DNA from: Chryseobacterium aquaeductus
GTDB lineage: Bacteria > Bacteroidota > Bacteroidia > Flavobacteriales > Weeksellaceae
NCBI RefSeq assembly: GCF_905175375.1
Contig: NZ_CAJIMS010000001.1
Location: 2,790,001-2,854,000, forward strand
Direction: 5' to 3'
DNA: 64,000 bases
Shown: positions 1-64,000 of the stretch, piece after piece
Layout of the letters: each line of letters begins with the position of its first letter
Numbering within the stretch: the stretch's first letter is position 1
The notes under the pieces: model-generated
The model's database searches: none
What the model was told of the DNA's origin: nothing
Seen by the model: only the letters and a program-made list of their open reading frames with translations
Program-made: the position numbers and the translations under genes

Positions 1-68
1 ACAGAAGTTTAAAGGTGAGAGAAACCTTGATTTCTGAAAGAGGCTGGGCAAAAGCAACCGGATTATAA
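1..68 (+). CDS. 3' end of a sugar-catabolism gene, possibly sugar (rhamnose-type) isomerase
   Basis: An open frame enters from the left edge and stops with TAA at 66-68; the last residues read ...ERGWAKATGL. The rest of the gene is outside the window. Because an FGGY sugar kinase and an L-lactate dehydrogenase follow on the same strand, and TIM-barrel L-rhamnose/sugar isomerases often precede them in Bacteroidetes, I suspect the isomerase tail. Twenty-one residues cannot prove this, so the coding call is moderately supported and the product is an inference. Confidence 0.4.
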   Translation, partial: RSLKVRETLISERGWAKATGL

Positions 69-148
69 AATCCGTTTAATTTGATAATTACTTTCAGGTG
101 CAATCGAAAGTTTAATTATATATTCTTATATAGTACCGTTAAGACAAA

Positions 149-229
149 GAGTGTTTAGATAATTAATGATATCCTTATTTAAGAAATCAGTGGATTTTTT
201 TCTTAATTATTTTTAATCACTAAACACTC
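149..229. repeat. Inverted repeat in the 333-bp gap upstream of the sugar kinase
   Basis: GAGTGTTTAG at 149-158 is matched by CTAAACACTC at 220-229, with a loop of about 60 bases rich in T runs. Flanking bases (CCGTTAAG at 136-143, CTTAATGG at 229-236) extend the pairing imperfectly. It may end the upstream transcript or be an intergenic repeat. The rest of 69-401 is AT-rich and shows no gene; 340-381 has a degenerate repeat of the words TTTGTG and GTGCT. Confidence 0.45.
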
Positions 230-401
230 CTTAATGGTTTTTTAAAATTATTAAATTTAAAATAATTTTTAACTATTTTAGAAGAAATATGTAAAAGTTC
301 TTTTCTAAAAATATTTTAGTTAAAAATAAATCTAAAGCAAATTAGTGCTGTTTGTGAAATCATTTGTGCTATTTGTGTTTAAATAAAAATTCATCCCGAG
401 A

Positions 402-1787
402 ATGTCCAAAAAAAAGGTAACCATCGTATTTGATATTGGAAAAACCAACAAAAAGTTTTTTTTATTTGATAAAAATTACAAAGAAGTTGTGCGTGAATAT
501 ACCGAACTTCCCCTTACCACCGATGAAGATGGTTATCCTACAGAAGATCTTGTGGCACTGCAAAACTGGATCAAAGATAACTTCAATGCGATTTTGGATG
601 ATGAAAATTTTGAAGTAAAAGCCATCAATTTTTCAACTTACGGAGCAAGTTTTGTGCACCTCGATCAGAAAGGAAATGTTCTGACGCCATTGTACAATTA
701 CACCAAACCGATGGATCAGGATATTCTTGATTTATTTTATAAAAAACATGGCAGCAAACTGAAAATTGCCCGCGAAACTGCATCTCCTCAAACTGGAATG
801 CTGAACTCCGGACTGCAATTATTTTGGTTAAAATACAAACATCCGGAACTTTTCAAAAAAATCCGTTACAGTGTTCATTTACCTCAGTATTTATCTTATC
901 TGTTTACTGGAATTTGCGTTTCGGAATTTACATCTATTGGCTGTCATACCAATTTGTGGGACTACGACAAAGCAGATTATCACGACTGGGTTTACGAAGA
1001 AGGAATCGATGCTTTATTGGGACCAATTGTTCCGACTTCTGCGAGCATCAACACCTCTTACAGAAATAAAAAAATTAAAATTGGCGTTGGAATTCACGAC
1101 AGTTCTTCCGCGCTGTTACCTTATATTTTAAGTAAAAAAGAACCGTTTTTATTACTTTCAACAGGAACATGGAGTATTTCTTTAAATCCATTCAACGATG
1201 AAAGTTTAACGGATGAAGACATCGAAAACAACTGTCTCAATTACATGAGAATTGACGGCAAACGTGTGAAAGCGTCCCGTTTTTTCATGGGAAATGAGTA
1301 CAAAATTCAGGTAGAGAAACTGTGTGCTTACTATGGAAAAGAATACGGTTTCCACCGAGAAGTGCAGTTTGATCAGGATTTGTATCTGCGTTTAATGAAA
1401 AATAAAAATATCTATTTCCGTTTTGAAGGGATTATTTTAAAGCGAAAAATGATTACGGCAACAGATTTAAATTCATTTGAAACCTTCGAAGAAGCTTACC
1501 ACCAATTGATGATCGAATTGATGGATTTGCAGATTCATACCATTACAAACGCCATCGGAAATTCAGAAATTAAAAATATTTACATTGACGGAGGTTTCAC
1601 GGACAATGATGTCTTTATGAAATTGATGTCTCATCATTTCCAGCATTATAATGTGATGTCAACACATTCACCGCTGGGCTCGGCTTTAGGAGCATCGATG
1701 GTGATTTCAAACAAAAAAATAGACGAAACTTTTTTACAGCAGCATTATCAGATGAAAGTGCTTCAGCCTTTAATCTTAAATCTGTAA
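402..1787 (+). CDS. FGGY-family carbohydrate kinase (rhamnulokinase/fuculokinase-like)
   Basis: A cytoplasmic sugar kinase of 461 aa, close to the usual FGGY length. The N-terminal ATPase phosphate-1 motif reads FDIGKTNKKFFLFD (residues about 10-23), the substrate-side region has INFSTYGASFV, and the C-terminal domain has LLLSTGTWSISLNP (about 250-263) and IYIDGGFTDNDVFMKLM (about 398-414), the FGGY adenosine-binding region. Family knowledge says these enzymes phosphorylate ketoses such as L-rhamnulose or L-fuculose. The adjacent lactate dehydrogenase fits a deoxysugar route, whose lactaldehyde product can be oxidised to L-lactate. The exact sugar is inferred from context. The start ATG at 402 is followed directly by the conserved N-terminus. 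Confidence 0.88.
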   Translation: MSKKKVTIVFDIGKTNKKFFLFDKNYKEVVREYTELPLTTDEDGYPTEDLVALQNWIKDNFNAILDDENFEVKAINFSTYGASFVHLDQKGNVLTPLYNYTKPMDQDILDLFYKKHGSKLKIARETASPQTGMLNSGLQLFWLKYKHPELFKKIRYSVHLPQYLSYLFTGICVSEFTSIGCHTNLWDYDKADYHDWVYEEGIDALLGPIVPTSASINTSYRNKKIKIGVGIHDSSSALLPYILSKKEPFLLLSTGTWSISLNPFNDESLTDEDIENNCLNYMRIDGKRVKASRFFMGNEYKIQVEKLCAYYGKEYGFHREVQFDQDLYLRLMKNKNIYFRFEGIILKRKMITATDLNSFETFEEAYHQLMIELMDLQIHTITNAIGNSEIKNIYIDGGFTDNDVFMKLMSHHFQHYNVMSTHSPLGSALGASMVISNKKIDETFLQQHYQMKVLQPLILNL

Positions 1788-1793
1788 AGAATA

Positions 1794-1892
1794 TAGTTGT
1801 TGGTTGACGGTTGTCATTTGATGGCACAATCTCAAAACCATTAACCAATAACTATCAACCGACAACCAAAAACCAACAACCAACAACCAACT
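1794..1892. repeat. ACCAACA-type low-complexity repeat with inverted arm
   Basis: The 105-bp gap between the kinase and the lactate dehydrogenase starts with GTTGTTGGTTGACGGTTGTC and ends in several copies of ACCAACA / CAACCAACA. The first part is roughly the reverse complement of the second, so the gap can fold into an imperfect hairpin right before the next start codon. Confidence 0.6.
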
Positions 1893-3044
1893 ATGTCATT
1901 TCCATTCGATACCAATTATGCTTCGCTTGAACTTTTAATCGAAAAAGCAAAAAAGAAAATGCCCCGTTTCGCTTTTGAATATCTGGATGGTGGCTGTAAC
2001 GAAAATATCAACCGCGACAGAAATACAAGTGAATTGCGAGATGTTCTGCTTCGTCCACAATACCTGAACAATAACTATTCAGAAGCCAATATGGAGACGG
2101 AATTATTTGGTGTAAAATATTCTGCCCCGTTCGGAATTTCTCCTGTTGGTTTACAAGGTTTGATGTGGCCAAATGCTCCCGAAATTTTAGCAAAAGCTGC
2201 TTTTAAACATAATATTCCTTTCATTTTAAGTACCGTAACGACCAGCAGTCTCGAAAGAATCGCTGAATTAACAGAAGGAAAAGCATGGTATCAGTTGTAT
2301 CACCCTAGAGAAGAATGGTTGCGTGATGATATTCTTGATCGTTGTGAAGCTTCAGGATATGACGTTTTGTGTGTGTTATCTGATGTTCCGACTTTTGGTT
2401 ACAGAGCCAAAGAAATCAGGAACGGTTTGGCAATGCCTCCACAACTAAATTTCAGAAATGTTTCCCAGGCTTTGGCAAGACCAGAATGGTGCCTTGAAAT
2501 TTTGAAACACGGTGTTCCGAGTTTTAAAACAATGGAAAAATACATGGACAAAAACATGAACGTCAAACAATTGGGACAGTTCATGAACTCTACTTTTTCC
2601 GGGAGATTAAATTCAGACAGAATCAAAGCCATCCGTGATAAATGGAAAGGAAAATTGGTCATCAAAGGCGTTGCTTCGGATGAAGATGCCGCAGAAGCGG
2701 TACGTTTAGGTTTCGACGGAATGATCATATCCAATCATGGAGGAAGACAGCTGGATGCAGGAGAATCAACGATTGCTGTGGTAAAAGAGATCAGTGAAAA
2801 ATATAAAGGTCAGATTAAAATCATGATGGACAGTGGCGTAAGAACCGGTCCGGATGTTGCCCGAGCTTTAAGCTGTGGTGCAGAATTTACCTTTATGGGA
2901 AGAACGTTTATGTATGCCGTCGGAGCTTTAGGAGATAAAGGCGGGGATCACATTATTGAAATGCTGAAAATGCAGTTCAGACAGGTGATGGAGCAGGTTT
3001 GCTGTGATACGCCGGAGGAGTTGCAGAATTTTAGGGTGAAGTGA
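1893..3044 (+). CDS. lldD: FMN-dependent alpha-hydroxy-acid oxidizing protein, probable L-lactate dehydrogenase
   Basis: A protein of 383 aa, the usual length of the LldD/glycolate-oxidase family, which oxidises L-lactate to pyruvate with FMN. Visible family features are the N-terminal FAFEYLDGGCNENINRDRN, a phosphate-binding barrel, the active-site motif ISNHGGRQLDAG (about residues 279-290, with catalytic His and substrate-binding Arg), and the FMN-phosphate segment MMDSGVRTGPDVARAL followed by GAEFTFMGRTFMYAV. It is on the same strand as the FGGY kinase 105 bp upstream and may be co-transcribed; lactate would be a plausible end product of rhamnose or fucose breakdown. The family is certain; L-lactate rather than another 2-hydroxy acid is inferred. 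Confidence 0.88.
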   Translation: MSFPFDTNYASLELLIEKAKKKMPRFAFEYLDGGCNENINRDRNTSELRDVLLRPQYLNNNYSEANMETELFGVKYSAPFGISPVGLQGLMWPNAPEILAKAAFKHNIPFILSTVTTSSLERIAELTEGKAWYQLYHPREEWLRDDILDRCEASGYDVLCVLSDVPTFGYRAKEIRNGLAMPPQLNFRNVSQALARPEWCLEILKHGVPSFKTMEKYMDKNMNVKQLGQFMNSTFSGRLNSDRIKAIRDKWKGKLVIKGVASDEDAAEAVRLGFDGMIISNHGGRQLDAGESTIAVVKEISEKYKGQIKIMMDSGVRTGPDVARALSCGAEFTFMGRTFMYAVGALGDKGGDHIIEMLKMQFRQVMEQVCCDTPEELQNFRVK

Positions 3045-3193
3045 TTTGGTTAGGAATTTTTTAGAATTTTTTTGTAACGTATAGTCTTTTGCTTAAAATT
3101 ATAATTTTTGAGCTAAAGTTTATTTTCACAAAAGGTAATCAAAGTATGGTTTTTAAGTTTAAAACCATAATTAGACCAAATTTATTGACTGAT

Positions 3194-4471
3194 TTATTTT
3201 TGATCTTCGTAAAAGCCAATTATTGAATCTTTGATTTGTGGTTCATCCTTACTAGCATCTTTTATAATTTTCCTTTGAACTGAAATCTCATAAATTTTCG
3301 TAAATACAATTTGTTCAGAACCCTCTCTAATCTGTTTATCAAAATATCCTGTAAACTGCTCTTCATCATTACTAATAAAAGTGAAGTGCCCTGTATCACA
3401 ATTTATTGCTCTAAATTTTCCTTTTTTCTTAAATTTGTCTTCGCTTGTTATATTTAAAGTATCTATATCGTTTGCTATTTTATTGGCGAGATTATAATTG
3501 ATTCTTTGACTGTAATTAACTTCCTTTTTATCAGAAACCCACGAAATATTTATATCTAATTCTAATGAATATATTTCCTTTAAAAGACCTTTAAAAGCAG
3601 AAATTGTGTATTCGCTATGTTTTATGTATTCGTTTTTTAAATTGTCTAAATCAACACTATTATTTAGTAATGAGAATGTCTCATTTGCAATTTTTTCACT
3701 GCTAGAAAGCTCTTCAAATAAGGTAATGTCGGATTGAAAAGGACGAATTAATATACTATATGAAGCTGCTAAACTTCCAATAACCTCAGATTGAGCATAT
3801 ATAAATTTAGCTTTACTTTCTTTGCTTTTCAAATCTATTGTTCCTCTTTCTTTGCCAATTAAAACATCTAATGCAACATTTTCATAAAAATTCTCAAATT
3901 TAATCAATGTTTTACCTAAAGTCTCCGTTTTGATAGTTCCAAATCCTACACCGTTACCTTTTTTGATGTGTAAATTATATATTTCTGATTTTTTTTGATT
4001 AGCAAATTCTTTTACAACAGTAGTGAGTTCAATATTAGTATCAATATTATTTAAGTCTAAAATCTTGTCGATTTTTGCAAAGTCGACAATGTCTTCTTTC
4101 TTTAATACAAAATTTGACGATGGTAAATATGATTTAGGAATTTTGTTTGCAGAAACTACAGTAAAATCTGAAAAATCGTTTAATAACTCGTCTTGAAAGT
4201 AAACTAACCCATCACTTGAATTTCTTATTAATTCTAAGTGAGACAACTTGTTGCTTAAAAACCTTGCAACATTCTTTTTGCTTGTTTTATAGTAAAAATA
4301 TCTGTCAGTTTTACCATCATCAGAACAGTCAGCCCATTCCTTAACAATAAGATGGTTATTTTGATCGAAAAATAGTGTGGTAGTAGGAAATTCAGCGAAC
4401 AAAATAGTCCCAAGTTCTTGAGATAATTTTATTAGTGATTTATCAACTAATATTCCAAATAGATTTTCCAT
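3194..4471 (-). CDS. Uncharacterised 425-aa protein (second gene of a two-gene unit)
   Basis: I do not recognise this protein. It is acidic to neutral, Asn/Lys/Ile-rich, with no signal peptide or obvious membrane segment. The N-terminal part (about 1-110) looks like a small alpha/beta sensor-type fold (LFGILVDKSLIKLSQELGTI, then alternating strands); the centre is helical; the C-terminal quarter (about 335-400) is strand-rich with GHFTFISNDEEQFTGYFDK. It starts 4 bp after the stop of the 133-aa gene, so the two are surely co-transcribed. It converges with the lactate dehydrogenase. Codon use looks more AT-rich than the sugar genes, hinting at recent acquisition. Function unknown. Confidence 0.75.
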   Translation of the reverse strand: MENLFGILVDKSLIKLSQELGTILFAEFPTTTLFFDQNNHLIVKEWADCSDDGKTDRYFYYKTSKKNVARFLSNKLSHLELIRNSSDGLVYFQDELLNDFSDFTVVSANKIPKSYLPSSNFVLKKEDIVDFAKIDKILDLNNIDTNIELTTVVKEFANQKKSEIYNLHIKKGNGVGFGTIKTETLGKTLIKFENFYENVALDVLIGKERGTIDLKSKESKAKFIYAQSEVIGSLAASYSILIRPFQSDITLFEELSSSEKIANETFSLLNNSVDLDNLKNEYIKHSEYTISAFKGLLKEIYSLELDINISWVSDKKEVNYSQRINYNLANKIANDIDTLNITSEDKFKKKGKFRAINCDTGHFTFISNDEEQFTGYFDKQIREGSEQIVFTKIYEISVQRKIIKDASKDEPQIKDSIIGFYEDQK

Positions 4472-4475
4472 TTTA

Positions 4476-4877
4476 CTAAGCTATACTTTCTAAGACTGTA
4501 AATTTATCCTTTAATTCCACATCACGATACACAAAAAAATCAAAATGTTTGATATTGTCGGGTTCTCCTGCAATACCATCACTTTTATTCAAAACACCTG
4601 AAGAAATATGTGTTCCCAACTTTTTAAACAGCTTTTCTTTGTTTAAAGTTAATTCTTTTAATCTGTTTATTCCAGCCTCTTTTTTTGTAAAAAATGACAG
4701 AGCAAACCCTAAACAATTATCTTGTTTCCGTTTGGGGTCGTTGATATAAATTGGTTCAAAGTTTCTGGTGTCATTTATGTCTTCAAATGTCCATCGATAG
4801 GATTCTAATTCGACTTCTTTAAATTTTGTCAAGTCGCAATCGAATTGGGAAACTTCGTTTTGGTATTTTATATCCAT
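4476..4877 (-). CDS. Uncharacterised 133-aa protein with possible Cys/His pair
   Basis: This small soluble protein of unknown family is the first gene of a tight pair with the 425-aa gene (4-bp gap). Two conserved-looking patches are visible: KQDNCLGFALSFF (about residues 51-63) and IKHFDFFVYRDVEL (about 109-122). The layout of an NC-GFA motif followed by an HxxFFVYR motif recalls the Cys and His of NlpC/P60- or papain-fold proteins, but this is a weak resemblance by eye, not an assignment. The ATG at 4877 is preceded by AT-rich sequence and no strong ribosome-binding site, as is usual in Bacteroidetes. Confidence 0.7.
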   Translation of the reverse strand: MDIKYQNEVSQFDCDLTKFKEVELESYRWTFEDINDTRNFEPIYINDPKRKQDNCLGFALSFFTKKEAGINRLKELTLNKEKLFKKLGTHISSGVLNKSDGIAGEPDNIKHFDFFVYRDVELKDKFTVLESIA

Positions 4878-4967
4878 ACTTTAATTATATAATGATATGA
4901 ACTGTAAATATAGTAGCAAAATACTGAATTTAAGCAATTCAACCAAAAAAAAGTCTTACATAGTAAT

Positions 4968-5411
4968 TTACTTTTTCTTCTCCGACTTCACCGCCTGTCT
5001 CGCCAGCAATTTCCAGTCATTTTTCACCTTCGTCCAAACTAACAAAATATCCAAAGTCACATCGCCCGGAGCCTTTCCCAAATCGGCAGTCGTAGCATAA
5101 AAATGGTGACGAACGATCGCTGTATTTCCTAAGATTTGTATGTTTTGATTTGAAATTTCAATGGTTAAAAAATCAGATTTTTTGCTGACCAATTTTTCAA
5201 CAAATTCTTTAGCATCATCAATATGACCTCCCGAATGTCCGTAAGTCAATTCCGGAACGATTAAAGATTCTAAAGCGGATTTTTCACCACTGATCATTGC
5301 TAATCTTAGTTTTTCTGCTGCATCCGTTACAGATTTTGCATCGTTGTTTTTCTGTGCAGAAACTGCAATCACCATAAGAAAACTCACAGCAAATAGGACT
5401 TTTTTAATCAT
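4968..5411 (-). CDS. Secreted NTF2-like (SnoaL/DUF4440-type) protein
   Basis: A 147-aa protein with a clean signal peptide (MIKKVLFAVSFLMVIAVSAQ, probable cleavage after A19 or thereabouts), followed by a cone-shaped NTF2-like fold: helix DAAEKLRLAMISGEKSALESL, the strand LTYGHSGGHID, then ILGNTAIVRHHFYA and DILLVWTKVKNDWKLLARQ. This pattern is typical of DUF4440/nuclear transport factor 2-like proteins exported by Bacteroidetes. The catalytic or binding role is unknown. It sits 121 bp upstream of the 3' end of the GntR gene and on the same strand, so it could be read from the GntR transcript. Confidence 0.75.
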   Translation of the reverse strand: MIKKVLFAVSFLMVIAVSAQKNNDAKSVTDAAEKLRLAMISGEKSALESLIVPELTYGHSGGHIDDAKEFVEKLVSKKSDFLTIEISNQNIQILGNTAIVRHHFYATTADLGKAPGDVTLDILLVWTKVKNDWKLLARQAVKSEKKK

Positions 5412-5532
5412 TATAAGTTAATATGAAATTATTGAATTATTTGTAAAGTAAAATTGACTTCCACCTTATTTGAACTTCTCTGCTTACAAAATAGTAAACT
5501 TAAAAACTTATGTGACTTTTGTGGTAAAAAAA

Positions 5533-6579
5533 CTATAAAGATTCTCTCTGAATAAATTTAAAAACATTATTCACCTGTTCTTTTTTATTCTTTAAAATCA
5601 TGTATGCTGCAGATTCTCCCATTGCTTTAAAATCAGTTGTGATAACCGTTATTCCGAGTAATTCCTTCAAAGGAGTTTCGTTGTAAGAAATAATTCCGAT
5701 GTCTTCACCCAATTTCAGGTTTTTCTGACGGATTTGTTTCACCAAATTCACCAGATCGCGCTCGCGAATCGTGATGAAAATATCTTTATCCTGCAATTCC
5801 ATGTCGGGATAGATTTCGTCAAGAATTTCATAATCGAGTTTAAAATCTCTGCAAAACTGCTCGAAACCTCTTACAATACGGAAAGGGTAGGGATGAATCG
5901 ATTTGTCAGGATAAACTAAAATAATCTTTTCGTACTTCTTTATTTTATCTAAACCTTCTTTCAGGGCATTGTAAATATCGTGCTCAAAATCCTGATAAAT
6001 AGATCCATATTCTCCAGAAATATTAGGTTTTGTGTTATCTAAAAGCAACAATTTATTCTTCGGAATTTGTTCGATCATATCCAAAACTTCCTGCGTAGAA
6101 CTGGTATGTTTGTATTGCTCATCACGAAAATGCGGCATCACCACATAATAATCAAACCCGCCGAGATTCTTTTTTAAAGAATTAATGAAAAGCGTTTCGT
6201 CACAATGATAAATATACATTTCTACGTTTCCTTTGGTACCGATTGCATTGACGAAATAGTTGTAAATCATCATTTTATAAGTACTCGGCTTGTTGATCAG
6301 AAAGAAAATATTAATAATGTCGTTTTTGTTGATGCGAGAAATATAATATCCTTTACCTTTTACAGATTCAATGATTTGTCTCTTGCGAAGTTCTTTATAT
6401 GCTTTTTCCACAGTATCTCTTGAAAGAAAGCAAGATTCACTGAGCTCATTGATAGACGGTATCTTTTCTCCGATTTTGATTTGTCCGCCATCAATTCCAT
6501 TCAGAATAGAATCTACAATCTGTTTGTATTTGGGAACTCTGGAGTTTTCATTGATATTGATTTCTAATGTGTCTGACAT
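5533..6579 (-). CDS. GntR-family transcriptional regulator with periplasmic-binding-protein-like sensor
   Basis: A 348-aa regulator. Residues 1-80 form the GntR winged helix: KYKQIVDSILNGIDGG, KIGEKIPSINELSE, LSRDTVEKAYKELRKRQ and VKGKGYYIS. The remainder resembles the LacI/type-1 periplasmic binding fold used to sense sugars (strands such as IILVYPDKS and DIGIISYNETPLKELLGIT). The same architecture occurs in arabinose-type regulators. Its position downstream of the PL1, GH28 and DUF4450 genes suggests it senses a sugar from pectin or rhamnogalacturonan breakdown, but the effector is an inference. A short inverted repeat lies about 110 bp upstream of its start and could be an autoregulatory site. 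Confidence 0.85.
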   Translation of the reverse strand: MSDTLEININENSRVPKYKQIVDSILNGIDGGQIKIGEKIPSINELSESCFLSRDTVEKAYKELRKRQIIESVKGKGYYISRINKNDIINIFFLINKPSTYKMMIYNYFVNAIGTKGNVEMYIYHCDETLFINSLKKNLGGFDYYVVMPHFRDEQYKHTSSTQEVLDMIEQIPKNKLLLLDNTKPNISGEYGSIYQDFEHDIYNALKEGLDKIKKYEKIILVYPDKSIHPYPFRIVRGFEQFCRDFKLDYEILDEIYPDMELQDKDIFITIRERDLVNLVKQIRQKNLKLGEDIGIISYNETPLKELLGITVITTDFKAMGESAAYMILKNKKEQVNNVFKFIQRESL

Positions 6580-6687
6580 GATCTTTACTTAGTGAATATT
6601 ATTTTCAATTTTAAAAATCGAATTTCCAACGATGGATTAATGATTGATACAAGTTACAAAATTTATGTTTAATGATGCAACTTAGTT

Positions 6688-6706
6688 CTATCAATATTAA
6701 TGATAG
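6688..6706. promoter_or_regulatory. Possible operator: CTATCA-N7-TGATAG
   Basis: CTATCA at 6688-6693 and TGATAG at 6701-6706 form a perfect inverted repeat with a 7-base centre, in the 255-bp gap between the PL1 gene end and the GntR start. The size suits a GntR dimer. No second copy was recognised near other pectin genes, so the assignment is only suggestive. Confidence 0.3.
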
Positions 6707-6834
6707 TTCATAATAATCAATATATTAAGATTTGTTTAAAGATTTAGTAACGATTAAAAAATTTAGACAATGAATACTTTCTTATAACATATCGAAAAAT
6801 TTCTTAAAAGTGTCTTTAGCAAAAGCGAAGATTA

Positions 6835-8232
6835 CTATTTCATAATATTATTGAAATAAACTTCTATATTCAAGTAATTCTTACAATGTTTATTATTCTT
6901 TAAAGCATCCGAAGAATCGTTGGGATTGAGACCCATTTTTATTTCCGCCGAATCTGGTATTCCGTCTTTATCACTATCTTTTTCACCTTGATACGTTGGA
7001 TAATTACCCAATCCGTTGTTGTCAAGTGGAAGATCACTTTCAGTAAAAACGTACAGACCTTTTGTTCCTTTTGAGTTGACTTCGGTTATAATTAAATTAT
7101 CAACATCATCACGATTTGGAAAGTTGGCACCAGCATTTTTTAAAACATAATCGAAAGCTTGTGTGGCTGACAAACTAGGTTTTGAATAAGGATAATTAAA
7201 TGGATTTTCCATAAACTGCAACGGTGTTTCTCCGGGATATGCGATTTCATTGTGTGGAACTAATTTTCCGTCTAAAATTCCGTTTTTGTTTGAATCATAA
7301 TAATTTCCGGACTCGAAAAGTGATAAAGTCTTGGTTCCTCTGCTGAATGGCGTTGGCTGATCGACGTTCAAAGGTCCTGCCACGAAATAGTTGTTGATGA
7401 TATTCACCTCCGATTTCTGCGCAGAACCACCCATAATGTAACCGTCTCCTGAAACTAAATGTCCATTTGTATTTCCCAGATTTCCAAAATTATAAATGAC
7501 ATTATTGACGAATTCATTTTTGCCTTTCACTTTCGGATTTCTGGTTTTGTTGCTTGCGTATAGAGATTTGATGATGCTTATGCTGCCGTTTGTCTGAATC
7601 AAACCACCAGCAGAGTGATTGTAAAGATGCAAACCCTGCGATATTATAGAATTCTGAATCGTAATGCTGTCTGGCTCAATTCCTCTGTTGTCCCAGTTGA
7701 TCGAAAAAACTTCATCCATTCCCCACGAAATTGAGAGATGATCCAAAATAATATTCTTCCCGTTTGAAATTCCGGAAGCATCTGTATTTTTAGAAACTTT
7801 ATTTTTGTTTCCCAATCTGATTCTGAAATACCTTGCAATGGTATTGTTTGCACCTGAAAAAGAAACTTTCTGGCCAGATAAAACAATGCCTTTTCCGGGA
7901 GCTGTTTGCCCGGCAATCGTAAGATTTTCAGACACCGTTACTGGAGAATTTAAGTTGATAATTCCACTTACCGAAAAAACAATAAACCTTCCGGATTTGC
8001 TTACAGCATCACGAAAGGAGCCTTCTCCACTGTCATTTAGATTGCTGACTGTATAAACTTCGGGGTTTTTAACACCTCGTGCACCTTTGGCAAATTTCCC
8101 AAAACCTTCTGCTTCCGGAAAAGCTAAAGTTTTTCCCGAATAACAATTTTCATTGGAGGATTTCAGTTGTTTTTGTGAATGACAAGCAATTAGAAATATT
8201 GAAGATAAACACGTTATGGTAATATTTTTCAT
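6835..8232 (-). CDS. PL1-type pectate lyase-like lipoprotein
   Basis: A 465-aa protein with a lipoprotein signal (SSIFLIAC, lipobox Cys at about residue 17), so probably anchored to the outer membrane. The core is a right-handed parallel beta-helix typical of polysaccharide lyase family 1: AFPEAEGFGKFAKGARG, TVSNLNDSGEGSFRDAV, ISGIINL-type turns, LTIAGQTAPGKGIVLSG and ILDHLSISWGMDEVFS. Near the C-terminus DSDKDGIPDSAEIKMGLNP is a calcium-binding thrombospondin-3/EF-like loop. Family members cleave polygalacturonan or related pectins by beta-elimination. A shared 12-mer lies 46 bp upstream of the start (see 8278-8289). Confidence 0.85.
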   Translation of the reverse strand: MKNITITCLSSIFLIACHSQKQLKSSNENCYSGKTLAFPEAEGFGKFAKGARGVKNPEVYTVSNLNDSGEGSFRDAVSKSGRFIVFSVSGIINLNSPVTVSENLTIAGQTAPGKGIVLSGQKVSFSGANNTIARYFRIRLGNKNKVSKNTDASGISNGKNIILDHLSISWGMDEVFSINWDNRGIEPDSITIQNSIISQGLHLYNHSAGGLIQTNGSISIIKSLYASNKTRNPKVKGKNEFVNNVIYNFGNLGNTNGHLVSGDGYIMGGSAQKSEVNIINNYFVAGPLNVDQPTPFSRGTKTLSLFESGNYYDSNKNGILDGKLVPHNEIAYPGETPLQFMENPFNYPYSKPSLSATQAFDYVLKNAGANFPNRDDVDNLIITEVNSKGTKGLYVFTESDLPLDNNGLGNYPTYQGEKDSDKDGIPDSAEIKMGLNPNDSSDALKNNKHCKNYLNIEVYFNNIMK

Positions 8233-8277
8233 ATCTAGTAATAAGTTATGAATTTAGTGGCATAAGAATAAGAAATG

Positions 8278-8289
8278 ATCCTGCACTGT
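8278..8289 (-). promoter_or_regulatory. Shared 12-mer (ACAGTGCAGGAT) upstream of PL1 gene
   Basis: On the - strand the sequence ACAGTGCAGGAT lies about 46 bp upstream of the PL1 start. The identical 12-mer is found upstream of the GH28 gene (16162-16173) in the same orientation. Two perfect copies upstream of two functionally linked secreted enzymes suggest an operator or activator site. Which regulator binds is unknown; the GntR protein encoded here is one candidate. Confidence 0.5.
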
Positions 8290-8434
8290 ACTGATATAAT
8301 GATTAGATACGAAATGTCGTAAAAATGAAATTATATAACAATGTGAGAAGATAAATAATCTTGTAAAACAACTACTAAATATTTCCTCTGTAGGAACAAT
8401 AAGTTTGTAAAAAACAATCAATCATTTCATCTCA

Positions 8435-8447
8435 GCTCCGTAGGAGC
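8435..8447. repeat. Small palindrome GCTCC-GTA-GGAGC in the 317-bp gap
   Basis: The gap 8233-8549 holds the 12-mer site, a perfect palindrome GCTCCGTAGGAGC, and a related half-copy (CTCTGTAGGAACAAT near 8389-8403). Elements of this kind recur in flavobacterial intergenic DNA. No coding sequence was seen in the gap. Confidence 0.5.
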
Positions 8448-8496
8448 GAAATATTTTTCTCAAACTCTCAAACTCACCGCCTCCAAGACTTTCCCA

Positions 8497-8526
8497 CAAA
8501 AAAAGCCTGCCATTTCTGACAGACTC
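8497..8526 (-). terminator. Intrinsic terminator of the 711-aa hydrolase gene
   Basis: Read on the - strand, CTGTCA-GAAA-TGGCAG forms a 6-bp stem with a GAAA tetraloop followed by GCTTTTTTT. It begins 24 bp past the end of the 711-aa gene. Confidence 0.75.
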
Positions 8527-8549
8527 TAACTAATATGAATGTAAATTTT

Positions 8550-10685
8550 CTAAGGCATCTTTTTAAAACCTTCTGCTTTTATTTTCCAGCTTCCGTCTTT
8601 CGGAAAACCAGGAAATTGTCCTGTAGAACTGTCCCAACCTTCAAGCATCATAGCAACAGCTGCCAAAGTTCCGCCGTTTCCTGGGAGGTAAATTCTAAGA
8701 CGTTTGTCTTGGAAATTATGTCCATTTTTCAGATAAGTATTCGTCTGAATATTCATAAAAAGAGCATCCAGAGCTTTGTTTGGAAGTCCTAATCTTGCTG
8801 CGTTCATTGCTGTCATCGGAAAATCCCAACCCCACGTATGTTCCCAGTTCCATCTTTCCCAAACGATGTCTAAAGTATTTTTCATTATTTTTTTATCCAG
8901 TTTCGGAGATTCGGGAACCATTCCCAATGCTCCCAAAACTGCAGGATGATCGGTCATCCATTTTGGAAATGTGAAAGAATCTTTAGCAGATTCGGTTGAT
9001 AAATAAACACCATCCTGAACCGGAAGCGGAGCCAATTTATTAATCACGTCATCCCATTTTTTATCTCTCGGCTGTCCCAATCTTTCTTTCCATTGCTGTG
9101 CAACTTTCAATGCCCAATCCCAGTAGGCAACTTCATAAGTAGGGTTGTAGGTATCTTTCGCAGGGAAAACTTCCTGTGCTGGAATGACTCCTTTTCCTAA
9201 GTTGTAACGATTTTTTTCCTTGTCATAAGTGGCATAATCAGCCATAAAATCAGCGGTTGCAAAAATAAGATCTTTATATTTTTCCAACACTTTTTTGTCC
9301 TTACTGTTGCGGTACAAAAGCTCTGTCATATAAATAATGTGCGGTTGTTCCCAAATCAAAAATGCAGCAACAGAAGACGGACTTTCGTTCCCGTCATTGT
9401 CAGACATTTTAATCCATCGAACACCTTTGTAGCCTTGCCTTTCGGCTAATTTTTTAGCTTTGTCAAAAGTTCTGAAATAATAATCAAGTTGTTTTTCCAA
9501 AATCTCCGGCCTTCCCCACAATGCGTAATGTACGCCGTGCCACCAATGCATTTCGGTGTGTGGTTTTCCGTACCAGCTGTTGAACGTCAAACCTGTTTCC
9601 TGAGGCGGATTGCTTCCTCCACACTGAACTTTCGTTAAATATTCTGACAAGACAACTCTTCTTTCCAATTCATTCGCTCTCGGATCTGTACTTCCTTCAA
9701 AATCTACGGCAGCACCGCTTTCCCAGAAGTTTTTCCAGCCTGAAGTACTTTCTTTTTCAGCATCAGCAAATAAAGTTCTGGTGGATTTAGGATTTTTAGC
9801 TGAAAACTCAACACTTAATTCTATCGTTTTGTTTTTTGATGAAGGTTCGTAAACGAAATAATGTTTTCCTGTTTCACGTAGTTTTCCTTCTGTAAAATTA
9901 AACTGAGTATAATAATCCGTGCTTTGTAATTTATGCTGAATCAACCCTTGAGTAGATTGTGACGAAACGATTTTCGTTGTGTGGTCATTTTCATTTCCGT
10001 AAAATGCCGCGTCATCCAAAAACTGTCCTGTCGGAGAAGGGTAGCGTGTAAAAACTTTAAGTTTCCCTTTAGCAATTAAATCAGACTCAATTTTCACCCC
10101 GATTTTGTCTGAATTTTGAAAAGAGGCAGTCCACACTTTTACGGGAGTTCCTTCCAATGAAAATTCACTCGTGATAATTCCTGTCCACAAATCTATCTTC
10201 TGATTGATGTTCATCAAATCTGAAATTTTCGCTTTCTGACCATCTTTTTTAGTTAGTTCGATCCCAATATTTCCCAGCTGCAAACGGTGTTGGTTTACAC
10301 GATAATATTCAACTGCACCTTTGTTGCGCTCTGGTTCTTTCAGTTGAACACTATACAACGCTTTTCTGCCATCGTTATTGAAATCGTAAGCTTTTAAAGT
10401 TTCCTCAAACTTATAATCTTTAGTATTCTGAAAACTGTTCCAGCCCCATTCAGACTGCGTTCCGAGAGAAACACCGTTTTTGTAATATTCAGGAAACGAC
10501 TGCATTCCGGTAATGTCAACCGTATACGCAAATTTTCCGTTTCCAACTGTCAAAGTGGAAAGGGTATCGGCTTTTGTATTGACCACATTATGTCGCTGAA
10601 CAACCTTCTTTCGGTCGATTTTCTGGGCATTTAAGGATGAAATTCCAATGCAGAAAAGACTTAGATATATTGCAATTTTTTTCAT
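8550..10685 (-). CDS. Secreted putative (alpha/alpha)6-barrel glycoside hydrolase, 711 aa
   Basis: An exported protein (signal peptide MKKIAIYLSLFCIGISSLNA) of a Bacteroidetes family found in polysaccharide loci. The N-terminal third is a beta-sandwich-like region (LTVGNGKFAYTVDITGMQSFPE). The C-terminal half (about 340-711) has a helical barrel pattern with repeated Trp/His-rich motifs such as MHWWHGVHYALWGRPEI, GVRWIKMSDNDGNESP, PTYEVAYWDWALKVAQ and RWNWEHTWGWDFPMTAMNAARLG, similar in style to GH65/GH95-type enzymes. Candidate acidic residues lie in these motifs, but I cannot name the catalytic pair or the linkage. It is followed by a good terminator and lies downstream of the DUF4450 gene on the same strand. 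Confidence 0.75.
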   Translation of the reverse strand: MKKIAIYLSLFCIGISSLNAQKIDRKKVVQRHNVVNTKADTLSTLTVGNGKFAYTVDITGMQSFPEYYKNGVSLGTQSEWGWNSFQNTKDYKFEETLKAYDFNNDGRKALYSVQLKEPERNKGAVEYYRVNQHRLQLGNIGIELTKKDGQKAKISDLMNINQKIDLWTGIITSEFSLEGTPVKVWTASFQNSDKIGVKIESDLIAKGKLKVFTRYPSPTGQFLDDAAFYGNENDHTTKIVSSQSTQGLIQHKLQSTDYYTQFNFTEGKLRETGKHYFVYEPSSKNKTIELSVEFSAKNPKSTRTLFADAEKESTSGWKNFWESGAAVDFEGSTDPRANELERRVVLSEYLTKVQCGGSNPPQETGLTFNSWYGKPHTEMHWWHGVHYALWGRPEILEKQLDYYFRTFDKAKKLAERQGYKGVRWIKMSDNDGNESPSSVAAFLIWEQPHIIYMTELLYRNSKDKKVLEKYKDLIFATADFMADYATYDKEKNRYNLGKGVIPAQEVFPAKDTYNPTYEVAYWDWALKVAQQWKERLGQPRDKKWDDVINKLAPLPVQDGVYLSTESAKDSFTFPKWMTDHPAVLGALGMVPESPKLDKKIMKNTLDIVWERWNWEHTWGWDFPMTAMNAARLGLPNKALDALFMNIQTNTYLKNGHNFQDKRLRIYLPGNGGTLAAVAMMLEGWDSSTGQFPGFPKDGSWKIKAEGFKKMP

Positions 10686-10883
10686 TTTTATTATTTATTT
10701 TTCTTTACCGCAAAAGAAACAAAAGATTTTCTCCTATTATTTAGCTATTCATAAGGTGGCAAAATGAAAATATAAGATTCTACATTTTGTAAACTTTTGA
10801 ATTACTTAGTTTTCAATCATTTCTTTTGAACCTTTTGCGGTTAAATCATTTAATTATTTTTAATTTTTTTTGTGGTATTAAAC

Positions 10884-13800
10884 TTATTTCAAAACCGTCG
10901 CACTCATCATTCCGATGACCACATCGTTGCACACTGCTGTTAGTTTGATAGATTTTAATTCTTTGTTTGGATTGATTGGTAAATCAAGAATCGTTGCAGC
11001 ACCGCCATCAACCTGTCGGTCTGTAAATCCTTTGATGCTGGAATATTGATCCAAAGTTCCACCTTTATACAATTCTCCGGTTTTCAGTTTCACACGATAA
11101 GGAATTTTGTCATCCGGAATTTCAAATGCAAAATTATCATCAAACAAATCCTGCTCAATCGGCCACCAGTTTTTCGGATTTTTCAGTTCTAATTTTGTCG
11201 TTGAACCGTCCACATACTGAACTGTAATTTTTCCGTTAACAATCTGCGACTGCATCGGATTGGTAGAACCAGCCATCAGAAAATAGATTTTCTTTCCTTT
11301 ACCCGAAACAGGAATTTCAAGAGAATCTGAATAGTTATCCCACTGACTCACAAACGCAATATTTTTATCTGTTTTATCAATTAAAAATGGAATTCCAAGA
11401 AAATCAACTTTTCCGTTTTTTCTTTTGCTCATCAATCCGCTGTCATCGATTTGAGAAGTAATTAGCGGATAACACCAGTTTCCGATTCCCTGCCACGGAA
11501 GCTGTAAAGTCGGAACTTCCAGTCTTGGCGAAAGGTATTTTTGGTTGAAAATATCGGTTACTTTTTCATTGTATTTTGAAGCTAATGAAATGTTGTTAAA
11601 CTGTCCTTGATTCTCAATTTCCCAGTCTGTGATTTCAATATTTTGTTTAATTCCGTTGTAATCAAGTTCGATTGAATTCGTTCCTTTACTTAAATAATTT
11701 GAAGGAATTTCAATATTAGTATTTTGATTTTTTTGAAGTGTAAAAGTTTTATTTAAACCATTAACAGTTAGTTTTCCATCAATATTATTGGAAGATTTTG
11801 ATTGAACCTGCAGTTTGTTATTCACCCATTTTGCCTCCAAAGGAAAACGAATATCGACATTTACAGGTTGCCACCAAGTCGTTCCATTTTGCTCGACCTG
11901 AACGAAAAATGTTCCTTTTCTTTCTTCCTTTACTAAATTAAACTGATTATCTTTTCTGTTTTTAATTACTTCCTGAGGATCATAAACATCTTTAATTTTC
12001 TTTTTTAATTCAAACTTTAAGTGAAGATTTTCAGAAATATAATTAGCGTAATCGGTTTGCTCGGTTTTAATTTCTTCTCCGGAATAATTAATTTCTATTT
12101 TAAAATCTTTTCCTTTCAACGTTTCAAACTGAACGAATGGTTTTAGAATAGAATTCGGTTTAATCTTCCAATCTACTTTTTTACCATTCACTTTCACCGA
12201 TTTGATGTTGGAATAATTCACAGGAATCTGCATTTCCAACGCCACCGGATTCTGATATTTTGATTTAAATGAATATTCCGTCTTTTTTGAAGTTCTGGTA
12301 AACTGATAATCCCAATCCGGAAGTTTTAGCTCGGCAGAATTCCAATCTTTAGGGAAACCGGGTTTGATGTTGATTTTATTTTCCAATAAATTCGGATAAA
12401 CTCCGAAAAGTCCTTCCGTCAAAGTTCGTGAAGCCACACCAATCGGATCTGCAAAATCTCTGTACAATTCACCACGAAATGCGTCGTAATGAGAAAGCTG
12501 TTCAAAATTCCCGGGACTGATGCCGTAATACATTGATTCAACTAGGTTACCTTTCCAAAGTTGGTAAGCATCTTCATTTCTTCCGGCTTGCCAATACGCC
12601 AACGCAGTCTGTAAATTTTCCGCCAATGCGACATTGTTAATCGACCAATCATAAGGTTGCCAGTTGGTGGTTGATAACGTGTAATAATCTTTATTTTGTG
12701 CACCTTTTATCGTCACCGGAATTTTAGGTGTATGATTATTAATGTATTGTAAGTTTTGATAATCCTCAAATTCATTCAAAATAAACGCATCGGAAACGTG
12801 GTAAATCGACCAAATTCCCGGTTTGTCGTGAACGATTTGATTGCCCAAAGCATCCTTGTATTCAGCAAAATAACCTTTTTCTTTGATCCAAAGCTGGTTT
12901 TTCATTGCTTTTAAAATCGCATCAGCTTCCTGTTCGTAAGGCTGAGGACTTTCGCCAATAATTTTCGCCAGTTTCGCCATTTCACGGTTGGCTCTGTAAT
13001 TATATGCCGAGGTATGCGTCACTTTTCCGCCAGAATATTGCAACGCATCGCTTGCCCAAATCGCAGCGTACGCATCGTACAAATCACCACGTTTGAAATT
13101 TCGCTTTTCCCAATCCATATGACGGACTATCGTGGGCCACATTTTTTTTAGGAATTTCTTGTCGCCCGTATAGTTGAAATGCGAAAACATCTGGTCAAAA
13201 AACACCAGATTCATATCGTAATGGTGCGGTTTTGTATTGTCATTCGGATTTCTTGAAATGTATCCGCTTGAGAAAACAGAAGTTCCCATTTTTTCCTCGT
13301 GTCGGGCAAGATGACGCATCGTGTCCATTTCTACAGGCGCAAAATCGGGTTTCAGAACCTGAGAATTTGCATAACTTTCAAAATGTTCTTTCGCTCTGTC
13401 GTGCCAGCTCAAAGCATCCGCTGTGTATGCGCCACGCCACGCATTCAGTCGCATTCTCCACGCAACTGCACCGTGAAGGAAGGTCGGACTTTCCCAAATT
13501 CCATCCGCGGCAACGGCTAAATTGGCTCCGAAATTATTGAGATCTGCATCCGGAGTTTTAAGCTGAATTCGGTTGGTTAATGTCAAACGGGATTTTTCCG
13601 CTTCATTAAAAATGTTTTTCAACGATTCATTCGAAAAATTCTTATCTAATTTTCCCTTCGCGACTTGAATGTAAACCGGATTTTTTTGAGAAGAATAGGA
13701 AGCATAAACAATCGGGGATTTGTCCGTTTTATTTTGAGTAAATTCAGCCAGTTTTTCTAAAGTTTGAGCGTCGGTTTGCTGTAACAAATTGACATTCGAA

Positions 13801-14447
13801 AAACTTCCGCTAACGGTTTGAGTTTCTTTTTTCTTATTTAAATAATTGAGTTGAAATTGATTTTTATTGATTTGAAACTGATTGTTCAGGCAATATTCAG
13901 GCAACAGATAAAATCCGGATTCCGGATCTGCACCGATGTCGCCGTTTCTGCTGAAAGTTGTTCCGCTCGCACCGCCATAAACTGCATAGATTTTTGTTGA
14001 TGAGTCAACATTTACCGTTTCCATTTTTAAAACCAAACCTTCTTCTTTTGCTTGTGCTAAAACGGTCAGTTTTAAAGTTCCGGTTCCAAGAATCGGGTCT
14101 TTGATTTCATACAGCATCGAACCAGGACGATAACGGGTCTCAATTTTATTTGCCTGAATTAATTTCTTTATCGAATTTCCCTTCTGAATAACAAACTGAA
14201 GATTTCCGCCCATTCCCGAAAGATAGAGTGCGAATTCCGGCAAATCTCCGGCTTCGACACGAGACGCACGGTTGTCGCCGTACAAAGCTCGGTTGAACCT
14301 GTACTTTCCGTTGACCAATAAAAAATCACCTTTGTCTTCTTTGTAATGCAGTTCGCGCTCGTTATTCTGCCAGTGTTTCGACTGGGAAAATGAGTAGGAG
14401 AATGTCGATAAAACAATCAGTCCGGCGAAAATGGTTTTTCTTTGCAT
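10884..14447 (-). CDS. Large secreted DUF4450 enzyme with central alpha/alpha barrel, 1187 aa
   Basis: The signal peptide is MQRKTIFAGLIVLSTFSYSFSQ. The N-terminal region (about 25-250) matches the DUF4450 pattern, with FLLVNGKYRFNRALYGDNRA and PEFALYLSGMGGNLQFVIQ. Residues about 310-740 form a helical barrel with WESPTFLHGAVAWRMRLNAW, YDMNLVFFDQMFSHFNYTG and YYTLSTTNWQPYDWSINNVA, typical of inverting alpha/alpha-barrel glycosidases. The last 400 residues are beta-sandwich modules. Family members occur in Bacteroidetes loci for pectic glycans; the bond cleaved is not known to me. It lies 217 bp downstream of the GH28 gene and 198 bp upstream of the 711-aa hydrolase, so an operon is possible but there are long gaps with a hairpin. 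Confidence 0.8.
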   Translation of the reverse strand: MQRKTIFAGLIVLSTFSYSFSQSKHWQNNERELHYKEDKGDFLLVNGKYRFNRALYGDNRASRVEAGDLPEFALYLSGMGGNLQFVIQKGNSIKKLIQANKIETRYRPGSMLYEIKDPILGTGTLKLTVLAQAKEEGLVLKMETVNVDSSTKIYAVYGGASGTTFSRNGDIGADPESGFYLLPEYCLNNQFQINKNQFQLNYLNKKKETQTVSGSFSNVNLLQQTDAQTLEKLAEFTQNKTDKSPIVYASYSSQKNPVYIQVAKGKLDKNFSNESLKNIFNEAEKSRLTLTNRIQLKTPDADLNNFGANLAVAADGIWESPTFLHGAVAWRMRLNAWRGAYTADALSWHDRAKEHFESYANSQVLKPDFAPVEMDTMRHLARHEEKMGTSVFSSGYISRNPNDNTKPHHYDMNLVFFDQMFSHFNYTGDKKFLKKMWPTIVRHMDWEKRNFKRGDLYDAYAAIWASDALQYSGGKVTHTSAYNYRANREMAKLAKIIGESPQPYEQEADAILKAMKNQLWIKEKGYFAEYKDALGNQIVHDKPGIWSIYHVSDAFILNEFEDYQNLQYINNHTPKIPVTIKGAQNKDYYTLSTTNWQPYDWSINNVALAENLQTALAYWQAGRNEDAYQLWKGNLVESMYYGISPGNFEQLSHYDAFRGELYRDFADPIGVASRTLTEGLFGVYPNLLENKINIKPGFPKDWNSAELKLPDWDYQFTRTSKKTEYSFKSKYQNPVALEMQIPVNYSNIKSVKVNGKKVDWKIKPNSILKPFVQFETLKGKDFKIEINYSGEEIKTEQTDYANYISENLHLKFELKKKIKDVYDPQEVIKNRKDNQFNLVKEERKGTFFVQVEQNGTTWWQPVNVDIRFPLEAKWVNNKLQVQSKSSNNIDGKLTVNGLNKTFTLQKNQNTNIEIPSNYLSKGTNSIELDYNGIKQNIEITDWEIENQGQFNNISLASKYNEKVTDIFNQKYLSPRLEVPTLQLPWQGIGNWCYPLITSQIDDSGLMSKRKNGKVDFLGIPFLIDKTDKNIAFVSQWDNYSDSLEIPVSGKGKKIYFLMAGSTNPMQSQIVNGKITVQYVDGSTTKLELKNPKNWWPIEQDLFDDNFAFEIPDDKIPYRVKLKTGELYKGGTLDQYSSIKGFTDRQVDGGAATILDLPINPNKELKSIKLTAVCNDVVIGMMSATVLK

Positions 14448-14530
14448 TATATTTTATAAATTATTATAGAGGCATTTTGGAACACAGAGCTCACAAAGTT
14501 TTTATCTTAATATTTTAATTTTTTTAGGTT

Positions 14531-14600
14531 CACAAAGCCGCTTCGCTTAAATAAGCATAAATTTTTACAAAAAATCTTATATAAGCGAAGCGGCTTTGTG
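14531..14600. repeat. Long perfect hairpin between GH28 and DUF4450 genes
   Basis: CACAAAGCCGCTTCGCTTA at 14531-14549 is the exact reverse complement of 14582-14600; with one mismatch the arms extend to 25 bp (14531-14555 and 14576-14600) around a 20-base loop. There is no strong U-tract, so it is not a textbook terminator. It could stabilise mRNA ends, attenuate the operon, or be a mobile palindrome. Outside it are related words (CACAAAGTTTTT, CTTTGTGTTCAC). Confidence 0.8.
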
Positions 14601-14664
14601 GACTTTTAGGCAATATAAATTTAAAAACTTCGTGTCCTTTGTGTTCACTTATACAAAATCTGAC

Positions 14665-16068
14665 TTACGGTTTTAACTCAGTTAATGGCTGTCCGTTAAC
14701 GGTTACATTTTTCAATGTCACATTTTTTAAATAATCCACTTTATAAGGAATCTGAACGCCGGCCATTTTTGCATTAATCATTGTAAAATCCGTTACAGGA
14801 GAAGTTTCGTACGCATCCGAAAAAACTGCATATTTTCCGCCTTTGTCAACTGTCAAATTCTCAACCCAAATATTTCTGATGGTCGGAATATGATTTCCGG
14901 GTTTTTCATAATGCATATTGAAACGAACTGCTGCTTCTTTGTAAGCGCCCACTTTTGTGTTGTAGAAAAATACATTTTCGATGATTCCACCACGGCTAGA
15001 ACTTGTTTTAATTCTTAAGGCTCTGTCAAGATTTTTGCTATCCATTACGTTTCCGATGGCATAAATATTTTTCGCTCCGCCTGCAATTTCACTTCCGATC
15101 ACAACACCGCCGTGACCGTCTTTCATTTCGCAGTTTTCGATAATGTGGTTTTCGGCAGGTTTTCCGATGTCCCTTCCGTCTTCATCTCTTCCGGATTTGA
15201 TGGCGATACAGTCGTCTCCCGTGTCAAAATATGAATCTTTAATCCAGACATTTTTACAGGCTTCAGGGTCGAAACCGTCGTTGTTTGGTCCGTGACTGAT
15301 AACTTTTACTCTTTCAATTAAAACATTCTCACACAAAACAGGATTTAAGTTCCACATTGGAGAATTTTTAACTAAAACGTCTGCCATATAGAAGTTTTTA
15401 GACTTGTAAGGCTGAACGAAATTAGGTCTCAAATACCAACCGTCCCCGAAAATTCTTTCTCTTGCAGGTTTTCTCTGCGCCATATATTCGTGAAGTTTAG
15501 CACGGGCAGGATTTTGTCTTCCCGGACGGGTTTCATTATAGCCATATTTTGTTGCGCCGCACCAGAACCACCAGTTATCCAAATCTGCGTTTCCGTCTAA
15601 AGTTCCTTTTCCGGTAATGGCGATATTTTCTTCTTCGTAAGCGTAAATCAGGGACGAATAATTCATACATTCCATTCCTTCCCAACGCGTGAAAACGATA
15701 GGGTAGTCATTGCTGTCCTGACTAAAAAGAATCGTAGACCCGTCATTCAAATGAAGATTGACATTAGATTCCAGATAAATAGCACCTGTTAAGAAAATGC
15801 CATTTGGAACGACAACTCTTCCGCCACCTTCAGCACTGCATTTTTCGATGGCTTTTTTGAAAGCTTCCGTATTTTTTGTTTTTCCGTCACCCACAGCTCC
15901 GAAATCTGTCACCAGATAATCAACTTTTCGGAACTTTGGAGCTTTAATTTGTTTCTTTAAAGCTTTGATTTCTTTTAAAGGCTGTTTTGCGGAAGTCCAA
16001 GGTTTATATTGAGCCGATACGGAAATCGACATTAGCATTATAATAAAGATTAAAAAGTGTTTTTTCAT
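14665..16068 (-). CDS. GH28 family glycoside hydrolase (polygalacturonase/rhamnogalacturonan hydrolase type)
   Basis: A 467-aa exported enzyme (signal peptide MKKHFLIFIIMLMSISVSAQ). It has a pectin-lyase-like parallel beta-helix with all GH28 signatures: TDFGAVGDGKTKNTEAFKKA near the N-terminus, SHGPNNDGFDPEAC (the NxD motif), YFDTGDDCIAIKSGRD (paired catalytic Asp), DGHGGVVIGSE (catalytic-site His-Gly) and RALRIKTSSSRGG (the RIK motif). Such enzymes hydrolyse galacturonic-acid-containing backbones, with inversion. It is the first gene of the - strand pectin set; the shared 12-mer ACAGTGCAGGAT lies about 94 bp upstream. The family is clear; endo or exo action and exact substrate are not. Confidence 0.92.
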   Translation of the reverse strand: MKKHFLIFIIMLMSISVSAQYKPWTSAKQPLKEIKALKKQIKAPKFRKVDYLVTDFGAVGDGKTKNTEAFKKAIEKCSAEGGGRVVVPNGIFLTGAIYLESNVNLHLNDGSTILFSQDSNDYPIVFTRWEGMECMNYSSLIYAYEEENIAITGKGTLDGNADLDNWWFWCGATKYGYNETRPGRQNPARAKLHEYMAQRKPARERIFGDGWYLRPNFVQPYKSKNFYMADVLVKNSPMWNLNPVLCENVLIERVKVISHGPNNDGFDPEACKNVWIKDSYFDTGDDCIAIKSGRDEDGRDIGKPAENHIIENCEMKDGHGGVVIGSEIAGGAKNIYAIGNVMDSKNLDRALRIKTSSSRGGIIENVFFYNTKVGAYKEAAVRFNMHYEKPGNHIPTIRNIWVENLTVDKGGKYAVFSDAYETSPVTDFTMINAKMAGVQIPYKVDYLKNVTLKNVTVNGQPLTELKP

Positions 16069-16161
16069 AATGTAAAATAGATCTTTTGTTTGAATCAGAA
16101 ATTTATTGTTACAGATTATTTCTTTAGTAATTGCAAGCTAAAGTAATTGAAACGATTAATT

Positions 16162-16173
16162 ATCCTGCACTGT
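16162..16173 (-). promoter_or_regulatory. Shared 12-mer (ACAGTGCAGGAT) upstream of GH28 gene
   Basis: This is an identical copy, in the same orientation, of the site upstream of the PL1 gene. It lies in the 388-bp divergent gap 16069-16456, about 94 bp before the GH28 start. The rest of the gap is AT-rich; near 16423-16430 TATATTTG matches the Bacteroidetes -7 consensus TAnnTTTG for the + strand gene at 16457, but the nearest TTG upstream is 25 bases away, slightly too far. Confidence 0.5.
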
Positions 16174-16456
16174 CGGTAAAATAAATGTGTTGAAATTTTT
16201 TTGTAATCGATTGCGCAATCTCAAAGATAATTTAATTATTAAGATCTAAGAACCAGTACCAAGTTTTTCACATAATAACTGCGATTTATTTTATTAAAAT
16301 TAATAAGAATATAATTTCAGTAATTTATTGAATCATTCTTTCAGAAAGGGTTTCTAATAAGTATAAATCTTGATAATTGAATTTTTTAACTCAATTGATA
16401 TACAGTCATCATTGTAAACTTGTATATTTGGTCGTCTGATTTTAAACTATTAATCT

Positions 16457-16957
16457 ATGCCAAATAATGCTTCTTGTAAGCTGATATCTATGACCGCTTT
16501 CGTTATCGATTATTACTCCAACGAAGGATATGCAGATCTTCAAACATTAAATTTGATGGTAAATTATGCTCAGTTTCTGAAAAAAAATGTGTTTTTGGGG
16601 ATGTTCATTCCTGTAAATTCTGAGGGTGAGATATTGAAAGTACCCAAAAATTATTCATCATGGAAATCACTTGCCCATAACAAAGAAGATGCGGATGAGA
16701 ATAAGGAAAATGCAAGTTTCGAAGAATATAAAATTTACAAAAAAGCGGAAAATAACTGTTTATTTAAAGGTTTTGAAATTGCGTATAATGGTTACTCAGT
16801 GATCAGAATTATAGCGTCTTACGATCACTCGATCGAATTGTCTTTCAACAAAAATAATTTAAAATGCCAGACAATAAACGACGTCGAGGCACTTACCGTT
16901 TTTGAAGAAATCTATCTGAGTAAAGCAGCTTTAAAGGCTATAGGTATTAAAAAATAA
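16457..16957 (+). CDS. Uncharacterised 166-aa protein
   Basis: A soluble protein with no signal peptide, membrane segment or motif that I recognise. It has a helix-rich N-terminus (YSNEGYADLQTLNLMVNYAQ), a charged middle (HNKEDADENKENASFEEY) and a strand-like C-terminus. It is the only + strand gene between two - strand blocks, and a TATATTTG element 27 bp upstream of its ATG suggests its own promoter. Function unknown. Confidence 0.65.
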   Translation: MPNNASCKLISMTAFVIDYYSNEGYADLQTLNLMVNYAQFLKKNVFLGMFIPVNSEGEILKVPKNYSSWKSLAHNKEDADENKENASFEEYKIYKKAENNCLFKGFEIAYNGYSVIRIIASYDHSIELSFNKNNLKCQTINDVEALTVFEEIYLSKAALKAIGIKK

Positions 16958-16996
16958 AACTGTTTTTTAGTTAATACGATTTTTCGGGAAAACTTT

Positions 16997-17650
16997 TTAT
17001 TTACAATTTAGAGTTTTACCAATTTCAAAAATATCAGAATTTTTATAATCTGTGTAAACGTGTGCGTGAAATTCATTTAATTTTTTCAAAATGTTCAAAA
17101 GCTCGTTTTTTTCATGATCGTTCAATGTTCCGGATAATATTTTAGACGTTTGATTGATATTATTTACAGATTCGTGGAACATTTCTTTGCCTCTCTCAGT
17201 TAAATTAAGTCTTTTACTTCTTTTATCTTCATCATCGTTTTTCTCTTCCAGAAGTCGAGCTTCCAGCAATCTTTTAATAATCTGAGTTCCCGTTTGTTTT
17301 TCGTGCCCGTTTTTCTCTATCAGCTGAATTTTCGTCAAGTACGGTTCATCTTTCAGTCGGTACAAATAAGTAAATTCTTCGTTCGCCAAATCCGGAAAAT
17401 CGCTGAGACCTTTTCTAATGAGTAATTTAGAATATCTTCCCAAGAGAAGAACCTGTTTACAAATTTCATTCTCGGTGAAAGAAACTTGATGGTTTTCATT
17501 TTTGAAAAGCTTGGTCGGGCATTCTTCGGTATACTTTTTATCATTCAACCACATACGGAAATCTTCAACACTTGAGTTGGGTTTGTAGCAATGAGAGTTT
17601 TCAAATTCTTTCACTTGCATCAGCAGATCGATGATAAAGTCTGTTTGCAT
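16997..17650 (-). CDS. MarR-family winged-helix regulator
   Basis: A 217-aa protein. The winged helix is in the second half: PYLTKIQLIEKNGHEKQTGT (helix-turn-helix), TQIIKRLLEARLLEEKNDDED and RSKRLNLTERGKEMFHESV (wing and dimer helix), all typical MarR features. An N-terminal extension of about 60 residues makes it longer than classic MarR proteins. It lies 43 bp after the SDR gene on the same strand, so it is likely the last gene of the photolyase operon. Its ligand and targets are unknown. Confidence 0.8.
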   Translation of the reverse strand: MQTDFIIDLLMQVKEFENSHCYKPNSSVEDFRMWLNDKKYTEECPTKLFKNENHQVSFTENEICKQVLLLGRYSKLLIRKGLSDFPDLANEEFTYLYRLKDEPYLTKIQLIEKNGHEKQTGTQIIKRLLEARLLEEKNDDEDKRSKRLNLTERGKEMFHESVNNINQTSKILSGTLNDHEKNELLNILKKLNEFHAHVYTDYKNSDIFEIGKTLNCK

Positions 17651-17693
17651 AATTTAATTTATGTTAAAGATAAATATTTAGTTTTTTGATCGA

Positions 17694-18392
17694 CTAAAGT
17701 TTGGTATTACCCATTCCGCCGTCGATACCGATGATTTGTCCTGTCATCCAGGATGAGTTTTCAGACAACAAAAACTCCACCATTTTTGCCATTTCTTCCG
17801 GACTTCCGACTCTTTGCAGCGGATGTCTTTTCCCTGAAGCTTCACGTTTTTCGGGCGTTGAAAGAAGTTGAGAAGCCAGATTAGTATCCGTCAAAGAAGG
17901 CGCAATCGCATTCACTCTTATTTTTTGCGAAGATAATTCCGCAGCCAGACTTTTCGTAAGACCTTCTACAGCACTTTTGCTTGCAGAAATCGAAGCGTGG
18001 AAAGGCATTCCCAATTTCGCAGCTACCGAACTGAAAAGCACAATAGATGCACTTCCAGATTTTTTTAAATTAGGCAAAAGTTTCTGAATGATTTTTACAG
18101 CTCCTAAAACATTGATCTCAAAATCATTTTTAAAATCATCTTCCGAAAGTCTGTTAAATGGTTTCAAATTGATACTTCCGGGTGCATAAACCAAACCGTC
18201 AACAACTTCGGGAAATTGTATTTCATCAATATTTCCTGTAAGAATATCCATTTGATGAAAATCAATATCAAGTTCGTTGACTTCAGTATTTTCCGTTTTT
18301 GAAACGCCGATGACCTTATTATTTTTAGAAAGTAACTTTGCCGAAGCGAAGCCGATTCCCTGTCCGCAACCGATGATAACTATATTTTTCAT
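17694..18392 (-). CDS. SDR-family oxidoreductase of the photolyase cluster
   Basis: A 232-aa short-chain dehydrogenase. The cofactor site is IIGCGQGIGFASAKLLSKNN (Gly-rich loop), followed by the NNAG-like position (APGSINLKP), the active site with VLFSSVAAKLG and the missing-tyrosine region ASISASKSAVEGLTKSLAAE. In place of the canonical Tyr-x-x-x-Lys the sequence has ISASK, so Tyr seems replaced by Ser while Lys is kept. The end ...SWMTGQIIGIDGGMGNTKL is typical. SDRs of this kind accompany photolyase genes in many bacteria; the substrate is unknown. Confidence 0.85.
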   Translation of the reverse strand: MKNIVIIGCGQGIGFASAKLLSKNNKVIGVSKTENTEVNELDIDFHQMDILTGNIDEIQFPEVVDGLVYAPGSINLKPFNRLSEDDFKNDFEINVLGAVKIIQKLLPNLKKSGSASIVLFSSVAAKLGMPFHASISASKSAVEGLTKSLAAELSSQKIRVNAIAPSLTDTNLASQLLSTPEKREASGKRHPLQRVGSPEEMAKMVEFLLSENSSWMTGQIIGIDGGMGNTKL

Positions 18393-18452
18393 TTTAAGAT
18401 ATTTATATTTACAATTAAATTTTGCTCCCTTAGGATCGGGAAAAACAAAATT

Positions 18453-18734
18453 TTACCGTTTTGAAATTTTATTATGGCTGATTGTCCGCTGTCTTGAGCA
18501 TTTAAAGCGTTCAATGTCAGGATTTCTTTTCATCAAATGCTTCTGGCTGACTCCCGAATTCACTCTTTTTCTCCAAAGTCGAAAGCTGGAAGGTTTTAAT
18601 TCCTTTCTCATCAGTTCAATGACTTCAGATTCAGTGATTTTAAATTGATATTCAATCGCTTCGAAAGGCGTTCTGTCTTCCCAAGCCATCTCGATAATTC
18701 TGTATTTTTGCTCAAAATTAAATTCCGTTTTCAT
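18453..18734 (-). CDS. TIGR03643-family small protein
   Basis: A 93-aa protein with the pattern of the TIGR03643 family: IIEMAWEDRTPFEAIEYQF, ITESEVIELMRKELKPSSFR and LWRKRVNSGVSQKHLMKRNP. It is basic and helical, resembling a small helix-turn-helix-type DNA-associated protein. The ATG overlaps the photolyase stop by one base (TAATG), so translation is coupled. The family has no proven function; its repeated occurrence with photolyases and DUF2256 suggests a role in the same light or repair process. Confidence 0.85.
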   Translation of the reverse strand: MKTEFNFEQKYRIIEMAWEDRTPFEAIEYQFKITESEVIELMRKELKPSSFRLWRKRVNSGVSQKHLMKRNPDIERFKCSRQRTISHNKISKR

Positions 18735-20212
18735 TATTTCAAATCTTTAATGGTCTGTTTAGCAATTTTAAAATGTTCAGATTTTTTATCGTCGGTCATT
18801 TTATCTAAAGTTTTCAGCATCACTCCAAGCCTTGCATTAGATTTAAAAAACTGGCGGTTTTCATTCACAAAATTCCAGAAAAGAGCATCCCATTTTTCAG
18901 TCCATTCGCCATCCGCATAATCACTCATTTTTTTGATATAATTGCTTCCGCTGATGTAGGGTTTGGTACTCATTTTTCCGCCATCCGAAAAACTGCTCAT
19001 TCCGTAGACATTAGGAACCATCACCCAATCGTACGAATCGATGAACATTTCCATAAACCATTGATAAACCTCGTCGGGATTAAGTTTCAGAAGATTCATA
19101 AAGTTGGCAAAAATCATTAATCTTTCGATATGATGCGCATATCCGGTTTCCAAAACTTTCAAAATCGTGCTGTCGATCGGTTTTATTTTTGTTTTCGCAT
19201 CGTAAAATGATTTCGGAAGCGGATTTTTGTGTTTCCAGTAATTTTTATTTCTTTGCAAAGTTCCTTCGTAAACATAAATTCCTCTCACAAATTCTCTCCA
19301 GCCCAAGATCTGACGCACAAAACCTTCTAAAGAATTGATCGGAATATCAAAATCTTTTGCATATTCGATGGCTTCACGCAAAACCTTTTCTGCATTCAGA
19401 AGTCCGATATTGAGCAACGGAGAAAGTACGCTGTGGTGCAAAAAATGTTCTCGCTCCACAATGCTGTCTTCATATACTCCAAAATCGGCAAAACGCAGTT
19501 CCAGAAACTGATTAAACCAATTTTCTGCTTCTTCAAAAGTGACAGGATACAATTGGTAAGAACTTAGATTTCCATAATTTTCACCAAAATTTTTCTCCGT
19601 ATATTTTCTTGCTTCTTTGTAGAATTTGCTATTTTCAGGATAGTGAATGGATGGTGCTTTTTTATTTTTAGGATATTTTTTTCTGTTTTCTGTGTCGAAA
19701 GTCCATTTGTCACCCATCGGTTTTCCGGCTTTCATCAGGATGTTTCTGGAGATTCTTTGCTGCTTGTAAAAATCGGTTTGGTGATAAGTTATTTTATCTT
19801 CAAAATATTCTTTCAGATCATTTTTGGTGTTGATGAAAAGTGGACTATCTAAAATCTCCAACTCCAGTTTTGTCTGTCTGATTCTTTTCTCCAGCCAATT
19901 GTCGCAGACATCGGTAATGAGAATTTTATCAAATTTTTCTTTCTCTAAATGTTTCATCAATTTTCTCACGTCAGAAAGTGGGGAAGTGCTCTCAATATAT
20001 TCAACCGTGAATTTTTCTTTGGTTAAATATTCCTCATAAAACTTCATACTGGCTCTGTGAAAGGCAATCTTCTGTTTGTGAAATTTATATTGTCTGAAAA
20101 ACAGAAATTCTTCCACCAAAAAAACCGGCTGACTTTTATCCAAATAATCCGTGTCTTTGAAAAGCTGGTGCGGAAATATCAATTGTGCTGTTGATTGCTT
20201 TACTGTAGCCAT
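18734..20212 (-). CDS. Cryptochrome/photolyase-family protein (FeS-BCP/PhrB type) lacking cluster cysteines
   Basis: A 492-aa protein of the deoxyribodipyrimidine photolyase-related (PhrB, prokaryotic 6-4 type) family. The N-terminal antenna domain begins AQLIFPHQLF. The C-terminal FAD domain has LEGFVRQILGWREFVRGIY, GYAHHIERLMIFANF, DSYDWVMVPNVYGMSSF and KMSTKPYISGSNYIKKMSDY, all strongly conserved. In known FeS-BCPs four cysteines bind a 4Fe-4S cluster; here the only Cys in the whole protein is in ITDVCDNW near the N-terminus, and the region after MSDY reads ADGEWTEKW without a CxxC. It overlaps the cryptochrome-DASH gene by 13 bp. Confidence 0.9.
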   Translation of the reverse strand: MATVKQSTAQLIFPHQLFKDTDYLDKSQPVFLVEEFLFFRQYKFHKQKIAFHRASMKFYEEYLTKEKFTVEYIESTSPLSDVRKLMKHLEKEKFDKILITDVCDNWLEKRIRQTKLELEILDSPLFINTKNDLKEYFEDKITYHQTDFYKQQRISRNILMKAGKPMGDKWTFDTENRKKYPKNKKAPSIHYPENSKFYKEARKYTEKNFGENYGNLSSYQLYPVTFEEAENWFNQFLELRFADFGVYEDSIVEREHFLHHSVLSPLLNIGLLNAEKVLREAIEYAKDFDIPINSLEGFVRQILGWREFVRGIYVYEGTLQRNKNYWKHKNPLPKSFYDAKTKIKPIDSTILKVLETGYAHHIERLMIFANFMNLLKLNPDEVYQWFMEMFIDSYDWVMVPNVYGMSSFSDGGKMSTKPYISGSNYIKKMSDYADGEWTEKWDALFWNFVNENRQFFKSNARLGVMLKTLDKMTDDKKSEHFKIAKQTIKDLK

Positions 20213-21501
20213 AGATTCCTGTATTTGTGATCTTCATCATACTGTTCTGCCTGTTTTTTGGCGTTGAAAGTTCTGCTTCTGGGATCGTTTCCTACACCTG
20301 CGAGATACATCCAATTTCCGTAATTGCTGTGAACATCGTAATCGATGAGCATTTCTTCACAATAAGCCGCACCAATTCTCCAGTCCTGTTTCAGGATTTT
20401 GCAAAAATAAGATGCCACATTTTGTCTTCCACGATTGCTCATCCAGCCGGTTTTCTTGATCTCTAGCATATTGGCATTGATGAAATCTGAGTTGGTTTCG
20501 CCATTCACCCAATTATTTACTAAATTTCGATCAGATTTAAAATCATAATCTTGATCTAAAATTCCATTTCTGAAGAAAATTTTATCCTTAAACTGCATTG
20601 AAGTATATTTAAAAAAATCACGCCAAAGCAGCTCAAAAAACATCCAATACGTAGAATCGTTGTTTCCAAATTCCGCTTCATATTTTTTAATTTCTTGGTA
20701 AATAGAGACCGCAGACAAACTTCCATTTGCCAGCCAAGCGGAAAATTTGCTGCTGTAATCTTCACCAACCAAACCATTTCTTGTCTCTTTATAAATACGG
20801 AGATTTTTAGTCTCAAAAAAATAAGAATTCAATCTTTTTAAACCCTTCGTTTCTCCACCCGAAAAAGGAAAGGCAGTATATTCATTCACCTCAAAATCAT
20901 CAAATCCTAATGTATTTAAATGAATGTGGTCGCTTTTTAGTTTTAAGTCAAAAATAGATTTATCGTAAACCAGATTTTCTGTGTCAAAAACTTTTCTGAT
21001 GCTCAGCTCTTTTTCAATTTTTTGTCTGAAAGTGGTAAACAACAAAGGAATTTTATCAAGTTTCCCTTTTATGAAATCAGCTTGCAGCAAAAGTTGCGAA
21101 TAAGATTTTGACCATTTTGCATCTGGTAAAACAGCTTTGATCTGATGTTCTGAATCAAGTTCTTCCTTTGTCCATTCCCTCTGACAAAATATTTTTTGAA
21201 TTTCAAAGTGCTCTGAAATCTGCTTAAAAAGATCCTGAGTTTTCCCAAACTTTTTCAGAAAAGGAATTTTCTTTTGACCTAAATTGATCTCAAGATCTAA
21301 AACCGTTTCCAATAGAAATTTAGCACGGAATTTTCCTATTTTTCTGAACCCAAATTGTTTTTCATTATAAAAATCTTCGTCAAAAATGTATACCGCAAGA
21401 AAAGGCAAATCTTCCTGCAATATCTTATAAAGCGATTCGTTGTCTCTGATTCTTAAATCTTTTGTAAACCAGAGGATGTTGATTTTTTGTTTTTCCGACA
21501 T
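20200..21501 (-). CDS. Cryptochrome DASH
   Basis: A 433-aa flavoprotein of the CRY-DASH family. It has the Rossmann antenna domain (INILWFTKDLRIRDNESLYK) and the FAD domain motifs GLKRLNSYF, FELLWRDFFKYTSM, NANMLEIKKTGWMSNRGRQN and VHSNYGNWMYLAGVGNDPR, with the last two diagnostic for DASH. Known members repair single-stranded or looped cyclobutane dimers or act in light signalling. I chose ATG at 21501, because the longer frame would use TTG at 21513 inside the DUF2256 gene. The C-terminus lacks the extension seen in plant members. It is in the TetR-led operon. Confidence 0.92.
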   Translation of the reverse strand: MSEKQKINILWFTKDLRIRDNESLYKILQEDLPFLAVYIFDEDFYNEKQFGFRKIGKFRAKFLLETVLDLEINLGQKKIPFLKKFGKTQDLFKQISEHFEIQKIFCQREWTKEELDSEHQIKAVLPDAKWSKSYSQLLLQADFIKGKLDKIPLLFTTFRQKIEKELSIRKVFDTENLVYDKSIFDLKLKSDHIHLNTLGFDDFEVNEYTAFPFSGGETKGLKRLNSYFFETKNLRIYKETRNGLVGEDYSSKFSAWLANGSLSAVSIYQEIKKYEAEFGNNDSTYWMFFELLWRDFFKYTSMQFKDKIFFRNGILDQDYDFKSDRNLVNNWVNGETNSDFINANMLEIKKTGWMSNRGRQNVASYFCKILKQDWRIGAAYCEEMLIDYDVHSNYGNWMYLAGVGNDPRSRTFNAKKQAEQYDEDHKYRNLWLQ

Positions 21502-21608
21502 TTTTCGCTGCAATATTTTACATCATCCCAATTTTTCTTCCACTTTTTTCGCCAATTAAAAGCCAATCTGCAGACTTCACAAATTTTTGAAGGTAAGTCG
21601 GCAGGCAT
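21453..21608 (-). CDS. DUF2256-family zinc-ribbon-like small protein
   Basis: A 51-aa protein too short for most gene callers. It starts 1 base after the ABC1 kinase stop (TAA-A-ATG) and its 3' end overlaps the cryptochrome-DASH start by 49 bp in another frame. Key features are KICEVCRLAF (Cys10, Cys13), the Trp-rich basic middle WRKKWKKNWDDV and YCSEKCRK (Cys33, Cys37), which together give the four-Cys DUF2256 pattern. DUF2256 genes recur next to cryptochromes and TIGR03643; the function is unknown. Translational coupling with both neighbours is likely. Confidence 0.88.
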   Translation of the reverse strand: MPADLPSKICEVCRLAFNWRKKWKKNWDDVKYCSEKCRKNKKSTSSGLQKI

Positions 21609-21609
21609 T

Positions 21610-22932
21610 TTACTGAATGAAATTTTTATATTGATTGATCACAATATTTTTTGCTCTCAAATCGTGCATCATATTGTACAAACCAAAAAATGTGCGGTTC
21701 AGATAAATAAAATGCTTCGATCCTCTGTTGGTGTTCATTCCTTTCATATCGCCGAGTTTCGCATAGCGTTGCCCGAGATCTGCAATCTCCTGAAAAAATG
21801 TTTCGTCAGAAAAATCGAAATTCTGTGCGTTGAAAGGTCTTGTAAACAACTCAAGAAGTTCATAAAATAATTTTGTGAAGAAAGCTTTTTCCTGCGGAGA
21901 ATCGTCGTGACACAAAATCTCAAGCTGGTACAATTTTTCACTGAAGATTTCAGGATTATTCAGATTTTCCTTTTTTGCCAGTTCGAAATAAGGTTTGTAA
22001 AAATCATCAGGAATCTCTTTGATGCAGCCAAAATCAATAACCAGCAGCTTTTTATCATCGGAAATGAGGAAATTTCCGGGATGCGGATCTGCGTGAACCT
22101 GCTTTAGAACGTGCATTTGGTACATATAAAAATCCCAAAGTGTCTGTCCGATTTTGTTAAGATCTTCCTGCGATTGATCAAGTTTTGTAAATTCCGAGAA
22201 ATGTTTTCCGGTCATCCAATCCATCGTGATGATTCTTTCGCACGAAAACTCAGGATAATATTTCGGAAAATCCAGATTCGGGAGATGACTGCATTTTTCA
22301 GAAATTTCCTGACTTCTTTTCAGTTCCAGGTCATAATCTGTTTCCTCAAACAACTTATTCTCAACTTCCTGAAAATAAGATTCAGAGCCTTCTTTTTTAA
22401 TGTTAAACATCTTCATTGCGATCGGTTTTACCATTTTCAAATCGCTTGAAATACTTTCTCTTACTCCGGGATATTGAATTTTTACGGCAAAGTTTTTATC
22501 GCCTTTCTTCGCTTTATGTACCTGACCGATGCTTGCTGCATTCACCGATTCTGTCGTAAACTCATCAAAAATTTCCTCAGGATTTTTTCCAAAGTATTTT
22601 CTGAAAGTTTTCTTAACCAAAGCTCCGGAAAGTGGCGGAACAGAAAATTGAGACAGAGAAAACTTCTCCACATAAGCCTGCGGAAGAATGTTTTTTTCCA
22701 TACTCAACATCTGGGCAACTTTCAAGGCAGAACCTTTCAGTTCTTTCAGAGAATCGTAGATGTCTGTAGCGTTGTCTTCATTTAAGGTTTTTCGTGCTTC
22801 ATCTTCGTTTTTATCTTTTGTGATTTTGTTTCCGTAATATTTGATGTAGTTTACACCGACTTTAGCGCCAGCCTTCAGCAAACTGCTCGTTCGTTCCAAT
22901 TTTCCTGTCGGAATTGTATTTAGTGTCTTCAT
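21610..22932 (-). CDS. AarF/ABC1/UbiB-family atypical kinase
   Basis: A 440-aa protein with the ABC1 signatures: LKGSALKVAQMLSMEKNILP (the KxGQ-like helix, here with A in place of G), ASIGQVHKAKKGDKNFAVKI (nucleotide loop and Lys), VHADPHPGNFLISDD (catalytic Asp and Asn) and LLVIDFGCIKEIP (metal-binding DFG). Members act in quinone biosynthesis or lipid homeostasis; in photolyase clusters the role is unknown. The start overlaps the TetR stop by one base (TAATG) and the end is one base before DUF2256. The protein is longer at the C-terminus than the minimal kinase, with a helical tail. Confidence 0.88.
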   Translation of the reverse strand: MKTLNTIPTGKLERTSSLLKAGAKVGVNYIKYYGNKITKDKNEDEARKTLNEDNATDIYDSLKELKGSALKVAQMLSMEKNILPQAYVEKFSLSQFSVPPLSGALVKKTFRKYFGKNPEEIFDEFTTESVNAASIGQVHKAKKGDKNFAVKIQYPGVRESISSDLKMVKPIAMKMFNIKKEGSESYFQEVENKLFEETDYDLELKRSQEISEKCSHLPNLDFPKYYPEFSCERIITMDWMTGKHFSEFTKLDQSQEDLNKIGQTLWDFYMYQMHVLKQVHADPHPGNFLISDDKKLLVIDFGCIKEIPDDFYKPYFELAKKENLNNPEIFSEKLYQLEILCHDDSPQEKAFFTKLFYELLELFTRPFNAQNFDFSDETFFQEIADLGQRYAKLGDMKGMNTNRGSKHFIYLNRTFFGLYNMMHDLRAKNIVINQYKNFIQ

Positions 22933-23591
22933 TAGCTGTTTCTGAATTTTTCTTTAAATAAAAATTTACCAAGATCTACCATTTTGCGCAGCGGCTCATT
23001 ATCCAGCAACTCAAATCCGGTATCGATCGTTTTCTCAATAAAAATATCTGTCTTTTCAAAAGAAGGAGATGTGTCTTTTTTCCAGAACTCGATGGCAGAA
23101 ACCAAGTGCAGCCACAGAGCTTCTTCTCTTGCTTTATGATGAATATTTTTAACGTCATCTTTAGATTTTTTAATCATTTCCCAATCATTAAAATCTAATG
23201 TTCTGATGAAATCCTTATAAGTTTCTTTAAGATGAGAAGAGATTTTAGCAGAATGTATTTTGTCGTTTCCGAGAATCATCAAAACTAAAGATCTGTTCAT
23301 TGTCATATTTTCAAAAAAGATGAAATAGACATTCAGCAATTTTTCCTTTGTTGTAATTTCATCGGAATTGTTGACTTCAGATGCGAGTTCAACAGATTTA
23401 TCAAAAAGATTAGCCAGCATCAGTTTTTCAATCTGCTCAAAACTTGCGAAATGATCGTAAAAATCTTTCTCTTCAAACTCGTTTTCTTTTGCGAAACGGT
23501 AGATGTTTTTTGGTCTTTCGCCGTGATTTAAAATATAGTCTCCGTACAGTTCAAATATTTTATCTTGTGAAATGATGTTTTCTTTTTCCAT
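22932..23591 (-). CDS. TetR/AcrR-family regulator
   Basis: A 219-aa protein. The N-terminal helix-turn-helix is ISQDKIFELYGDYILNHGER, NIYRFAKENEFEEKDFYDHF (recognition region); the rest is an all-helical ligand and dimer domain. It is the first gene of the photolyase operon and diverges from ribA. A palindrome at 23616-23635 between the two starts is a good candidate operator, which would give autoregulation and joint control of ribA. The ligand is unknown. Confidence 0.82.
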   Translation of the reverse strand: MEKENIISQDKIFELYGDYILNHGERPKNIYRFAKENEFEEKDFYDHFASFEQIEKLMLANLFDKSVELASEVNNSDEITTKEKLLNVYFIFFENMTMNRSLVLMILGNDKIHSAKISSHLKETYKDFIRTLDFNDWEMIKKSKDDVKNIHHKAREEALWLHLVSAIEFWKKDTSPSFEKTDIFIEKTIDTGFELLDNEPLRKMVDLGKFLFKEKFRNS

Positions 23592-23610
23592 TTTTAAATT
23601 TTATTTACAA

Positions 23611-23659
23611 CAAATTTAGTAATTTATTTTACTAATTAAATAAATAAAGTATAAATTTG
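23611..23659. promoter_or_regulatory. Divergent promoter region with TetR-type operator palindrome
   Basis: TTAGTAA (23616-23622) and TTACTAA (23629-23635) form a perfect inverted repeat with a 6-base centre; the outer bases extend it nearly to 24 bp. A -7-like TAAATTTG lies on the - strand at 23618-23611, overlapping the left arm, for the TetR gene, and another TAAATTTG on the + strand at 23652-23659 for ribA. I see no TTG at the standard distance for either. A bound TetR dimer could block both promoters. Confidence 0.55.
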
Positions 23660-23688
23660 TACTACAACAATGATTTAAATTATAATTA

Positions 23689-24279
23689 ATGCTCAAAGTA
23701 CAAGCTCAATCAAACATCCCGACAGATTTTGGAATGTTTACAGTATTTGCTTTTTCTGAAAATGAAAACGACTGGAGCCCTCATTTGGTTTGGGTTGCAG
23801 AGAAAACGGATTTTAATGAAACGGTGAATGTTCGTTTTCATTCTGAATGCATTACCGGAGAAGTTTTTCATTCACGAAAATGTGAATGTGGTCAACAGCT
23901 GGATGCTGCAATGAAATTCACGTCAGAAAACGGAGGAATTATAATTTATCTGAGGCAGGAAGGAAGAAATATCGGAATCATCAATAAATTAAAAGCTTAC
24001 GCTTTGCAGGAACAAGGTTTTGATACCGTGGAAGCTAATCTGAGATTGGGTTTGCCGGCAGACGGAAGAGACTTTGGCGTAGCAATTGAAATGCTTAAAA
24101 TACTTAATGTTTCCAGCGTGAACTTATTGACCAATAATCCCGAAAAACTAAAATCATTCGAGAATAGCGGTATTGTTTTGAACAAAAGAATTCCACTAGA
24201 AATTGATTCTAATGTTACCAATGCGTCTTATCTTCTGAAAAAGAAAGATTATTTCGGTCATTTATTGATTAAGGTATAG
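23689..24279 (+). CDS. ribA: GTP cyclohydrolase II
   Basis: A 196-aa stand-alone GTP cyclohydrolase II, the first enzyme of riboflavin synthesis. Zinc ligands are C54, C65 and C67 (ITGEVFHSRKCECGQQ); the catalytic segment is LRQEGRNIGIINKLKAYALQ (arginine and tyrosine of the mechanism); NLLTNNPEKLKSFENSGI is the typical C-terminal motif. There is no fused RibB domain. It is divergent from the photolyase operon; the flavin and lumazine cofactors of cryptochromes derive from this pathway, so it may raise the supply of chromophore. A housekeeping copy may exist elsewhere in the genome, which I cannot see. Confidence 0.93.
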   Translation: MLKVQAQSNIPTDFGMFTVFAFSENENDWSPHLVWVAEKTDFNETVNVRFHSECITGEVFHSRKCECGQQLDAAMKFTSENGGIIIYLRQEGRNIGIINKLKAYALQEQGFDTVEANLRLGLPADGRDFGVAIEMLKILNVSSVNLLTNNPEKLKSFENSGIVLNKRIPLEIDSNVTNASYLLKKKDYFGHLLIKV

Positions 24280-24325
24280 TTTTTAGTAAGTCAATAGTAA
24301 TCCGACAAATCAAAATCATCCATTT

Positions 24326-25784
<1,459 letters not shown>

Positions 25785-25802
25785 AGTTAAAGCGATTAAA
25801 TA

Positions 25803-25837
25803 AAAAGAGCGGATCGATGAGATTCGCTCTTTTAGAT
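25803..25837 (+). terminator. Terminator of the ribA-SDR operon
   Basis: AAAAGAGCG (25803-25811) pairs with CGCTCTTTT (25825-25833) around a 13-base loop. A T-rich tract follows further on. Confidence 0.7.
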
Positions 25838-25857
25838 GAGATGGTTTTAATTTTTTT

Positions 25858-26121
25858 TTAAGCCTCAATAAATTCGAGAATATCTTTATTGATCGTTGGT
25901 GCTTCCGTGGTCGGCATACCGTGAGGGAAACTTGGGTAAGTAATCAGTTTACCGTTTTTCAACAATTTGATTGACTTTAATGCGGCATTTTGAAATGGAA
26001 CAATTTGGTCATCTTCACCGTGAAGAACCAAAACAGGAATCTCAACCGCCTTTAAATCTTTTTTTTGTCTTAATTCTTTAGCAAATGTAGTTAAGTGATT
26101 GTCATTCGATATTACCCTATG
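25858..26121 (-). pseudogene. C-terminal remnant of an alpha/beta hydrolase
   Basis: About 84 codons on the - strand end in ...ILEFIEA-stop and contain VLVLHGEDDQIVPFQNAA (Asp of the catalytic triad) and YPSFPHGMPTTEAP (catalytic His). This is the last third of the haloperoxidase/esterase-type alpha/beta hydrolases, including the usual length from the Asp to the end. There is no start codon, no nucleophile elbow (GxSxG), and the frame closes at TAA 26122-26124, so the first two thirds are gone. The sequence upstream to 26396 shows no further match that I can recognise. Confidence 0.8.
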
Positions 26122-26396
26122 TTAAAATCGTTCAATTTCATAAAATAAAATATAGAAGGGTAAATGAGCACAAAGTTCTTCATATACAAAAGCTTTAGAT
26201 CTCTTGTTTCGTTATGTGTTCCAGATAAATAACAGCGTGGAATCTGATATTTTAGAAGAACTTACGAATCGTAAATTATTCATTTATTTAAAGGGTTTTA
26301 TGAATTGCAATTGAAAATTTGTGCTCTAAATATTAAATAATTCACCATTAGTAACATTTTTTTTCATCAATGTTAGGCTAGAACCGTCTGAAAACA

Positions 26397-26404
26397 TATA
26401 TTTG
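26397..26404 (+). promoter_or_regulatory. -7 promoter element of the histone-H1-like gene
   Basis: TATATTTG fits the Bacteroidetes TAnnTTTG consensus and lies 20 bp before the ATG at 26425. The -33 TTG is not clear. Confidence 0.5.
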
Positions 26405-26424
26405 CAGCCTAAATTTATATACAC

Positions 26425-26601
26425 ATGAAAGAACTTATTGAAAAAATCAACGCAGAATTTGAAGCGTTTGCAACTGAAGCAAACCAACAATCAGAAAAAG
26501 GAAACAAGGCAGCGGGTACAAGAGCTCGTAAATCTGCTTTAGAATTGAGCAAATTGTTCAAAGAATTCAGAAAAGTTTCTGTGGAAGAATCTAAAAAATA
26601 A
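26425..26601 (+). CDS. Histone H1-like (Hc1-type) DNA-binding mini-protein
   Basis: A 58-aa lysine-rich protein: a short acidic helix (MKELIEKINAEFEAFATEAN) followed by QQSEKGNKAAGTRARKSAL and a second helix ELSKLFKEFRKVSVEESKK. This is the pattern of the small histone H1 homologues conserved in Bacteroidetes, thought to bind DNA. It has a -7 element and a strong terminator, so it is a monocistronic gene. Confidence 0.9.
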   Translation: MKELIEKINAEFEAFATEANQQSEKGNKAAGTRARKSALELSKLFKEFRKVSVEESKK

Positions 26602-26610
26602 GACAGACTC

Positions 26611-26637
26611 AGCCGGCTCACAAAGCCGGCTTTTTTA
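26611..26637 (+). terminator. Terminator of the histone-H1-like gene
   Basis: AGCCGGC (26611-26617) pairs with GCCGGCT (26625-26631) and is followed by TTTTTT. It abuts the stop codon of the convergent RDD gene at 26635. Confidence 0.9.
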
Positions 26638-27201
26638 TTGTTGTTTATTCAGATTAGCCTGATCAAGGAATTTTCTGATTTCCCACATTTTATTCTCTTT
26701 TACAATAAATGTTTTAGTCATTTGATTGTTCAAATGCATACTAAAATTTAATCCTGTTCCAGATTTTGCCCAGTATTGATTAGGTTTAGGTTCAAATTCA
26801 GAGAAAACTGAAAAGAAGTTAGCAAACGACAAGATATTTCTAAGTGTGGATTTGAAGATTTTAGGTTTATTTCCGAAATCGTCGATCACTTTCAATCTGA
26901 AAAGTTTTTTACCAAGAGTAGTTCCGAAAACTGTTTCCGAAATCGCTCCGAAGATTAGTACACTGACGACTGATAAGAATAAAGAAAAAATCCATACTGA
27001 ATGGAAACCAAAATGAAATATCAGAAAAAAAGGAATCAAATCAATAATTTTTGCATATAACCGTTCTCTTTCATTCCCTTTGTGTGTAGGATTATAAGGC
27101 AACTCATACTCAAATTCATTATAAATACGCTTTCCTTCCACATCGAAATTACGGGTTGGTCTGTGAATTACTTTTTTCTCTTTAAGCTCTGAAATTCTCA
27201 T
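26635..27201 (-). CDS. RDD-family membrane protein
   Basis: A 188-aa protein with the RDD domain: ERLYAKIIDLIPFFLIFHFG (first membrane segment, RDD-type Arg/Asp), SLFLSVVSVLIFGAISETVFG (second) and TTLGKKLFRLKVIDDFGNKP (the GK-F-L-V motif) before a third weak segment. The C-terminus is soluble and polar. RDD proteins are of poorly known function, often linked to ion exchange or envelope processes. It is 11 bp after tex on the same strand, so the two share a transcript. Confidence 0.78.
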   Translation of the reverse strand: MRISELKEKKVIHRPTRNFDVEGKRIYNEFEYELPYNPTHKGNERERLYAKIIDLIPFFLIFHFGFHSVWIFSLFLSVVSVLIFGAISETVFGTTLGKKLFRLKVIDDFGNKPKIFKSTLRNILSFANFFSVFSEFEPKPNQYWAKSGTGLNFSMHLNNQMTKTFIVKENKMWEIRKFLDQANLNKQQ

Positions 27202-27212
27202 GAGTTTTTTAA

Positions 27213-29336
27213 TTATAAAATCATACTCAGCTGAATTCTCTTTCTTGCTTCATCTACTTCTGTTACCTTTACCTGGACGTGCTGATGTAGTTTTACGACT
27301 TCGTTGACATCGGAGACAAAACCTTCTTTCAGCTGAGAAATATGAACCAGTCCGCTTTCTTTGATTCCCAAATCTACGAAGCACCCGAATGCGGTAATGT
27401 TGTTGACAATTCCGGGAAGAATCATTCCTACATTCAGATTTTTGATGCTTTTTACATTCGGATCAAATTCAAAAACTTTGGCAGCTTTTCTTGGATCTAA
27501 ACCTGGTTTTTCAAGCTCTTTTAAAATATCCTTTATTCCTAAAATACCAATGGTTTCGTTGATGTATTTTTCGGGATTAATAATTGCAATTTTATCTTTG
27601 TTGGCAATCAGTTCATCGGTTTTTATCCCTAAATCTTTTGCCATTTTCTCAACAATTCCGTAGGCTTCAGGATGTACTGCTGAGTTGTCTAAGGGATTTC
27701 TAGGATTTGTAATTCTGATGAAAGCTGCTGCTTGTTGATATGCTTTTTCACCCAATCTCGGAACTTTTTTCAATTGTTTTCGATCTTCAAAAGCACCGTT
27801 TTCAGCACGGAAATTGACAATGTTTTCTGCCATTTTTTCACCAATTCCTGAGACGTAGCTTAAAAGAGATTTACTGGCAGTATTCAGATTGATACCGACA
27901 GAATTTACGCATTTCATCACCGTAGAATCCAGTTCGTTCTTCAATTGGGTCTGGTCTACATCATGTTGATATTGCCCGACACCGATAGATTTGGCATCAA
28001 TTTTCACCAATTCAGCCAGCGGATCCGCCAGTCTTCTTCCGATAGAAACCGCACCTCGCACGGTTACATCAAAACTTGGAAATTCATCTCTCGCAATCTT
28101 GCTTGCAGAATAGACCGAAGCTCCGGCTTCTGAGACCACAAAAACCTGCAATGGCTTATCAAACGATATTTTTTTAATGAAAAATTCTGTTTCACGACTT
28201 GCTGTTCCGTTTCCGATCGATATTGCCTGAATGTTGTAGGCATTCACCATCGATCTGATCTTCTTCATTGCCATTCCTGTGTCGTTTTGCGGAGCGTGAG
28301 GGTAGATGGTTTCGTTGTGAAGGAGATCACCTTTCTCATCCAGACACACAATTTTACAGCCACTTTTGTAACCCGGATCAATCGCCAAAATTCGTTTTTC
28401 ACCCAAAGGCGGAGCGAGCAGAAGCTGACTCAGATTTTCAGAAAAGATTTCGATGGCTTTTTTATCTGCTTTTTCTTTGGCTTCCTGTAATGTCTCGTTG
28501 GAAATTGCGGGTTCCAGAAGTCTTTTGTAAGAATCTTTGATGGCTAAAGCAATTTGTTCCGAACATTCGTTTCTGGATTTGATGATTGCATTTTCGATAA
28601 AATCCAGGGCTTCGTCTTTGTCAATCACAATATTGGTTTTCACAAAACCTTCACTTTCAGCTCTCAGCATTGCCAAAAGTCGGTGAGAGGGTGTTCTGTT
28701 CAGGCTTTCTTCCCATTCAAAATATTGTGAGAATTTCTGTGCTCCTTCCTCATCTTTTTTGGCTTTCACCACTTTGGAAGTGATGGTCGCTTTACGTTGA
28801 AAAAGTCGGCGCAGATTTTTTCTTACGTACATATTTTCGTTGATCCATTCTGCCATGATGTCTCTCGCACCTTGCAGAGCTTCTTCTTCTGACGAAACAT
28901 TTTCGTTTACATATTTCGATACCAAATGGTGCAGATCATTCGCTTTCTGACTCATAATGATCTTGGCCAAAGGTTCAAGACCTTTTTCTTTTGCGGCATC
29001 CGCTTTGGTTTTTCTGCGTTTCTTAAATGGCAGATACAGGTCTTCAAGTTCCTGAATATCAAAACTTTCATCAATTCTCTGCTTTAATTCTGAAGTTAGA
29101 GCATCTTGTTCTTCAATCGATTTTAAAATACTTTCTTTTCTTTTGATAATTTCTTCAAATTGCTTGTTTAATTTAAAGATGTTTTCAATAGAAATCTCAT
29201 CCAGATTTCCTGTAGCATCTTTTCTGTACCGAGAAATAAACGGAATGGTGCAATCTTCTGAAAGTAATTTTAAAGTTGATTGGATGCTTTTTTCAGATAT
29301 ATTGAGAGAAGTTTTGATAAATTCGGTATTGTTCAT
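27213..29336 (-). CDS. tex: Tex-family RNA-binding transcription accessory protein
   Basis: A 707-aa protein with the full Tex architecture: N-terminal helical domain (CTIPFISRYRKDATGNLDE), YqgF-like RNase H fold (ILAIDPGYKSGCKIVCLDE, about 320-338), helix-hairpin-helix pair (SLLSYVSGIGEKMAENIVNF and KKVPRLGEKAYQQAAAFIR) and C-terminal S1 domain (VGMILPGIVNNITAFGCFVD, with ESGLVHISQLKEGFV). It binds RNA and DNA in transcription-related processes. Its length is slightly shorter than the E. coli 773-aa form but complete. Highly conserved chromosomal gene; first gene of a pair with RDD. Confidence 0.95.
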   Translation of the reverse strand: MNNTEFIKTSLNISEKSIQSTLKLLSEDCTIPFISRYRKDATGNLDEISIENIFKLNKQFEEIIKRKESILKSIEEQDALTSELKQRIDESFDIQELEDLYLPFKKRRKTKADAAKEKGLEPLAKIIMSQKANDLHHLVSKYVNENVSSEEEALQGARDIMAEWINENMYVRKNLRRLFQRKATITSKVVKAKKDEEGAQKFSQYFEWEESLNRTPSHRLLAMLRAESEGFVKTNIVIDKDEALDFIENAIIKSRNECSEQIALAIKDSYKRLLEPAISNETLQEAKEKADKKAIEIFSENLSQLLLAPPLGEKRILAIDPGYKSGCKIVCLDEKGDLLHNETIYPHAPQNDTGMAMKKIRSMVNAYNIQAISIGNGTASRETEFFIKKISFDKPLQVFVVSEAGASVYSASKIARDEFPSFDVTVRGAVSIGRRLADPLAELVKIDAKSIGVGQYQHDVDQTQLKNELDSTVMKCVNSVGINLNTASKSLLSYVSGIGEKMAENIVNFRAENGAFEDRKQLKKVPRLGEKAYQQAAAFIRITNPRNPLDNSAVHPEAYGIVEKMAKDLGIKTDELIANKDKIAIINPEKYINETIGILGIKDILKELEKPGLDPRKAAKVFEFDPNVKSIKNLNVGMILPGIVNNITAFGCFVDLGIKESGLVHISQLKEGFVSDVNEVVKLHQHVQVKVTEVDEARKRIQLSMIL

Positions 29337-29542
29337 AAGGCATTTTTGAAAGTGCTAAAATACTGACTTTTTCAGAGCCTGTTTTAATTTCATTAAAATT
29401 AATTTCTTCAACACCTTCCTTCGACAAGCTCGGGATGACTTAGGAATAATTTAATGAAATCTCAAAGACATATTTCCACCCTTTAGGGTTGGGGAAAGAA
29501 AAATGCCTTAAAAATTTGATAATTGATCTAATATTTGTCCTT

Positions 29543-30207
29543 CCGAAAAAATCTCAAAGCACTGAAGTGAAAATTTTCAAATTTCTAAAAAACGACAAGA
29601 GAATGCTGATTTTAAGCATCACAACTTAAGATGAATATTCAAAGAAGAAAAACTTCAAAACATCGTATTTCTTTACTAAATGAAATGCCATTGTTTAACT
29701 TAAAAAAGCAATCATAGTAAAAAACCTTGTCTTTCGTTGCGATTAAAAAGCACCAAGACATTTTTGAAGCAAAATCTTTTAAATTCCTACTAAACAACAA
29801 AGAGAATGCTGATTTTAAACATTACAACTTAAGATGAATATTCAAAAAGCAAAACTTCAAAACATCGTATTTCTTTACTAAATGAAATGCCATTGTTTAA
29901 CTTAAAAAGCAATCATATTAAAAAAACTTTGTCTCTCATTGCGATTAAAAAACAAGGATATTTAAGAAATTAAAAAAGAACTGAAAAGGAATATTATCGA
30001 AGCGTCTGCACTGTTTGATCTTTATATTTCCGAAAAAATCTCAGCGCATTGAAGCAAAACCTCTTAAATTCATAAAAAACGACAAAGAGAAGCAAAACTT
30101 CAAAACATCGTATTTCTTTGCTAAATGAAATGCCATCGTTTATCTTAAAAAAAGCAATCATTGTAAAAAACCTTGTCTTTCCTTGCGATTAAAAAAGCGC
30201 AAGGATA
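29543..30207. repeat. Three copies of a dispersed ~200-bp repeat in a 977-bp gap
   Basis: Copies at about 29543-29760, 29761-29960 and 30030-30207 share the blocks CAAAACATCGTATTTCTTT, CTAAATGAAATGCCATTGTT, AAAGCAATCAT and a CTTTGTCTTTC-ttGCGATTAAAA end. The third copy lacks about 45 bp in its first part. A fourth, diverged copy is at 46088-46191. The copies have stops in all frames on reading, so they are not coding. The gap 29337-30313 also holds CCCTTTAGGGTTGGGG at about 29479-29494, seen again near 46359-46374. Confidence 0.85.
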
Positions 30208-30313
30208 TTGAAAAAAAACACCAAATAATGGCAACTTCAAAATGCACAGCAGATTTAGATTAAAAAAAAACCAACTACACACTGTAATTGGTTTTTGATA
30301 TAATTTGATCAGA

Positions 30314-32728
30314 TTATTTTACAATTTCATTGTAGTAGAGCAGATTATCCTGTTCATCAAAACCAATGATAATCACTTTGTAAGCTTTAGCATCATCATT
30401 ATTGTAAAACTGCACCGTCGTTGATTCTTTGGTGTCTTTTGGCAGATAAGGATTCCAGTATAATGTGCTTCTAGTGTCTTTTGTAAGGCTTTTTTGATCT
30501 ATATTTACATAAATGGTATTATTAAAAGGCTCTTCTTTGTCGTACCCTTTCAGCTTCATTTCTTTCAGAGATTTTGATTGTCCGTTATCTGATACCGATC
30601 CTGTAATGCCGCCTCGTTTGGTATAGATTAAAATGGCACCATTTCCTCCGCCACCGGGAGAAGCGGCAAAAAATCCTCTGATCACTTTGATCATGGCAAC
30701 ATCTGGAACAGAAATCATTGAGATCTGGGACGGATCCACTCTCATTTCATTGAGGAAAATGTCAACAGGTCCGCCACGCATCGTTGCGCTGGTATTGGGT
30801 CCGTTTGTACTGATCTGCAGACCAGGAACTCTTCCCTGAAGCCATTGTAGAATATTATTTCCACCGATCATGTTGTTGTCATTCACAAAGTCGAACACCA
30901 TCTCGTTCATACTTTTAAACAAAGGACTGCTTAATTCCTCATTCAATTTATTGGTTTTGTTTTTTCTGTCAACTTTGATTTTCACCTCTTCAATATCGGT
31001 GATTTTTTCATTAATGAATTTGTCAAAAGTCAGCGTTGAAACAGATTTGGCAACTTTCGCAGGAATTTCTTCTCCCTGAATCCTGTCTGTAAGCATCATC
31101 AGGCTGTTGGGTAGATCTTTTCTAAGCGGAACAAAGCTGAAAGCAGGCTGAAAATAAACCTGAGTACTGCCTGCAACCGCTTTATCGCTGGAGTTAAGTT
31201 GATAAGAGAACGACATGGTATCTTCAAAAACAAGATTATTCAAGGTGAATAGTCCGGACGCATCGGTTTTTATCTGATGGAATTTCGTACCGGAATCAGG
31301 CATTGTAAAAATTAAATTCAGTTCTGAATTCGTTGCGGGTTTGCCTTGTGCCAGAACTTTACCTTTGTAAGAAATGTATGATTCGGGTTTATTTTTAATA
31401 AAAGGATAATTGCCTGCAATGATGCTGAACCATTCAAAACGTTTCCATTTTTCAGAGATCAGAAGAGCGTCCAGAGCCTGCGGATTGCTGTCTTTTACAA
31501 AATATTGTGCAGGTTTTGTAATTCTTGTACTCAGATCTCCTGTTAGCCAAAGGCTGCTCAATAAGCTGTTTTCTTCCTCGGATGTGCTGCTTTCTGCATC
31601 TGCAACGGCAACGCTGTAGCCTTCAAAATCATCGGCTTTTCCAATATTGATCAAATTTTTTGTTCTTTCTTCACTTTTCAGATCCGTATCCAGATTGGGT
31701 TTCTTAATATGTAAAGTCTGAGGTTGTACAAAACAGAGACGTTCAGCCACTACGTTTTCTTTATTGTCAAAAATAGTTAGCCTTAACACTCCGTTAATCA
31801 GTTTGTCTGCAGGTATTGATGCAGATTGCGCATCATTTAGTTTATGAATGATTGCCTTATAAACGAGCGTATTGTTGATGGTTCCCAATATTTTATAAGG
31901 CTGATTTTCCGTCGAAATATTTTTACTTTTTATCGTGTATTTAACTGCTTTTTCAGTGCTTTCAACCTGAAGATGAAGTCCGGATGATACAGCGGTTGGC
32001 AGATCAATACTGATCTTTTTTCCTTTTTCATCTTGTACCGTTAATTGATAATTTTTGCCGGCTTGAGGTTTTAAATTGAAAAGACCAACATTCTGATCAA
32101 AACCATTGAACTTTGCCACAGGAAGATCCGGGTTTTCAGAATCGGTGACATAGCCGTTCCAGTTTGAAGATGCAGAACCCGAAGAATGCAATCGTACTGC
32201 AAATTTGGTGTCTATTCCTTCAACAAAGGTTCCGCTTTCCGGATGTACGGTGGCTGACCACGCTTTGTCGGTATCTGCAACCAGTTTTTGGGTTGATGCA
32301 GGATTGTAAACCGCAATAGGTTGCAGGTAATTAAAATCTTCACTGAAGTTGGTCATCCACGTGGTGTAGGCTCTGATAAAATAAACGTCTTCCTTCAATG
32401 TAGACGCTAACGAAAAACTTCCGCTACCTTCACCTTTCAGCAGAGGAATCATTTTTTTGTCCAGTAGTTTTTTACTGCTGTCATAAAGTTCTACGAAAAG
32501 TGTGGTGGAAATATTTGAACGGTTGTAGCCTTCAAAAACAAAAGATTTGAACCAAAGGTTTTCTCCGGCAACATAATGATCTTTATTAAAAAGCAGGTGA
32601 ATTTTTTCCTGTGGATAGTTTTCCTGAAATTTGGTTAAAGCTTCCTCAGCTTTGTTTTGCGTGTAAGCAAAGGTTGCAGCAGCTAGTGTAAGCACTACAG
32701 CCATTCTTTTAAATAAATGAATACTCAT
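30314..32728 (-). CDS. Secreted MG2-type protein with C-terminal TonB-receptor plug-like domain
   Basis: An exported 804-aa protein (signal peptide ...AVVLTLAAATFAYTQ). The N-terminal part has the MG2/macroglobulin-like block QEKIHLLFNKDHYVAGENLW, WFKSFVFEG and FIRAYTTWM. A carboxypeptidase-regulatory-like beta-sandwich lies in the middle (YKGKVLAQGKPATNSELNL). Near the C-terminus the plug-like segment NILQWLQGRVPGLQIS, DIFLNEMRVDP and VIRGFFAASPGGGGNGAI resembles the plug domain of SusC-type receptors, but no beta-barrel follows. Such proteins are common in Bacteroidetes; their role in envelope biology is unresolved. A -7 element TATTTTTG is at 32764-32757 on the - strand. Confidence 0.75.
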   Translation of the reverse strand: MSIHLFKRMAVVLTLAAATFAYTQNKAEEALTKFQENYPQEKIHLLFNKDHYVAGENLWFKSFVFEGYNRSNISTTLFVELYDSSKKLLDKKMIPLLKGEGSGSFSLASTLKEDVYFIRAYTTWMTNFSEDFNYLQPIAVYNPASTQKLVADTDKAWSATVHPESGTFVEGIDTKFAVRLHSSGSASSNWNGYVTDSENPDLPVAKFNGFDQNVGLFNLKPQAGKNYQLTVQDEKGKKISIDLPTAVSSGLHLQVESTEKAVKYTIKSKNISTENQPYKILGTINNTLVYKAIIHKLNDAQSASIPADKLINGVLRLTIFDNKENVVAERLCFVQPQTLHIKKPNLDTDLKSEERTKNLINIGKADDFEGYSVAVADAESSTSEEENSLLSSLWLTGDLSTRITKPAQYFVKDSNPQALDALLISEKWKRFEWFSIIAGNYPFIKNKPESYISYKGKVLAQGKPATNSELNLIFTMPDSGTKFHQIKTDASGLFTLNNLVFEDTMSFSYQLNSSDKAVAGSTQVYFQPAFSFVPLRKDLPNSLMMLTDRIQGEEIPAKVAKSVSTLTFDKFINEKITDIEEVKIKVDRKNKTNKLNEELSSPLFKSMNEMVFDFVNDNNMIGGNNILQWLQGRVPGLQISTNGPNTSATMRGGPVDIFLNEMRVDPSQISMISVPDVAMIKVIRGFFAASPGGGGNGAILIYTKRGGITGSVSDNGQSKSLKEMKLKGYDKEEPFNNTIYVNIDQKSLTKDTRSTLYWNPYLPKDTKESTTVQFYNNDDAKAYKVIIIGFDEQDNLLYYNEIVK

Positions 32729-32885
32729 TCTTGATTTGCGTTTTTAAAAATTTCGTCAAAAATACATTTTTTTCTTACTTTGGAGAAATAAATAAGGGTG
32801 TATTCAGAACCTTTATTATTTCTCAACATCAATTCCCCCGAAAATTTGATTATTAAATCACTTATAACGGTCTGTCAGCTTTCTC

Positions 32886-32926
32886 CCACGAATGCACGAA
32901 TTTATTTTTTATTCGTGAATTCGTGG
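32886..32926. repeat. Near-perfect hairpin in the 331-bp gap before the HTH gene
   Basis: CCACGAATGCACGAAT (32886-32901) pairs with ATTCGTGAATTCGTGG (32911-32926), 15 of 16 positions, around a 9-base T-rich loop. No other feature was found in 32729-33059 apart from AT-rich sequence and the -7 element at 32757-32764. Confidence 0.7.
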
Positions 32927-33059
32927 CGATTATTGCAATGCTATTCTAATTGTAAATGATTTTAAACTAAATTTCAAACGATATACAATATTATTTAAAT
33001 GTTATCGTTGAATTGTATGAACAAAAATTAAAATATCAAAAGTTATATGGTAAAAGTTT

Positions 33060-33341
33060 ATGATCTTAAATACCAACATGATGAAAAAAACAGATCCGCA
33101 ATTATCGGAAGAACAATTTTTGACTGCAATTTTAACTTTGCTTTCCGAAATTTTAGAAACCCTTAAAAAATCGCCCGTCAATGATATGAATTATTATGAC
33201 AGTGCAGATGTCAAACAACTTTTAAACATTAGCGACAGTACACTGCACCGATTAAGAAAACTGAATGACATTCCGCATATCAGAATCGGACGCAAAATAT
33301 TTTATCCAAAATCGTTTTTCAACAATGCCCTCAAAAAATGA
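33060..33341 (+). CDS. Helix-turn-helix (excisionase/MerR-like) protein
   Basis: A 93-aa protein with a MerR/excisionase-type winged helix in its second half: YYDSADVKQLLNISDSTLHR, LRKLNDIPHIRIGRKIFYPK, the pattern of HTH_17 and Bacteroidetes mobile-element DNA-binding proteins. The N-terminal helix (QFLTAILTLLSEILETLKK) is probably for dimerisation. Translation could also start at the Met codons at 33078 or 33081. It stands alone without an integrase, so it may be a relict of an integrated element or a regulator. The stop codon is inside the terminator stem. Confidence 0.8.
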   Translation: MILNTNMMKKTDPQLSEEQFLTAILTLLSEILETLKKSPVNDMNYYDSADVKQLLNISDSTLHRLRKLNDIPHIRIGRKIFYPKSFFNNALKK

Positions 33342-33352
33342 GGGCTTTTTTT
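33327..33352 (+). terminator. Terminator overlapping the HTH gene stop
   Basis: GCCCTCA (33327-33333) pairs with TGAGGGC (33339-33345), followed by seven T. The TGA stop codon forms part of the right arm. Confidence 0.9.
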
Positions 33353-33601
33353 ATGACCAGTTTTCATTGACTCATTTCATCAGATTTTTATTTTCTTCGT
33401 CTTCTGTTTGGCAATTCTTCGGTAAATGAATCTTTTTTCCGAATCAGACCAAAAGAAAACATAATGATCTCACGAAGAACAGTACAATCAACCTTTCAAA
33501 ACAATTCAATTGCAGTCACAAGCAGTCATTATTTTCAGGAGTGATGGATGGGTGGATATTCTGCTATACCTTCGTTTCATTAACCCAATAAATTAAATAA
33601 A

Positions 33602-34243
33602 ATGGCACGTATTACAAAAGGAATTTTAGGAGGATTTTCAGGAAAAGTAGGCACCATTGTAGGAGCCAACTGGCGCGGACAAGACATTATTAGAAGTACG
33701 CCCAAACCCAGCAGCAGACCACCCAGTGAGAAACAGCTTTTGCAGCAGAATAAATTTAAACTGGTCATCAGTTTTTTGCAGCCTATTAAAAATATTCAGA
33801 ACCGATATTTCGGATCGGGGAGTGGTTCCAAATCGAGAGTCAATATGGCGACTTCGTACACCCTTAATGAAGCAGTGCAGGTGACGGCAGATATTCCTTC
33901 TTTGTTGTACAACAAAATTCTGATTACAAAAGGCGATCTGGCGGGTTTTCAAAATCCTTCGGCAGTTCCGCAGAGTGGTCAGGTGTTGACTCTTTCCTGG
34001 GAAGACAACAGCATTCAAGGAAATGCCAAGGCTACCGACCCAGCCAATGCAGTCTGCTATTGCGAAGAGCTTGGGACATTTGAAATTTTCGAAATGCTGA
34101 CTGACCGCAGTTCAATGACCGCCAATATTACATTAGCACCGTACTATTCAGGAAAAGAAATTCATGTCTGGATGTACTTCAATAATTTAGAAGAATCCTT
34201 CGCCTGCAACAGTCCGTATCTCGGTATGTTTACCGTTCTTTAA
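33602..34243 (+). CDS. DUF6266-family protein
   Basis: A 213-aa protein that starts MARITKGILGGFSGKVGTIV, followed by GANWRGQDIIRS and the PPSEKQLLQQNKFKL motif, the N-terminal signature of DUF6266 proteins, which are often multicopy in Chryseobacterium and Pedobacter. The rest is beta-rich (VLTLSWEDNSIQGNAKATDP, EIHVWMYFNN). There is no signal peptide. The function is unknown to me. It has its own terminator just after the stop. The 260-bp gap before it (33342-33601) has no other gene. Confidence 0.8.
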   Translation: MARITKGILGGFSGKVGTIVGANWRGQDIIRSTPKPSSRPPSEKQLLQQNKFKLVISFLQPIKNIQNRYFGSGSGSKSRVNMATSYTLNEAVQVTADIPSLLYNKILITKGDLAGFQNPSAVPQSGQVLTLSWEDNSIQGNAKATDPANAVCYCEELGTFEIFEMLTDRSSMTANITLAPYYSGKEIHVWMYFNNLEESFACNSPYLGMFTVL

Positions 34244-34249
34244 TTCACA

Positions 34250-34277
34250 ATCTCCATCATCCGATGGAGATTTTTTT
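34250..34277 (+). terminator. Terminator of the DUF6266 gene
   Basis: ATCTCCATC-ATCC-GATGGAGAT is a perfect 9-bp stem, followed by TTTTTT; it starts 7 bp after the stop. Confidence 0.95.
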
Positions 34278-34280
34278 ATC

Positions 34281-34492
34281 CGATGCCTGAGGCACTCGAA
34301 GGCGGAGGTGGCTGAGCGTTTTTAAAAATATTCGTGGTGGCTGAGCGTAGCCGAAGCACTGGCAGTTGTGGCTTCGAGAGCCTCAGCCACCGGCTATCAG
34401 AATATAGGATTGTCTGTTTCCAGAGCCTGAAAGTTATTATATTCGTGGTGCCTGAGGTTCTCGAAGGCACATCTTTGAGAACCTCAGGTACC
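34281..34492. repeat. REP-like palindrome cluster upstream of the GIY-YIG gene
   Basis: Three palindromic elements lie between the DUF6266 and GIY-YIG genes. GGTGGCTGAG (34336-34345) pairs with CTCAGCCACC (34382-34391). CCTGAGGTTCTC (34451-34462) pairs with GAGAACCTCAGG (34477-34488). A half element with GCCTGAGGCACTCGAAGGC is at 34285-34303. They share the words GGTGGCTGAGCG, CCTGAG and TCGAAG. Confidence 0.9.
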
Positions 34493-34572
34493 TTCCTGAT
34501 AATAAATAAAAGTAAGAAAATTTAAATCCAGTAAAGAATTTTTTTATATTTTTAAAATAAAAAAACACAAAA

Positions 34573-34884
34573 ATGAAAGGATGGATGTATATTCTCCACT
34601 GCTCCGATGGCAGCTATTACACAGGAAGCACCAACAATCTCGAACTCCGCCTTGCCCAACATCAAAGAGGTGAAGGAGCAAACCATACCCAAAAAAGACT
34701 CCCCGTAAAACTTCTATATTACGAAGAATACCACCGCATTGATCTTGCCTTCTACCGTGAAAAACAAATTCAGGGCTGGAGCAGAAGAAAGAAAGAGGCG
34801 TTGATGAATGGTACACCTGAACTTTTACCACAATTAGCAATTGCATACCGAGATTTGAGAAATGAATCTGATGTAGATTATTGA
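34573..34884 (+). CDS. GIY-YIG nuclease-family protein (YhbQ/UPF0213-like)
   Basis: A 103-aa single-domain GIY-YIG endonuclease. The motifs are MYILHCSDGSYYTGSTNN (residues 5-22; GIY = M-Y-I and YIG = Y-T-G), L-E-L-R-L (Arg26), HQRGEGANHTQKR, and FYREKQIQGWSRRKKEALM (catalytic Glu63). Family members of this size are called UPF0213. It is flanked on both sides, within about 80 bp each, by the REP-like palindromes, which suggests a functional link like that of REP-associated transposases. It may also be a DNA-repair nuclease. Confidence 0.9.
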   Translation: MKGWMYILHCSDGSYYTGSTNNLELRLAQHQRGEGANHTQKRLPVKLLYYEEYHRIDLAFYREKQIQGWSRRKKEALMNGTPELLPQLAIAYRDLRNESDVDY

Positions 34885-34965
34885 TTCAAAATAATAATCA
34901 GATCACGAGTCATCATCCGATACCTGAGGGAAAAATCATGATCCGATGCCTGAAGGATAAAACAC

Positions 34966-35230
34966 GATCCGATGCCTGAGGCACTCGAAGGCGGAGGTGG
35001 CTTCGAGTGCCTCAGCCACCGGTTTGCATTATCTTATTGAGCCACTACATTATAGCATATTCTTTCTCTAATAAAATATCGAATTAAAGAAAAATCACAA
35101 TCAGATCACAAGTCATCATCCAATGCCTGAAGAGTATGGAGCGTACTCGAAATATCGAAGACAAACGTGGCTGAGCGTAGCCGAAATGTCGAAGACAATG
35201 GTGGCTGAGCGTAGCCGAAGCCACTCCCAT
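34966..35230. repeat. REP-like palindrome cluster downstream of the GIY-YIG gene
   Basis: CTGAGGCACTCGAAG (34976-34990) is the exact reverse complement of 35001-35015, separated by 10 bases. Further elements with the words GTGGCTGAGCGTAGCCGAA occur twice at about 35167-35222. The 413-bp gap 34885-35297 contains only these palindromes plus the related words GATCCGATGCCTGA. They match the family upstream of the gene. Confidence 0.9.
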
Positions 35231-35297
35231 TTTACGGATTCCCATCATCATGATCATTATTTTTCAGTTACATTTGACAAAACTAAAAACCACGGAA

Positions 35298-36191
35298 ATG
35301 AGATTTACAGCCATTGACTTTGAAAAGGCAAACAATGATTCATGTTCGGTCTGCAGTATCGGAATCTCGGTATTTGAAAATGGAATGGTAATCTATTCAG
35401 ATAACTTTCTGGTACAGCCACCCGGCAATGAATACCTTCCCCTTCATACCTCCATCCACGGAATCGCTGCAGAAGATACCTGTACCGCTCCGCATTTTCC
35501 TGAGGTTTGGGATTTGATCAGCGAACATATTGAAGGTCAGATTGTTGTGGCACACAATGGATGTACGGTAGAATTTCCGATTCTGGAAAGCTTATTCAGG
35601 TATTATGAAATGGAAATGCCTTCGTACCAAGGCATCTGTACTTTACAGCTTTCTCAACAGCTTTTTCCTTATCTGAACAATCATCAATTGTCAACACTTG
35701 CCGAACTGTTGAATCTGAATTTCAGCGAAAAGCTTCATCACAACTCCCAATACGACGCAGAAGTTTGCGGTTTGATTTTCCTGAGAATGCATCAGTACTT
35801 CAAATTGAACAGCTCCTTTCAGCCCGATCATAAAATAAAAAAAGAAGCTGTAAAAAAAGATTTCTTTTCAGAAACTTTCGCCTCCAAGAAGATTGATTCT
35901 TCACTCATTTACCCAACCGAAAAACCAAAGTACGAAAACCACTATTTCTATTCTAAAAAAGTAGTCATCACCGGAGAATTCACTGCCTTCCCAAAACAGC
36001 GAAACAAATTAGCACAGATATTATTTGACTGCGGAGCAGATATCAACACCAGTATTTCAAAAAATACAGATCTGGTACTGGTAGGAACAGGAGCCGGACC
36101 CAAGAAAATGGAAAAGATTTCTGCTTTGAGTATTGCGGTGATGAATGAGGAGGAATTGCTGGGGTTGATTAAAGATTTTATAAATAGTTAG
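35298..36191 (+). CDS. DEDDh 3'-5' exonuclease fused to a C-terminal BRCT domain
   Basis: A 297-aa protein. The N-terminal exonuclease (DnaQ fold) has MRFTAIDFEKAN (Asp7, Glu9), HTSIHGIAAED, IVVAHNGCTVEFPIL (ExoII, Asp-like region) and HHNSQYDAEVCGLIFLRMH (ExoIII, His and Asp). The BRCT domain covers about residues 222-297 (SKKVVITGEFTAFPKQRNKL, DCGADINTSISKNTDLVLVG, GPKKMEKISALSIAVMNEEE). The same pair occurs in some Firmicutes and Bacteroidetes DNA polymerase epsilon-like proteins. I start at ATG 35298 rather than the earlier 35250 ATG, as residues before it are not conserved-looking. Confidence 0.88.
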   Translation: MRFTAIDFEKANNDSCSVCSIGISVFENGMVIYSDNFLVQPPGNEYLPLHTSIHGIAAEDTCTAPHFPEVWDLISEHIEGQIVVAHNGCTVEFPILESLFRYYEMEMPSYQGICTLQLSQQLFPYLNNHQLSTLAELLNLNFSEKLHHNSQYDAEVCGLIFLRMHQYFKLNSSFQPDHKIKKEAVKKDFFSETFASKKIDSSLIYPTEKPKYENHYFYSKKVVITGEFTAFPKQRNKLAQILFDCGADINTSISKNTDLVLVGTGAGPKKMEKISALSIAVMNEEELLGLIKDFINS

Positions 36192-36234
36192 AATGTAAAA
36201 ACTAAAAAATAAAAGTTTAAACTGATTCACGTAA

Positions 36235-36263
36235 TTGTGAGACAAGTATTTTTAATATCTTTG
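36235..36263 (+). promoter_or_regulatory. Promoter of the MazG-helicase operon
   Basis: TTG at 36235-36237 and TATCTTTG at 36256-36263 are separated by 18 bases, matching the Bacteroidetes TTG-N17-23-TAnnTTTG promoter. The ATG of the MazG-like gene lies 54 bp downstream. It is the best promoter match in the accessory region. Confidence 0.65.
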
Positions 36264-36317
36264 AGTTTATAACCATTTTGCAAATTGTAAACGATTATAT
36301 AAACAAACTAAATAATC

Positions 36318-36647
36318 ATGGAAGACTTCAAAGCCCTTATTAAGGAAATAATAAAATTCCGAGACGAAAGAGATTGGGAACAGTTTCATAATTCTAAAGA
36401 TCTGGCACTCGCACTTTCTGTTGAAGCTTCTGAACTATTGGAATTATTTCTTTGGAAAAATAATGAAGATTTTAATTTAAACAAGCTTAAGGATGAACTA
36501 GCTGATGTATTTATGTATGCATTTTTAATAGCTAATAAAAACGATTTAGATATTCATCAAATCGTACTTGATAAAATAAAAAAGAATGCAGATAAATATC
36601 CAGTTGATAAGGCTAAAGGCAATTCAACTAAATATAACGAATTGTAG
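36318..36647 (+). CDS. MazG-like nucleotide pyrophosphohydrolase
   Basis: A 109-aa all-helical protein of the MazG/iMazG superfamily. The metal-binding motifs are LALALSVEASELLELFLW (ExxE) and LKDELADVFMYAFLIAN (ExxD); the rest, with KIKKNADKYPVDKAKGN, is the conserved C-terminal tail. Such enzymes hydrolyse non-canonical NTPs to NMP and pyrophosphate and can deplete dNTPs. It is the first gene of an operon, 11 bp before the helicase; the tight link suggests joint action, for example nucleotide depletion in defence. Confidence 0.9.
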   Translation: MEDFKALIKEIIKFRDERDWEQFHNSKDLALALSVEASELLELFLWKNNEDFNLNKLKDELADVFMYAFLIANKNDLDIHQIVLDKIKKNADKYPVDKAKGNSTKYNEL

Positions 36648-36658
36648 ACCGCAAAATA

Positions 36659-38833
36659 ATGTCAAATAACTTTTCCATTAAGCAATATCCTTTCGATAAT
36701 CAATTAGAATCTACAATACTTGAGAATCATCGTGCTTTTCTCAACTGGCCACTTGTTTACTTTTTAGAAGAAGAGAGAAGTAAAGAAGCTTACGTTGGTG
36801 AAACTACAGATGTACTGACCAGATTAAAGGCACATTCAAAGTCAGAGAAAAAACAAAATTTAAGTTGTGTCAATTTAATACTAAGTGAAAGATTTAATAA
36901 ATCAGCAACCTTAGATGTCGAATCAAATCTAATAAGATATATAGCAGCTGACGGTACTTATTCACTTCAAAATGGGAACTTGGGGATTTCAAATCATCAA
37001 TATTACCAACAGAAAGAAGTGTACTGGGAATTATTCAAAGATATTTGGGGTGAACTGAGAAGCATGGGAATTGCCAGACATTCTCTTGATTATATCGATA
37101 ACTCAGATCTATTTAAATATTCTCCATACAAATCACTTTCTAAAGAACAGATTAACGGACTGAAAACAATGTTGATCTGTCTTTTGGATGATCAGGCGAA
37201 AGTGAGTTTAATTCAGGGTGGAGCAGGTACAGGTAAATCAATACTTGCAATCTTTCTTTTTAAATTGCTAAAAACAGATCTGAATGACTTCAATTATTCA
37301 GATTTTGATGAGGAAGATGAAGAGTTATTCCGACTTTTAGAAAATGTTAAGGCTAAATATGGAGATTTGAATATGGCTTTGGTTATACCGATGGCGTCCT
37401 TCAGAAAAACTATATCCAATGTTTTTAAAAACATCAAAGGATTATCCCAAAAGATGGTCATCGGACCTTCGGAAATAACCAAACAGAAATATGATCTCCT
37501 CATTGTTGATGAAGGACACCGACTTAGACGAAGAGTAAATTTGGGATCTTATTTCGGAACTTTTGATAAAAATAGTGAGCTGTTAGGTTTAGATAAGATG
37601 ACGTCTTCCGAACTGGATTGGATTCAGATGCAGAGTGAAAAATCGATTATTTTTTACGATCAGTTTCAATCCATTAAGCCATCTGATGCTACTCCGGAAA
37701 GTTTTTACGCTTTAAAACAATTACTAAGTACACGGAATGAAAAGTTAAGTACACAATTCAGAGTAAAAGGGGGGAATCAATATGTAAATTTAGTACATCA
37801 ACTGTTTGACAAAAAAGATTGGACAGAACAAAACCAACAGAGTACAGGATTTTACGATCTTCAATTGTTTGATGATCTGAATGAAATGGTTGACCAGATT
37901 CATCAGAAGGAAAAGCAGAGAGGATTATCCAGAATGGTCGCAGGATTTGCATGGGAGTGGATCTCAAAAAATGACAGGTCGAAATTTGATATTGTAGTTG
38001 GTGACACATCATTACAATGGAACAGTATAGTAATAGACTGGGTGAATTCTCCCAATGCAATCAACGAAGTTGGCTGCATACATACGACACAAGGTTACGA
38101 TTTGAATTATACAGGAGTTATTATTGGTCCTGAACTGGACTATGATTTTGAGACCAAAGAATTAGTTGTTTACAAAGAAAATTATAAGGATAAAAATGGT
38201 AAAAACTCAATAAAAGATCCGAAAGTTCTGCTGGATTATGTCATTAATATTTACAAAACCATACTGCTGCGAGGAATTGAGGGCACGTATATTTACGTCT
38301 GCAATCCAAATTTGCGAAAATACTTTGCACAGGTAATTCCGTCTTTTAAAAACTCAGAAGATGAGGTGAAAAACTATTCTATAGTTGATACTCCTAATGA
38401 ATTTACGGTTCCGTATTATGATCTTAAAATTGCAGCAGGAAAGTTTTCAGACTTGCAATCAGTAGAAGAAGTAAAATATATTGAATTAAAAAACATAACC
38501 AATCATGCTGACTATTTTGTCTGTAAAGTGGTAGGGGAATCAATGAATAAGGTTATTCCGAATGGAAGTCTTTGTTTATTCAAAAAATATTCTGTAGGGA
38601 GTCGGAACGGATTAATAACCTTAGTTGAAGGAAATGATATCTTCGATAGTGAAACGGGCGCAAACTACACGATTAAAGAATATTTAAGCAAGAAAAACAT
38701 TGATGAAGAAGGGTGGCATCATGAAGAGATTTCTTTGAAACCTTTATCTACAGAGTTTTTTGAATCTATTGTTTTAAGAGATGAGGAGACGATGAATTTT
38801 AAAGTGATTGGGATTTTTGAGAAATTATTATAA
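36659..38833 (+). CDS. GIY-YIG + Schlafen-group-3-type helicase (DUF2075) + S24/LexA-like peptidase fusion
   Basis: A 724-aa protein with three domains. First, a GIY-YIG nuclease (residues 28-100): PLVYFLEEERSKEAYVGETT, RLKAHSK and a possible catalytic Glu in DVESNLIRYI. Second, a superfamily 1-like ATPase of the DUF2075 type (about 165-560) with Walker A GGAGTGKS (187-194), Walker B LLIVDEGH (280-287) and QFRVKGGNQYV later. Third, at about 612-724, an S24/LexA-like fold with VVGESMNKVIPNGSLCLF (nucleophile Ser) and NYTIKEYL (candidate Lys). No transmembrane segment. It is co-transcribed with MazG. The arrangement points to a DNA- or RNA-targeting, damage-sensing or defence role, as an inference. 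Confidence 0.85.
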   Translation: MSNNFSIKQYPFDNQLESTILENHRAFLNWPLVYFLEEERSKEAYVGETTDVLTRLKAHSKSEKKQNLSCVNLILSERFNKSATLDVESNLIRYIAADGTYSLQNGNLGISNHQYYQQKEVYWELFKDIWGELRSMGIARHSLDYIDNSDLFKYSPYKSLSKEQINGLKTMLICLLDDQAKVSLIQGGAGTGKSILAIFLFKLLKTDLNDFNYSDFDEEDEELFRLLENVKAKYGDLNMALVIPMASFRKTISNVFKNIKGLSQKMVIGPSEITKQKYDLLIVDEGHRLRRRVNLGSYFGTFDKNSELLGLDKMTSSELDWIQMQSEKSIIFYDQFQSIKPSDATPESFYALKQLLSTRNEKLSTQFRVKGGNQYVNLVHQLFDKKDWTEQNQQSTGFYDLQLFDDLNEMVDQIHQKEKQRGLSRMVAGFAWEWISKNDRSKFDIVVGDTSLQWNSIVIDWVNSPNAINEVGCIHTTQGYDLNYTGVIIGPELDYDFETKELVVYKENYKDKNGKNSIKDPKVLLDYVINIYKTILLRGIEGTYIYVCNPNLRKYFAQVIPSFKNSEDEVKNYSIVDTPNEFTVPYYDLKIAAGKFSDLQSVEEVKYIELKNITNHADYFVCKVVGESMNKVIPNGSLCLFKKYSVGSRNGLITLVEGNDIFDSETGANYTIKEYLSKKNIDEEGWHHEEISLKPLSTEFFESIVLRDEETMNFKVIGIFEKLL

Positions 38834-39036
38834 AGTAAACAGCATGAAAATAAAGTTACATTTTTAGAATATACAAAAGGAAATATTTGAACAATAAAGA
38901 GATAAAGCTTTAGAAATACAATCTACAATTGTAAGTACGAATGGGGTAATAATCAAATGTTTTATGAACTTTATACGTAGGTGAGATTGAGAATGTACCT
39001 GAAACTAACTAATTAAAAACAAAAAAAAAATCAAAC

Positions 39037-42000
39037 ATGAAGGCATTATATGAGGACAATGAAGAAACCATTAATTTTCTTGAGGAACAAATTTTTCCCA
39101 AAATTTATGAAGGTAATACTATTTTATTTCTTGGTGCGGGCTCATCTGTTACTGAGAAAAAGTTTCTTGGTAAAGAAATAATTGATTACTATGAAGAAAA
39201 ATTGCAAATAAATTTAGAAACAAATGATTTAGTTGAGTTTTTAGATCGAGCGATAAATCTTGACACCTTCAATCGTTATGAATTTGATCAATATATAAAA
39301 GAATTACTTTCTAAGTTGAAACCAACAGAATATCATAAGAAAATTGTGAGTTTAGATTGGAGACAAATAATCACAACAAATTTGGATTTGATTTTAGAGA
39401 ATTCATACAATGATATCGTTGGTACACCAGAAGAACAAAAGGAAATTATTCCTGTACGCAACACTTACGAATTTAATCAAACTCTATCTAATGACCAGAT
39501 CAAGTATATTAAACTAAACGGTTGTATTAGCGATGTTAAAAAATATAAATTTATTTTTTCAAGTGCAGACTTCAGTGCTAACAAAAAGTTTTACAATTTG
39601 ACTATAAGAAATTTAAGTAATTTGTCGGACAGGGTAAATTTTCTTGCTATAGGATACTCATTTACTGATGGACTTTCAAAGCAATTACTGTCCGCATTGA
39701 AAGTTAATAATATTCAGAAGGAGCGAGTTGTCTACAATATTAATCCTCACTTTAATCATGCATTAATTCCTTTTTTAGAAGAAAATAATATAGTAACTAT
39801 TGCTCTTACTACAGAGTCTTTTTTTGAAAATTACACAAGATGGGAAAGTAATAAAGTTGATAAAATAAAAAAAAAATCGAATATTCATTTTTATAATAAT
39901 CAAGATCATAATATTTTCCTTGAAAATAAATTAGCTTTAAGGCTAAAAGATAAGCTGTTCCAATTATGCTCGAATTCATTAGAAGAAAAGATTTCTCCTC
40001 AAAATTTTTATAAGGGTGAAATTCCAAATTATTCTATTATTAAAAATGACTACGATATAATTAAAAGTAGTTTAAATAAAAAGATAAAGGATAAAATTTA
40101 TCAAACTGGAAAAAAAGATAATTTGATTCCAATACTTTTTATATCAGGAAATTATGGTATTGGTAAAACAACATCAACGTACAGGGCAATTAAAGAAGTT
40201 ATTAGTGAGGGGGATTTTGTTTGTTTTGAAATTATAGATTCTTCAAACATGCGTTATCAAGATTTACAAGTTCTTTTCAGCAAATGCGCTACCAAGAATA
40301 TTATTCTATTTATAGATTATATTGAAAGAGATAGTATTTTCAAAGAACTGACCCAACTACGACTAAAACTTAGTGCTGAACAGCTAGACTACAATATTAT
40401 ATTTGTAGCACCAATAAGAGACAATAATTTAAATAAATTTATATCTGCCTACAGATATAAAAATATAGAAGTTATACCTGCTGATCATTTACTAACAGAT
40501 GATGAAATAAAAAGTTTAATTAAAAAATTAAAACTTTATAATATTATAAGTATCAGGGATAAGGATGAAGAAAATAATATTTTTAATCAAATTAAATTTA
40601 AATTCGGTTCAGACCCATATGTTGCCTTGTTAGGTATTATTGAAAATAATAAATTAGATCGTGTAATTAATGATGTACTAAGCTTCTTACCAAAAGATGC
40701 AAAAGATGCGTTTGTATTTACGTCACTATTATACCAATATAATATTCCTATGCCCGGTAGTATATTAAAAAAAGTTGTTACTACAGACTGGAAAACATTT
40801 AAAGAAAATATATTAGATGTTGATTGTAAAGGTATTTTAATCAATCATATTGAGTCACCTCATGATACAAATGATGATTTATTTTTTAGAACAAAACATC
40901 CAATCATTTCACAGAAAACAATTGAAACTCTTTATAAAAATAAGGATAGGTTATTTACTGATTATCTTAAAATTGTACGGGTTCTAAATCCGAATGATGA
41001 GCATGCGAAAATTTTTGTAGATTTGATAAAATTTCTAAAAAAAGATGTTTTAGACAAAGTAAAAATTGATCTGCTTTTTGAAGAGGCTGCTAAAACATTT
41101 GAAACAAATCAAAATTTTACAATTCAATTGGCAATGAATCTTGAGCAGAAAAAAGATTTAAAATCACTTATGCTCGCATCCGAAAAGTTAAAGTATATTG
41201 AATCGATTACTGACAGGAGAAATACACACATTATTCATAGAAGGGGTGTAATTGATTTTGCTATAGCTAAATTATATCATAAGGACGATAAGGCTTATTT
41301 ACGCGACGAATATATTAACAGTGCCAGAGAATTTTTTCAAATAAAACAATTAGTTGATACCTTTAGTTCATATAGTTACTTTGATTTCATTAAATTAGAA
41401 TTATGGGTTTTAAATAAAATAGAGTTGACAAGTGAAGAAAAAATTTTACAGCATATTACTGTTCAAGAATTATTTATTAAAGCAATCTATGCAGTTAATG
41501 AAAATTTAGAGAAAATTATCACACTCAAAAACCTATATATAAGAGAAATCGAAGGAGATATTTATACAGCTGATGAAATAATTAAACATTTCGAACTTTT
41601 ATACGAAAACGTTGAAACAAGACCATTTGCATTGATATTTAAATTGAATTGCATAGATAATGAATTCTTTAGCTTTTCAAGCCGCTTATTAAAAAGTCAT
41701 TCTTTGATAGACGTTATCGATGAGCTGCATTATTACACTTATTTAGATTCTGTGAAGGAGTCCTTATTCAATTACTATTCAAAACGGACGTATTTATTAG
41801 AATCTCGGATAAAATTAAATACTTTTAAAGATGACCCATATTTAGAAAAAAATGTATTTAATTATAATTTTACTTTCTTTATAAAAGAATGCTACGATTA
41901 TCAATTTTCGCACGCAAAAAATTACTTAAAAAATTTATCAGATATAAGGTTTGTCAATTTGAAGGAAAGCATAAATTGGTTAGATGATGAAACACTAGAG

Positions 42001-42207
42001 CCTAAAGAGTTTGAGGGTTCTATTGATAAGAAAGTGAACTCGTTATATATATATATCCCATCTTTGGGTCAACGATTTAGGGCTTTAAAGAATGGCGAGG
42101 AGATTATGGGTCACAGTGATAAGTTTTCATGTAATTTGGAATTTACACCGACAGGAATAATTGCAAGGAATTTAAAAAAGATTCCTGAAGTTGGATTGAA
42201 TTTCTAA
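39037..42207 (+). CDS. SIR2-domain protein with P-loop (STAND-like) NTPase, 1056 aa
   Basis: A large soluble protein. Residues 25-270 are a SIR2 domain: LFLGAGSS (33-37), TTNLD (113-117), IKLNGCISD (158-166) and FLAIGYSFTDG (203-212). Residues 360-560 are a P-loop NTPase with Walker A GNYGIGKTT (371-379) and Walker B IILFIDYIE (422-430). The C-terminal half is an all-helical, repeat-like region suited to target sensing. This layout resembles the SIR2-STAND anti-phage proteins (Avs5-type), which deplete NAD+ on infection. Unusually, the sirtuin His (LHG) is Asn here. It is more AT-rich than its neighbours and 203 bp after the helicase gene; that gap shows no other feature. Confidence 0.88.
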   Translation: MKALYEDNEETINFLEEQIFPKIYEGNTILFLGAGSSVTEKKFLGKEIIDYYEEKLQINLETNDLVEFLDRAINLDTFNRYEFDQYIKELLSKLKPTEYHKKIVSLDWRQIITTNLDLILENSYNDIVGTPEEQKEIIPVRNTYEFNQTLSNDQIKYIKLNGCISDVKKYKFIFSSADFSANKKFYNLTIRNLSNLSDRVNFLAIGYSFTDGLSKQLLSALKVNNIQKERVVYNINPHFNHALIPFLEENNIVTIALTTESFFENYTRWESNKVDKIKKKSNIHFYNNQDHNIFLENKLALRLKDKLFQLCSNSLEEKISPQNFYKGEIPNYSIIKNDYDIIKSSLNKKIKDKIYQTGKKDNLIPILFISGNYGIGKTTSTYRAIKEVISEGDFVCFEIIDSSNMRYQDLQVLFSKCATKNIILFIDYIERDSIFKELTQLRLKLSAEQLDYNIIFVAPIRDNNLNKFISAYRYKNIEVIPADHLLTDDEIKSLIKKLKLYNIISIRDKDEENNIFNQIKFKFGSDPYVALLGIIENNKLDRVINDVLSFLPKDAKDAFVFTSLLYQYNIPMPGSILKKVVTTDWKTFKENILDVDCKGILINHIESPHDTNDDLFFRTKHPIISQKTIETLYKNKDRLFTDYLKIVRVLNPNDEHAKIFVDLIKFLKKDVLDKVKIDLLFEEAAKTFETNQNFTIQLAMNLEQKKDLKSLMLASEKLKYIESITDRRNTHIIHRRGVIDFAIAKLYHKDDKAYLRDEYINSAREFFQIKQLVDTFSSYSYFDFIKLELWVLNKIELTSEEKILQHITVQELFIKAIYAVNENLEKIITLKNLYIREIEGDIYTADEIIKHFELLYENVETRPFALIFKLNCIDNEFFSFSSRLLKSHSLIDVIDELHYYTYLDSVKESLFNYYSKRTYLLESRIKLNTFKDDPYLEKNVFNYNFTFFIKECYDYQFSHAKNYLKNLSDIRFVNLKESINWLDDETLEPKEFEGSIDKKVNSLYIYIPSLGQRFRALKNGEEIMGHSDKFSCNLEFTPTGIIARNLKKIPEVGLNF

Positions 42208-42340
42208 TTTGATGTTAAAAGTTTTTAAATAATTAAGATTCTAACAACAATATAATAACAGAAGTTGAAAACTGGGAATAAATCAGTCAATATTGTTTTC
42301 AGAAAATCAACTAAGTTTAATCGTGGAATTGGAGAGTTAA

Positions 42341-42575
42341 AAGTGCAATACAAAAATTTATCACTTTATAAAAAACGATCTTTGTATAATTAAAGATTTA
42401 TGGAGTAATAATGTACTTGAAGATGTTTTTGCACCAATTGATAGATCTTTAACGGAGGGAAAATCTTTTAAAAGATTTTATGTAAAAAAAATTAGTTAAT
42501 TTAAGAGAGTTTCATTATCTCATGGGTGTTGCGATTCATTATGGTGTTGATATAGTAAATAAACCAAAACAATGA
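42341..42575 (+). pseudogene. Decayed gene fragment with an A8-tract frameshift
   Basis: A + strand frame reads IIKDLWSNNVLEDVF, APIDRSLTEGKSFKRFYVKK to the A8 tract at 42484-42491, where it closes; removing one A restores LVNLREFHYLMGVAIHYGVDI...KPKQ-stop (42573-42575). The combined tract has a coherent amino acid pattern over about 75 codons and no start codon, so it looks like the 3' remnant of a lost gene. I do not recognise the family. The rest of the 658-bp gap 42208-42865 is AT-rich and shows no gene. Confidence 0.5.
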
Positions 42576-42865
42576 CCTTGAAAAGTTTTGTTAACATTGA
42601 ATAAAGATTCTACCAGATATTGTATTAGAAAAGATGATAAATGGCCCAACAAGATAAAATCCTAATCATCAATACAAAATTGAAGAATATTGATCATTCC
42701 TAGCCTTCTATGTACATTAAAAATGTTATAATTGTAATGTAATAACCTCTCGAACTACCAATCTTAAGGATAGGACTAGTTTTTTGGTAAAACTTGAGTT
42801 ATATTCCAGCACGCGCCTTGTACAATATGATTTTGTACAGACTAAAATACCTGACAAATAAACCT

Positions 42866-43138
42866 ATGGCCATAAAATACTACCTCATCCTCATCACCAT
42901 TCTCACATTCCTGGCATTCGGATGGGATAAACGGCTGGCTAAAAACGGGAAACGAAGACTTGCCGAAAGTGTTTTGCTGATCCTCACATTTGTGGGTGGT
43001 ACTTTTGGAGCCCTGTTCGGGATTACATTTTTTAAACATAAATCCGCAAAGAAAACATTCATCCTCAAATTGATACTGGTAGTTGCTGTACAGTTGGCTC
43101 TTATTTTTCTTTTAAAAGAACATCTGACGGATCAGTGA
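42866..43138 (+). CDS. DUF1294-family membrane protein
   Basis: A 90-aa protein from ATG at 42866, with the DUF1294 signature: YYLILITILTFLAFGWDKRL (membrane segment followed by the DK-R motif), GKRRLAESVLLILTFVGGTF (arginine-rich, then second segment) and GALFGITFFKHKSAKKTFIL. The third hydrophobic segment is at the C-terminus. The longer frame from 42794 adds 24 residues with no family match, so it was rejected. The role is unknown. Confidence 0.8.
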   Translation: MAIKYYLILITILTFLAFGWDKRLAKNGKRRLAESVLLILTFVGGTFGALFGITFFKHKSAKKTFILKLILVVAVQLALIFLLKEHLTDQ

Positions 43139-43245
43139 TGAGTATTTTTTTTACTTATTTGGTATTCAAACTTGTCAAGGTTATTCGTAATGTGCTGATG
43201 AATTTTGACAAGTTTAGTTAGGAACATGAGTTTGTAAAACACGAA

Positions 43246-44461
43246 CTTCTCGATACAATTTTTCTTCAAAAAATCACTCGAAGAGACGAGCGATAAATAA
43301 TCGAGTTATCATTGCCGAAAACACCCGTCAATTCGAGTGATTTTCTGCACCGCAGAAAATTGTATCGAGAATCGAAGCCCGCAAGTACAACTCATCCGGA
43401 ATGAATTTCTGACCTTCTCGATACAATTTTTCTTCAAAAAATCACTCGAAGAGACGGCCGATAAATAATTAAGCTATACATTACAGATTCCCCGTCAAGT
43501 CGAGGACTTTCTGCACCGCAGAAAATTGTATCGAGAATCAAAGCCCGCTAGTACAACTCAACCGCAATGAATGCCTGATCTTCTCGATACAATTTTTCTT
43601 CAAAACATCACTCCAAGAGACGGCCGATAAATAATCGAGTTATCATTGTCGAAAACACCCGTCAATTCGAGTGATTTTCTGCACCGCAGAAAATTGTATC
43701 GAGAATCGAAGCCCGCAAGTACAACTCATCCGCAATGAATGCACGAACTTCTCGATACAATTTTTCTTCAAAACATCACTCGAAGAGACGACCGATAAAT
43801 AATTAAGCTATACATTGCAGATTCCCCGTCAATTCGAGTGATTTTCTGCACCACAGAAAATGGTATCGATAATCGAAGCCCGCAAGTACAACTCATCCAC
43901 AATGAATGCCTGACCTTCTCGATACAATTTTTCTTCAAAAAATCACTCGAAGAGACGACCGATAAATATTCGAATTATCATTGCAGAAAACACCCGTCAA
44001 TTCGAGTGATTTTCTGAACCGCAGAAAATTGTATCGAGAATCGAAGCCCGCAAGTACAACTCATCCGCAATGAATGCACGAACTTCTCGATACAATTTTT
44101 CTTCAAAACATCACTCGAAGAGACGACCGATAAATAATTAAGCTACACATTACAGATTCTCCCGTCAATTCGAGTGATTTTCTGCACCGCAGAAAATGGT
44201 ATCGAGAATCGAAGCCCGCAAGTACAACTCATCCACAATGAATGCCTGATCTTCTCGATACAATTTTTCTTCAAAAAATCACTCGAAGAGACGACCGATA
44301 AATATTCGAATTATCATTGCAGAAAACACCCGTCAATTCGAGTGATTTTCTGAACCGCAGAAAATTGTATCGAGAATCGAAGCCCGCAAGTACAACTCAT
44401 CCACAATGAATGACTGACCTTCTCAACACAATTTTTTCTTCAAAAAATAACTCGACGAGAC
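43246..44461. repeat. Tandem array of ~168-bp palindromic units, two alternating variants
   Basis: Units start with CTTCTCGATACAATTT at 43246, 43414, 43580, 43748, 43915, 44083, 44251 and 44419, so the period is 166-168 bp, with seven full units and an eighth start. In each unit the arm TTCTCGATACAATTTT...AAAATCACTCGAA is inverted later as TTCGAGTGATTTT...GTATCGAGAA, with the hairpin TTTCTGC-ACC-GCAGAAA inside the right arm. Between the arms, units 1, 3, 5 and 7 have TTATCATTGC...AAAACACCCGTC while units 2, 4 and 6 have AAGCTATACATTACAGATTC..., so the true unit is a ~336-bp dimer. The array fills most of the 1650-bp gap 43139-44788. Confidence 0.95.
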
Positions 44462-44697
44462 GATGATTGTACACTTAACGTTCTTAATTGACCATTAAAC
44501 TTTTAGCGTAAAGTAAATTGAAGGAAGATGGCCAAAGAAAAAAGTTTTCTGTTTGAAGCGCGACACAAATAATAACCCGAAGAAATAACCTCGAATTCGC
44601 GCGAGTTTAAACTTTTTAGCGTCGGATCAATTTATAGCGTAAAAGTTTTGAGGTCTTGAACTTTTGGTTCTTTTGTTTCAAGACAAAAGAACTACCC
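44462..44697. mobile_element. Foreign ~235-bp segment interrupting array unit 8
   Basis: In unit 8 the left arm (44419-44461, with mutations) is followed not by the usual ~45-bp centre but by about 235 bp of different sequence, then the usual right half resumes at about 44696 with CCCGTCAATTCGAGTGATT. The segment contains the perfect hairpin GTTCTTTTGT (44667-44676) / ACAAAAGAAC (44683-44692) and the words TTTAGCGT. No ORF with a transposase pattern was seen. It looks like a non-autonomous element or a replaced centre. Confidence 0.6.
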
Positions 44698-44788
44698 CGT
44701 CAATTCGAGTGATTTTCTGCACCGCAGAAAATGGTATCGAGAATCGAAGCCCGCAAGTACAACTCATCCACAATGAATGCCCGAATAA

Positions 44789-45198
<410 letters not shown>

Positions 45199-45363
45199 AG
45201 ATCAGGTTCGTTTTATGATATTTATTTTTATTTTAAACTTGCCATCATTTTCATTAAAACCAACAACCAAAAACCACTTTAACAAATATTTATAATTCTC
45301 AGACCCAGCCTCGGCATTATTTTTTCTTACTTATTGACAGATTAACACCAAAAAATATATATT

Positions 45364-45912
45364 ATGTCTAAGAAAATTGCAATACTTTCTACACACGGTT
45401 TTGAAGAAAGCGAATTAAAATCTCCAAAAGGACATTTAGAGCAACAAGGCTGGACGGCTCACATCATCAGTCCGGAATCAGGCACCATCAAAGCATGGGC
45501 AGAGAAAGACTGGGGTAAAGAATATGATGTAGATAAAACCTTGGATGAGGTTTCTGCGTCAGATTATGATGCATTGGTTTTGCCGGGCGGAGTGATCAAT
45601 CCGGATCAGTTAAGAACGAATGATAAAGCACTGGGCTTTGTTCGTGATTTTTTTAAACAACACAAACCGGTTGCTGCAATTTGCCACGGACCGCAGATTT
45701 TAATCAATGCAGGAGCTGTAGAAGGAAGAAATTTAACATCAGTGAATTCTATCAGTCAGGATCTGAAAAACGCCGGAGCTGTTTGGGAAGACAGCGAGGT
45801 GGTGGTTGATAACGGTTTGGTGACCAGCAGAACACCAAAAGACCTTCCGGCTTTCAATGCGAAACTGGTTGAAGAGATCAACGAAGGACAACACGAAGAT
45901 CAAAATCTGTAA
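45364..45912 (+). CDS. DJ-1/PfpI-family protein (type 1 glutamine amidotransferase-like)
   Basis: A 182-aa cytoplasmic protein. The nucleophile elbow is PVAAICHGPQIL (Cys107-His108), and the Glu of the oxyanion site lies in HGFEESELKSP. LVLPGGVINPDQLR precedes it. The sequence is closest to general PfpI/YhbO-type proteins, which are linked to stress and deglycation or protease activity, still debated. Monocistronic, with terminator at 45932. Confidence 0.9.
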   Translation: MSKKIAILSTHGFEESELKSPKGHLEQQGWTAHIISPESGTIKAWAEKDWGKEYDVDKTLDEVSASDYDALVLPGGVINPDQLRTNDKALGFVRDFFKQHKPVAAICHGPQILINAGAVEGRNLTSVNSISQDLKNAGAVWEDSEVVVDNGLVTSRTPKDLPAFNAKLVEEINEGQHEDQNL

Positions 45913-45931
45913 AAAGAATGTAGTCATCATA

Positions 45932-45968
45932 AAAGACTTGGATATTGTATCTGAGTCTTTTTTTTTGG
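45932..45968 (+). terminator. Terminator of the PfpI-type gene
   Basis: AAAGACT (45932-45938) pairs with AGTCTTT (45954-45960), followed by a run of T. The loop is 15 bases. Confidence 0.75.
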
Positions 45969-46087
45969 TGTTAGGTTTTAGTGGTTAGGTGTTAGTATTT
46001 AGTATATAGTAATTGGTATTTAGTAATTAGTATTTAACCAGTTGTGCATTTTGCAGATACCGTCAAGCGACTAATAATTAAAGCCTT

Positions 46088-46191
46088 AGTATTTCTTTGC
46101 TAAATGAAATGCCATTGTTTATCATAAAAATGACATTTATTATAAAAACTTTGTCTTTCCTAGCGATAAAAAAATGCAAGGTTATACAGAG
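46088..46191. repeat. Fourth copy of the dispersed ~200-bp repeat, within a 625-bp gap
   Basis: This copy shares GTATTTCTTTGCTAAATGAA and ATGCCATTGTTTATC, then CTTTGTCTTTCCTAGCGATAA, with the copies at 29543-30207. The gap 45913-46537 also holds TTAGTATTTAG-type degenerate repeats at about 45970-46040, the motif CCCTTTAGGGTTGGGG at 46359-46374, and a CCTCAA hexamer repeat at about 46393-46416. No gene was seen. Confidence 0.75.
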
Positions 46192-46537
46192 AAGTGAAAA
46201 AATAATACTGAAATAAAGCTATACATAGCCGTTTGACTACGTCGAATCTTCGATTTCACTTATTTTGTAAAGACAATAATTCAAAATGCACAACGGGTTA
46301 GTATTAAGTAATTAGTTTCGATAACTAGACACGCAAGTGCGGACAAAATTATTTTCTCCCTTTAGGGTTGGGGCAAAAAAATAATTTCTCTTATCCTCAA
46401 CCTCAACCTCAACCTCACATTTACACCCTCAAAATTCACAAGTTCCCAAAACCCCTCATTATGAATTTGTTAATTAATAAAACTTTTAGTGGTTAATTCA
46501 TTAAAAATCACTAATTTCGCACCCGTAAAAATCATTC

Positions 46538-48343
46538 ATGCAAAACATTAGAAATATTGCGATTATCGCACACGTTGACCACGGCAAGACTACCTTGGTT
46601 GATAAAATAATCCACGCAACAAGCGTCTTTAGAGACAATCAGGAATCTGGAGATTTAATAATGGATAATAACGATCTGGAGAGAGAGCGTGGTATCACTA
46701 TTTTATCAAAAAATATTTCTGTAATGTACCACGGTACAAAAATAAATGTTATTGATACACCTGGTCACGCCGATTTCGGTGGTGAAGTAGAGCGTGTATT
46801 AAAAATGGCAGATGGTGTACTTTTATTAGTAGATGCTTTTGAAGGACCAATGCCACAGACAAGATTCGTATTGCAGAAAGCTTTAGAATTAGGTTTGAGA
46901 CCGGTAGTGGTAATCAATAAAGTAGATAAGCCAAACTGTCGTCCGGATGAGGTTCACGATAAAGTTTTTGACTTATTTTATAACCTGGATGCTACTGAAG
47001 CACAGTTGGATTTCCCAACATTCTACGGTTCGTCAAAACAAGGTTGGTTCAATACTTCATTAGAACAAACAGAAGATATTTTCCCTCTATTAGACGGAAT
47101 CCTGGAACACGTTCCGGCTCCTGAAGCGAAAGAAGGTCCATTGAGAATGCAGATTGTATCTTTAGATTTCTCTTCTTTCTTAGGAAGAATTGCGATTGGT
47201 AAAGTTATTCAGGGTTCTGTAAGCGAATCTGAATGGATCGGTCTTGCACAGGAAGATGGTAAAATTGTAAAAGGAAAAGTAAAAGAATTATACGTTTTCG
47301 AAGGTTTAGGTAAGAAAAAAGTTACTGAAGTAAAAGCCGGAGATATTTGTGCAATTGTTGGTTTTGATAAATTCCAGATTGGTGATTCATTCGTTGATTT
47401 AGAAAATCCGCAACCATTGCCAAGAACTGCAATTGACGAGCCTACGCTGAACATGACGTTCTCAATCAACAACTCTCCATTCTTTGGAAAAGACGGTAAA
47501 TTTGTAACTTCAAATCACCTGAAAGAAAGATTGATGCGTGAGTTGGAGAAAAACTTAGCGTTAAGAGTTGAGCCTACTGAAGATGCCAACACATTCTTGG
47601 TATTCGGTAGAGGTATTCTTCACTTGTCGGTTTTGATCGAAACAATGAGAAGAGAAGGGTACGAAATGACGATCGGTCAGCCACAGGTTATCCTGAAAGA
47701 AATTGATGGTGTGAAATGTGAGCCTTACGAAAGTATGGTGGTAGATGTACCTGAAGAATTTGCTTCAAAAGTAATCGACCTAGCGACACAGAGAAAAGGT
47801 GACCTTCACATTATGGAAACTAAAGGTGAAATGCAACACCTGGAATTCGAAATTCCTTCAAGAGGTTTGATCGGATTGCGTTCTCAGATGTTGACGGCTA
47901 CTGCTGGTGAAGCGATTATGGCTCACCGTTTTGTAGATTATAAGCCTTTCAAAGGAGCAATTCCTGGAAGATCTGTTGGGGTATTGATCAGCAAATCTCA
48001 AGGTCCTGCAACTGAATATTCTATTGCTAAATTACAGGACAGAGGTAAGTTTTTCGTTGATCCGGGCGAGGAGATCTACGCTGGAATGGTGATCGGTGAG
48101 CAAAACAAGCCGAATGATATGGTAGTAAACATCGTAGAAGCAAAACAGCTGAACAACATCCGTGCTGCAGGTAAGGATAAAGATGGTAACATCGCTCCGA
48201 AAATACTTTTCTCTCTGGAAGAGTGTATGGAATACATCCAGGGTGATGAAGCAATCGAGGTAACTCCAAACTTCATCCGTATGAGAAAGAAAGTACTTTC
48301 TGAAGAAGAAAGAAAAAGAATTGAAAGAGGAGCGAAAGCGTAA
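46538..48343 (+). CDS. typA: Translational GTPase TypA/BipA
   Basis: A 601-aa ribosome-associated GTPase, the usual length. G1 is [10 protein letters not shown] (residues 10-19), G2 RGITI, G3 [11 protein letters not shown]4 [10 protein letters not shown]; domain III/V and the C-terminal domain follow ([47 protein letters not shown]-type end). It acts on ribosome assembly and stress adaptation. Conserved chromosomal gene with its own terminator. Confidence 0.97.
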
Positions 48344-48363
48344 TCTTATCTTGTATATAAATG

Positions 48364-48392
48364 AAGCTCCGAAGTAATTCGGGGCTTTTTTT
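48364..48392 (+). terminator. Terminator of typA
   Basis: AAGCTCCGAA (48364-48373) pairs with TTCGGGGCTT (48378-48387) with one G-T pair, followed by TTTTT. Confidence 0.9.
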
Positions 48393-48562
48393 GTGTGTAA
48401 ACTTTATTATTACGTATGAATACTGCCCGGTTTTTTAATTCTGTTGTTCAGCCTTATAAAGCTTAGATCGAACTCAGACTATTTTTGCTTAATCTAATTG
48501 ATGTACTTGTTTTTATTGAAATTTAATAGATTTTACGGCTGAATTTTTGCAGAATAAGTCAA

Positions 48563-49681
48563 ATGAAGATTCTTAAATTCACATCTATTCTCATCGTTTT
48601 TTTACTGTCAGTCATCTCTTGTGACGGACTGAAAATACCTAAAAGTATTTTTGAAACTTCCGAACGAGTTAAGTATGAGCGAAGTTTTTCCGGTGCTGAC
48701 AGTCTCCTGCAAAATTGGAAAGCAAATTACTCAATTGCCAAAAATTCCCAACTCCACATCAAAGATGGTTATACAGCTGAGGTTCTCCCAGACAGTATTA
48801 ATTTACATGCATTAGGTTATTCTCTTGAACTTAAAAAAGGAGATCTGTTAATCATTGAAACGATGAAAGAGAACTCAGAATCTAAAATTTTCGTAGACAT
48901 CATCGAAGAAAATTCCAATATCAACGAGTCCAAAAGTGAACTTATTAAAAGGAATCGCTTAACTCAATTCATTGAAAACAGCGGTGTACATAAAGTGATC
49001 ATTCAGCCCGAAATTGAATTCAACAGAAATTTTAAGCTCAGAATTTACACTCAGCCATCTCTTGGTTTCCCGGTTGCCGGTAAAGGGAACCGTGATGTAC
49101 AAAGTTTTTGGGGAGCGAGCCGTGATGGTGGAGGCAGAAGTCATGAAGGCGTAGATATTTTTGCTGCAAAGGGAACGCCCGTTGTTGCGATTGCTGACGG
49201 TTTTGTAACGCGTACAGGAAATCAGGGATTAGGTGGTAAGCAGGTCTGGTTGCGTGATGCTGCATTGGGGAATTCTTATTATTATGCTCATCTGGACAGT
49301 ATATTAACCGAAGATGGGAGACAGGTGAAACTAAATGATACTCTCGGATGGGTAGGCAACACAGGAAACGCAGCCGGAGGATCACCGCACTTGCATTTCG
49401 GAATTTATACCTCTGGTGGCGCTGTTGATCCTTATCCGTACATCAGAAAAAGAGATATGCCAAAAGAACTTACATTCACTCAAAAGAAATTTGAGTCAGA
49501 AAAATATATTAAAGCAGGATCAAATCTGCGCTCCGGTACAGGAACAGATTACAAAATACTGAAAAACGTGACTGCAAAAACGAAAGCTCAAGTTCTGGCA
49601 ATAAGTGGAAGTTGGGTTCACGTAAAAACTTCAGATAATAGTGAAGGTTTTGTGCTTGGAGATAGGCTGAATGACAAGTAG
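48563..49681 (+). CDS. M23-family metallopeptidase lipoprotein with SH3 domain
   Basis: A 372-aa protein with a lipobox (FLLSVISC, Cys20 or so). The LytM domain has GGGRSHEGVDIFAAKGTPVV (His and Asp zinc ligands), GGKQVWLRDAALGNSYYYAH, and GGSPHLHFGIY (HxH). The C-terminal 70 residues are an SH3b domain (ILKNVTAKTKAQVLAISGSW, VKTSDNSEGFVLGDRL). It likely acts in the periplasm on peptidoglycan cross-links. It is followed by a 228-bp gap without recognised features before the next gene. Confidence 0.92.
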   Translation: MKILKFTSILIVFLLSVISCDGLKIPKSIFETSERVKYERSFSGADSLLQNWKANYSIAKNSQLHIKDGYTAEVLPDSINLHALGYSLELKKGDLLIIETMKENSESKIFVDIIEENSNINESKSELIKRNRLTQFIENSGVHKVIIQPEIEFNRNFKLRIYTQPSLGFPVAGKGNRDVQSFWGASRDGGGRSHEGVDIFAAKGTPVVAIADGFVTRTGNQGLGGKQVWLRDAALGNSYYYAHLDSILTEDGRQVKLNDTLGWVGNTGNAAGGSPHLHFGIYTSGGAVDPYPYIRKRDMPKELTFTQKKFESEKYIKAGSNLRSGTGTDYKILKNVTAKTKAQVLAISGSWVHVKTSDNSEGFVLGDRLNDK

Positions 49682-49909
49682 CATTTAGTTGCTTTATGCT
49701 CATTTGAATGTCTGTTTTCACTTACCGTACTCAAAATCAACATTCTTTTTGTCTAATAACCTTGTCGTATCTTTCATTTCCGAATGAATCTCAACGGTTT
49801 TTATTTCAGTGCGTCAAGAAATCTTTATTTTTAAAGGTTTTTTTGAAATGACACATAAATTTTGTTATCTTGAAATTTCTATAATCATAATCAAATAGTC
49901 TACTAAAAG

Positions 49910-51511
49910 ATGAAACTTCATAAAATTAAAGTAATGATCTTATTTGGGTTTTTCGCCTCATTCAGCAGCTCATGCTCCGTCCAGAAAAGCACATCTTCAG
50001 CTAAAAATACCTCAAAGCCAACAAAATATATAGCAAAGACTAAAGACTCTACAGTGGCAGTAAAACCGCAAGTCGTAGTTCCTGTAGAGGAAGATTTTAA
50101 AGTCAGTCTTCCTGCAATCAAAAGAGAATTTCGTGGTGCATGGGTTGCCAGTGTTGCCAATATCAACTGGCCATCAAGAAATAATTTGTCGGTCGATCAA
50201 CAAAAAGCTGAAGCAATCAATATGCTGAATTTGCTTCAGGAAAACAATTTTAACGCGGTGATTTTTCAGGCTCGTCCGTCAGCTGATGCATTGTATACCA
50301 GTGAATTGGAACCTTGGTCATATTTTCTTACCGGAAAAACAGGTCAGCCGCCTTATCCCAACTATGATCCGTTACAGTTTTGGATCGAAGAATCTCATAA
50401 ACGTGGAATGGAGCTGCATGTCTGGTTAAATCCTTACAGAGCCCATCATTCAAATGGCGGTGCGGTCTCAAGTCAGTCGATGGTGAATAAACTTTCTGAT
50501 ATCACGATAAGATTAAAAAACGGAATGTACTGGTTTGATCCTGCAAATCCGAAAACTCAGGGTCATGTTTCCAATGTCGTGAAAGATCTGGTGAAAAGAT
50601 ATGATCTTGATGCGATTCATTTCGATGATTATTTTTATCCTTATGCAACGTATAACCGTGGTGCAGATTTTCCGGACAATTCAAGCTGGAGTGCTTATCA
50701 AAGCTCCGGCGGTACGCTTTCAAGAGCAGATTGGAGAAGAGATCAGGTGAATAAATTTGTCGAAAGAATTTACAAAGAAATACACGCAGAAAAAAATAAT
50801 GTACGATTCGGAATCAGTCCGTTTGGTATTTGGAAACCCGGTTTTCCGGAAGGAGTTGTCGGTTCTTCTCAATATGACGAATTGTATGCTGATGCCAAAT
50901 TATGGCTAAACAAAGGCTGGGTAGATTATTTCTCGCCGCAATTATACTGGCCGATCGAATCCAAAGGACAGCCTTTTGCTAATTTACTAAACTGGTGGAA
51001 ATCTGAAAACACCATGAACCGCCATCTTTGGCCCGGACTGAATACGGTAGAAATTAAAGTTTCTGACCGACCAACTGAGATTAAAAACCAAATTGAACTT
51101 ACCAGACAGATACTTACTCAATCCACAGGTGAAATCCATTGGAGTGTAGCAGGTTTAACCGAAAATCAAAATATGCTCCCAACTTTGAAAAGCGGTCCCT
51201 ACAAGGAAAAAGCCTTAATTCCCAAAAGTCCTTGGATCAAATCTGTACCTTTAGAAAAACCAACTTTATTCACCAACGATAACGGTAGCTTTATTCAGAC
51301 AAGCTGGAGCTCAAAAAAAATAGGAAATGTTTTTCATTGGGTTCTTTTTACTCAATACAATGGTGTTTGGGAAACCGAGATTCTAACATTAGAAAATCTC
51401 TCAAAAGAAATTCCGAAAAGCAAAGACGGGAAAATTCTTAATGCGATTGCCATTAGAGCGATCGACCGATTGGGTAATGAGAGTGATTATATGGCGAAGC
51501 AAGTGAAGTAG
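49910..51511 (+). CDS. Glycosylhydrolase-like (DUF187/GHL10) lipoprotein
   Basis: A 533-aa lipoprotein (FASFSSSC lipobox near residue 23). The TIM-barrel domain, family GHL10 (DUF187), starts FRGAWVASVANINWPSRN and continues FQARPSADALYTSELEPWSY, MELHVWLNPYRAHHS, YDLDAIHFDDYFYPYATY and FGISPFGIWKPG, which are hallmarks of this family. The C-terminal 90 residues resemble a fibronectin-type-III-like module. Members are linked to peptidoglycan or polysaccharide metabolism. It is a single-gene unit on the + strand. Confidence 0.9.
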   Translation: MKLHKIKVMILFGFFASFSSSCSVQKSTSSAKNTSKPTKYIAKTKDSTVAVKPQVVVPVEEDFKVSLPAIKREFRGAWVASVANINWPSRNNLSVDQQKAEAINMLNLLQENNFNAVIFQARPSADALYTSELEPWSYFLTGKTGQPPYPNYDPLQFWIEESHKRGMELHVWLNPYRAHHSNGGAVSSQSMVNKLSDITIRLKNGMYWFDPANPKTQGHVSNVVKDLVKRYDLDAIHFDDYFYPYATYNRGADFPDNSSWSAYQSSGGTLSRADWRRDQVNKFVERIYKEIHAEKNNVRFGISPFGIWKPGFPEGVVGSSQYDELYADAKLWLNKGWVDYFSPQLYWPIESKGQPFANLLNWWKSENTMNRHLWPGLNTVEIKVSDRPTEIKNQIELTRQILTQSTGEIHWSVAGLTENQNMLPTLKSGPYKEKALIPKSPWIKSVPLEKPTLFTNDNGSFIQTSWSSKKIGNVFHWVLFTQYNGVWETEILTLENLSKEIPKSKDGKILNAIAIRAIDRLGNESDYMAKQVK

Positions 51512-51742
51512 AGTTGGAGAATGGGAGTGTTTGAGAGTGGGAGAGTTGGAGAGTTTTAGGATGAGAGTGTTTATGAGAGTTTACTGATGCTTATTTCTTC
51601 TGAAAACAATGGAATCTCTTTTATTGATTTATAGCTTAAAAAAAATTAATGATGGTCAGTTCAAATTATTGAGCTGGCTTTTATTTTAGATTCACTATAA
51701 ATTGTATACTTAAAGGAGTGATTAACAATTAATTATCATAAA

Positions 51743-51753
51743 TTGATTATCAA
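51743..51753. promoter_or_regulatory. Weak Fur-box-like palindrome before ferritin
   Basis: The 315-bp gap 51512-51826 begins with degenerate GAGAGT repeats (about 51515-51580) and ends with an AT-rich leader. TTGATTATCAA lies within a longer AT/GATA-like stretch from about 51730 to 51770 that resembles the ATAAT/ATTAT pattern of Fur boxes. This fits an iron gene but is only suggestive. Confidence 0.3.
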
Positions 51754-51826
51754 TCATAATTATATATTTCGCTATCGGAATCATTTTTGTATCGTTAATA
51801 TAAACAAACACTAAAAATATACGATT

Positions 51827-52378
51827 ATGAATACCAACAGACTTTCACCAAGACTGGAAAAAGCATTAAGCGACCAGATGAATACCGAAGATCTACAGTC
51901 AAGAGTTTACTTTTCTTACGGAATTTGGGCTGCTGATAAAGGGTATGGTGGAATTTCAAACTTTCTATTTCGTCATGCTCAGGAAGAAAGAGATCATGCC
52001 GTGAAATTTATGCAGTATGTTCTCAATAGAGGCGGAAAACCGAAAATTACAGAACTTCCTGCACCTAGTGAAGAGCCAACCAGCCTTACTCATTGTTTTG
52101 ATCTGGTTTTCAAACATGAGGTAGACAATACAACCGCAATTTATAACTTAGTGAATATTGCTTTTGAAGAAAAAGACTGGGCATCATGGAATTTTCTACA
52201 GTGGTTTGTAAAAGAACAGATTGAAGAAGAAACTTTTGCAATGAATTTGATTGACAAGTTGAAAATTGCCGGTGGAGACAGAGCAAGCGATGAATCTTTA
52301 TTCACCCTCGATAAAACATTGGAAACACTTCCTGACGACGCAGAGCTTGCGCAAAACGCTACAGGAGCAAACCCATAA
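51827..52378 (+). CDS. Ferritin
   Basis: A 183-aa non-haem ferritin. The four-helix-bundle ligands are in ARxxFS-like QSRVYFSYGIWAADKGYGGI, HAQEERDHAVKFMQYV (ExxH), FKHEVDNTTAIYNLVNIAF and FVKEQIEEETFAMNLIDKL (ExxE). It stores iron in the cytoplasm. The C-terminal tail (about 20 residues) is flexible and acidic. Confidence 0.93.
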   Translation: MNTNRLSPRLEKALSDQMNTEDLQSRVYFSYGIWAADKGYGGISNFLFRHAQEERDHAVKFMQYVLNRGGKPKITELPAPSEEPTSLTHCFDLVFKHEVDNTTAIYNLVNIAFEEKDWASWNFLQWFVKEQIEEETFAMNLIDKLKIAGGDRASDESLFTLDKTLETLPDDAELAQNATGANP

Positions 52379-52410
52379 AAGCACACTGATAAAAATGATT
52401 ATTTCTGAAA

Positions 52411-52440
52411 AATCTGTCAATTACTTGGCAGATTTTTTTA
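52411..52440 (+). terminator. Terminator of ferritin
   Basis: AATCTGTC (52411-52418) pairs with GGCAGATT (52427-52434), followed by a T run. Confidence 0.85.
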
Positions 52441-52464
52441 TTATGAATCTGTCTTTAAAATTAC

Positions 52465-52472
52465 TATCTTTG
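52465..52472 (+). promoter_or_regulatory. -7 promoter element of the ychF transcript
   Basis: TATCTTTG matches TAnnTTTG. It would give a leader of about 105 bases before ychF, which contains the small ORF at 52534. The -33 element is not clear. Confidence 0.5.
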
Positions 52473-52533
52473 CACACCTTTAATTTTAACACGCAAGAAG
52501 CCTAAAGCCAATTGCTAAAAACAAAGGTGAAAT

Positions 52534-52587
52534 ATGAAACCGAAAGGTTGCATAAGCTCATCAATTAAATCAAAAATTTCGTTATGA
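52534..52587 (+). CDS. Possible 17-aa leader ORF coupled to ychF
   Basis: An ATG 12 bases after AAAGGTGA opens a frame of 17 codons (MKPKGCISSSIKSKISL) whose TGA stop overlaps the ychF ATG (ATGA). The spacing and the purine-rich sequence AAAGGTGAAAT before the start fit a coupled upstream ORF, but no family or codon evidence supports translation. Confidence 0.35.
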   Translation: MKPKGCISSSIKSKISL

Positions 52588-53675
52588 AATGTGGAATCGT
52601 AGGCTTACCCAATGTAGGTAAATCAACTCTTTTTAACTGCTTAAGCAATGCTAAAGCGCAATCTGCCAATTATCCTTTCTGTACCATTGAGCCCAACTTG
52701 GGAACAGTTTCGGTACCAGATCAAAGATTATTTGAGCTTGAAAAACTGGTAAATCCTGAAAGAGTTTTGCCGGCTGTTGTAGAGATCGTTGATATTGCCG
52801 GTTTGGTAAAAGGAGCGAGCAAAGGTGAAGGTTTGGGAAATCAGTTTCTTGCCAACATCAGAGAGTGCGAGGCGATTATTCATGTTTTAAGATGTTTTGA
52901 AAACGGAAATATCATACACGTTGAAGGTTCTGTAGATCCGATGAGAGATAAAGAAATTATCGACATCGAGTTGCAGTTGAAAGATTTGGAAACTGTAGGG
53001 AAAGCAGTTGAAAAAGCTAAAAAATTCATCAAATCCGGAAAAAAAGAAGATATTCTGACGTATGAAACGCTTCATAATTTAGAGAAATTTATCGAAGACG
53101 GTAAAAATGCAAGAGAATTCCCGATGGATGATTTTGCGGCAGGAATTATTGCAGATGTTCAGTTGTTGACCAACAAACCTGTTCTTTACGTTTGTAATGT
53201 AGACGAAAACTCTATCAAAAACGGAAACGAATGGATTGCTAAAATCGAAGAAATGGCTCAGAAAGAAAAAGCTGAAGTTGTAGTTTTAGCTGCTCAGATC
53301 GAAGCTGATATCAACGAGTTGGACACTTTCGAAGAAAGAGAAATTTTCCTTGAAGAATTAGGTTTAACGGAACCAGGTGTAAACCGTTTGATCAGAAAGG
53401 CTTACGACTTATTAAAACTTCAGACGTATTTCACGGCAGGAGTAAAAGAAGTAAGAGCTTGGACCATCGGACAAGGCTGGACGGCTCCTCAGGCTGCAGG
53501 TGTTATTCACACTGATTTTGAGAAAGGATTCATCCGTGCAGAAGTAATTAAGTATAACGATTACGTGAGCTACGGAACTGAAGCCAAAGTAAAGGAAGCC
53601 GGAAAGCTTTCTGTTGAAGGAAAAGAATACATCGTGCAAGACGGTGATATTATGCACTTCAGATTCAATGTTTAA
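52584..53675 (+). CDS. ychF: Ribosome-binding ATPase YchF
   Basis: A 363-aa Obg-related P-loop protein, exactly the family length. G1 is GLPNVGKSTLFN (residues 6-17), followed by YPFCTIEPNLGTV, DIAGLVKGASKGEGLGNQF, the NVDE motif (LYVCNVDENS, replacing the NKxD of GTPases), and the TGS domain at the C-terminus (YFTAGVKEVRAWTIGQGWTA, PQAAGVIHTDFEKGF, RAEVIKY). It binds ATP and the ribosome and is linked to oxidative stress. Confidence 0.97.
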   Translation: MKCGIVGLPNVGKSTLFNCLSNAKAQSANYPFCTIEPNLGTVSVPDQRLFELEKLVNPERVLPAVVEIVDIAGLVKGASKGEGLGNQFLANIRECEAIIHVLRCFENGNIIHVEGSVDPMRDKEIIDIELQLKDLETVGKAVEKAKKFIKSGKKEDILTYETLHNLEKFIEDGKNAREFPMDDFAAGIIADVQLLTNKPVLYVCNVDENSIKNGNEWIAKIEEMAQKEKAEVVVLAAQIEADINELDTFEEREIFLEELGLTEPGVNRLIRKAYDLLKLQTYFTAGVKEVRAWTIGQGWTAPQAAGVIHTDFEKGFIRAEVIKYNDYVSYGTEAKVKEAGKLSVEGKEYIVQDGDIMHFRFNV

Positions 53676-53708
53676 AAGTATTAAAAGTTAGTTATAGTAT
53701 TTTAAAAG

Positions 53709-53738
53709 AACGCTTCCATGAATTTGGGAGCGTTTTTG
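53709..53738 (+). terminator. Terminator of ychF
   Basis: AACGCTTCCA (53709-53718) pairs with TGGGAGCGTT (53725-53734), one G-T pair, followed by TTTT. Confidence 0.88.
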
Positions 53739-53969
53739 CTTGGCTAAATTTTAATCACAAAAGCCAAAAAAGACTCTTAAATGTCTAAAGAATTTTTAAA
53801 AATAGCAATTTGCACAAATTGAAAATCTCCGATTTTCAAAAAAACTAAAGTGTTCTTCTCAACATTCGGATCCTTCTCTAAAGCTTCTTATGTGTTAAAA
53901 ATATTGGTCGCTTTTACAGTAATATAAAAATTACTAATTCCTATATTTGATTCATACAAATTCCCCATC

Positions 53970-54095
53970 ATGGAAAAAATAGCTCACGCATCTTTAGAAG
54001 ACTTCTACGGCGAAATGGCAAAAATGCTCGGGAAAGATCTCGAAAGTATTTTCCCAAAAGGTCTTAAAAAAGATATTGGTCATTTTAAAGTTTAG
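53970..54095 (+). pseudogene. Truncated N-terminal fragment resembling AraC-family regulators
   Basis: A 41-codon frame, MEKIAHASLEDFYGEMAKML, GKDLESIFPKGLKKDIGHFKV, ends at TAG overlapping the 3' end of the convergent aminotransferase gene by 11 bp. The pattern of a short helix then IGHFxV matches the beginning of AraC/XylS-type regulators of Bacteroidetes (N-terminal cupin start). No sensor or HTH region follows, so this is a truncated gene, or a small real ORF. TATATTTG at 53942-53949 could be its promoter. The other 295 bases of the gap 53676-53969 hold the ychF terminator and nothing else recognised. Confidence 0.45.
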
Positions 54096-55233
54096 CCAGA
54101 TTCTCAATCGCCTTTTCCAAAGTTTCCTGTTTCTTGGCAAAACACAATCTGATCACATTTTCACTCATTTTATTTTTATAAAAAGATGAAAACGGAACGC
54201 TTGCTACTTTGTGAGTAACCGTTAATTCCTGAGCAAAATCAAAATCACTTTTGTCGGAGATTTTATCGTATTTCAAAGCCTGAAAATACGTTCCTTCACA
54301 ATCCAGTAATTCAAAAGAAGTATTTGCTAAACCTTTTCTAAGGAAATCTCTTTTTTCCTGGAAAAACTGATTGAGACCAAGATAATGCTCATCATTTTTC
54401 ATGTATTCTGCCAAAGCCAGCTGGATCGGAGTATTGACAGAGAAAACATTGAACTGATGAATTTTTCTGAACTCATCCGTTAAAGCTTTTGGTGCAGCAC
54501 AATATCCAATTTTCCAACCGGTAACATGGAAGAGCTTCCCGAATGACGCAACCAAAAGACTTCTTTCTTTCAGTTCAGGATATTTGCAGATGCTTAAATG
54601 TTCTTTTCCGTCAAAAACGATATTTTCGTACACTTCATCACTCAAAATCAGAATCGAAGTATCTTTTACGATTTTAATTAATTCCTGAATATCGTTTTCT
54701 TTTAAAATCTTACCTGAAGGATTATTGGGATTATTCAGGATGATCATTTTTGTTTTTTCTGAAACTAAATTTTTCACCACATTCCAGTCGATTTTATAAT
54801 CGGGAGCTTTCATTTCAAAGCGTTTTACAATTCCTCCGAAAAGCTCAACGGTCGGTTCGTAACAATCATAAGCCGGTTCAAAAATAATCACTTCATCATC
54901 CTTTTTGACGAATGTTGCAATCGTTGTAAAAATCGCCTGAGTTCCGCCAGCGGTAATGGTAATTTCTGAATCAGGATGATAATTCGTTTGATGACTGTTT
55001 TCGATTTTCCTTGCGATTTCTTCCTTCAAACTGATCATTCCGCCCATTGGCGCGTATTGGTTAAAGCCTTTTTGAATAAAATGATCGACATAATTTAACA
55101 ATTCTGAATCGGGCATGAAATCGGGAAACCCTTGCGACAAATTTATCGCCTCGTTTTCATTTGCCAATTGAGTCATCTGACTAAAAATGGTCGTTCCTAC
55201 ATTAGAAAGTTTAGAAAAAGGAAGGTGTATCAT
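54085..55233 (-). CDS. PLP-dependent methionine aminotransferase (YbdL-like)
   Basis: A 382-aa fold-type I aminotransferase. Motifs are INLSQGFPDF (start of subfamily), YAPMGGMISLKEEIARKI, TAGGTQAIFTTIATFV, NNPNNPSGKIL, ILSDEVYENIVFDG and VASFGKLFHVTGWKIGYC (Schiff-base Lys in SFGK), then VIRLCFAKK at the C-terminus (Arg for the carboxylate). It closely follows the methionine aminotransferase/kynurenine aminotransferase group used in the methionine salvage pathway. The exact amino acid range is inferred. Confidence 0.9.
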   Translation of the reverse strand: MIHLPFSKLSNVGTTIFSQMTQLANENEAINLSQGFPDFMPDSELLNYVDHFIQKGFNQYAPMGGMISLKEEIARKIENSHQTNYHPDSEITITAGGTQAIFTTIATFVKKDDEVIIFEPAYDCYEPTVELFGGIVKRFEMKAPDYKIDWNVVKNLVSEKTKMIILNNPNNPSGKILKENDIQELIKIVKDTSILILSDEVYENIVFDGKEHLSICKYPELKERSLLVASFGKLFHVTGWKIGYCAAPKALTDEFRKIHQFNVFSVNTPIQLALAEYMKNDEHYLGLNQFFQEKRDFLRKGLANTSFELLDCEGTYFQALKYDKISDKSDFDFAQELTVTHKVASVPFSSFYKNKMSENVIRLCFAKKQETLEKAIENLAKL

Positions 55234-55391
55234 GAAAGAAAAGTTTTTGCTTAGTCCGAATGTACAGCATTTTTTGAAATTTAATGATATTGTAATGTCA
55301 AAAAATGTATTATAATCGAATTAAAAGCGTTTTTTGTAGGAAAATTAATAAAAAACGAACTGAAATATTCGGATATTTTTGTTCTATTTCG

Positions 55392-55399
55392 TACTTTTG
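55392..55399 (+). promoter_or_regulatory. -7 promoter element of parE
   Basis: TACTTTTG matches TAnnTTTG and lies 20 bp before the ATG at 55420. It supports that start rather than 55405, which would leave almost no leader. Confidence 0.45.
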
Positions 55400-55419
55400 T
55401 ATGTTTGCTGAAAATACTT

Positions 55420-57306
55420 ATGTCACAAGAAATAAACCCTGTATATTCTGAAGATAACATCAGAACCCTCGATTGGCAGGAGCACATCCGTTTACGTCCC
55501 GGAATGTATATCGGGAAGTTGGGCGATGGTTCCTCTGCGGATGATGGTATTTATATTTTACTTAAAGAAATTCTTGACAACTCGATTGATGAGTTCAGAA
55601 TGAAATCCGGTAAAAGAATTGAAATAAAAGTCGATGACGGGAAAGTAACGATCCGAGATTTTGGTCGTGGAATTCCTTTAGGAAAAGTTGTTGATGCGGT
55701 TTCAAAAATGAATACCGGCGGTAAATACGACAGCAAAGCCTTCAAGAAATCAGTTGGTCTGAATGGAGTTGGTACCAAAGCTGTGAATGCACTGTCAGAT
55801 TATTTTCGTGTACGTTCTTTCCGGGACGGGAAGATGAAAATGGCGGAATTTTCTCGAGGACTCATTATAGAAGAACACAGCGAGAAAGACACGTCAGACA
55901 GAAACGGGACGGAGATTTCATTTGTTCCTGATGGTGATATTTTCCTTCATTTCAAATACAGAAAAGAGTATATCGCAAGAATGCTCCGCAATTATTCTTA
56001 TCTGAATCCCGGATTGAAAATTCTTTTTAATGGGGAAACTTTCTTTTCTGAAAATGGTCTTAAAGATTTGTTGGAAGAAGAATTGGAAAGCGATGTACTA
56101 TATCCTATCGTTCATTTGAGAGACAATGATATCGAATTGGCGGTAACACATACCGATAAATCTCAGACAGAAACATATTTTTCTTTCGTCAACGGACAAA
56201 ATACAACGCAGGGAGGTACGCATTTGAATGCTTTTCGTGAAGCGTATGTAAAAACGATCCGTGAGTTTTTTAATAAAAACTTTGATGCAGCAGATATTCG
56301 TAAATCGATTGTTGCAGCCATTTCCATCAATGTTGAAGAACCTGTTTTTGAATCTCAGACAAAAACAAAATTAGGTTCCAACGATATGGGTCCGAATGGT
56401 CCGACTGTGAGAATTTTTATTATTGACTTCTTAAAAAGCAAATTAGATAATTTCCTACATAAAAATCCTGAGATTGCCGAGGCAATTCAAAGAAAAATCT
56501 TGATCTCGGAAAGAGAGAGAAAAGAGCTTTCAGGAATTCAGAAATTAGCGAGAGAAAGAGCGAAAAAAGTTTCGCTTCACAATAAAAAACTTCGTGATTG
56601 CAGACAGCATTACAACGATCAAAAAGCGGAAAGAAAAGCTGAAACACAGATTTTCATTACCGAAGGAGATTCTGCATCAGGATCGATCACAAAGTCGAGA
56701 GATGTAGAAACGCAGGCTGTATTTTCTTTGAAAGGTAAACCGCTGAACTGTTATGGTTTAACGAAGAAGGTGGTGTACGAAAATGAAGAATTTAATCTTC
56801 TGCAGGCAGCTTTAAATATTGAAGAAAGTCTTGAAGATTTAAGATACAATCAGGTCATTATCGCAACAGATGCCGATGTCGACGGAATGCACATCAGGCT
56901 TCTGATGATCACATTTTTTCTTCAGTTTTTTCCGGACGTGATCAAAAACGGACATTTATATATTCTTCAGACTCCGCTATTCCGGGTGAGAAATAAAAAA
57001 GAAACGAGATACTGCTATACTGAGTTGGAAAGAGTGAAAGCATTAAATGAATTAGGAAAAAACCCTGAAATTACCCGATTTAAAGGTTTGGGAGAAATTT
57101 CGCCTGACGAATTTAAAAACTTTATCGGAAAAGATATTCGTCTGGAACCTGTAGTATTGGGAAAAGATCAAACGATAGAGCAGTTATTAGAGTTCTATAT
57201 GGGTAAAAATACACCGGACAGGCAGATCTTTATCCTCGAAAATCTTGTCGTTGAAGATTCAAATATAGACACCAAGGAAATGGTGACCGAAACTGAAAAA
57301 ATTTAA
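55420..57306 (+). CDS. parE: DNA topoisomerase IV subunit B (ParE/GyrB-like)
   Basis: A 628-aa ATPase subunit. GHKL motifs include [32 protein letters not shown] (Asn for Mg), DFGRGIPLG and [14 protein letters not shown]; the Toprim domain has [15 protein letters not shown] and [35 protein letters not shown] ends the Toprim part. It lacks the extra GyrB insert. With the ParC-like gene, it forms topoisomerase IV for chromosome decatenation. First gene of the run parE-orphan-parC-rhomboid. Confidence 0.95.
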
Positions 57307-57339
57307 AACAATACATTAATAATAAATACAAACACACAA

Positions 57340-57816
57340 ATGAGATTAAGTAACCGTAGCAAAACTCCCCTGTATAATTTTATCAATACTTCTCTATTAA
57401 TGTTGATTCTTATTGGGCTTATCGGGTTTTTATTAGGGAAAAATATATTTGGTACATTAGGAGGATTAAGTTATTTATTGGTTGTAATCCCGCTTTTCGT
57501 ATTTGCTTTGTACTATTTGGCAGGAAAACATATTTTCGAATATGACAGCGATGGTCTGGTTCTCCATTTCAGAAACAGAAATATTGTACCATTTTTGAGT
57601 AAGGAGGTCAATGATGAGTTTCCGAAATATAAAATGCTGAGTTATGAGATTGTTAATTTTTTTTTAATCAGAAGATTATATATTAAAATTTCTAGCAAAA
57701 ACAGTGGTTCTGCAGTGTTGAAATATGAAATTTCTTATTTAACGAATAAAGAAGTGAACGATTTGAAATTATCTCTCAATAAAGTAGTGAAAGCAAATAA
57801 AGAAAGTATACATTAA
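57340..57816 (+). CDS. Small membrane protein of unknown function between parE and parC
   Basis: A 158-aa protein with two membrane segments (INTSLLMLILIGLIGFLLG and YLLVVIPLFVFALYYLA) followed by a strand-rich soluble domain (FEYDSDGLVLHFRNRNIVPF, LYIKISSKNSGSAVLKYEIS). It looks like a PH-like or membrane-associated small domain. I do not recognise a family. It is 33 bp after parE and 7 bp before parC, so the three are surely one transcript. A possible role in membrane linkage of the topoisomerase is only a guess. Confidence 0.75.
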   Translation: MRLSNRSKTPLYNFINTSLLMLILIGLIGFLLGKNIFGTLGGLSYLLVVIPLFVFALYYLAGKHIFEYDSDGLVLHFRNRNIVPFLSKEVNDEFPKYKMLSYEIVNFFLIRRLYIKISSKNSGSAVLKYEISYLTNKEVNDLKLSLNKVVKANKESIH

Positions 57817-57823
57817 GAAAGTA

Positions 57824-60400
57824 ATGATAGAAGAAAATTCTCACGAAGATGATAGCTTAAAAAAAGTTTCAGGACTGTACAAAGACTGGTTTTTGGATTA
57901 TGCATCTTATGTAATTTTAGATAGAGCCATCCCTTCTGTTTATGATGGTTTCAAACCGGTGCAGCGTAGAATCATGCATTCTATGCGTGAGCTTGAAGAT
58001 GGCAGATACAATAAAGTCGCAAATATCGTAGGTAATACCATGAAATATCACCCACACGGTGATGCATCAATTACCGATGCGATGGTAGGAATAGGGCAGA
58101 GAGAATTGCTGATTGACACTCAGGGAAACTGGGGAAATATTTATACAGGAGATTCTGCAGCTGCAGCAAGATATATTGAAGCAAGATTGACACCTTTTGC
58201 TTTGGAAGTGGTTTTTAATCCAAAAACTACTGTGTGGTCTAAATCTTATGACGGTAGAAATAACGAACCTGTAGATTTACCCGTAAAATTTCCTTTACTT
58301 TTGGCACAAGGTGTTGAAGGAATTGGAGTTGGACTGTCTACAAAAATTCTTCCGCATAATTTTAATGAATTAATCAATGCGTCCGTTGCACACCTTAAAG
58401 GTAAAAAGTTTGAGCTTTTCCCGGACTTTCTTACGGCAGGTTTTCTTGATGTGTCAGAATACAACGACGGCCACCGAGGTGGAAAAGTAAGAGCTAGAGC
58501 CAAAATTTCTCAGGTCGACAAACATACTTTGATGATTTCTGAGCTTCCTTTTTCTAAAAATACCGGTGACTTGATTGATTCTATCATCAAAGCCAATGAA
58601 AAAGGAAAAATTAAGATCAAAAAAATTGAAGACAATACTTCAGATAAAGTTGAGATTCTGATTTATCTTCACAATGAGGTTTCACCCGACAAGACAATTG
58701 ATGCCCTGTACGCATTTACAGATTGTCAGGTAACGATTTCTCCAAATGCCTGTGTGATTGTTGGTGATAAACCAATGTTCCTGAATGTCTCTGAAATTTT
58801 AAGAATGAATACCGATCATACGGTTTCTTTGCTTAAAAGAGAACTTGAAATTGAACTCAATGAATTGCAGGAAAGCTGGCATTTTTCTTCACTGGAAAGA
58901 ATTTTCATCGAGAACAGAATTTACCACGATATTGAAGAGGTGAAAAGCTGGGAAGAAGTTTTAAAAACTATTGCAATTGGTCTGAAGCCACATACAGCAC
59001 ACCTTCTAAGAGAAGTGACGGAAGAAGATATTCTGAGACTGACCGAAATTAGAATTAAAAGAATTTCAAGATTCGATTTAGATAAATTTAAAGAAAACAT
59101 TGCAGCGCTCGAAGGTAAAATAGAGCAAGTGAGGCATCATTTGGCAAACCTGATTGCGTATGCGATTGATTATTATTTAAACATTCAAAAAAAATACGGA
59201 AAAGGCAGAGAGCGTAAAACTGAGTTGAGAATTTTTGATACTATTGATGCATCGAAAGTCGCAGTAGCAAATGAAAAATTCTATGCCAATTTCGAGGAAG
59301 GTTTTGTGGGTACTTCATTGAGAAAAGATCAATTCCTGTTTGATTGTTCAGACATTGACGACATCATCACTTTCAGAAGAGATGGCAGCATGAAAGTCGT
59401 AAAAGTGGAGGCAAAAACATTCATCGGAAAAGATATTCTGCACGTTGCCATTTGGAAGAAAAATGATAAACGTACAGTCTATAACATGATTTACCGCGAA
59501 GGAATGCAAGGTCCTTATTATATGAAACGATTCTCGGTGACAGGTGTTACAAGAAATACAGATTATCGTTTGGCATCAGATGCAAAAGGCTCTGAAACTC
59601 TATATTTTTCGGCAAATCCCAATGGTGAAGCAGAAACAGTTACCGTTTTGTTAAAACCAAATCCGAGAATCAGAAAAAATAAAATGGATATTGATTTCTC
59701 TGAAATAGGAATCAAAGGACGTGACTCGAAAGGAAATCTGGTCACTAAATATTCCATTAAAAAAGTAGATTTGAAAGAAGAAGGTGTTTCTACCTTAGCT
59801 CCAAGAAAAATATGGTTTGATGATACGGTAAGACGATTGAATGCCGATGCCAGAGGTACTTTGCTCGGAAGTTTTAAAGGGGATGACAAAATTTTAACCG
59901 TCAACTCTCACGGTGAAGCAAAACTCATCAGTTTTGACCTTGGAAACCGCTTCGATGATGAATATATCATCCTTGAAAAGTGGCGACCGCAGCAGCCGAT
60001 TACGTGTATTTATTATGATGGCGAAAAAGATATTTATTTCATCAAAAGATTTTTGCTGGAAAATACAACCAATTCGCAGACCTTTATGCCTTCTGAACAT
60101 CCAAAGTCATTCATTGAAAGGATTTTAGTTTCAAATGGCTCAACTGCAGAAATTATTTTCGCGAAAGATAAAGGTAAAGAACGCGAGCCTGAAACTGTAA
60201 ACATTGATGAATTTATCGGAGTAAAAGGTATTAAAGCCATCGGAAATCAGTTTACGAAATTTAAAGTAAAAACCATCAATATTACGATTCCCGAACCGGA
60301 AGAGGAAGCACCTGAAATTTATGAAGAACCTGATTTTATACCTTCTACAGATGATGAAGGAGGAACGATCGGAGATTTGTTTGAAGATGGAAGTAATTAA
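57824..60400 (+). CDS. parC: DNA topoisomerase IV subunit A (ParC/GyrA-like)
   Basis: An 858-aa DNA-cleaving subunit. The 5Y-CAP domain begins DYASYVILDRAIPSVYDGFK, VQRRIMHSM and GDASITDAMVGIGQ; the catalytic tyrosine is in DSAAAARYIEARLTPFALEV; IGVGLSTKILPHNFNELI and a coiled-coil region near residue 425 (KFKENIAALEGKIEQVRHHL) follow. The C-terminal beta-pinwheel (from about 500) contains DIDDIITFRRDGSMKVVKVE and a GyrA-type repeat pattern, without a clear GyrA box. A long acidic tail ends the protein. It pairs with parE. Confidence 0.95.
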   Translation: MIEENSHEDDSLKKVSGLYKDWFLDYASYVILDRAIPSVYDGFKPVQRRIMHSMRELEDGRYNKVANIVGNTMKYHPHGDASITDAMVGIGQRELLIDTQGNWGNIYTGDSAAAARYIEARLTPFALEVVFNPKTTVWSKSYDGRNNEPVDLPVKFPLLLAQGVEGIGVGLSTKILPHNFNELINASVAHLKGKKFELFPDFLTAGFLDVSEYNDGHRGGKVRARAKISQVDKHTLMISELPFSKNTGDLIDSIIKANEKGKIKIKKIEDNTSDKVEILIYLHNEVSPDKTIDALYAFTDCQVTISPNACVIVGDKPMFLNVSEILRMNTDHTVSLLKRELEIELNELQESWHFSSLERIFIENRIYHDIEEVKSWEEVLKTIAIGLKPHTAHLLREVTEEDILRLTEIRIKRISRFDLDKFKENIAALEGKIEQVRHHLANLIAYAIDYYLNIQKKYGKGRERKTELRIFDTIDASKVAVANEKFYANFEEGFVGTSLRKDQFLFDCSDIDDIITFRRDGSMKVVKVEAKTFIGKDILHVAIWKKNDKRTVYNMIYREGMQGPYYMKRFSVTGVTRNTDYRLASDAKGSETLYFSANPNGEAETVTVLLKPNPRIRKNKMDIDFSEIGIKGRDSKGNLVTKYSIKKVDLKEEGVSTLAPRKIWFDDTVRRLNADARGTLLGSFKGDDKILTVNSHGEAKLISFDLGNRFDDEYIILEKWRPQQPITCIYYDGEKDIYFIKRFLLENTTNSQTFMPSEHPKSFIERILVSNGSTAEIIFAKDKGKEREPETVNIDEFIGVKGIKAIGNQFTKFKVKTINITIPEPEEEAPEIYEEPDFIPSTDDEGGTIGDLFEDGSN

Positions 60401-60415
60401 TTTTAAAATATAGAA

Positions 60416-61057
60416 ATGAGTACAATCGTTTTAGTAATTATTGCAATAACATGTATTTTCAGTTATTTCGGACTGAATAATACTGTATTGTTTGAAAAGT
60501 ATAAGTTTAATGTTGCAGCTATAAACAACAAAAAAGAATATGTGAGATTAATAAGTTCAGGGTTTTTACATGCTGACTTTATGCACTTGTTTTTCAATAT
60601 GTTTTCGCTATTTCTTTTCCAAGGTGCTGTTATTCAGTTTTTTGGCGAAATAGGATTTATTATTATTTATTTTGCCTCCATGTTTTTGGGTAATTTATTT
60701 AGTTTATTTATTTATAAAAATCAACCATGGTATTCTGCAATTGGAGCTTCAGGTGCAGTTTCGGGAGTTATCTTTGCAGCAATCGCAATGGCTCCTAATG
60801 ATATTAGCGTCAACTTTTTACCAGGATGGCTTTTCGGAACATTATACTTTGGATATTCTGTTTATATGATGCTAAATCCTAAGCAGTGGGATAATTTGGG
60901 TCATGCGGCTCATTTGGGCGGTGCATTTTTCGGATTAGTTTATTCGATAGCATTGCATCCACAATTAGCCATGAGCAATATACTTTATCTTGGAGCGATG
61001 TCTCTACCACTACTATATCTTTCTTACGAAATATTCATCAGAAAAAGAATCGGGTAA
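60416..61057 (+). CDS. Rhomboid-family intramembrane serine protease
   Basis: A 213-aa protein with six hydrophobic segments. The catalytic Ser is in YSAIGASGAVSGVIFAAIA (GASG) and the His in WDNLGHAAHLGGAFFGLVY. The L1 loop is AINNKKEYVRLISSGFLHAD with the HADFMHLFFNMFSLFLF motif. It cleaves membrane proteins within the bilayer; the substrate is unknown. It is 15 bp after parC and ends the operon. Confidence 0.93.
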   Translation: MSTIVLVIIAITCIFSYFGLNNTVLFEKYKFNVAAINNKKEYVRLISSGFLHADFMHLFFNMFSLFLFQGAVIQFFGEIGFIIIYFASMFLGNLFSLFIYKNQPWYSAIGASGAVSGVIFAAIAMAPNDISVNFLPGWLFGTLYFGYSVYMMLNPKQWDNLGHAAHLGGAFFGLVYSIALHPQLAMSNILYLGAMSLPLLYLSYEIFIRKRIG

Positions 61058-61079
61058 CTGTAACCGATTCTTTCTGTTG
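61044..61079. terminator. Bidirectional terminator between rhomboid and prmC
   Basis: AAAGAATCGG (61044-61053) pairs with CCGATTCTTT (61064-61073), with T tracts on each strand. It overlaps the rhomboid stop and serves convergent prmC. Confidence 0.75.
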
Positions 61080-61099
61080 TGAAAACTTTTATAATCGAT

Positions 61100-61951
61100 T
61101 TACCGAACAGCAAATATAAAACGGTCGTTTCCGCTTAAATCTTTGATCAATTCAGTATTTGAGAAAATATTTTGATATAATTCTAAAGTTTCACAACCTA
61201 ATTTTTGATTGATTTCTAAGAACAAAAAACCGTTTTTATTTAAATGTTTTTCGGCATCTTTCGCAATCTTCCGGTAGAAAATTAAGGCATCTGAAGTTGG
61301 CGAAAAAAGTGCCATGGTAGGTTCAAATTCTTTTACAGAATCAGCAATTTCCTCATCTTCCTCAATACCGATGTAGGGCGGATTTGAAATGATCACGTCA
61401 TACATGTCATGTAAATCAAAATTCAGATAATCTGCATGAATAAACTTGATCTCAAGCTGATGAAAATCTGCGTTTTTTTTGGCAACTTCCAAGGCTTTTT
61501 CAGATAAATCAATTGATGAGATTTCTGCGTCTGGAAAATGTTTTTTTAAAACCAAAGGAATTATACCACTTCCCGTTCCGATGTCTAAAATATTAATTTC
61601 TGAAATTTGAGATTTTAAGTTTGAGATTTTTCGGATTGCGAGTTCAAGAAGTTCTTCTGTTTCCGGGCGAGGAATTAATACATTTTCATTGACGAAAAAA
61701 GTCATCCCATAGAATTCTGTTTCCCCTAAAATATGTTGATAAGGCTTTCCTGTTTTTAATTCTGAAACGATATCCAAAAGCTTCGCTTTACGTTCATCTG
61801 ATATTTCATTTTCAGAAAATATTCTTTGTTGGGCTTGGTTTAAATCAAATATCTCTTCGATGAAAACTGTGTATAGAAAATCAATTTCAGAAGCTGTATA
61901 CAGCTCGTAAAGTTCTTTTTTAAACTGGTTTTTAAAATTTGCTATCGTCAT
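61100..61951 (-). CDS. prmC: Release-factor glutamine methyltransferase PrmC
   Basis: A 283-aa SAM-dependent methyltransferase that modifies the GGQ glutamine of peptide release factors. The N-terminal helical domain is present (QHILGETEFYGMTFFVNENV and LIPRPETEELLELAI). The SAM site is ILDIGTGSGIIPLVLKKHFP, the substrate-binding motif NPPYIGIEED (NPPY), and the C-terminal EIN-type motif is FLEINQKLGCETLEL. Its start ATG directly follows the yaaA stop (TAA-ATG). Confidence 0.95.
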   Translation of the reverse strand: MTIANFKNQFKKELYELYTASEIDFLYTVFIEEIFDLNQAQQRIFSENEISDERKAKLLDIVSELKTGKPYQHILGETEFYGMTFFVNENVLIPRPETEELLELAIRKISNLKSQISEINILDIGTGSGIIPLVLKKHFPDAEISSIDLSEKALEVAKKNADFHQLEIKFIHADYLNFDLHDMYDVIISNPPYIGIEEDEEIADSVKEFEPTMALFSPTSDALIFYRKIAKDAEKHLNKNGFLFLEINQKLGCETLELYQNIFSNTELIKDLSGNDRFIFAVR

Positions 61952-62710
61952 TTATCTTGTGAAAACCAGTTTAGTATCAGTCGATTTTTTCTCATCAATT
62001 CTGTAGCCTTCGTAGTTGAAAGCTTTTACGTCATTCAGGGTTTTCGCATTGTTTTCGGCACAGAATCTTACGACCAAACCTCTTGCGTGCTTAGTGTAAA
62101 CAACAATGGTTTTCAGCTTTCCTTCTCTTAATTCATAAAATTCAAAATCAATAACTTTATGATTGAGTTTTTTTCGGTCGATCACCTTTCCATATTCGTT
62201 GCTGGCAAGATGTAGAAGGATTTCTGTCTTTTTCATTTCAGCATTCAGCTGTTCAGTGATTTTTTCGCTCCAGAAAGAGTAAAGGTTTTTATATTCATCA
62301 AACTCAAAAGGTCGTCCCATTTCCAATCGGTAAAGCATTATTTTGTCTGAAGGTTTCAACAGACCGTACAATCCCGAAATTATTCTGTAGTTTTTCTGTA
62401 AATAATCAACTGCTTTTTTATCTAAAGTTTTTGCATCCAAACCTCTGTACACTTCTCCTGTAAAAGCGTACATGGCTGGAGCTGACTCTTTTGATGTAGG
62501 TTTTGATTTCCATTTTTGATTTCTTTCCCAGTTTTCATCTGCCAGTTTTGTTGAAATTTCCATCAGCTCAGAAAGATATTTTGGAGACTTATGTTGTAAA
62601 AAAGAATGTATAAACTCTGCTTCTTTAATGAATTTCGGACTTGTGCTTCTCACCAGATCGGTTGAGTTTTCGATGTTCATTAATTTCGCAGGTGATGTGA
62701 TGATTTTCAT
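61952..62710 (-). CDS. yaaA: Peroxide stress protein YaaA
   Basis: A 252-aa protein beginning MKIITSPAKLMNIENSTDLV, followed by PAMYAFTGEVYRGLDAKTL, IISGLYGLLKPSDKIMLYRL, EMGRPFEFDEYKN and FEFYELREGKLKTIVVYTKH, the hallmark stretches of YaaA/DUF328. E. coli YaaA limits hydrogen-peroxide and iron damage. It overlaps the CPBP stop by 4 bp (ATGA) and adjoins prmC. Confidence 0.95.
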   Translation of the reverse strand: MKIITSPAKLMNIENSTDLVRSTSPKFIKEAEFIHSFLQHKSPKYLSELMEISTKLADENWERNQKWKSKPTSKESAPAMYAFTGEVYRGLDAKTLDKKAVDYLQKNYRIISGLYGLLKPSDKIMLYRLEMGRPFEFDEYKNLYSFWSEKITEQLNAEMKKTEILLHLASNEYGKVIDRKKLNHKVIDFEFYELREGKLKTIVVYTKHARGLVVRFCAENNAKTLNDVKAFNYEGYRIDEKKSTDTKLVFTR

Positions 62711-63414
62711 AATGCAATTAGAGATAAATGTTTGGCATCGACAAAAGTCATGGCCACAATTGAGACAAGATCAATCATAAAATGAGTGACTATCAAAATT
62801 TTGATGTTGGAATATTTTTTATAAAACAAAGCAAAAATAATTCCTATAAAAAAGGGAATCACAACCTGACCGATCGTTCCGTACGTACTGTGAAGGATTC
62901 CGAATAATAATGCAGAGATAATAATGCCAAGAACAGGACTTTTATATATTTTCTCGATTCTTGGCTGAATGTAAGCCCGCATCAACAATTCTTCGATTAC
63001 AGCTGCGGTAATACATGTAAATATAATGAGAAAATAATTGTTTTTGAATAAAGTTTTAAACTCCAAAAGTCGTTTGCTTACTTTTTCTTCCGTTAAAAAT
63101 ATAATAATTGCATTGATAAAAGCTCCGCCAAATATGCAGATTAAGTAAAGCAAAATAACTGCGCCAAAGTAAAATGTGAAAGAATATTTTTTGTCTTCCC
63201 AAACGAAAAACGAGCGATTCTCAATGAAAAAATTATAGACTAATACAAGAAGTAGAACCAGCCACAATGATAGTCTGTTGTAGAAAAAAAGTTCTGATGT
63301 TAATGTTTTAGAATTAATAAATAAATTGATGAATGGAATCGAATATAACATGGATATTGCAAGAAGTACAAACGTAAGTACAATGCCTATGGAGTATTTT
63401 CCGGTCAGACTCAT
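62707..63414 (-). CDS. CPBP-family intramembrane glutamic endopeptidase
   Basis: A 235-aa membrane protein with about seven hydrophobic segments. The abortive-infection (CPBP) motifs are AAVIEELLMRAYIQPRIEK (EE..xR motif 1), SALLFGILHSTYGTIGQVV (motif 2 His) and ILIVTHFMIDLVSIVAM (motif 3 His). Members are type II CAAX prenyl endopeptidase-like proteins, some acting in immunity or bacteriocin self-protection. Here it is in a run with yaaA and prmC, so a housekeeping role is more likely. Confidence 0.9.
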   Translation of the reverse strand: MSLTGKYSIGIVLTFVLLAISMLYSIPFINLFINSKTLTSELFFYNRLSLWLVLLLVLVYNFFIENRSFFVWEDKKYSFTFYFGAVILLYLICIFGGAFINAIIIFLTEEKVSKRLLEFKTLFKNNYFLIIFTCITAAVIEELLMRAYIQPRIEKIYKSPVLGIIISALLFGILHSTYGTIGQVVIPFFIGIIFALFYKKYSNIKILIVTHFMIDLVSIVAMTFVDAKHLSLIAL

Positions 63415-63428
63415 TTTTAATAGTGCTT

Positions 63429-64000
63429 CTAAATTTCCCCTTTTCCCTGTCTTATTACTTCTGGTTCGCCCGAAGTGAGATCCACGATTGTAGATGCCAT
63501 GTTATCACCATAACCGGAGTCTATCACAATGTCTACCAAATGATCATACTTTTCTGCAATCAATTCAGGATCGGTAGAATATTCAATAATCTCATCATCA
63601 TCTTTGATGGAAGTCGATGCAATGGGATGACCCAGTTTTTCCACGATCAATTGGGGAATTGAGTGGTCAGGCACACGAATACCAATGGTTTTATGGTTTT
63701 TGTAGGCAAGAGGTAAACCTTTATTGGCTTCAAGAATAAAAGTAAAAGGTCCAGGAAGATGACTCTTTAAAAATCTGAAGACAGAAGTGTCGATAGGTCT
63801 TGTAAAATCCGAAAGATGACTTAGATCATTACAAATAATAGAAAATTTAGCCTTTTCCAGCTTTAGTTTTTTGATCTGAGCGAGTTTTTCCATGGCTTTA
63901 ATATCAAAAATGTTGCAACCCAAAGCATATACCGTGTCAGACGGATAGATAATCAATCCACCATTTTTCAAAGATTTAATCACCTCATTGATAAGGTTTT
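63429..64000 (-). CDS. L-threonylcarbamoyladenylate synthase-type protein (Sua5/YciO/YrdC), 5' end outside window
   Basis: A partial Sua5/YciO/YrdC-fold gene. The visible sequence has SLKNGGLIIYPSDTVYALGC (the KxR/STxT nucleotide-binding part), KKLKLEKAKFSIICNDLSHL, LPGPFTFILEA (family PGPxTxxL motif) and IGIRVPDHSIPQLIVEKLGH. The canonical product makes the threonylcarbamoyl-AMP needed for the t6A modification of tRNA; YciO-like members may act elsewhere. A GTG at 63983 could be a start, but the frame stays open to the window edge (NLINEVIKSLK), so the real start is probably upstream. The stop is at 63429. It precedes the CPBP gene by 14 bp. Confidence 0.88.
   Translation of the reverse strand, partial: NLINEVIKSLKNGGLIIYPSDTVYALGCNIFDIKAMEKLAQIKKLKLEKAKFSIICNDLSHLSDFTRPIDTSVFRFLKSHLPGPFTFILEANKGLPLAYKNHKTIGIRVPDHSIPQLIVEKLGHPIASTSIKDDDEIIEYSTDPELIAEKYDHLVDIVIDSGYGDNMASTIVDLTSGEPEVIRQGKGEI

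Follow-up and report, generated by a model that had tools for sequence, protein, structure and literature searches.

A pair of adjoining genes in Chryseobacterium aquaeductus, one encoding a 109-aa MazG-like protein and the other a 724-aa protein in which a GIY-YIG nuclease, a Schlafen group 3 (SLFN-g3) helicase and an S24 domain are joined on a single chain, is quite likely a mobile anti-phage defense cassette. The pair lies in a stretch of 64,000 nucleotides that was analyzed as a whole and is referred to here as the window. The two genes are strictly paired among their relatives, their catalytic residues are invariant, the S24 tail is reused on other proteins, and the pair is located in a defense neighborhood; what the proteins do, what sets them off, which way the switch works, and which DNA they act on are points that we infer below. 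The combined explanation, in which a nuclease-helicase defense pair carries a self-cleaving S24 switch and is accompanied by a cytosine-nucleotide hydrolase, has about an even chance of being correct.

Gene layout, pairing, and distribution

The MazG-like gene (positions 36318..36647, + strand) and the gene for the 724-aa protein (36659..38833, + strand) are separated by 11 bases in the ORF calls of the window, and Pfam searches recovered the domains named in the preliminary description, including the GIY-YIG, DUF2075-type ATPase, and S24 domains. The same description had presented the genes as a promoter-led unit. An occurrence of TANNTTTG, which we take to be a Bacteroidota-type -7 box motif, indeed starts 62 bases 5' of the MazG ATG (36256..36263, + strand), but the match is weak, and the + strand of the window contains 43 copies of this 8-mer. 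The two-gene unit itself is well borne out: a MazG gene is located immediately 5' in 77 of the 80 named loci, always in the same orientation as its partner and overlapping it by 4 bases in 43 of them, and the three other loci comprise two contig ends and one locus with transposase-like ORFs upstream. The pairing was also found in 20/20 loci fetched at the order and phylum levels, a set that overlaps the 80. Two Bacillota plasmid relatives encode the GIY-YIG-helicase with neither MazG nor the tail nearby.

Within the genus, the pair is patchily distributed (7/35 same-genus genomes). In the tree of relatives, phylum labels cluster, with 5 label changes against the least possible number of 4, so that transfer between phyla appears to be rare, and wide inter-phylum transfer was set aside. 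A search of viral contigs yielded 83 pattern matches, none of them a relative, and only 4 of 50,697 phage records were matched, the best being an unverified gut clone with MazG and a tail-less body; a phage-encoded origin was therefore set aside as well.

Nuclease and helicase domains of the 724-aa protein

The N-terminal region of the 724-aa protein matches the GIY-YIG family (PF01541, E 1.7e-5, residues 32-71), and the nuclease domain spans residues about 32-107 (36752..36979, + strand), with V33-Y34, Y45-V-G47, R55, H59, E88, and N105. In an alignment of 106 rows, which displays the GIY-YIG nuclease motif across the family, Y34, Y45, G47, and R55 are present in 105 rows, with one gap, and E88 and N105 in all 106; these presumably correspond to the Tyr/Tyr/Gly motifs, the catalytic Arg and Glu, and the Asn. 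The central region (residues 181-548; 37199..38302, + strand) is an SF1-type SLFN-g3 helicase domain (PF09848, E 2e-60), presumably the former DUF2075, in which the Walker K193, DE 284-285, Q337, R368, and R538 are each conserved in 106/106 rows. The possibility raised in the preliminary description that the active sites could be dead is at odds with this alignment, in which the catalytic residues are essentially invariant.

The protein thus combines a nuclease with an NTP-driven motor, a trait of type IV restriction, as judged from its domains and residues; Pfam recognized no modified-base reader domain in it. A sequence search of solved structures with the whole protein returned no match, and the AlphaFold model has a mean pLDDT of 81.5 and a pTM of 0.70. 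Among the PADLOC 2023 models, the MazG protein had no match and the 724-aa protein only partial ones (PDC-S14, AbiO, and PDC-M16A).

The S24 tail

The C-terminal domain (residues 586-724; 38414..38830, + strand) was assigned to the S24 (LexA/UmuD-type) fold by Pfam (PF00717 at residues 586-660, with an E value of 5.5e-5 that lies right at the curated cut-off) and by hhalign to Escherichia coli LexA and UmuD, with low probabilities of 13 and 23 percent and E values of 0.0021 and 0.00093, respectively, against single-sequence templates; in a sequence search of solved structures, the tail matched LexA only at E 0.41. The alignment places a predicted catalytic Ser628 (GESMN; 38540..38542, + strand) with LexA S119 and a predicted catalytic Lys673 (YTIKEY; 38675..38677, + strand) with LexA K156, and both residues occur in 103/106 rows; neither is ever substituted, and the three exceptions are gaps in shortened or frame-split rows. 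The Ser and the candidate Lys previously noted are, accordingly, intact, and they correspond to the Ser-Lys dyad of S24 self-cleaving proteases in the LexA register.

The predicted scissile bond, A593-G594 (38435..38440, + strand), was located by alignment and by LexA spacing, the distance from G594 to the Ser being 34 residues, equal to that in LexA, whereas the Ser-to-Lys spacing is 45 compared with 37 in LexA. A593 and G594 are each found in 103/106 rows. The Ala-Gly or Cys-Gly bond is general in the family except for L162, L166, and the gapped L167: L157 has Cys at position 593 (Cys-Gly), and L162 has Glu-Ser in place of Ala-Gly, both with the Ser and Lys retained. Ala-Gly together with Ser-Lys has been described as what determines, at the sequence level, RecA-mediated self-cleavage (PMC8565304). 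The genome contains no other S24 match besides the tail, and a RecA gene is present. Tail-less versions of the body accompanied by MazG occur in three loci (L077, L166, and L211).

A survey of 395 genomes of this phylum revealed the same tail on restriction-type PLD-SF2-DUF3427 proteins as well as on HsdR from type I restriction loci (two proteins), which makes it a module common to two other, differently built types of nuclease-motor proteins. In all five loci with upstream DNA examined, a NUDIX gene is located 5' of the PLD-SF2-DUF3427-S24 gene. The NUDIX protein is equally close to MutT and to the pyrimidine-type NudG, and this split similarity led us to set aside its designation as a proven dCTP hydrolase.

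The MazG-like protein

The 109-aa protein belongs to the MazG-like family PF12643 (E 3.7e-17), and a profile match to dCTP pyrophosphatase 1 (DCTPP1; 6sqw) extends over 98 of its 109 positions (E 1e-22). E36, E39, E60, and D63, which we take to be the metal ligands, are kept together with W46 in 87/87 aligned sequences, and W20 and H24 in 86/87, the remaining one being a gap. With a domain-wide match and the active-site residues in place, the product of 36318..36647 (+ strand) was classified as an all-alpha NTP pyrophosphohydrolase of the DCTPP1 type. DCTPP1 is reported to hydrolyze dCTP along with 5-methyl-, 5-formyl-, and 5-halo-dCTP (PMC7162842, as described there), and the 109-aa enzyme, judged by its sequence, probably acts on dCTP and 5-modified dCTP. 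The nucleotide depletion proposed earlier can be narrowed to these substrates because the gene resembles dCTP pyrophosphatase 1; pool cleaning is as likely an outcome as starvation.

Genomic neighborhood

Directly 3' of the conserved pair, and not belonging to it, a 1056-aa defense-type protein is encoded (39037..42207, + strand; SIR2_2, E 5.8e-12, with nSTAND_NTPase5 just under its cut-off). Of the first 9 loci, 7 have a defense-type gene next on the 3' side, namely, SIR2-STAND, DRT, Septu-like, GmrSD, OLD (twice), and McrBC type; in L068, RADAR RdrB is the second gene 3' of the pair, L017 has no adjoining defense-type gene, and L019 has only a sub-threshold PLD match there. In 8 of 12 genomes that lack the pair, the spot beside typA is taken up by genes for Cas9, for type I restriction, or for GmrSD-like or PtuA proteins. 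The defense context is therefore apparent both from the varying defense-type genes beside the pair and from the systems present at the same spot elsewhere. Syntenic housekeeping surroundings, which would have pointed to a different role, were not observed, although outside Chryseobacterium many adjoining genes resemble housekeeping genes as judged by eye.

The SIR2-STAND protein was ruled out as a third component because the examined relatives carry a different defense gene or none at this position. An upstream DEDDh exonuclease-BRCT gene was likewise rejected as a component, with a homologue 5' of the pair only in L013 among eight relatives. PADLOC searches covered 130 of the 134 near proteins and 114 of the 117 far ones, with near-duplicates belonging to L109, L143, and L163 omitted, and gave 155 and 57 families, respectively, at E 1e-15, with the first 25 families listed; these figures refer to overlapping models rather than genes and yield no clean count, and the tally was not used as a statistic. 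An assignment of the spot in genome G031 to RHS-type genes was set aside, one ORF having been scanned with no Pfam match.

Proposed function and alternatives

In the mechanism that we propose, the SLFN-g3 motor of the 724-aa protein would travel on DNA and the GIY-YIG domain would cleave it. The S24 domain would cleave itself at A593-G594 and release a 593-residue nuclease-helicase, and the tail is for this reason somewhat favored to be a switch. Tentatively, the likeliest trigger would be a RecA filament formed on foreign DNA that is damaged or replicating, and cleavage would most likely activate the nuclease, given that bodies lacking the tail are found naturally. It is possible, if somewhat short of an even chance, that MazG hydrolyzes dCTP and 5-modified dCTPs and so protects host DNA from the nuclease by keeping it free of modified cytosine, and/or starves phages that make modified cytosine. 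A broader and rather speculative scheme would have the tail serve as a portable "fuse" on at least three motor types (GIY-YIG/SLFN-g3, PLD/SF2/DUF3427, and HsdR), such that an invader-raised RecA filament activates the nucleases while a DCTPP1-type MazG or a MutT/NudG-type NUDIX partner clears 5-modified dCTP, sparing host DNA.

Other explanations fit parts of the evidence. The pair could be a mobile DNA repair or SOS cassette, with a UvrC/UvrD-like excision unit, a UmuD-like damage switch for a tail, and MazG clearing damaged nucleotides: GIY-YIG, SF1 helicase, S24, and MazG/NUDIX proteins are all found in repair or pool sanitation, and the genome has RecA and no S24 match outside the tail. 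This is unlikely, and the same tail on type I HsdR and restriction-type DUF3427 proteins, the defense genes at the spot and as neighbors, and the patchy presence in the genus argue against it. Under abortive infection, the pyrophosphohydrolase would be an effector that destroys dCTP and halts replication, with the nuclease-helicase as the sensor. Retention of MazG in the three loci where the tail is missing and the existence of dNTP-destroying defense, as described for Clover (PMC12265719), are compatible with such a role, which we nevertheless regard as quite unlikely: known relatives of the MazG-like and NUDIX partners are pool cleaners, and the nuclease and helicase residues are invariant beyond the needs of a mere sensor.

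The ordinary appearance of many flanking genes outside Chryseobacterium would be expected if the pair only hitch-hiked in defense islands while performing another role, for example, against plasmids or transposons, but the nuclease-helicase architecture and the changing neighbors at a defense hotspot render this highly improbable, and plasmid loss would itself be defense. Finally, the tail could be a non-cleaving oligomerization or docking domain on a plain nuclease-helicase. S24-fold domains can act as dimer interfaces, and L162 retains the Ser and Lys without Ala-Gly; against this improbable alternative stand the conservation of the dyad, lost only to gaps, that of both scissile-bond residues, and the LexA spacing from Gly to Ser.

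If the pair is, as we prefer, a defense cassette with a self-cleaving switch, the chemistry of SOS self-cleavage would be a post-translational gate on restriction-type nucleases in bacterial immunity, coupled to cleaning of the cytosine-nucleotide pool, and DNA-damage sensing, nucleotide metabolism, and phage defense would be joined in one two-gene cassette. Should the tail be a portable fuse, the cassette would be the sole RecA-triggered self-cleaving switch in this Chryseobacterium-group genome. A testable account would also follow for the MazG-like "house-cleaning" genes in defense systems that, as reported, are predicted but unvalidated (PMC13092281).

Comparison with known systems

Among the literature matches listed, we found no described system of this make-up, in agreement with the preliminary description. 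Schlafens usually combine a Schlafen core with the helicase domain. The 724-aa protein shares the PF09848 helicase domain with the group 3 members, but its Pfam listing contains no N-terminal Schlafen core, and GIY-YIG stands there instead, so that it is a relative of the helicase and not a Schlafen. The tail resembles the LexA/UmuD/CI autoproteases in the shared LexA Gly-to-Ser spacing but is fused to a nuclease-helicase rather than a repressor and has the longer Ser-Lys interval. The MazG protein has the W20, H24, W46, and metal-ligand positions of DCTPP1 (RS21-C6) in conserved form but is bacterial, shorter, and, in its family, directly beside a nuclease-helicase.

Clover, a dNTP-destroying defense, similarly places a nucleotide-destroying enzyme in a two-gene unit but, as described in the available text, consists of an HD dGTPase and a nucleotidyltransferase, without a nuclease-helicase (PMC12265719). 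The MazG-containing systems predicted to be defensive by DefensePredictor, and not validated, have no GIY-YIG, Schlafen, or S24 partner named in the available part of that source (PMC13092281). CMoRE, a type IV restriction enzyme, likewise directs a GIY-YIG nuclease against phage DNA but is a single component with a modification-sensing domain, and its abstract names no helicase, S24 tail, or MazG (PMC12923530). In type IV restriction of the SauUSI/DUF3427 type, a nuclease and a helicase are also carried on a single chain; the nuclease is PLD instead of GIY-YIG, the helicase is of another class (SF2), and there is an additional DUF3427, whose role as a modified-DNA reader is presented as a prediction (PMC7159879). 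A subset of the DUF3427 type comes close to the pair described here, sharing its S24 tail and having a NUDIX gene, which encodes a nucleotide pyrophosphohydrolase, on the 5' side.

A conserved pair of genes

Both genes lie where the preliminary description placed them: a 109-aa MazG-like gene at 36318-36647 (+; Pfam PF12643) and a 724-aa gene at 36659-38833 (+), separated by 11 bases on a common strand. In the large protein, Pfam recognizes a GIY-YIG nuclease (residues 32-71), an SLFN group 3 helicase (181-548, E 2e-60), and an S24 domain (586-660), the last referred to here as the tail; no modified-base reader domain was recognized in this protein, and PADLOC yielded no model fitting either protein as a whole. 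An AlphaFold model computed from 26 sequences, the window protein among them, had a mean pLDDT of 81.5 and a pTM of 0.70.

Of 59 genomes searched, nine encode a full-length homolog of the 724-aa protein, namely that of the window, G047, and 7 of 35 from the same genus; two more (G008 and G039) show partial matches. A MazG gene is directly upstream in all nine full-length loci. Searches of overlapping order and phylum sets (E 1e-40) returned matches in 26/395 and 21/395 genomes, respectively. MazG was found upstream in all 20 loci of the window type fetched from these searches (L062-L081, including a tail-less version in L077, one interrupted by an internal stop in L072, and a short one in L081), with L074 counted on a MazG 3' end at the contig edge and the MazG of L064 and L067 located by tblastn. 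Among named genomes (the best 80 of at least 177 relatives), 77 of 80 loci have MazG as the immediate upstream neighbor in the same orientation, and in 43 of these 77 it overlaps the large gene by 4 bases; the remaining three comprise two contig ends (L133 and L167) and one locus with transposase-like ORFs in this place, judged by eye (L159). The earlier proposal that the two genes form one unit is thus borne out, and the pair is real and conserved. Bacteroidota account for 55 of the 77 named tree rows and Pseudomonadota for 18, other groups being represented by single cases; on a FastTree phylogeny of 78 rows, the phylum label requires 5 changes against the minimum possible of 4, so that the pair is patchy within groups but seldom moves between phyla. 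In the Bacillota plasmid relatives L212 and L213, MazG and the tail are both absent within about 4 kb.

Catalytic residues and the MazG type

In an alignment of 106 large proteins (26 + 80 sequences, with some genes present in both sets), the Walker lysine, the DE box, Q337, and the helicase arginines are invariant, as are Glu88 and Asn105, and the GIY-YIG Tyr, Tyr, Gly, and Arg are present in 105 (the remaining row is a gap). The predicted catalytic Ser628 and Lys673 of the tail are each kept in 103/106, with gaps in L166, L167, and L171. Conservation is the same at the predicted scissile bond: A593 is kept in 103/106 rows, the exceptions being L157 (Cys), L162 (Glu), and L167 (gap), and G594 likewise in 103/106, the exceptions here being L162 (Ser), L166 (Ala), and L167 (gap). 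Among 87 aligned MazG proteins, E36, E39, E60, and D63, along with W46 and Y94, are invariant, and W20 and H24 occur in 86, the other row being a gap.

A profile of ten MazG proteins matched dCTP pyrophosphatase 1 over 98 of 109 positions (E 1e-22), and by sequence the MazG gene of the pair is of the DCTPP1 type. The "nucleotide depletion" of the preliminary description accordingly narrows to the cytosine pool, with pool cleaning being an equal candidate; according to PMC10742078, both E. coli (Orf135) and mammals have 5-methyl-dCTP hydrolases.

The S24 tail as a shared module

The tail was aligned by hhalign to residues 73-198 of E. coli LexA, with A593-G594, S628, and K673 corresponding to the cleavage site, Ser119, and Lys156, and also to UmuD; each template was a single sequence, and the hhalign probabilities for LexA and UmuD are low, at 13 and 23 percent, with E values of 0.0021 and 0.00093. 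The Gly-to-Ser spacing is 34 in the tail and in LexA and 35 in UmuD, whereas the Ser-to-Lys spacing is 45 in the tail and 37 in both LexA and UmuD; against solved structures, the tail profile reached LexA at E 0.41 only. Ala-Gly plus Ser-Lys are given as the determinants of RecA-mediated self-cleavage in PMC8565304, which also describes Bacteroidota LexA proteins as non-canonical but still carrying S24.

In the window's genome, RecA was found, LexA_DNA_bind was not, and Peptidase_S24 matched nothing but the tail at an E threshold of 0.001. Because non-canonical Bacteroidota LexA proteins keep S24, the missing DNA-binding family means little on its own, and the lack of another S24 match means more. 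Some S24 match is present in 44 of 60 genus genomes, part of these being the pair's own tail.

The tail was detected in 18/395 phylum genomes: ten have it on a window-type protein, five on a PLD-SF2 helicase-DUF3427 protein, and two on HsdR, and in one it lies at a contig end with the body out of view. All five complete DUF3427 proteins were covered by the Pfam scan; a sixth case, L083 from the order search, is truncated by a contig end. The HsdR proteins ending in an S24 module (L192:6025-9570 and L193:9036-12584; tail search and Pfam) keep the AAG, Ser, and Lys. HsdM and an AAA plus HNH pair accompany the former (Pfam), and the neighbors of the latter, where the Pfam scan covered HsdR only, look similar by eye. 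A NUDIX gene is directly upstream in all five DUF3427 loci with upstream DNA to examine. In L082 and L084-L087, this gene overlaps the start of the PLD-SF2-DUF3427-S24 gene, a sister system with another pyrophosphohydrolase; the NUDIX partner is equally near MutT and the pyrimidine-type NudG under both cut-offs.

In a further type, MazG accompanies a tail-less helicase of about 620 aa in 7/7 loci (Pfam on 4/7), with a PD-(D/E)XK-like motif at the N-terminus (by eye). The Halomonas plasmid locus L195:3959-6892 joins a PD-(D/E)XK-like/SLFN-g3 body to an S24 tail in a gene recorded as split; here MazG lies downstream, not upstream. An unverified gut phage clone, L211 (MT836409.1), encodes MazG and a tail-less GIY-YIG/SLFN-g3 protein. 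Pyrophosphohydrolase, nuclease, and helicase therefore recur jointly with exchanged parts, and the S24 tail is a module common to several protein types; it is optional, because L077, L166, and L211 keep MazG without it.

Defense neighbors and the typA hotspot

A defense-type gene directly follows the pair in seven of the first nine loci: SIR2-STAND in the window (Pfam), DRT RT-UG5-nitrilase and then McrBC in L012, a PDC-M62 Septu-like pair and then McrBC in L013, GmrSD in L014, OLD nucleases in L015 and L016, and, in L018, an AAA_5 protein that is followed by McrBC. L017 has a helix-turn-helix gene on the opposite strand (by eye), and L019 a protein with a sub-threshold PLD match only. The window's SIR2_2/nSTAND-NTPase protein (39037-42207, +; 1056 aa), which we take to be Avs-like, had no PADLOC match at E 0.1 and is a candidate defense gene in its own right. 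Just upstream of the pair, 35250-36191 (+) encodes a DEDDh exonuclease-BRCT fusion with a 73.6 percent homolog in the same place in L013. In L068, the gene immediately after the pair lacks any PADLOC or Pfam match, and RADAR RdrB comes next; the 802-aa ORF beside the RdrB-like gene (L068:3931-8962) is possibly a divergent RdrA. Outside Chryseobacterium, many genes adjoining the pair look ordinary by eye.

The pairs of the window and of L014 occupy one chromosomal spot near typA (TypA/BipA; 46538-48343 in the window, Pfam; a TypA homolog in L014), and L068 also has a typA-type GTPase, judged by its first residues. The typA gene is present in 36/36 genus genomes, and the spot was fetched for 12 genomes of the genus (out of 35), none of these 12 carrying the pair. 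A recognizable defense gene is present in eight of these, where proteins picked by eye were in every case confirmed by PADLOC or Pfam: Cas9 (L201, L207, L208, L209), type I restriction (L200, L206), the GmrSD-like HEC-06/Orf5 (L205), and PtuA (L210). No defense gene was seen by eye in the partly scanned genes of L199, L202, L203, and L204. L199 comes from the closest relative, G031 (TypA 99 percent identical), and holds a run of ORFs, several sharing the start MYDYGARFYMP, one of which was scanned and had no Pfam match. The stretch beside typA (window 33-46 kb; L199-L210) is a defense hotspot of the genus; its contents alternate between Cas9, type I restriction, short-Argonaute-associated, GmrSD-like, and PtuA genes.

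Proposed mechanism and comparison with known systems

The pair is very probably defensive. The nuclease-helicase would most likely attack foreign DNA, with the tail serving as a putative self-cleaving switch, for which RecA filaments are the likely trigger; cutting may turn the system on, the direction favored by the tail-less versions that exist in nature. The DCTPP1-type enzyme may remove 5-modified dCTP, as self-protection, and/or starve the phage. Three indirect lines suggest the involvement of modified cytosine: the DCTPP1 match, the McrBC and GmrSD neighbors, and the DUF3427 domain of the sister type, a predicted modified-DNA reader according to PMC7159879.

The preliminary description knew of no described system with this combination, and we recognized none with MazG and GIY-YIG/SLFN-g3/S24 among the full-text literature matches listed, although a description may exist elsewhere. 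In such matches, DUF2075 was associated with no defense topic, by title and start of abstract, and MazG appeared with Schlafen in unrelated context only. In PMC13092281, MazG is listed among the predicted, unvalidated defense domains of DefensePredictor. The pair is a new variant of nuclease-helicase defense, and its surprising part is the predicted self-cleaving tail that it has in common with restriction enzymes.
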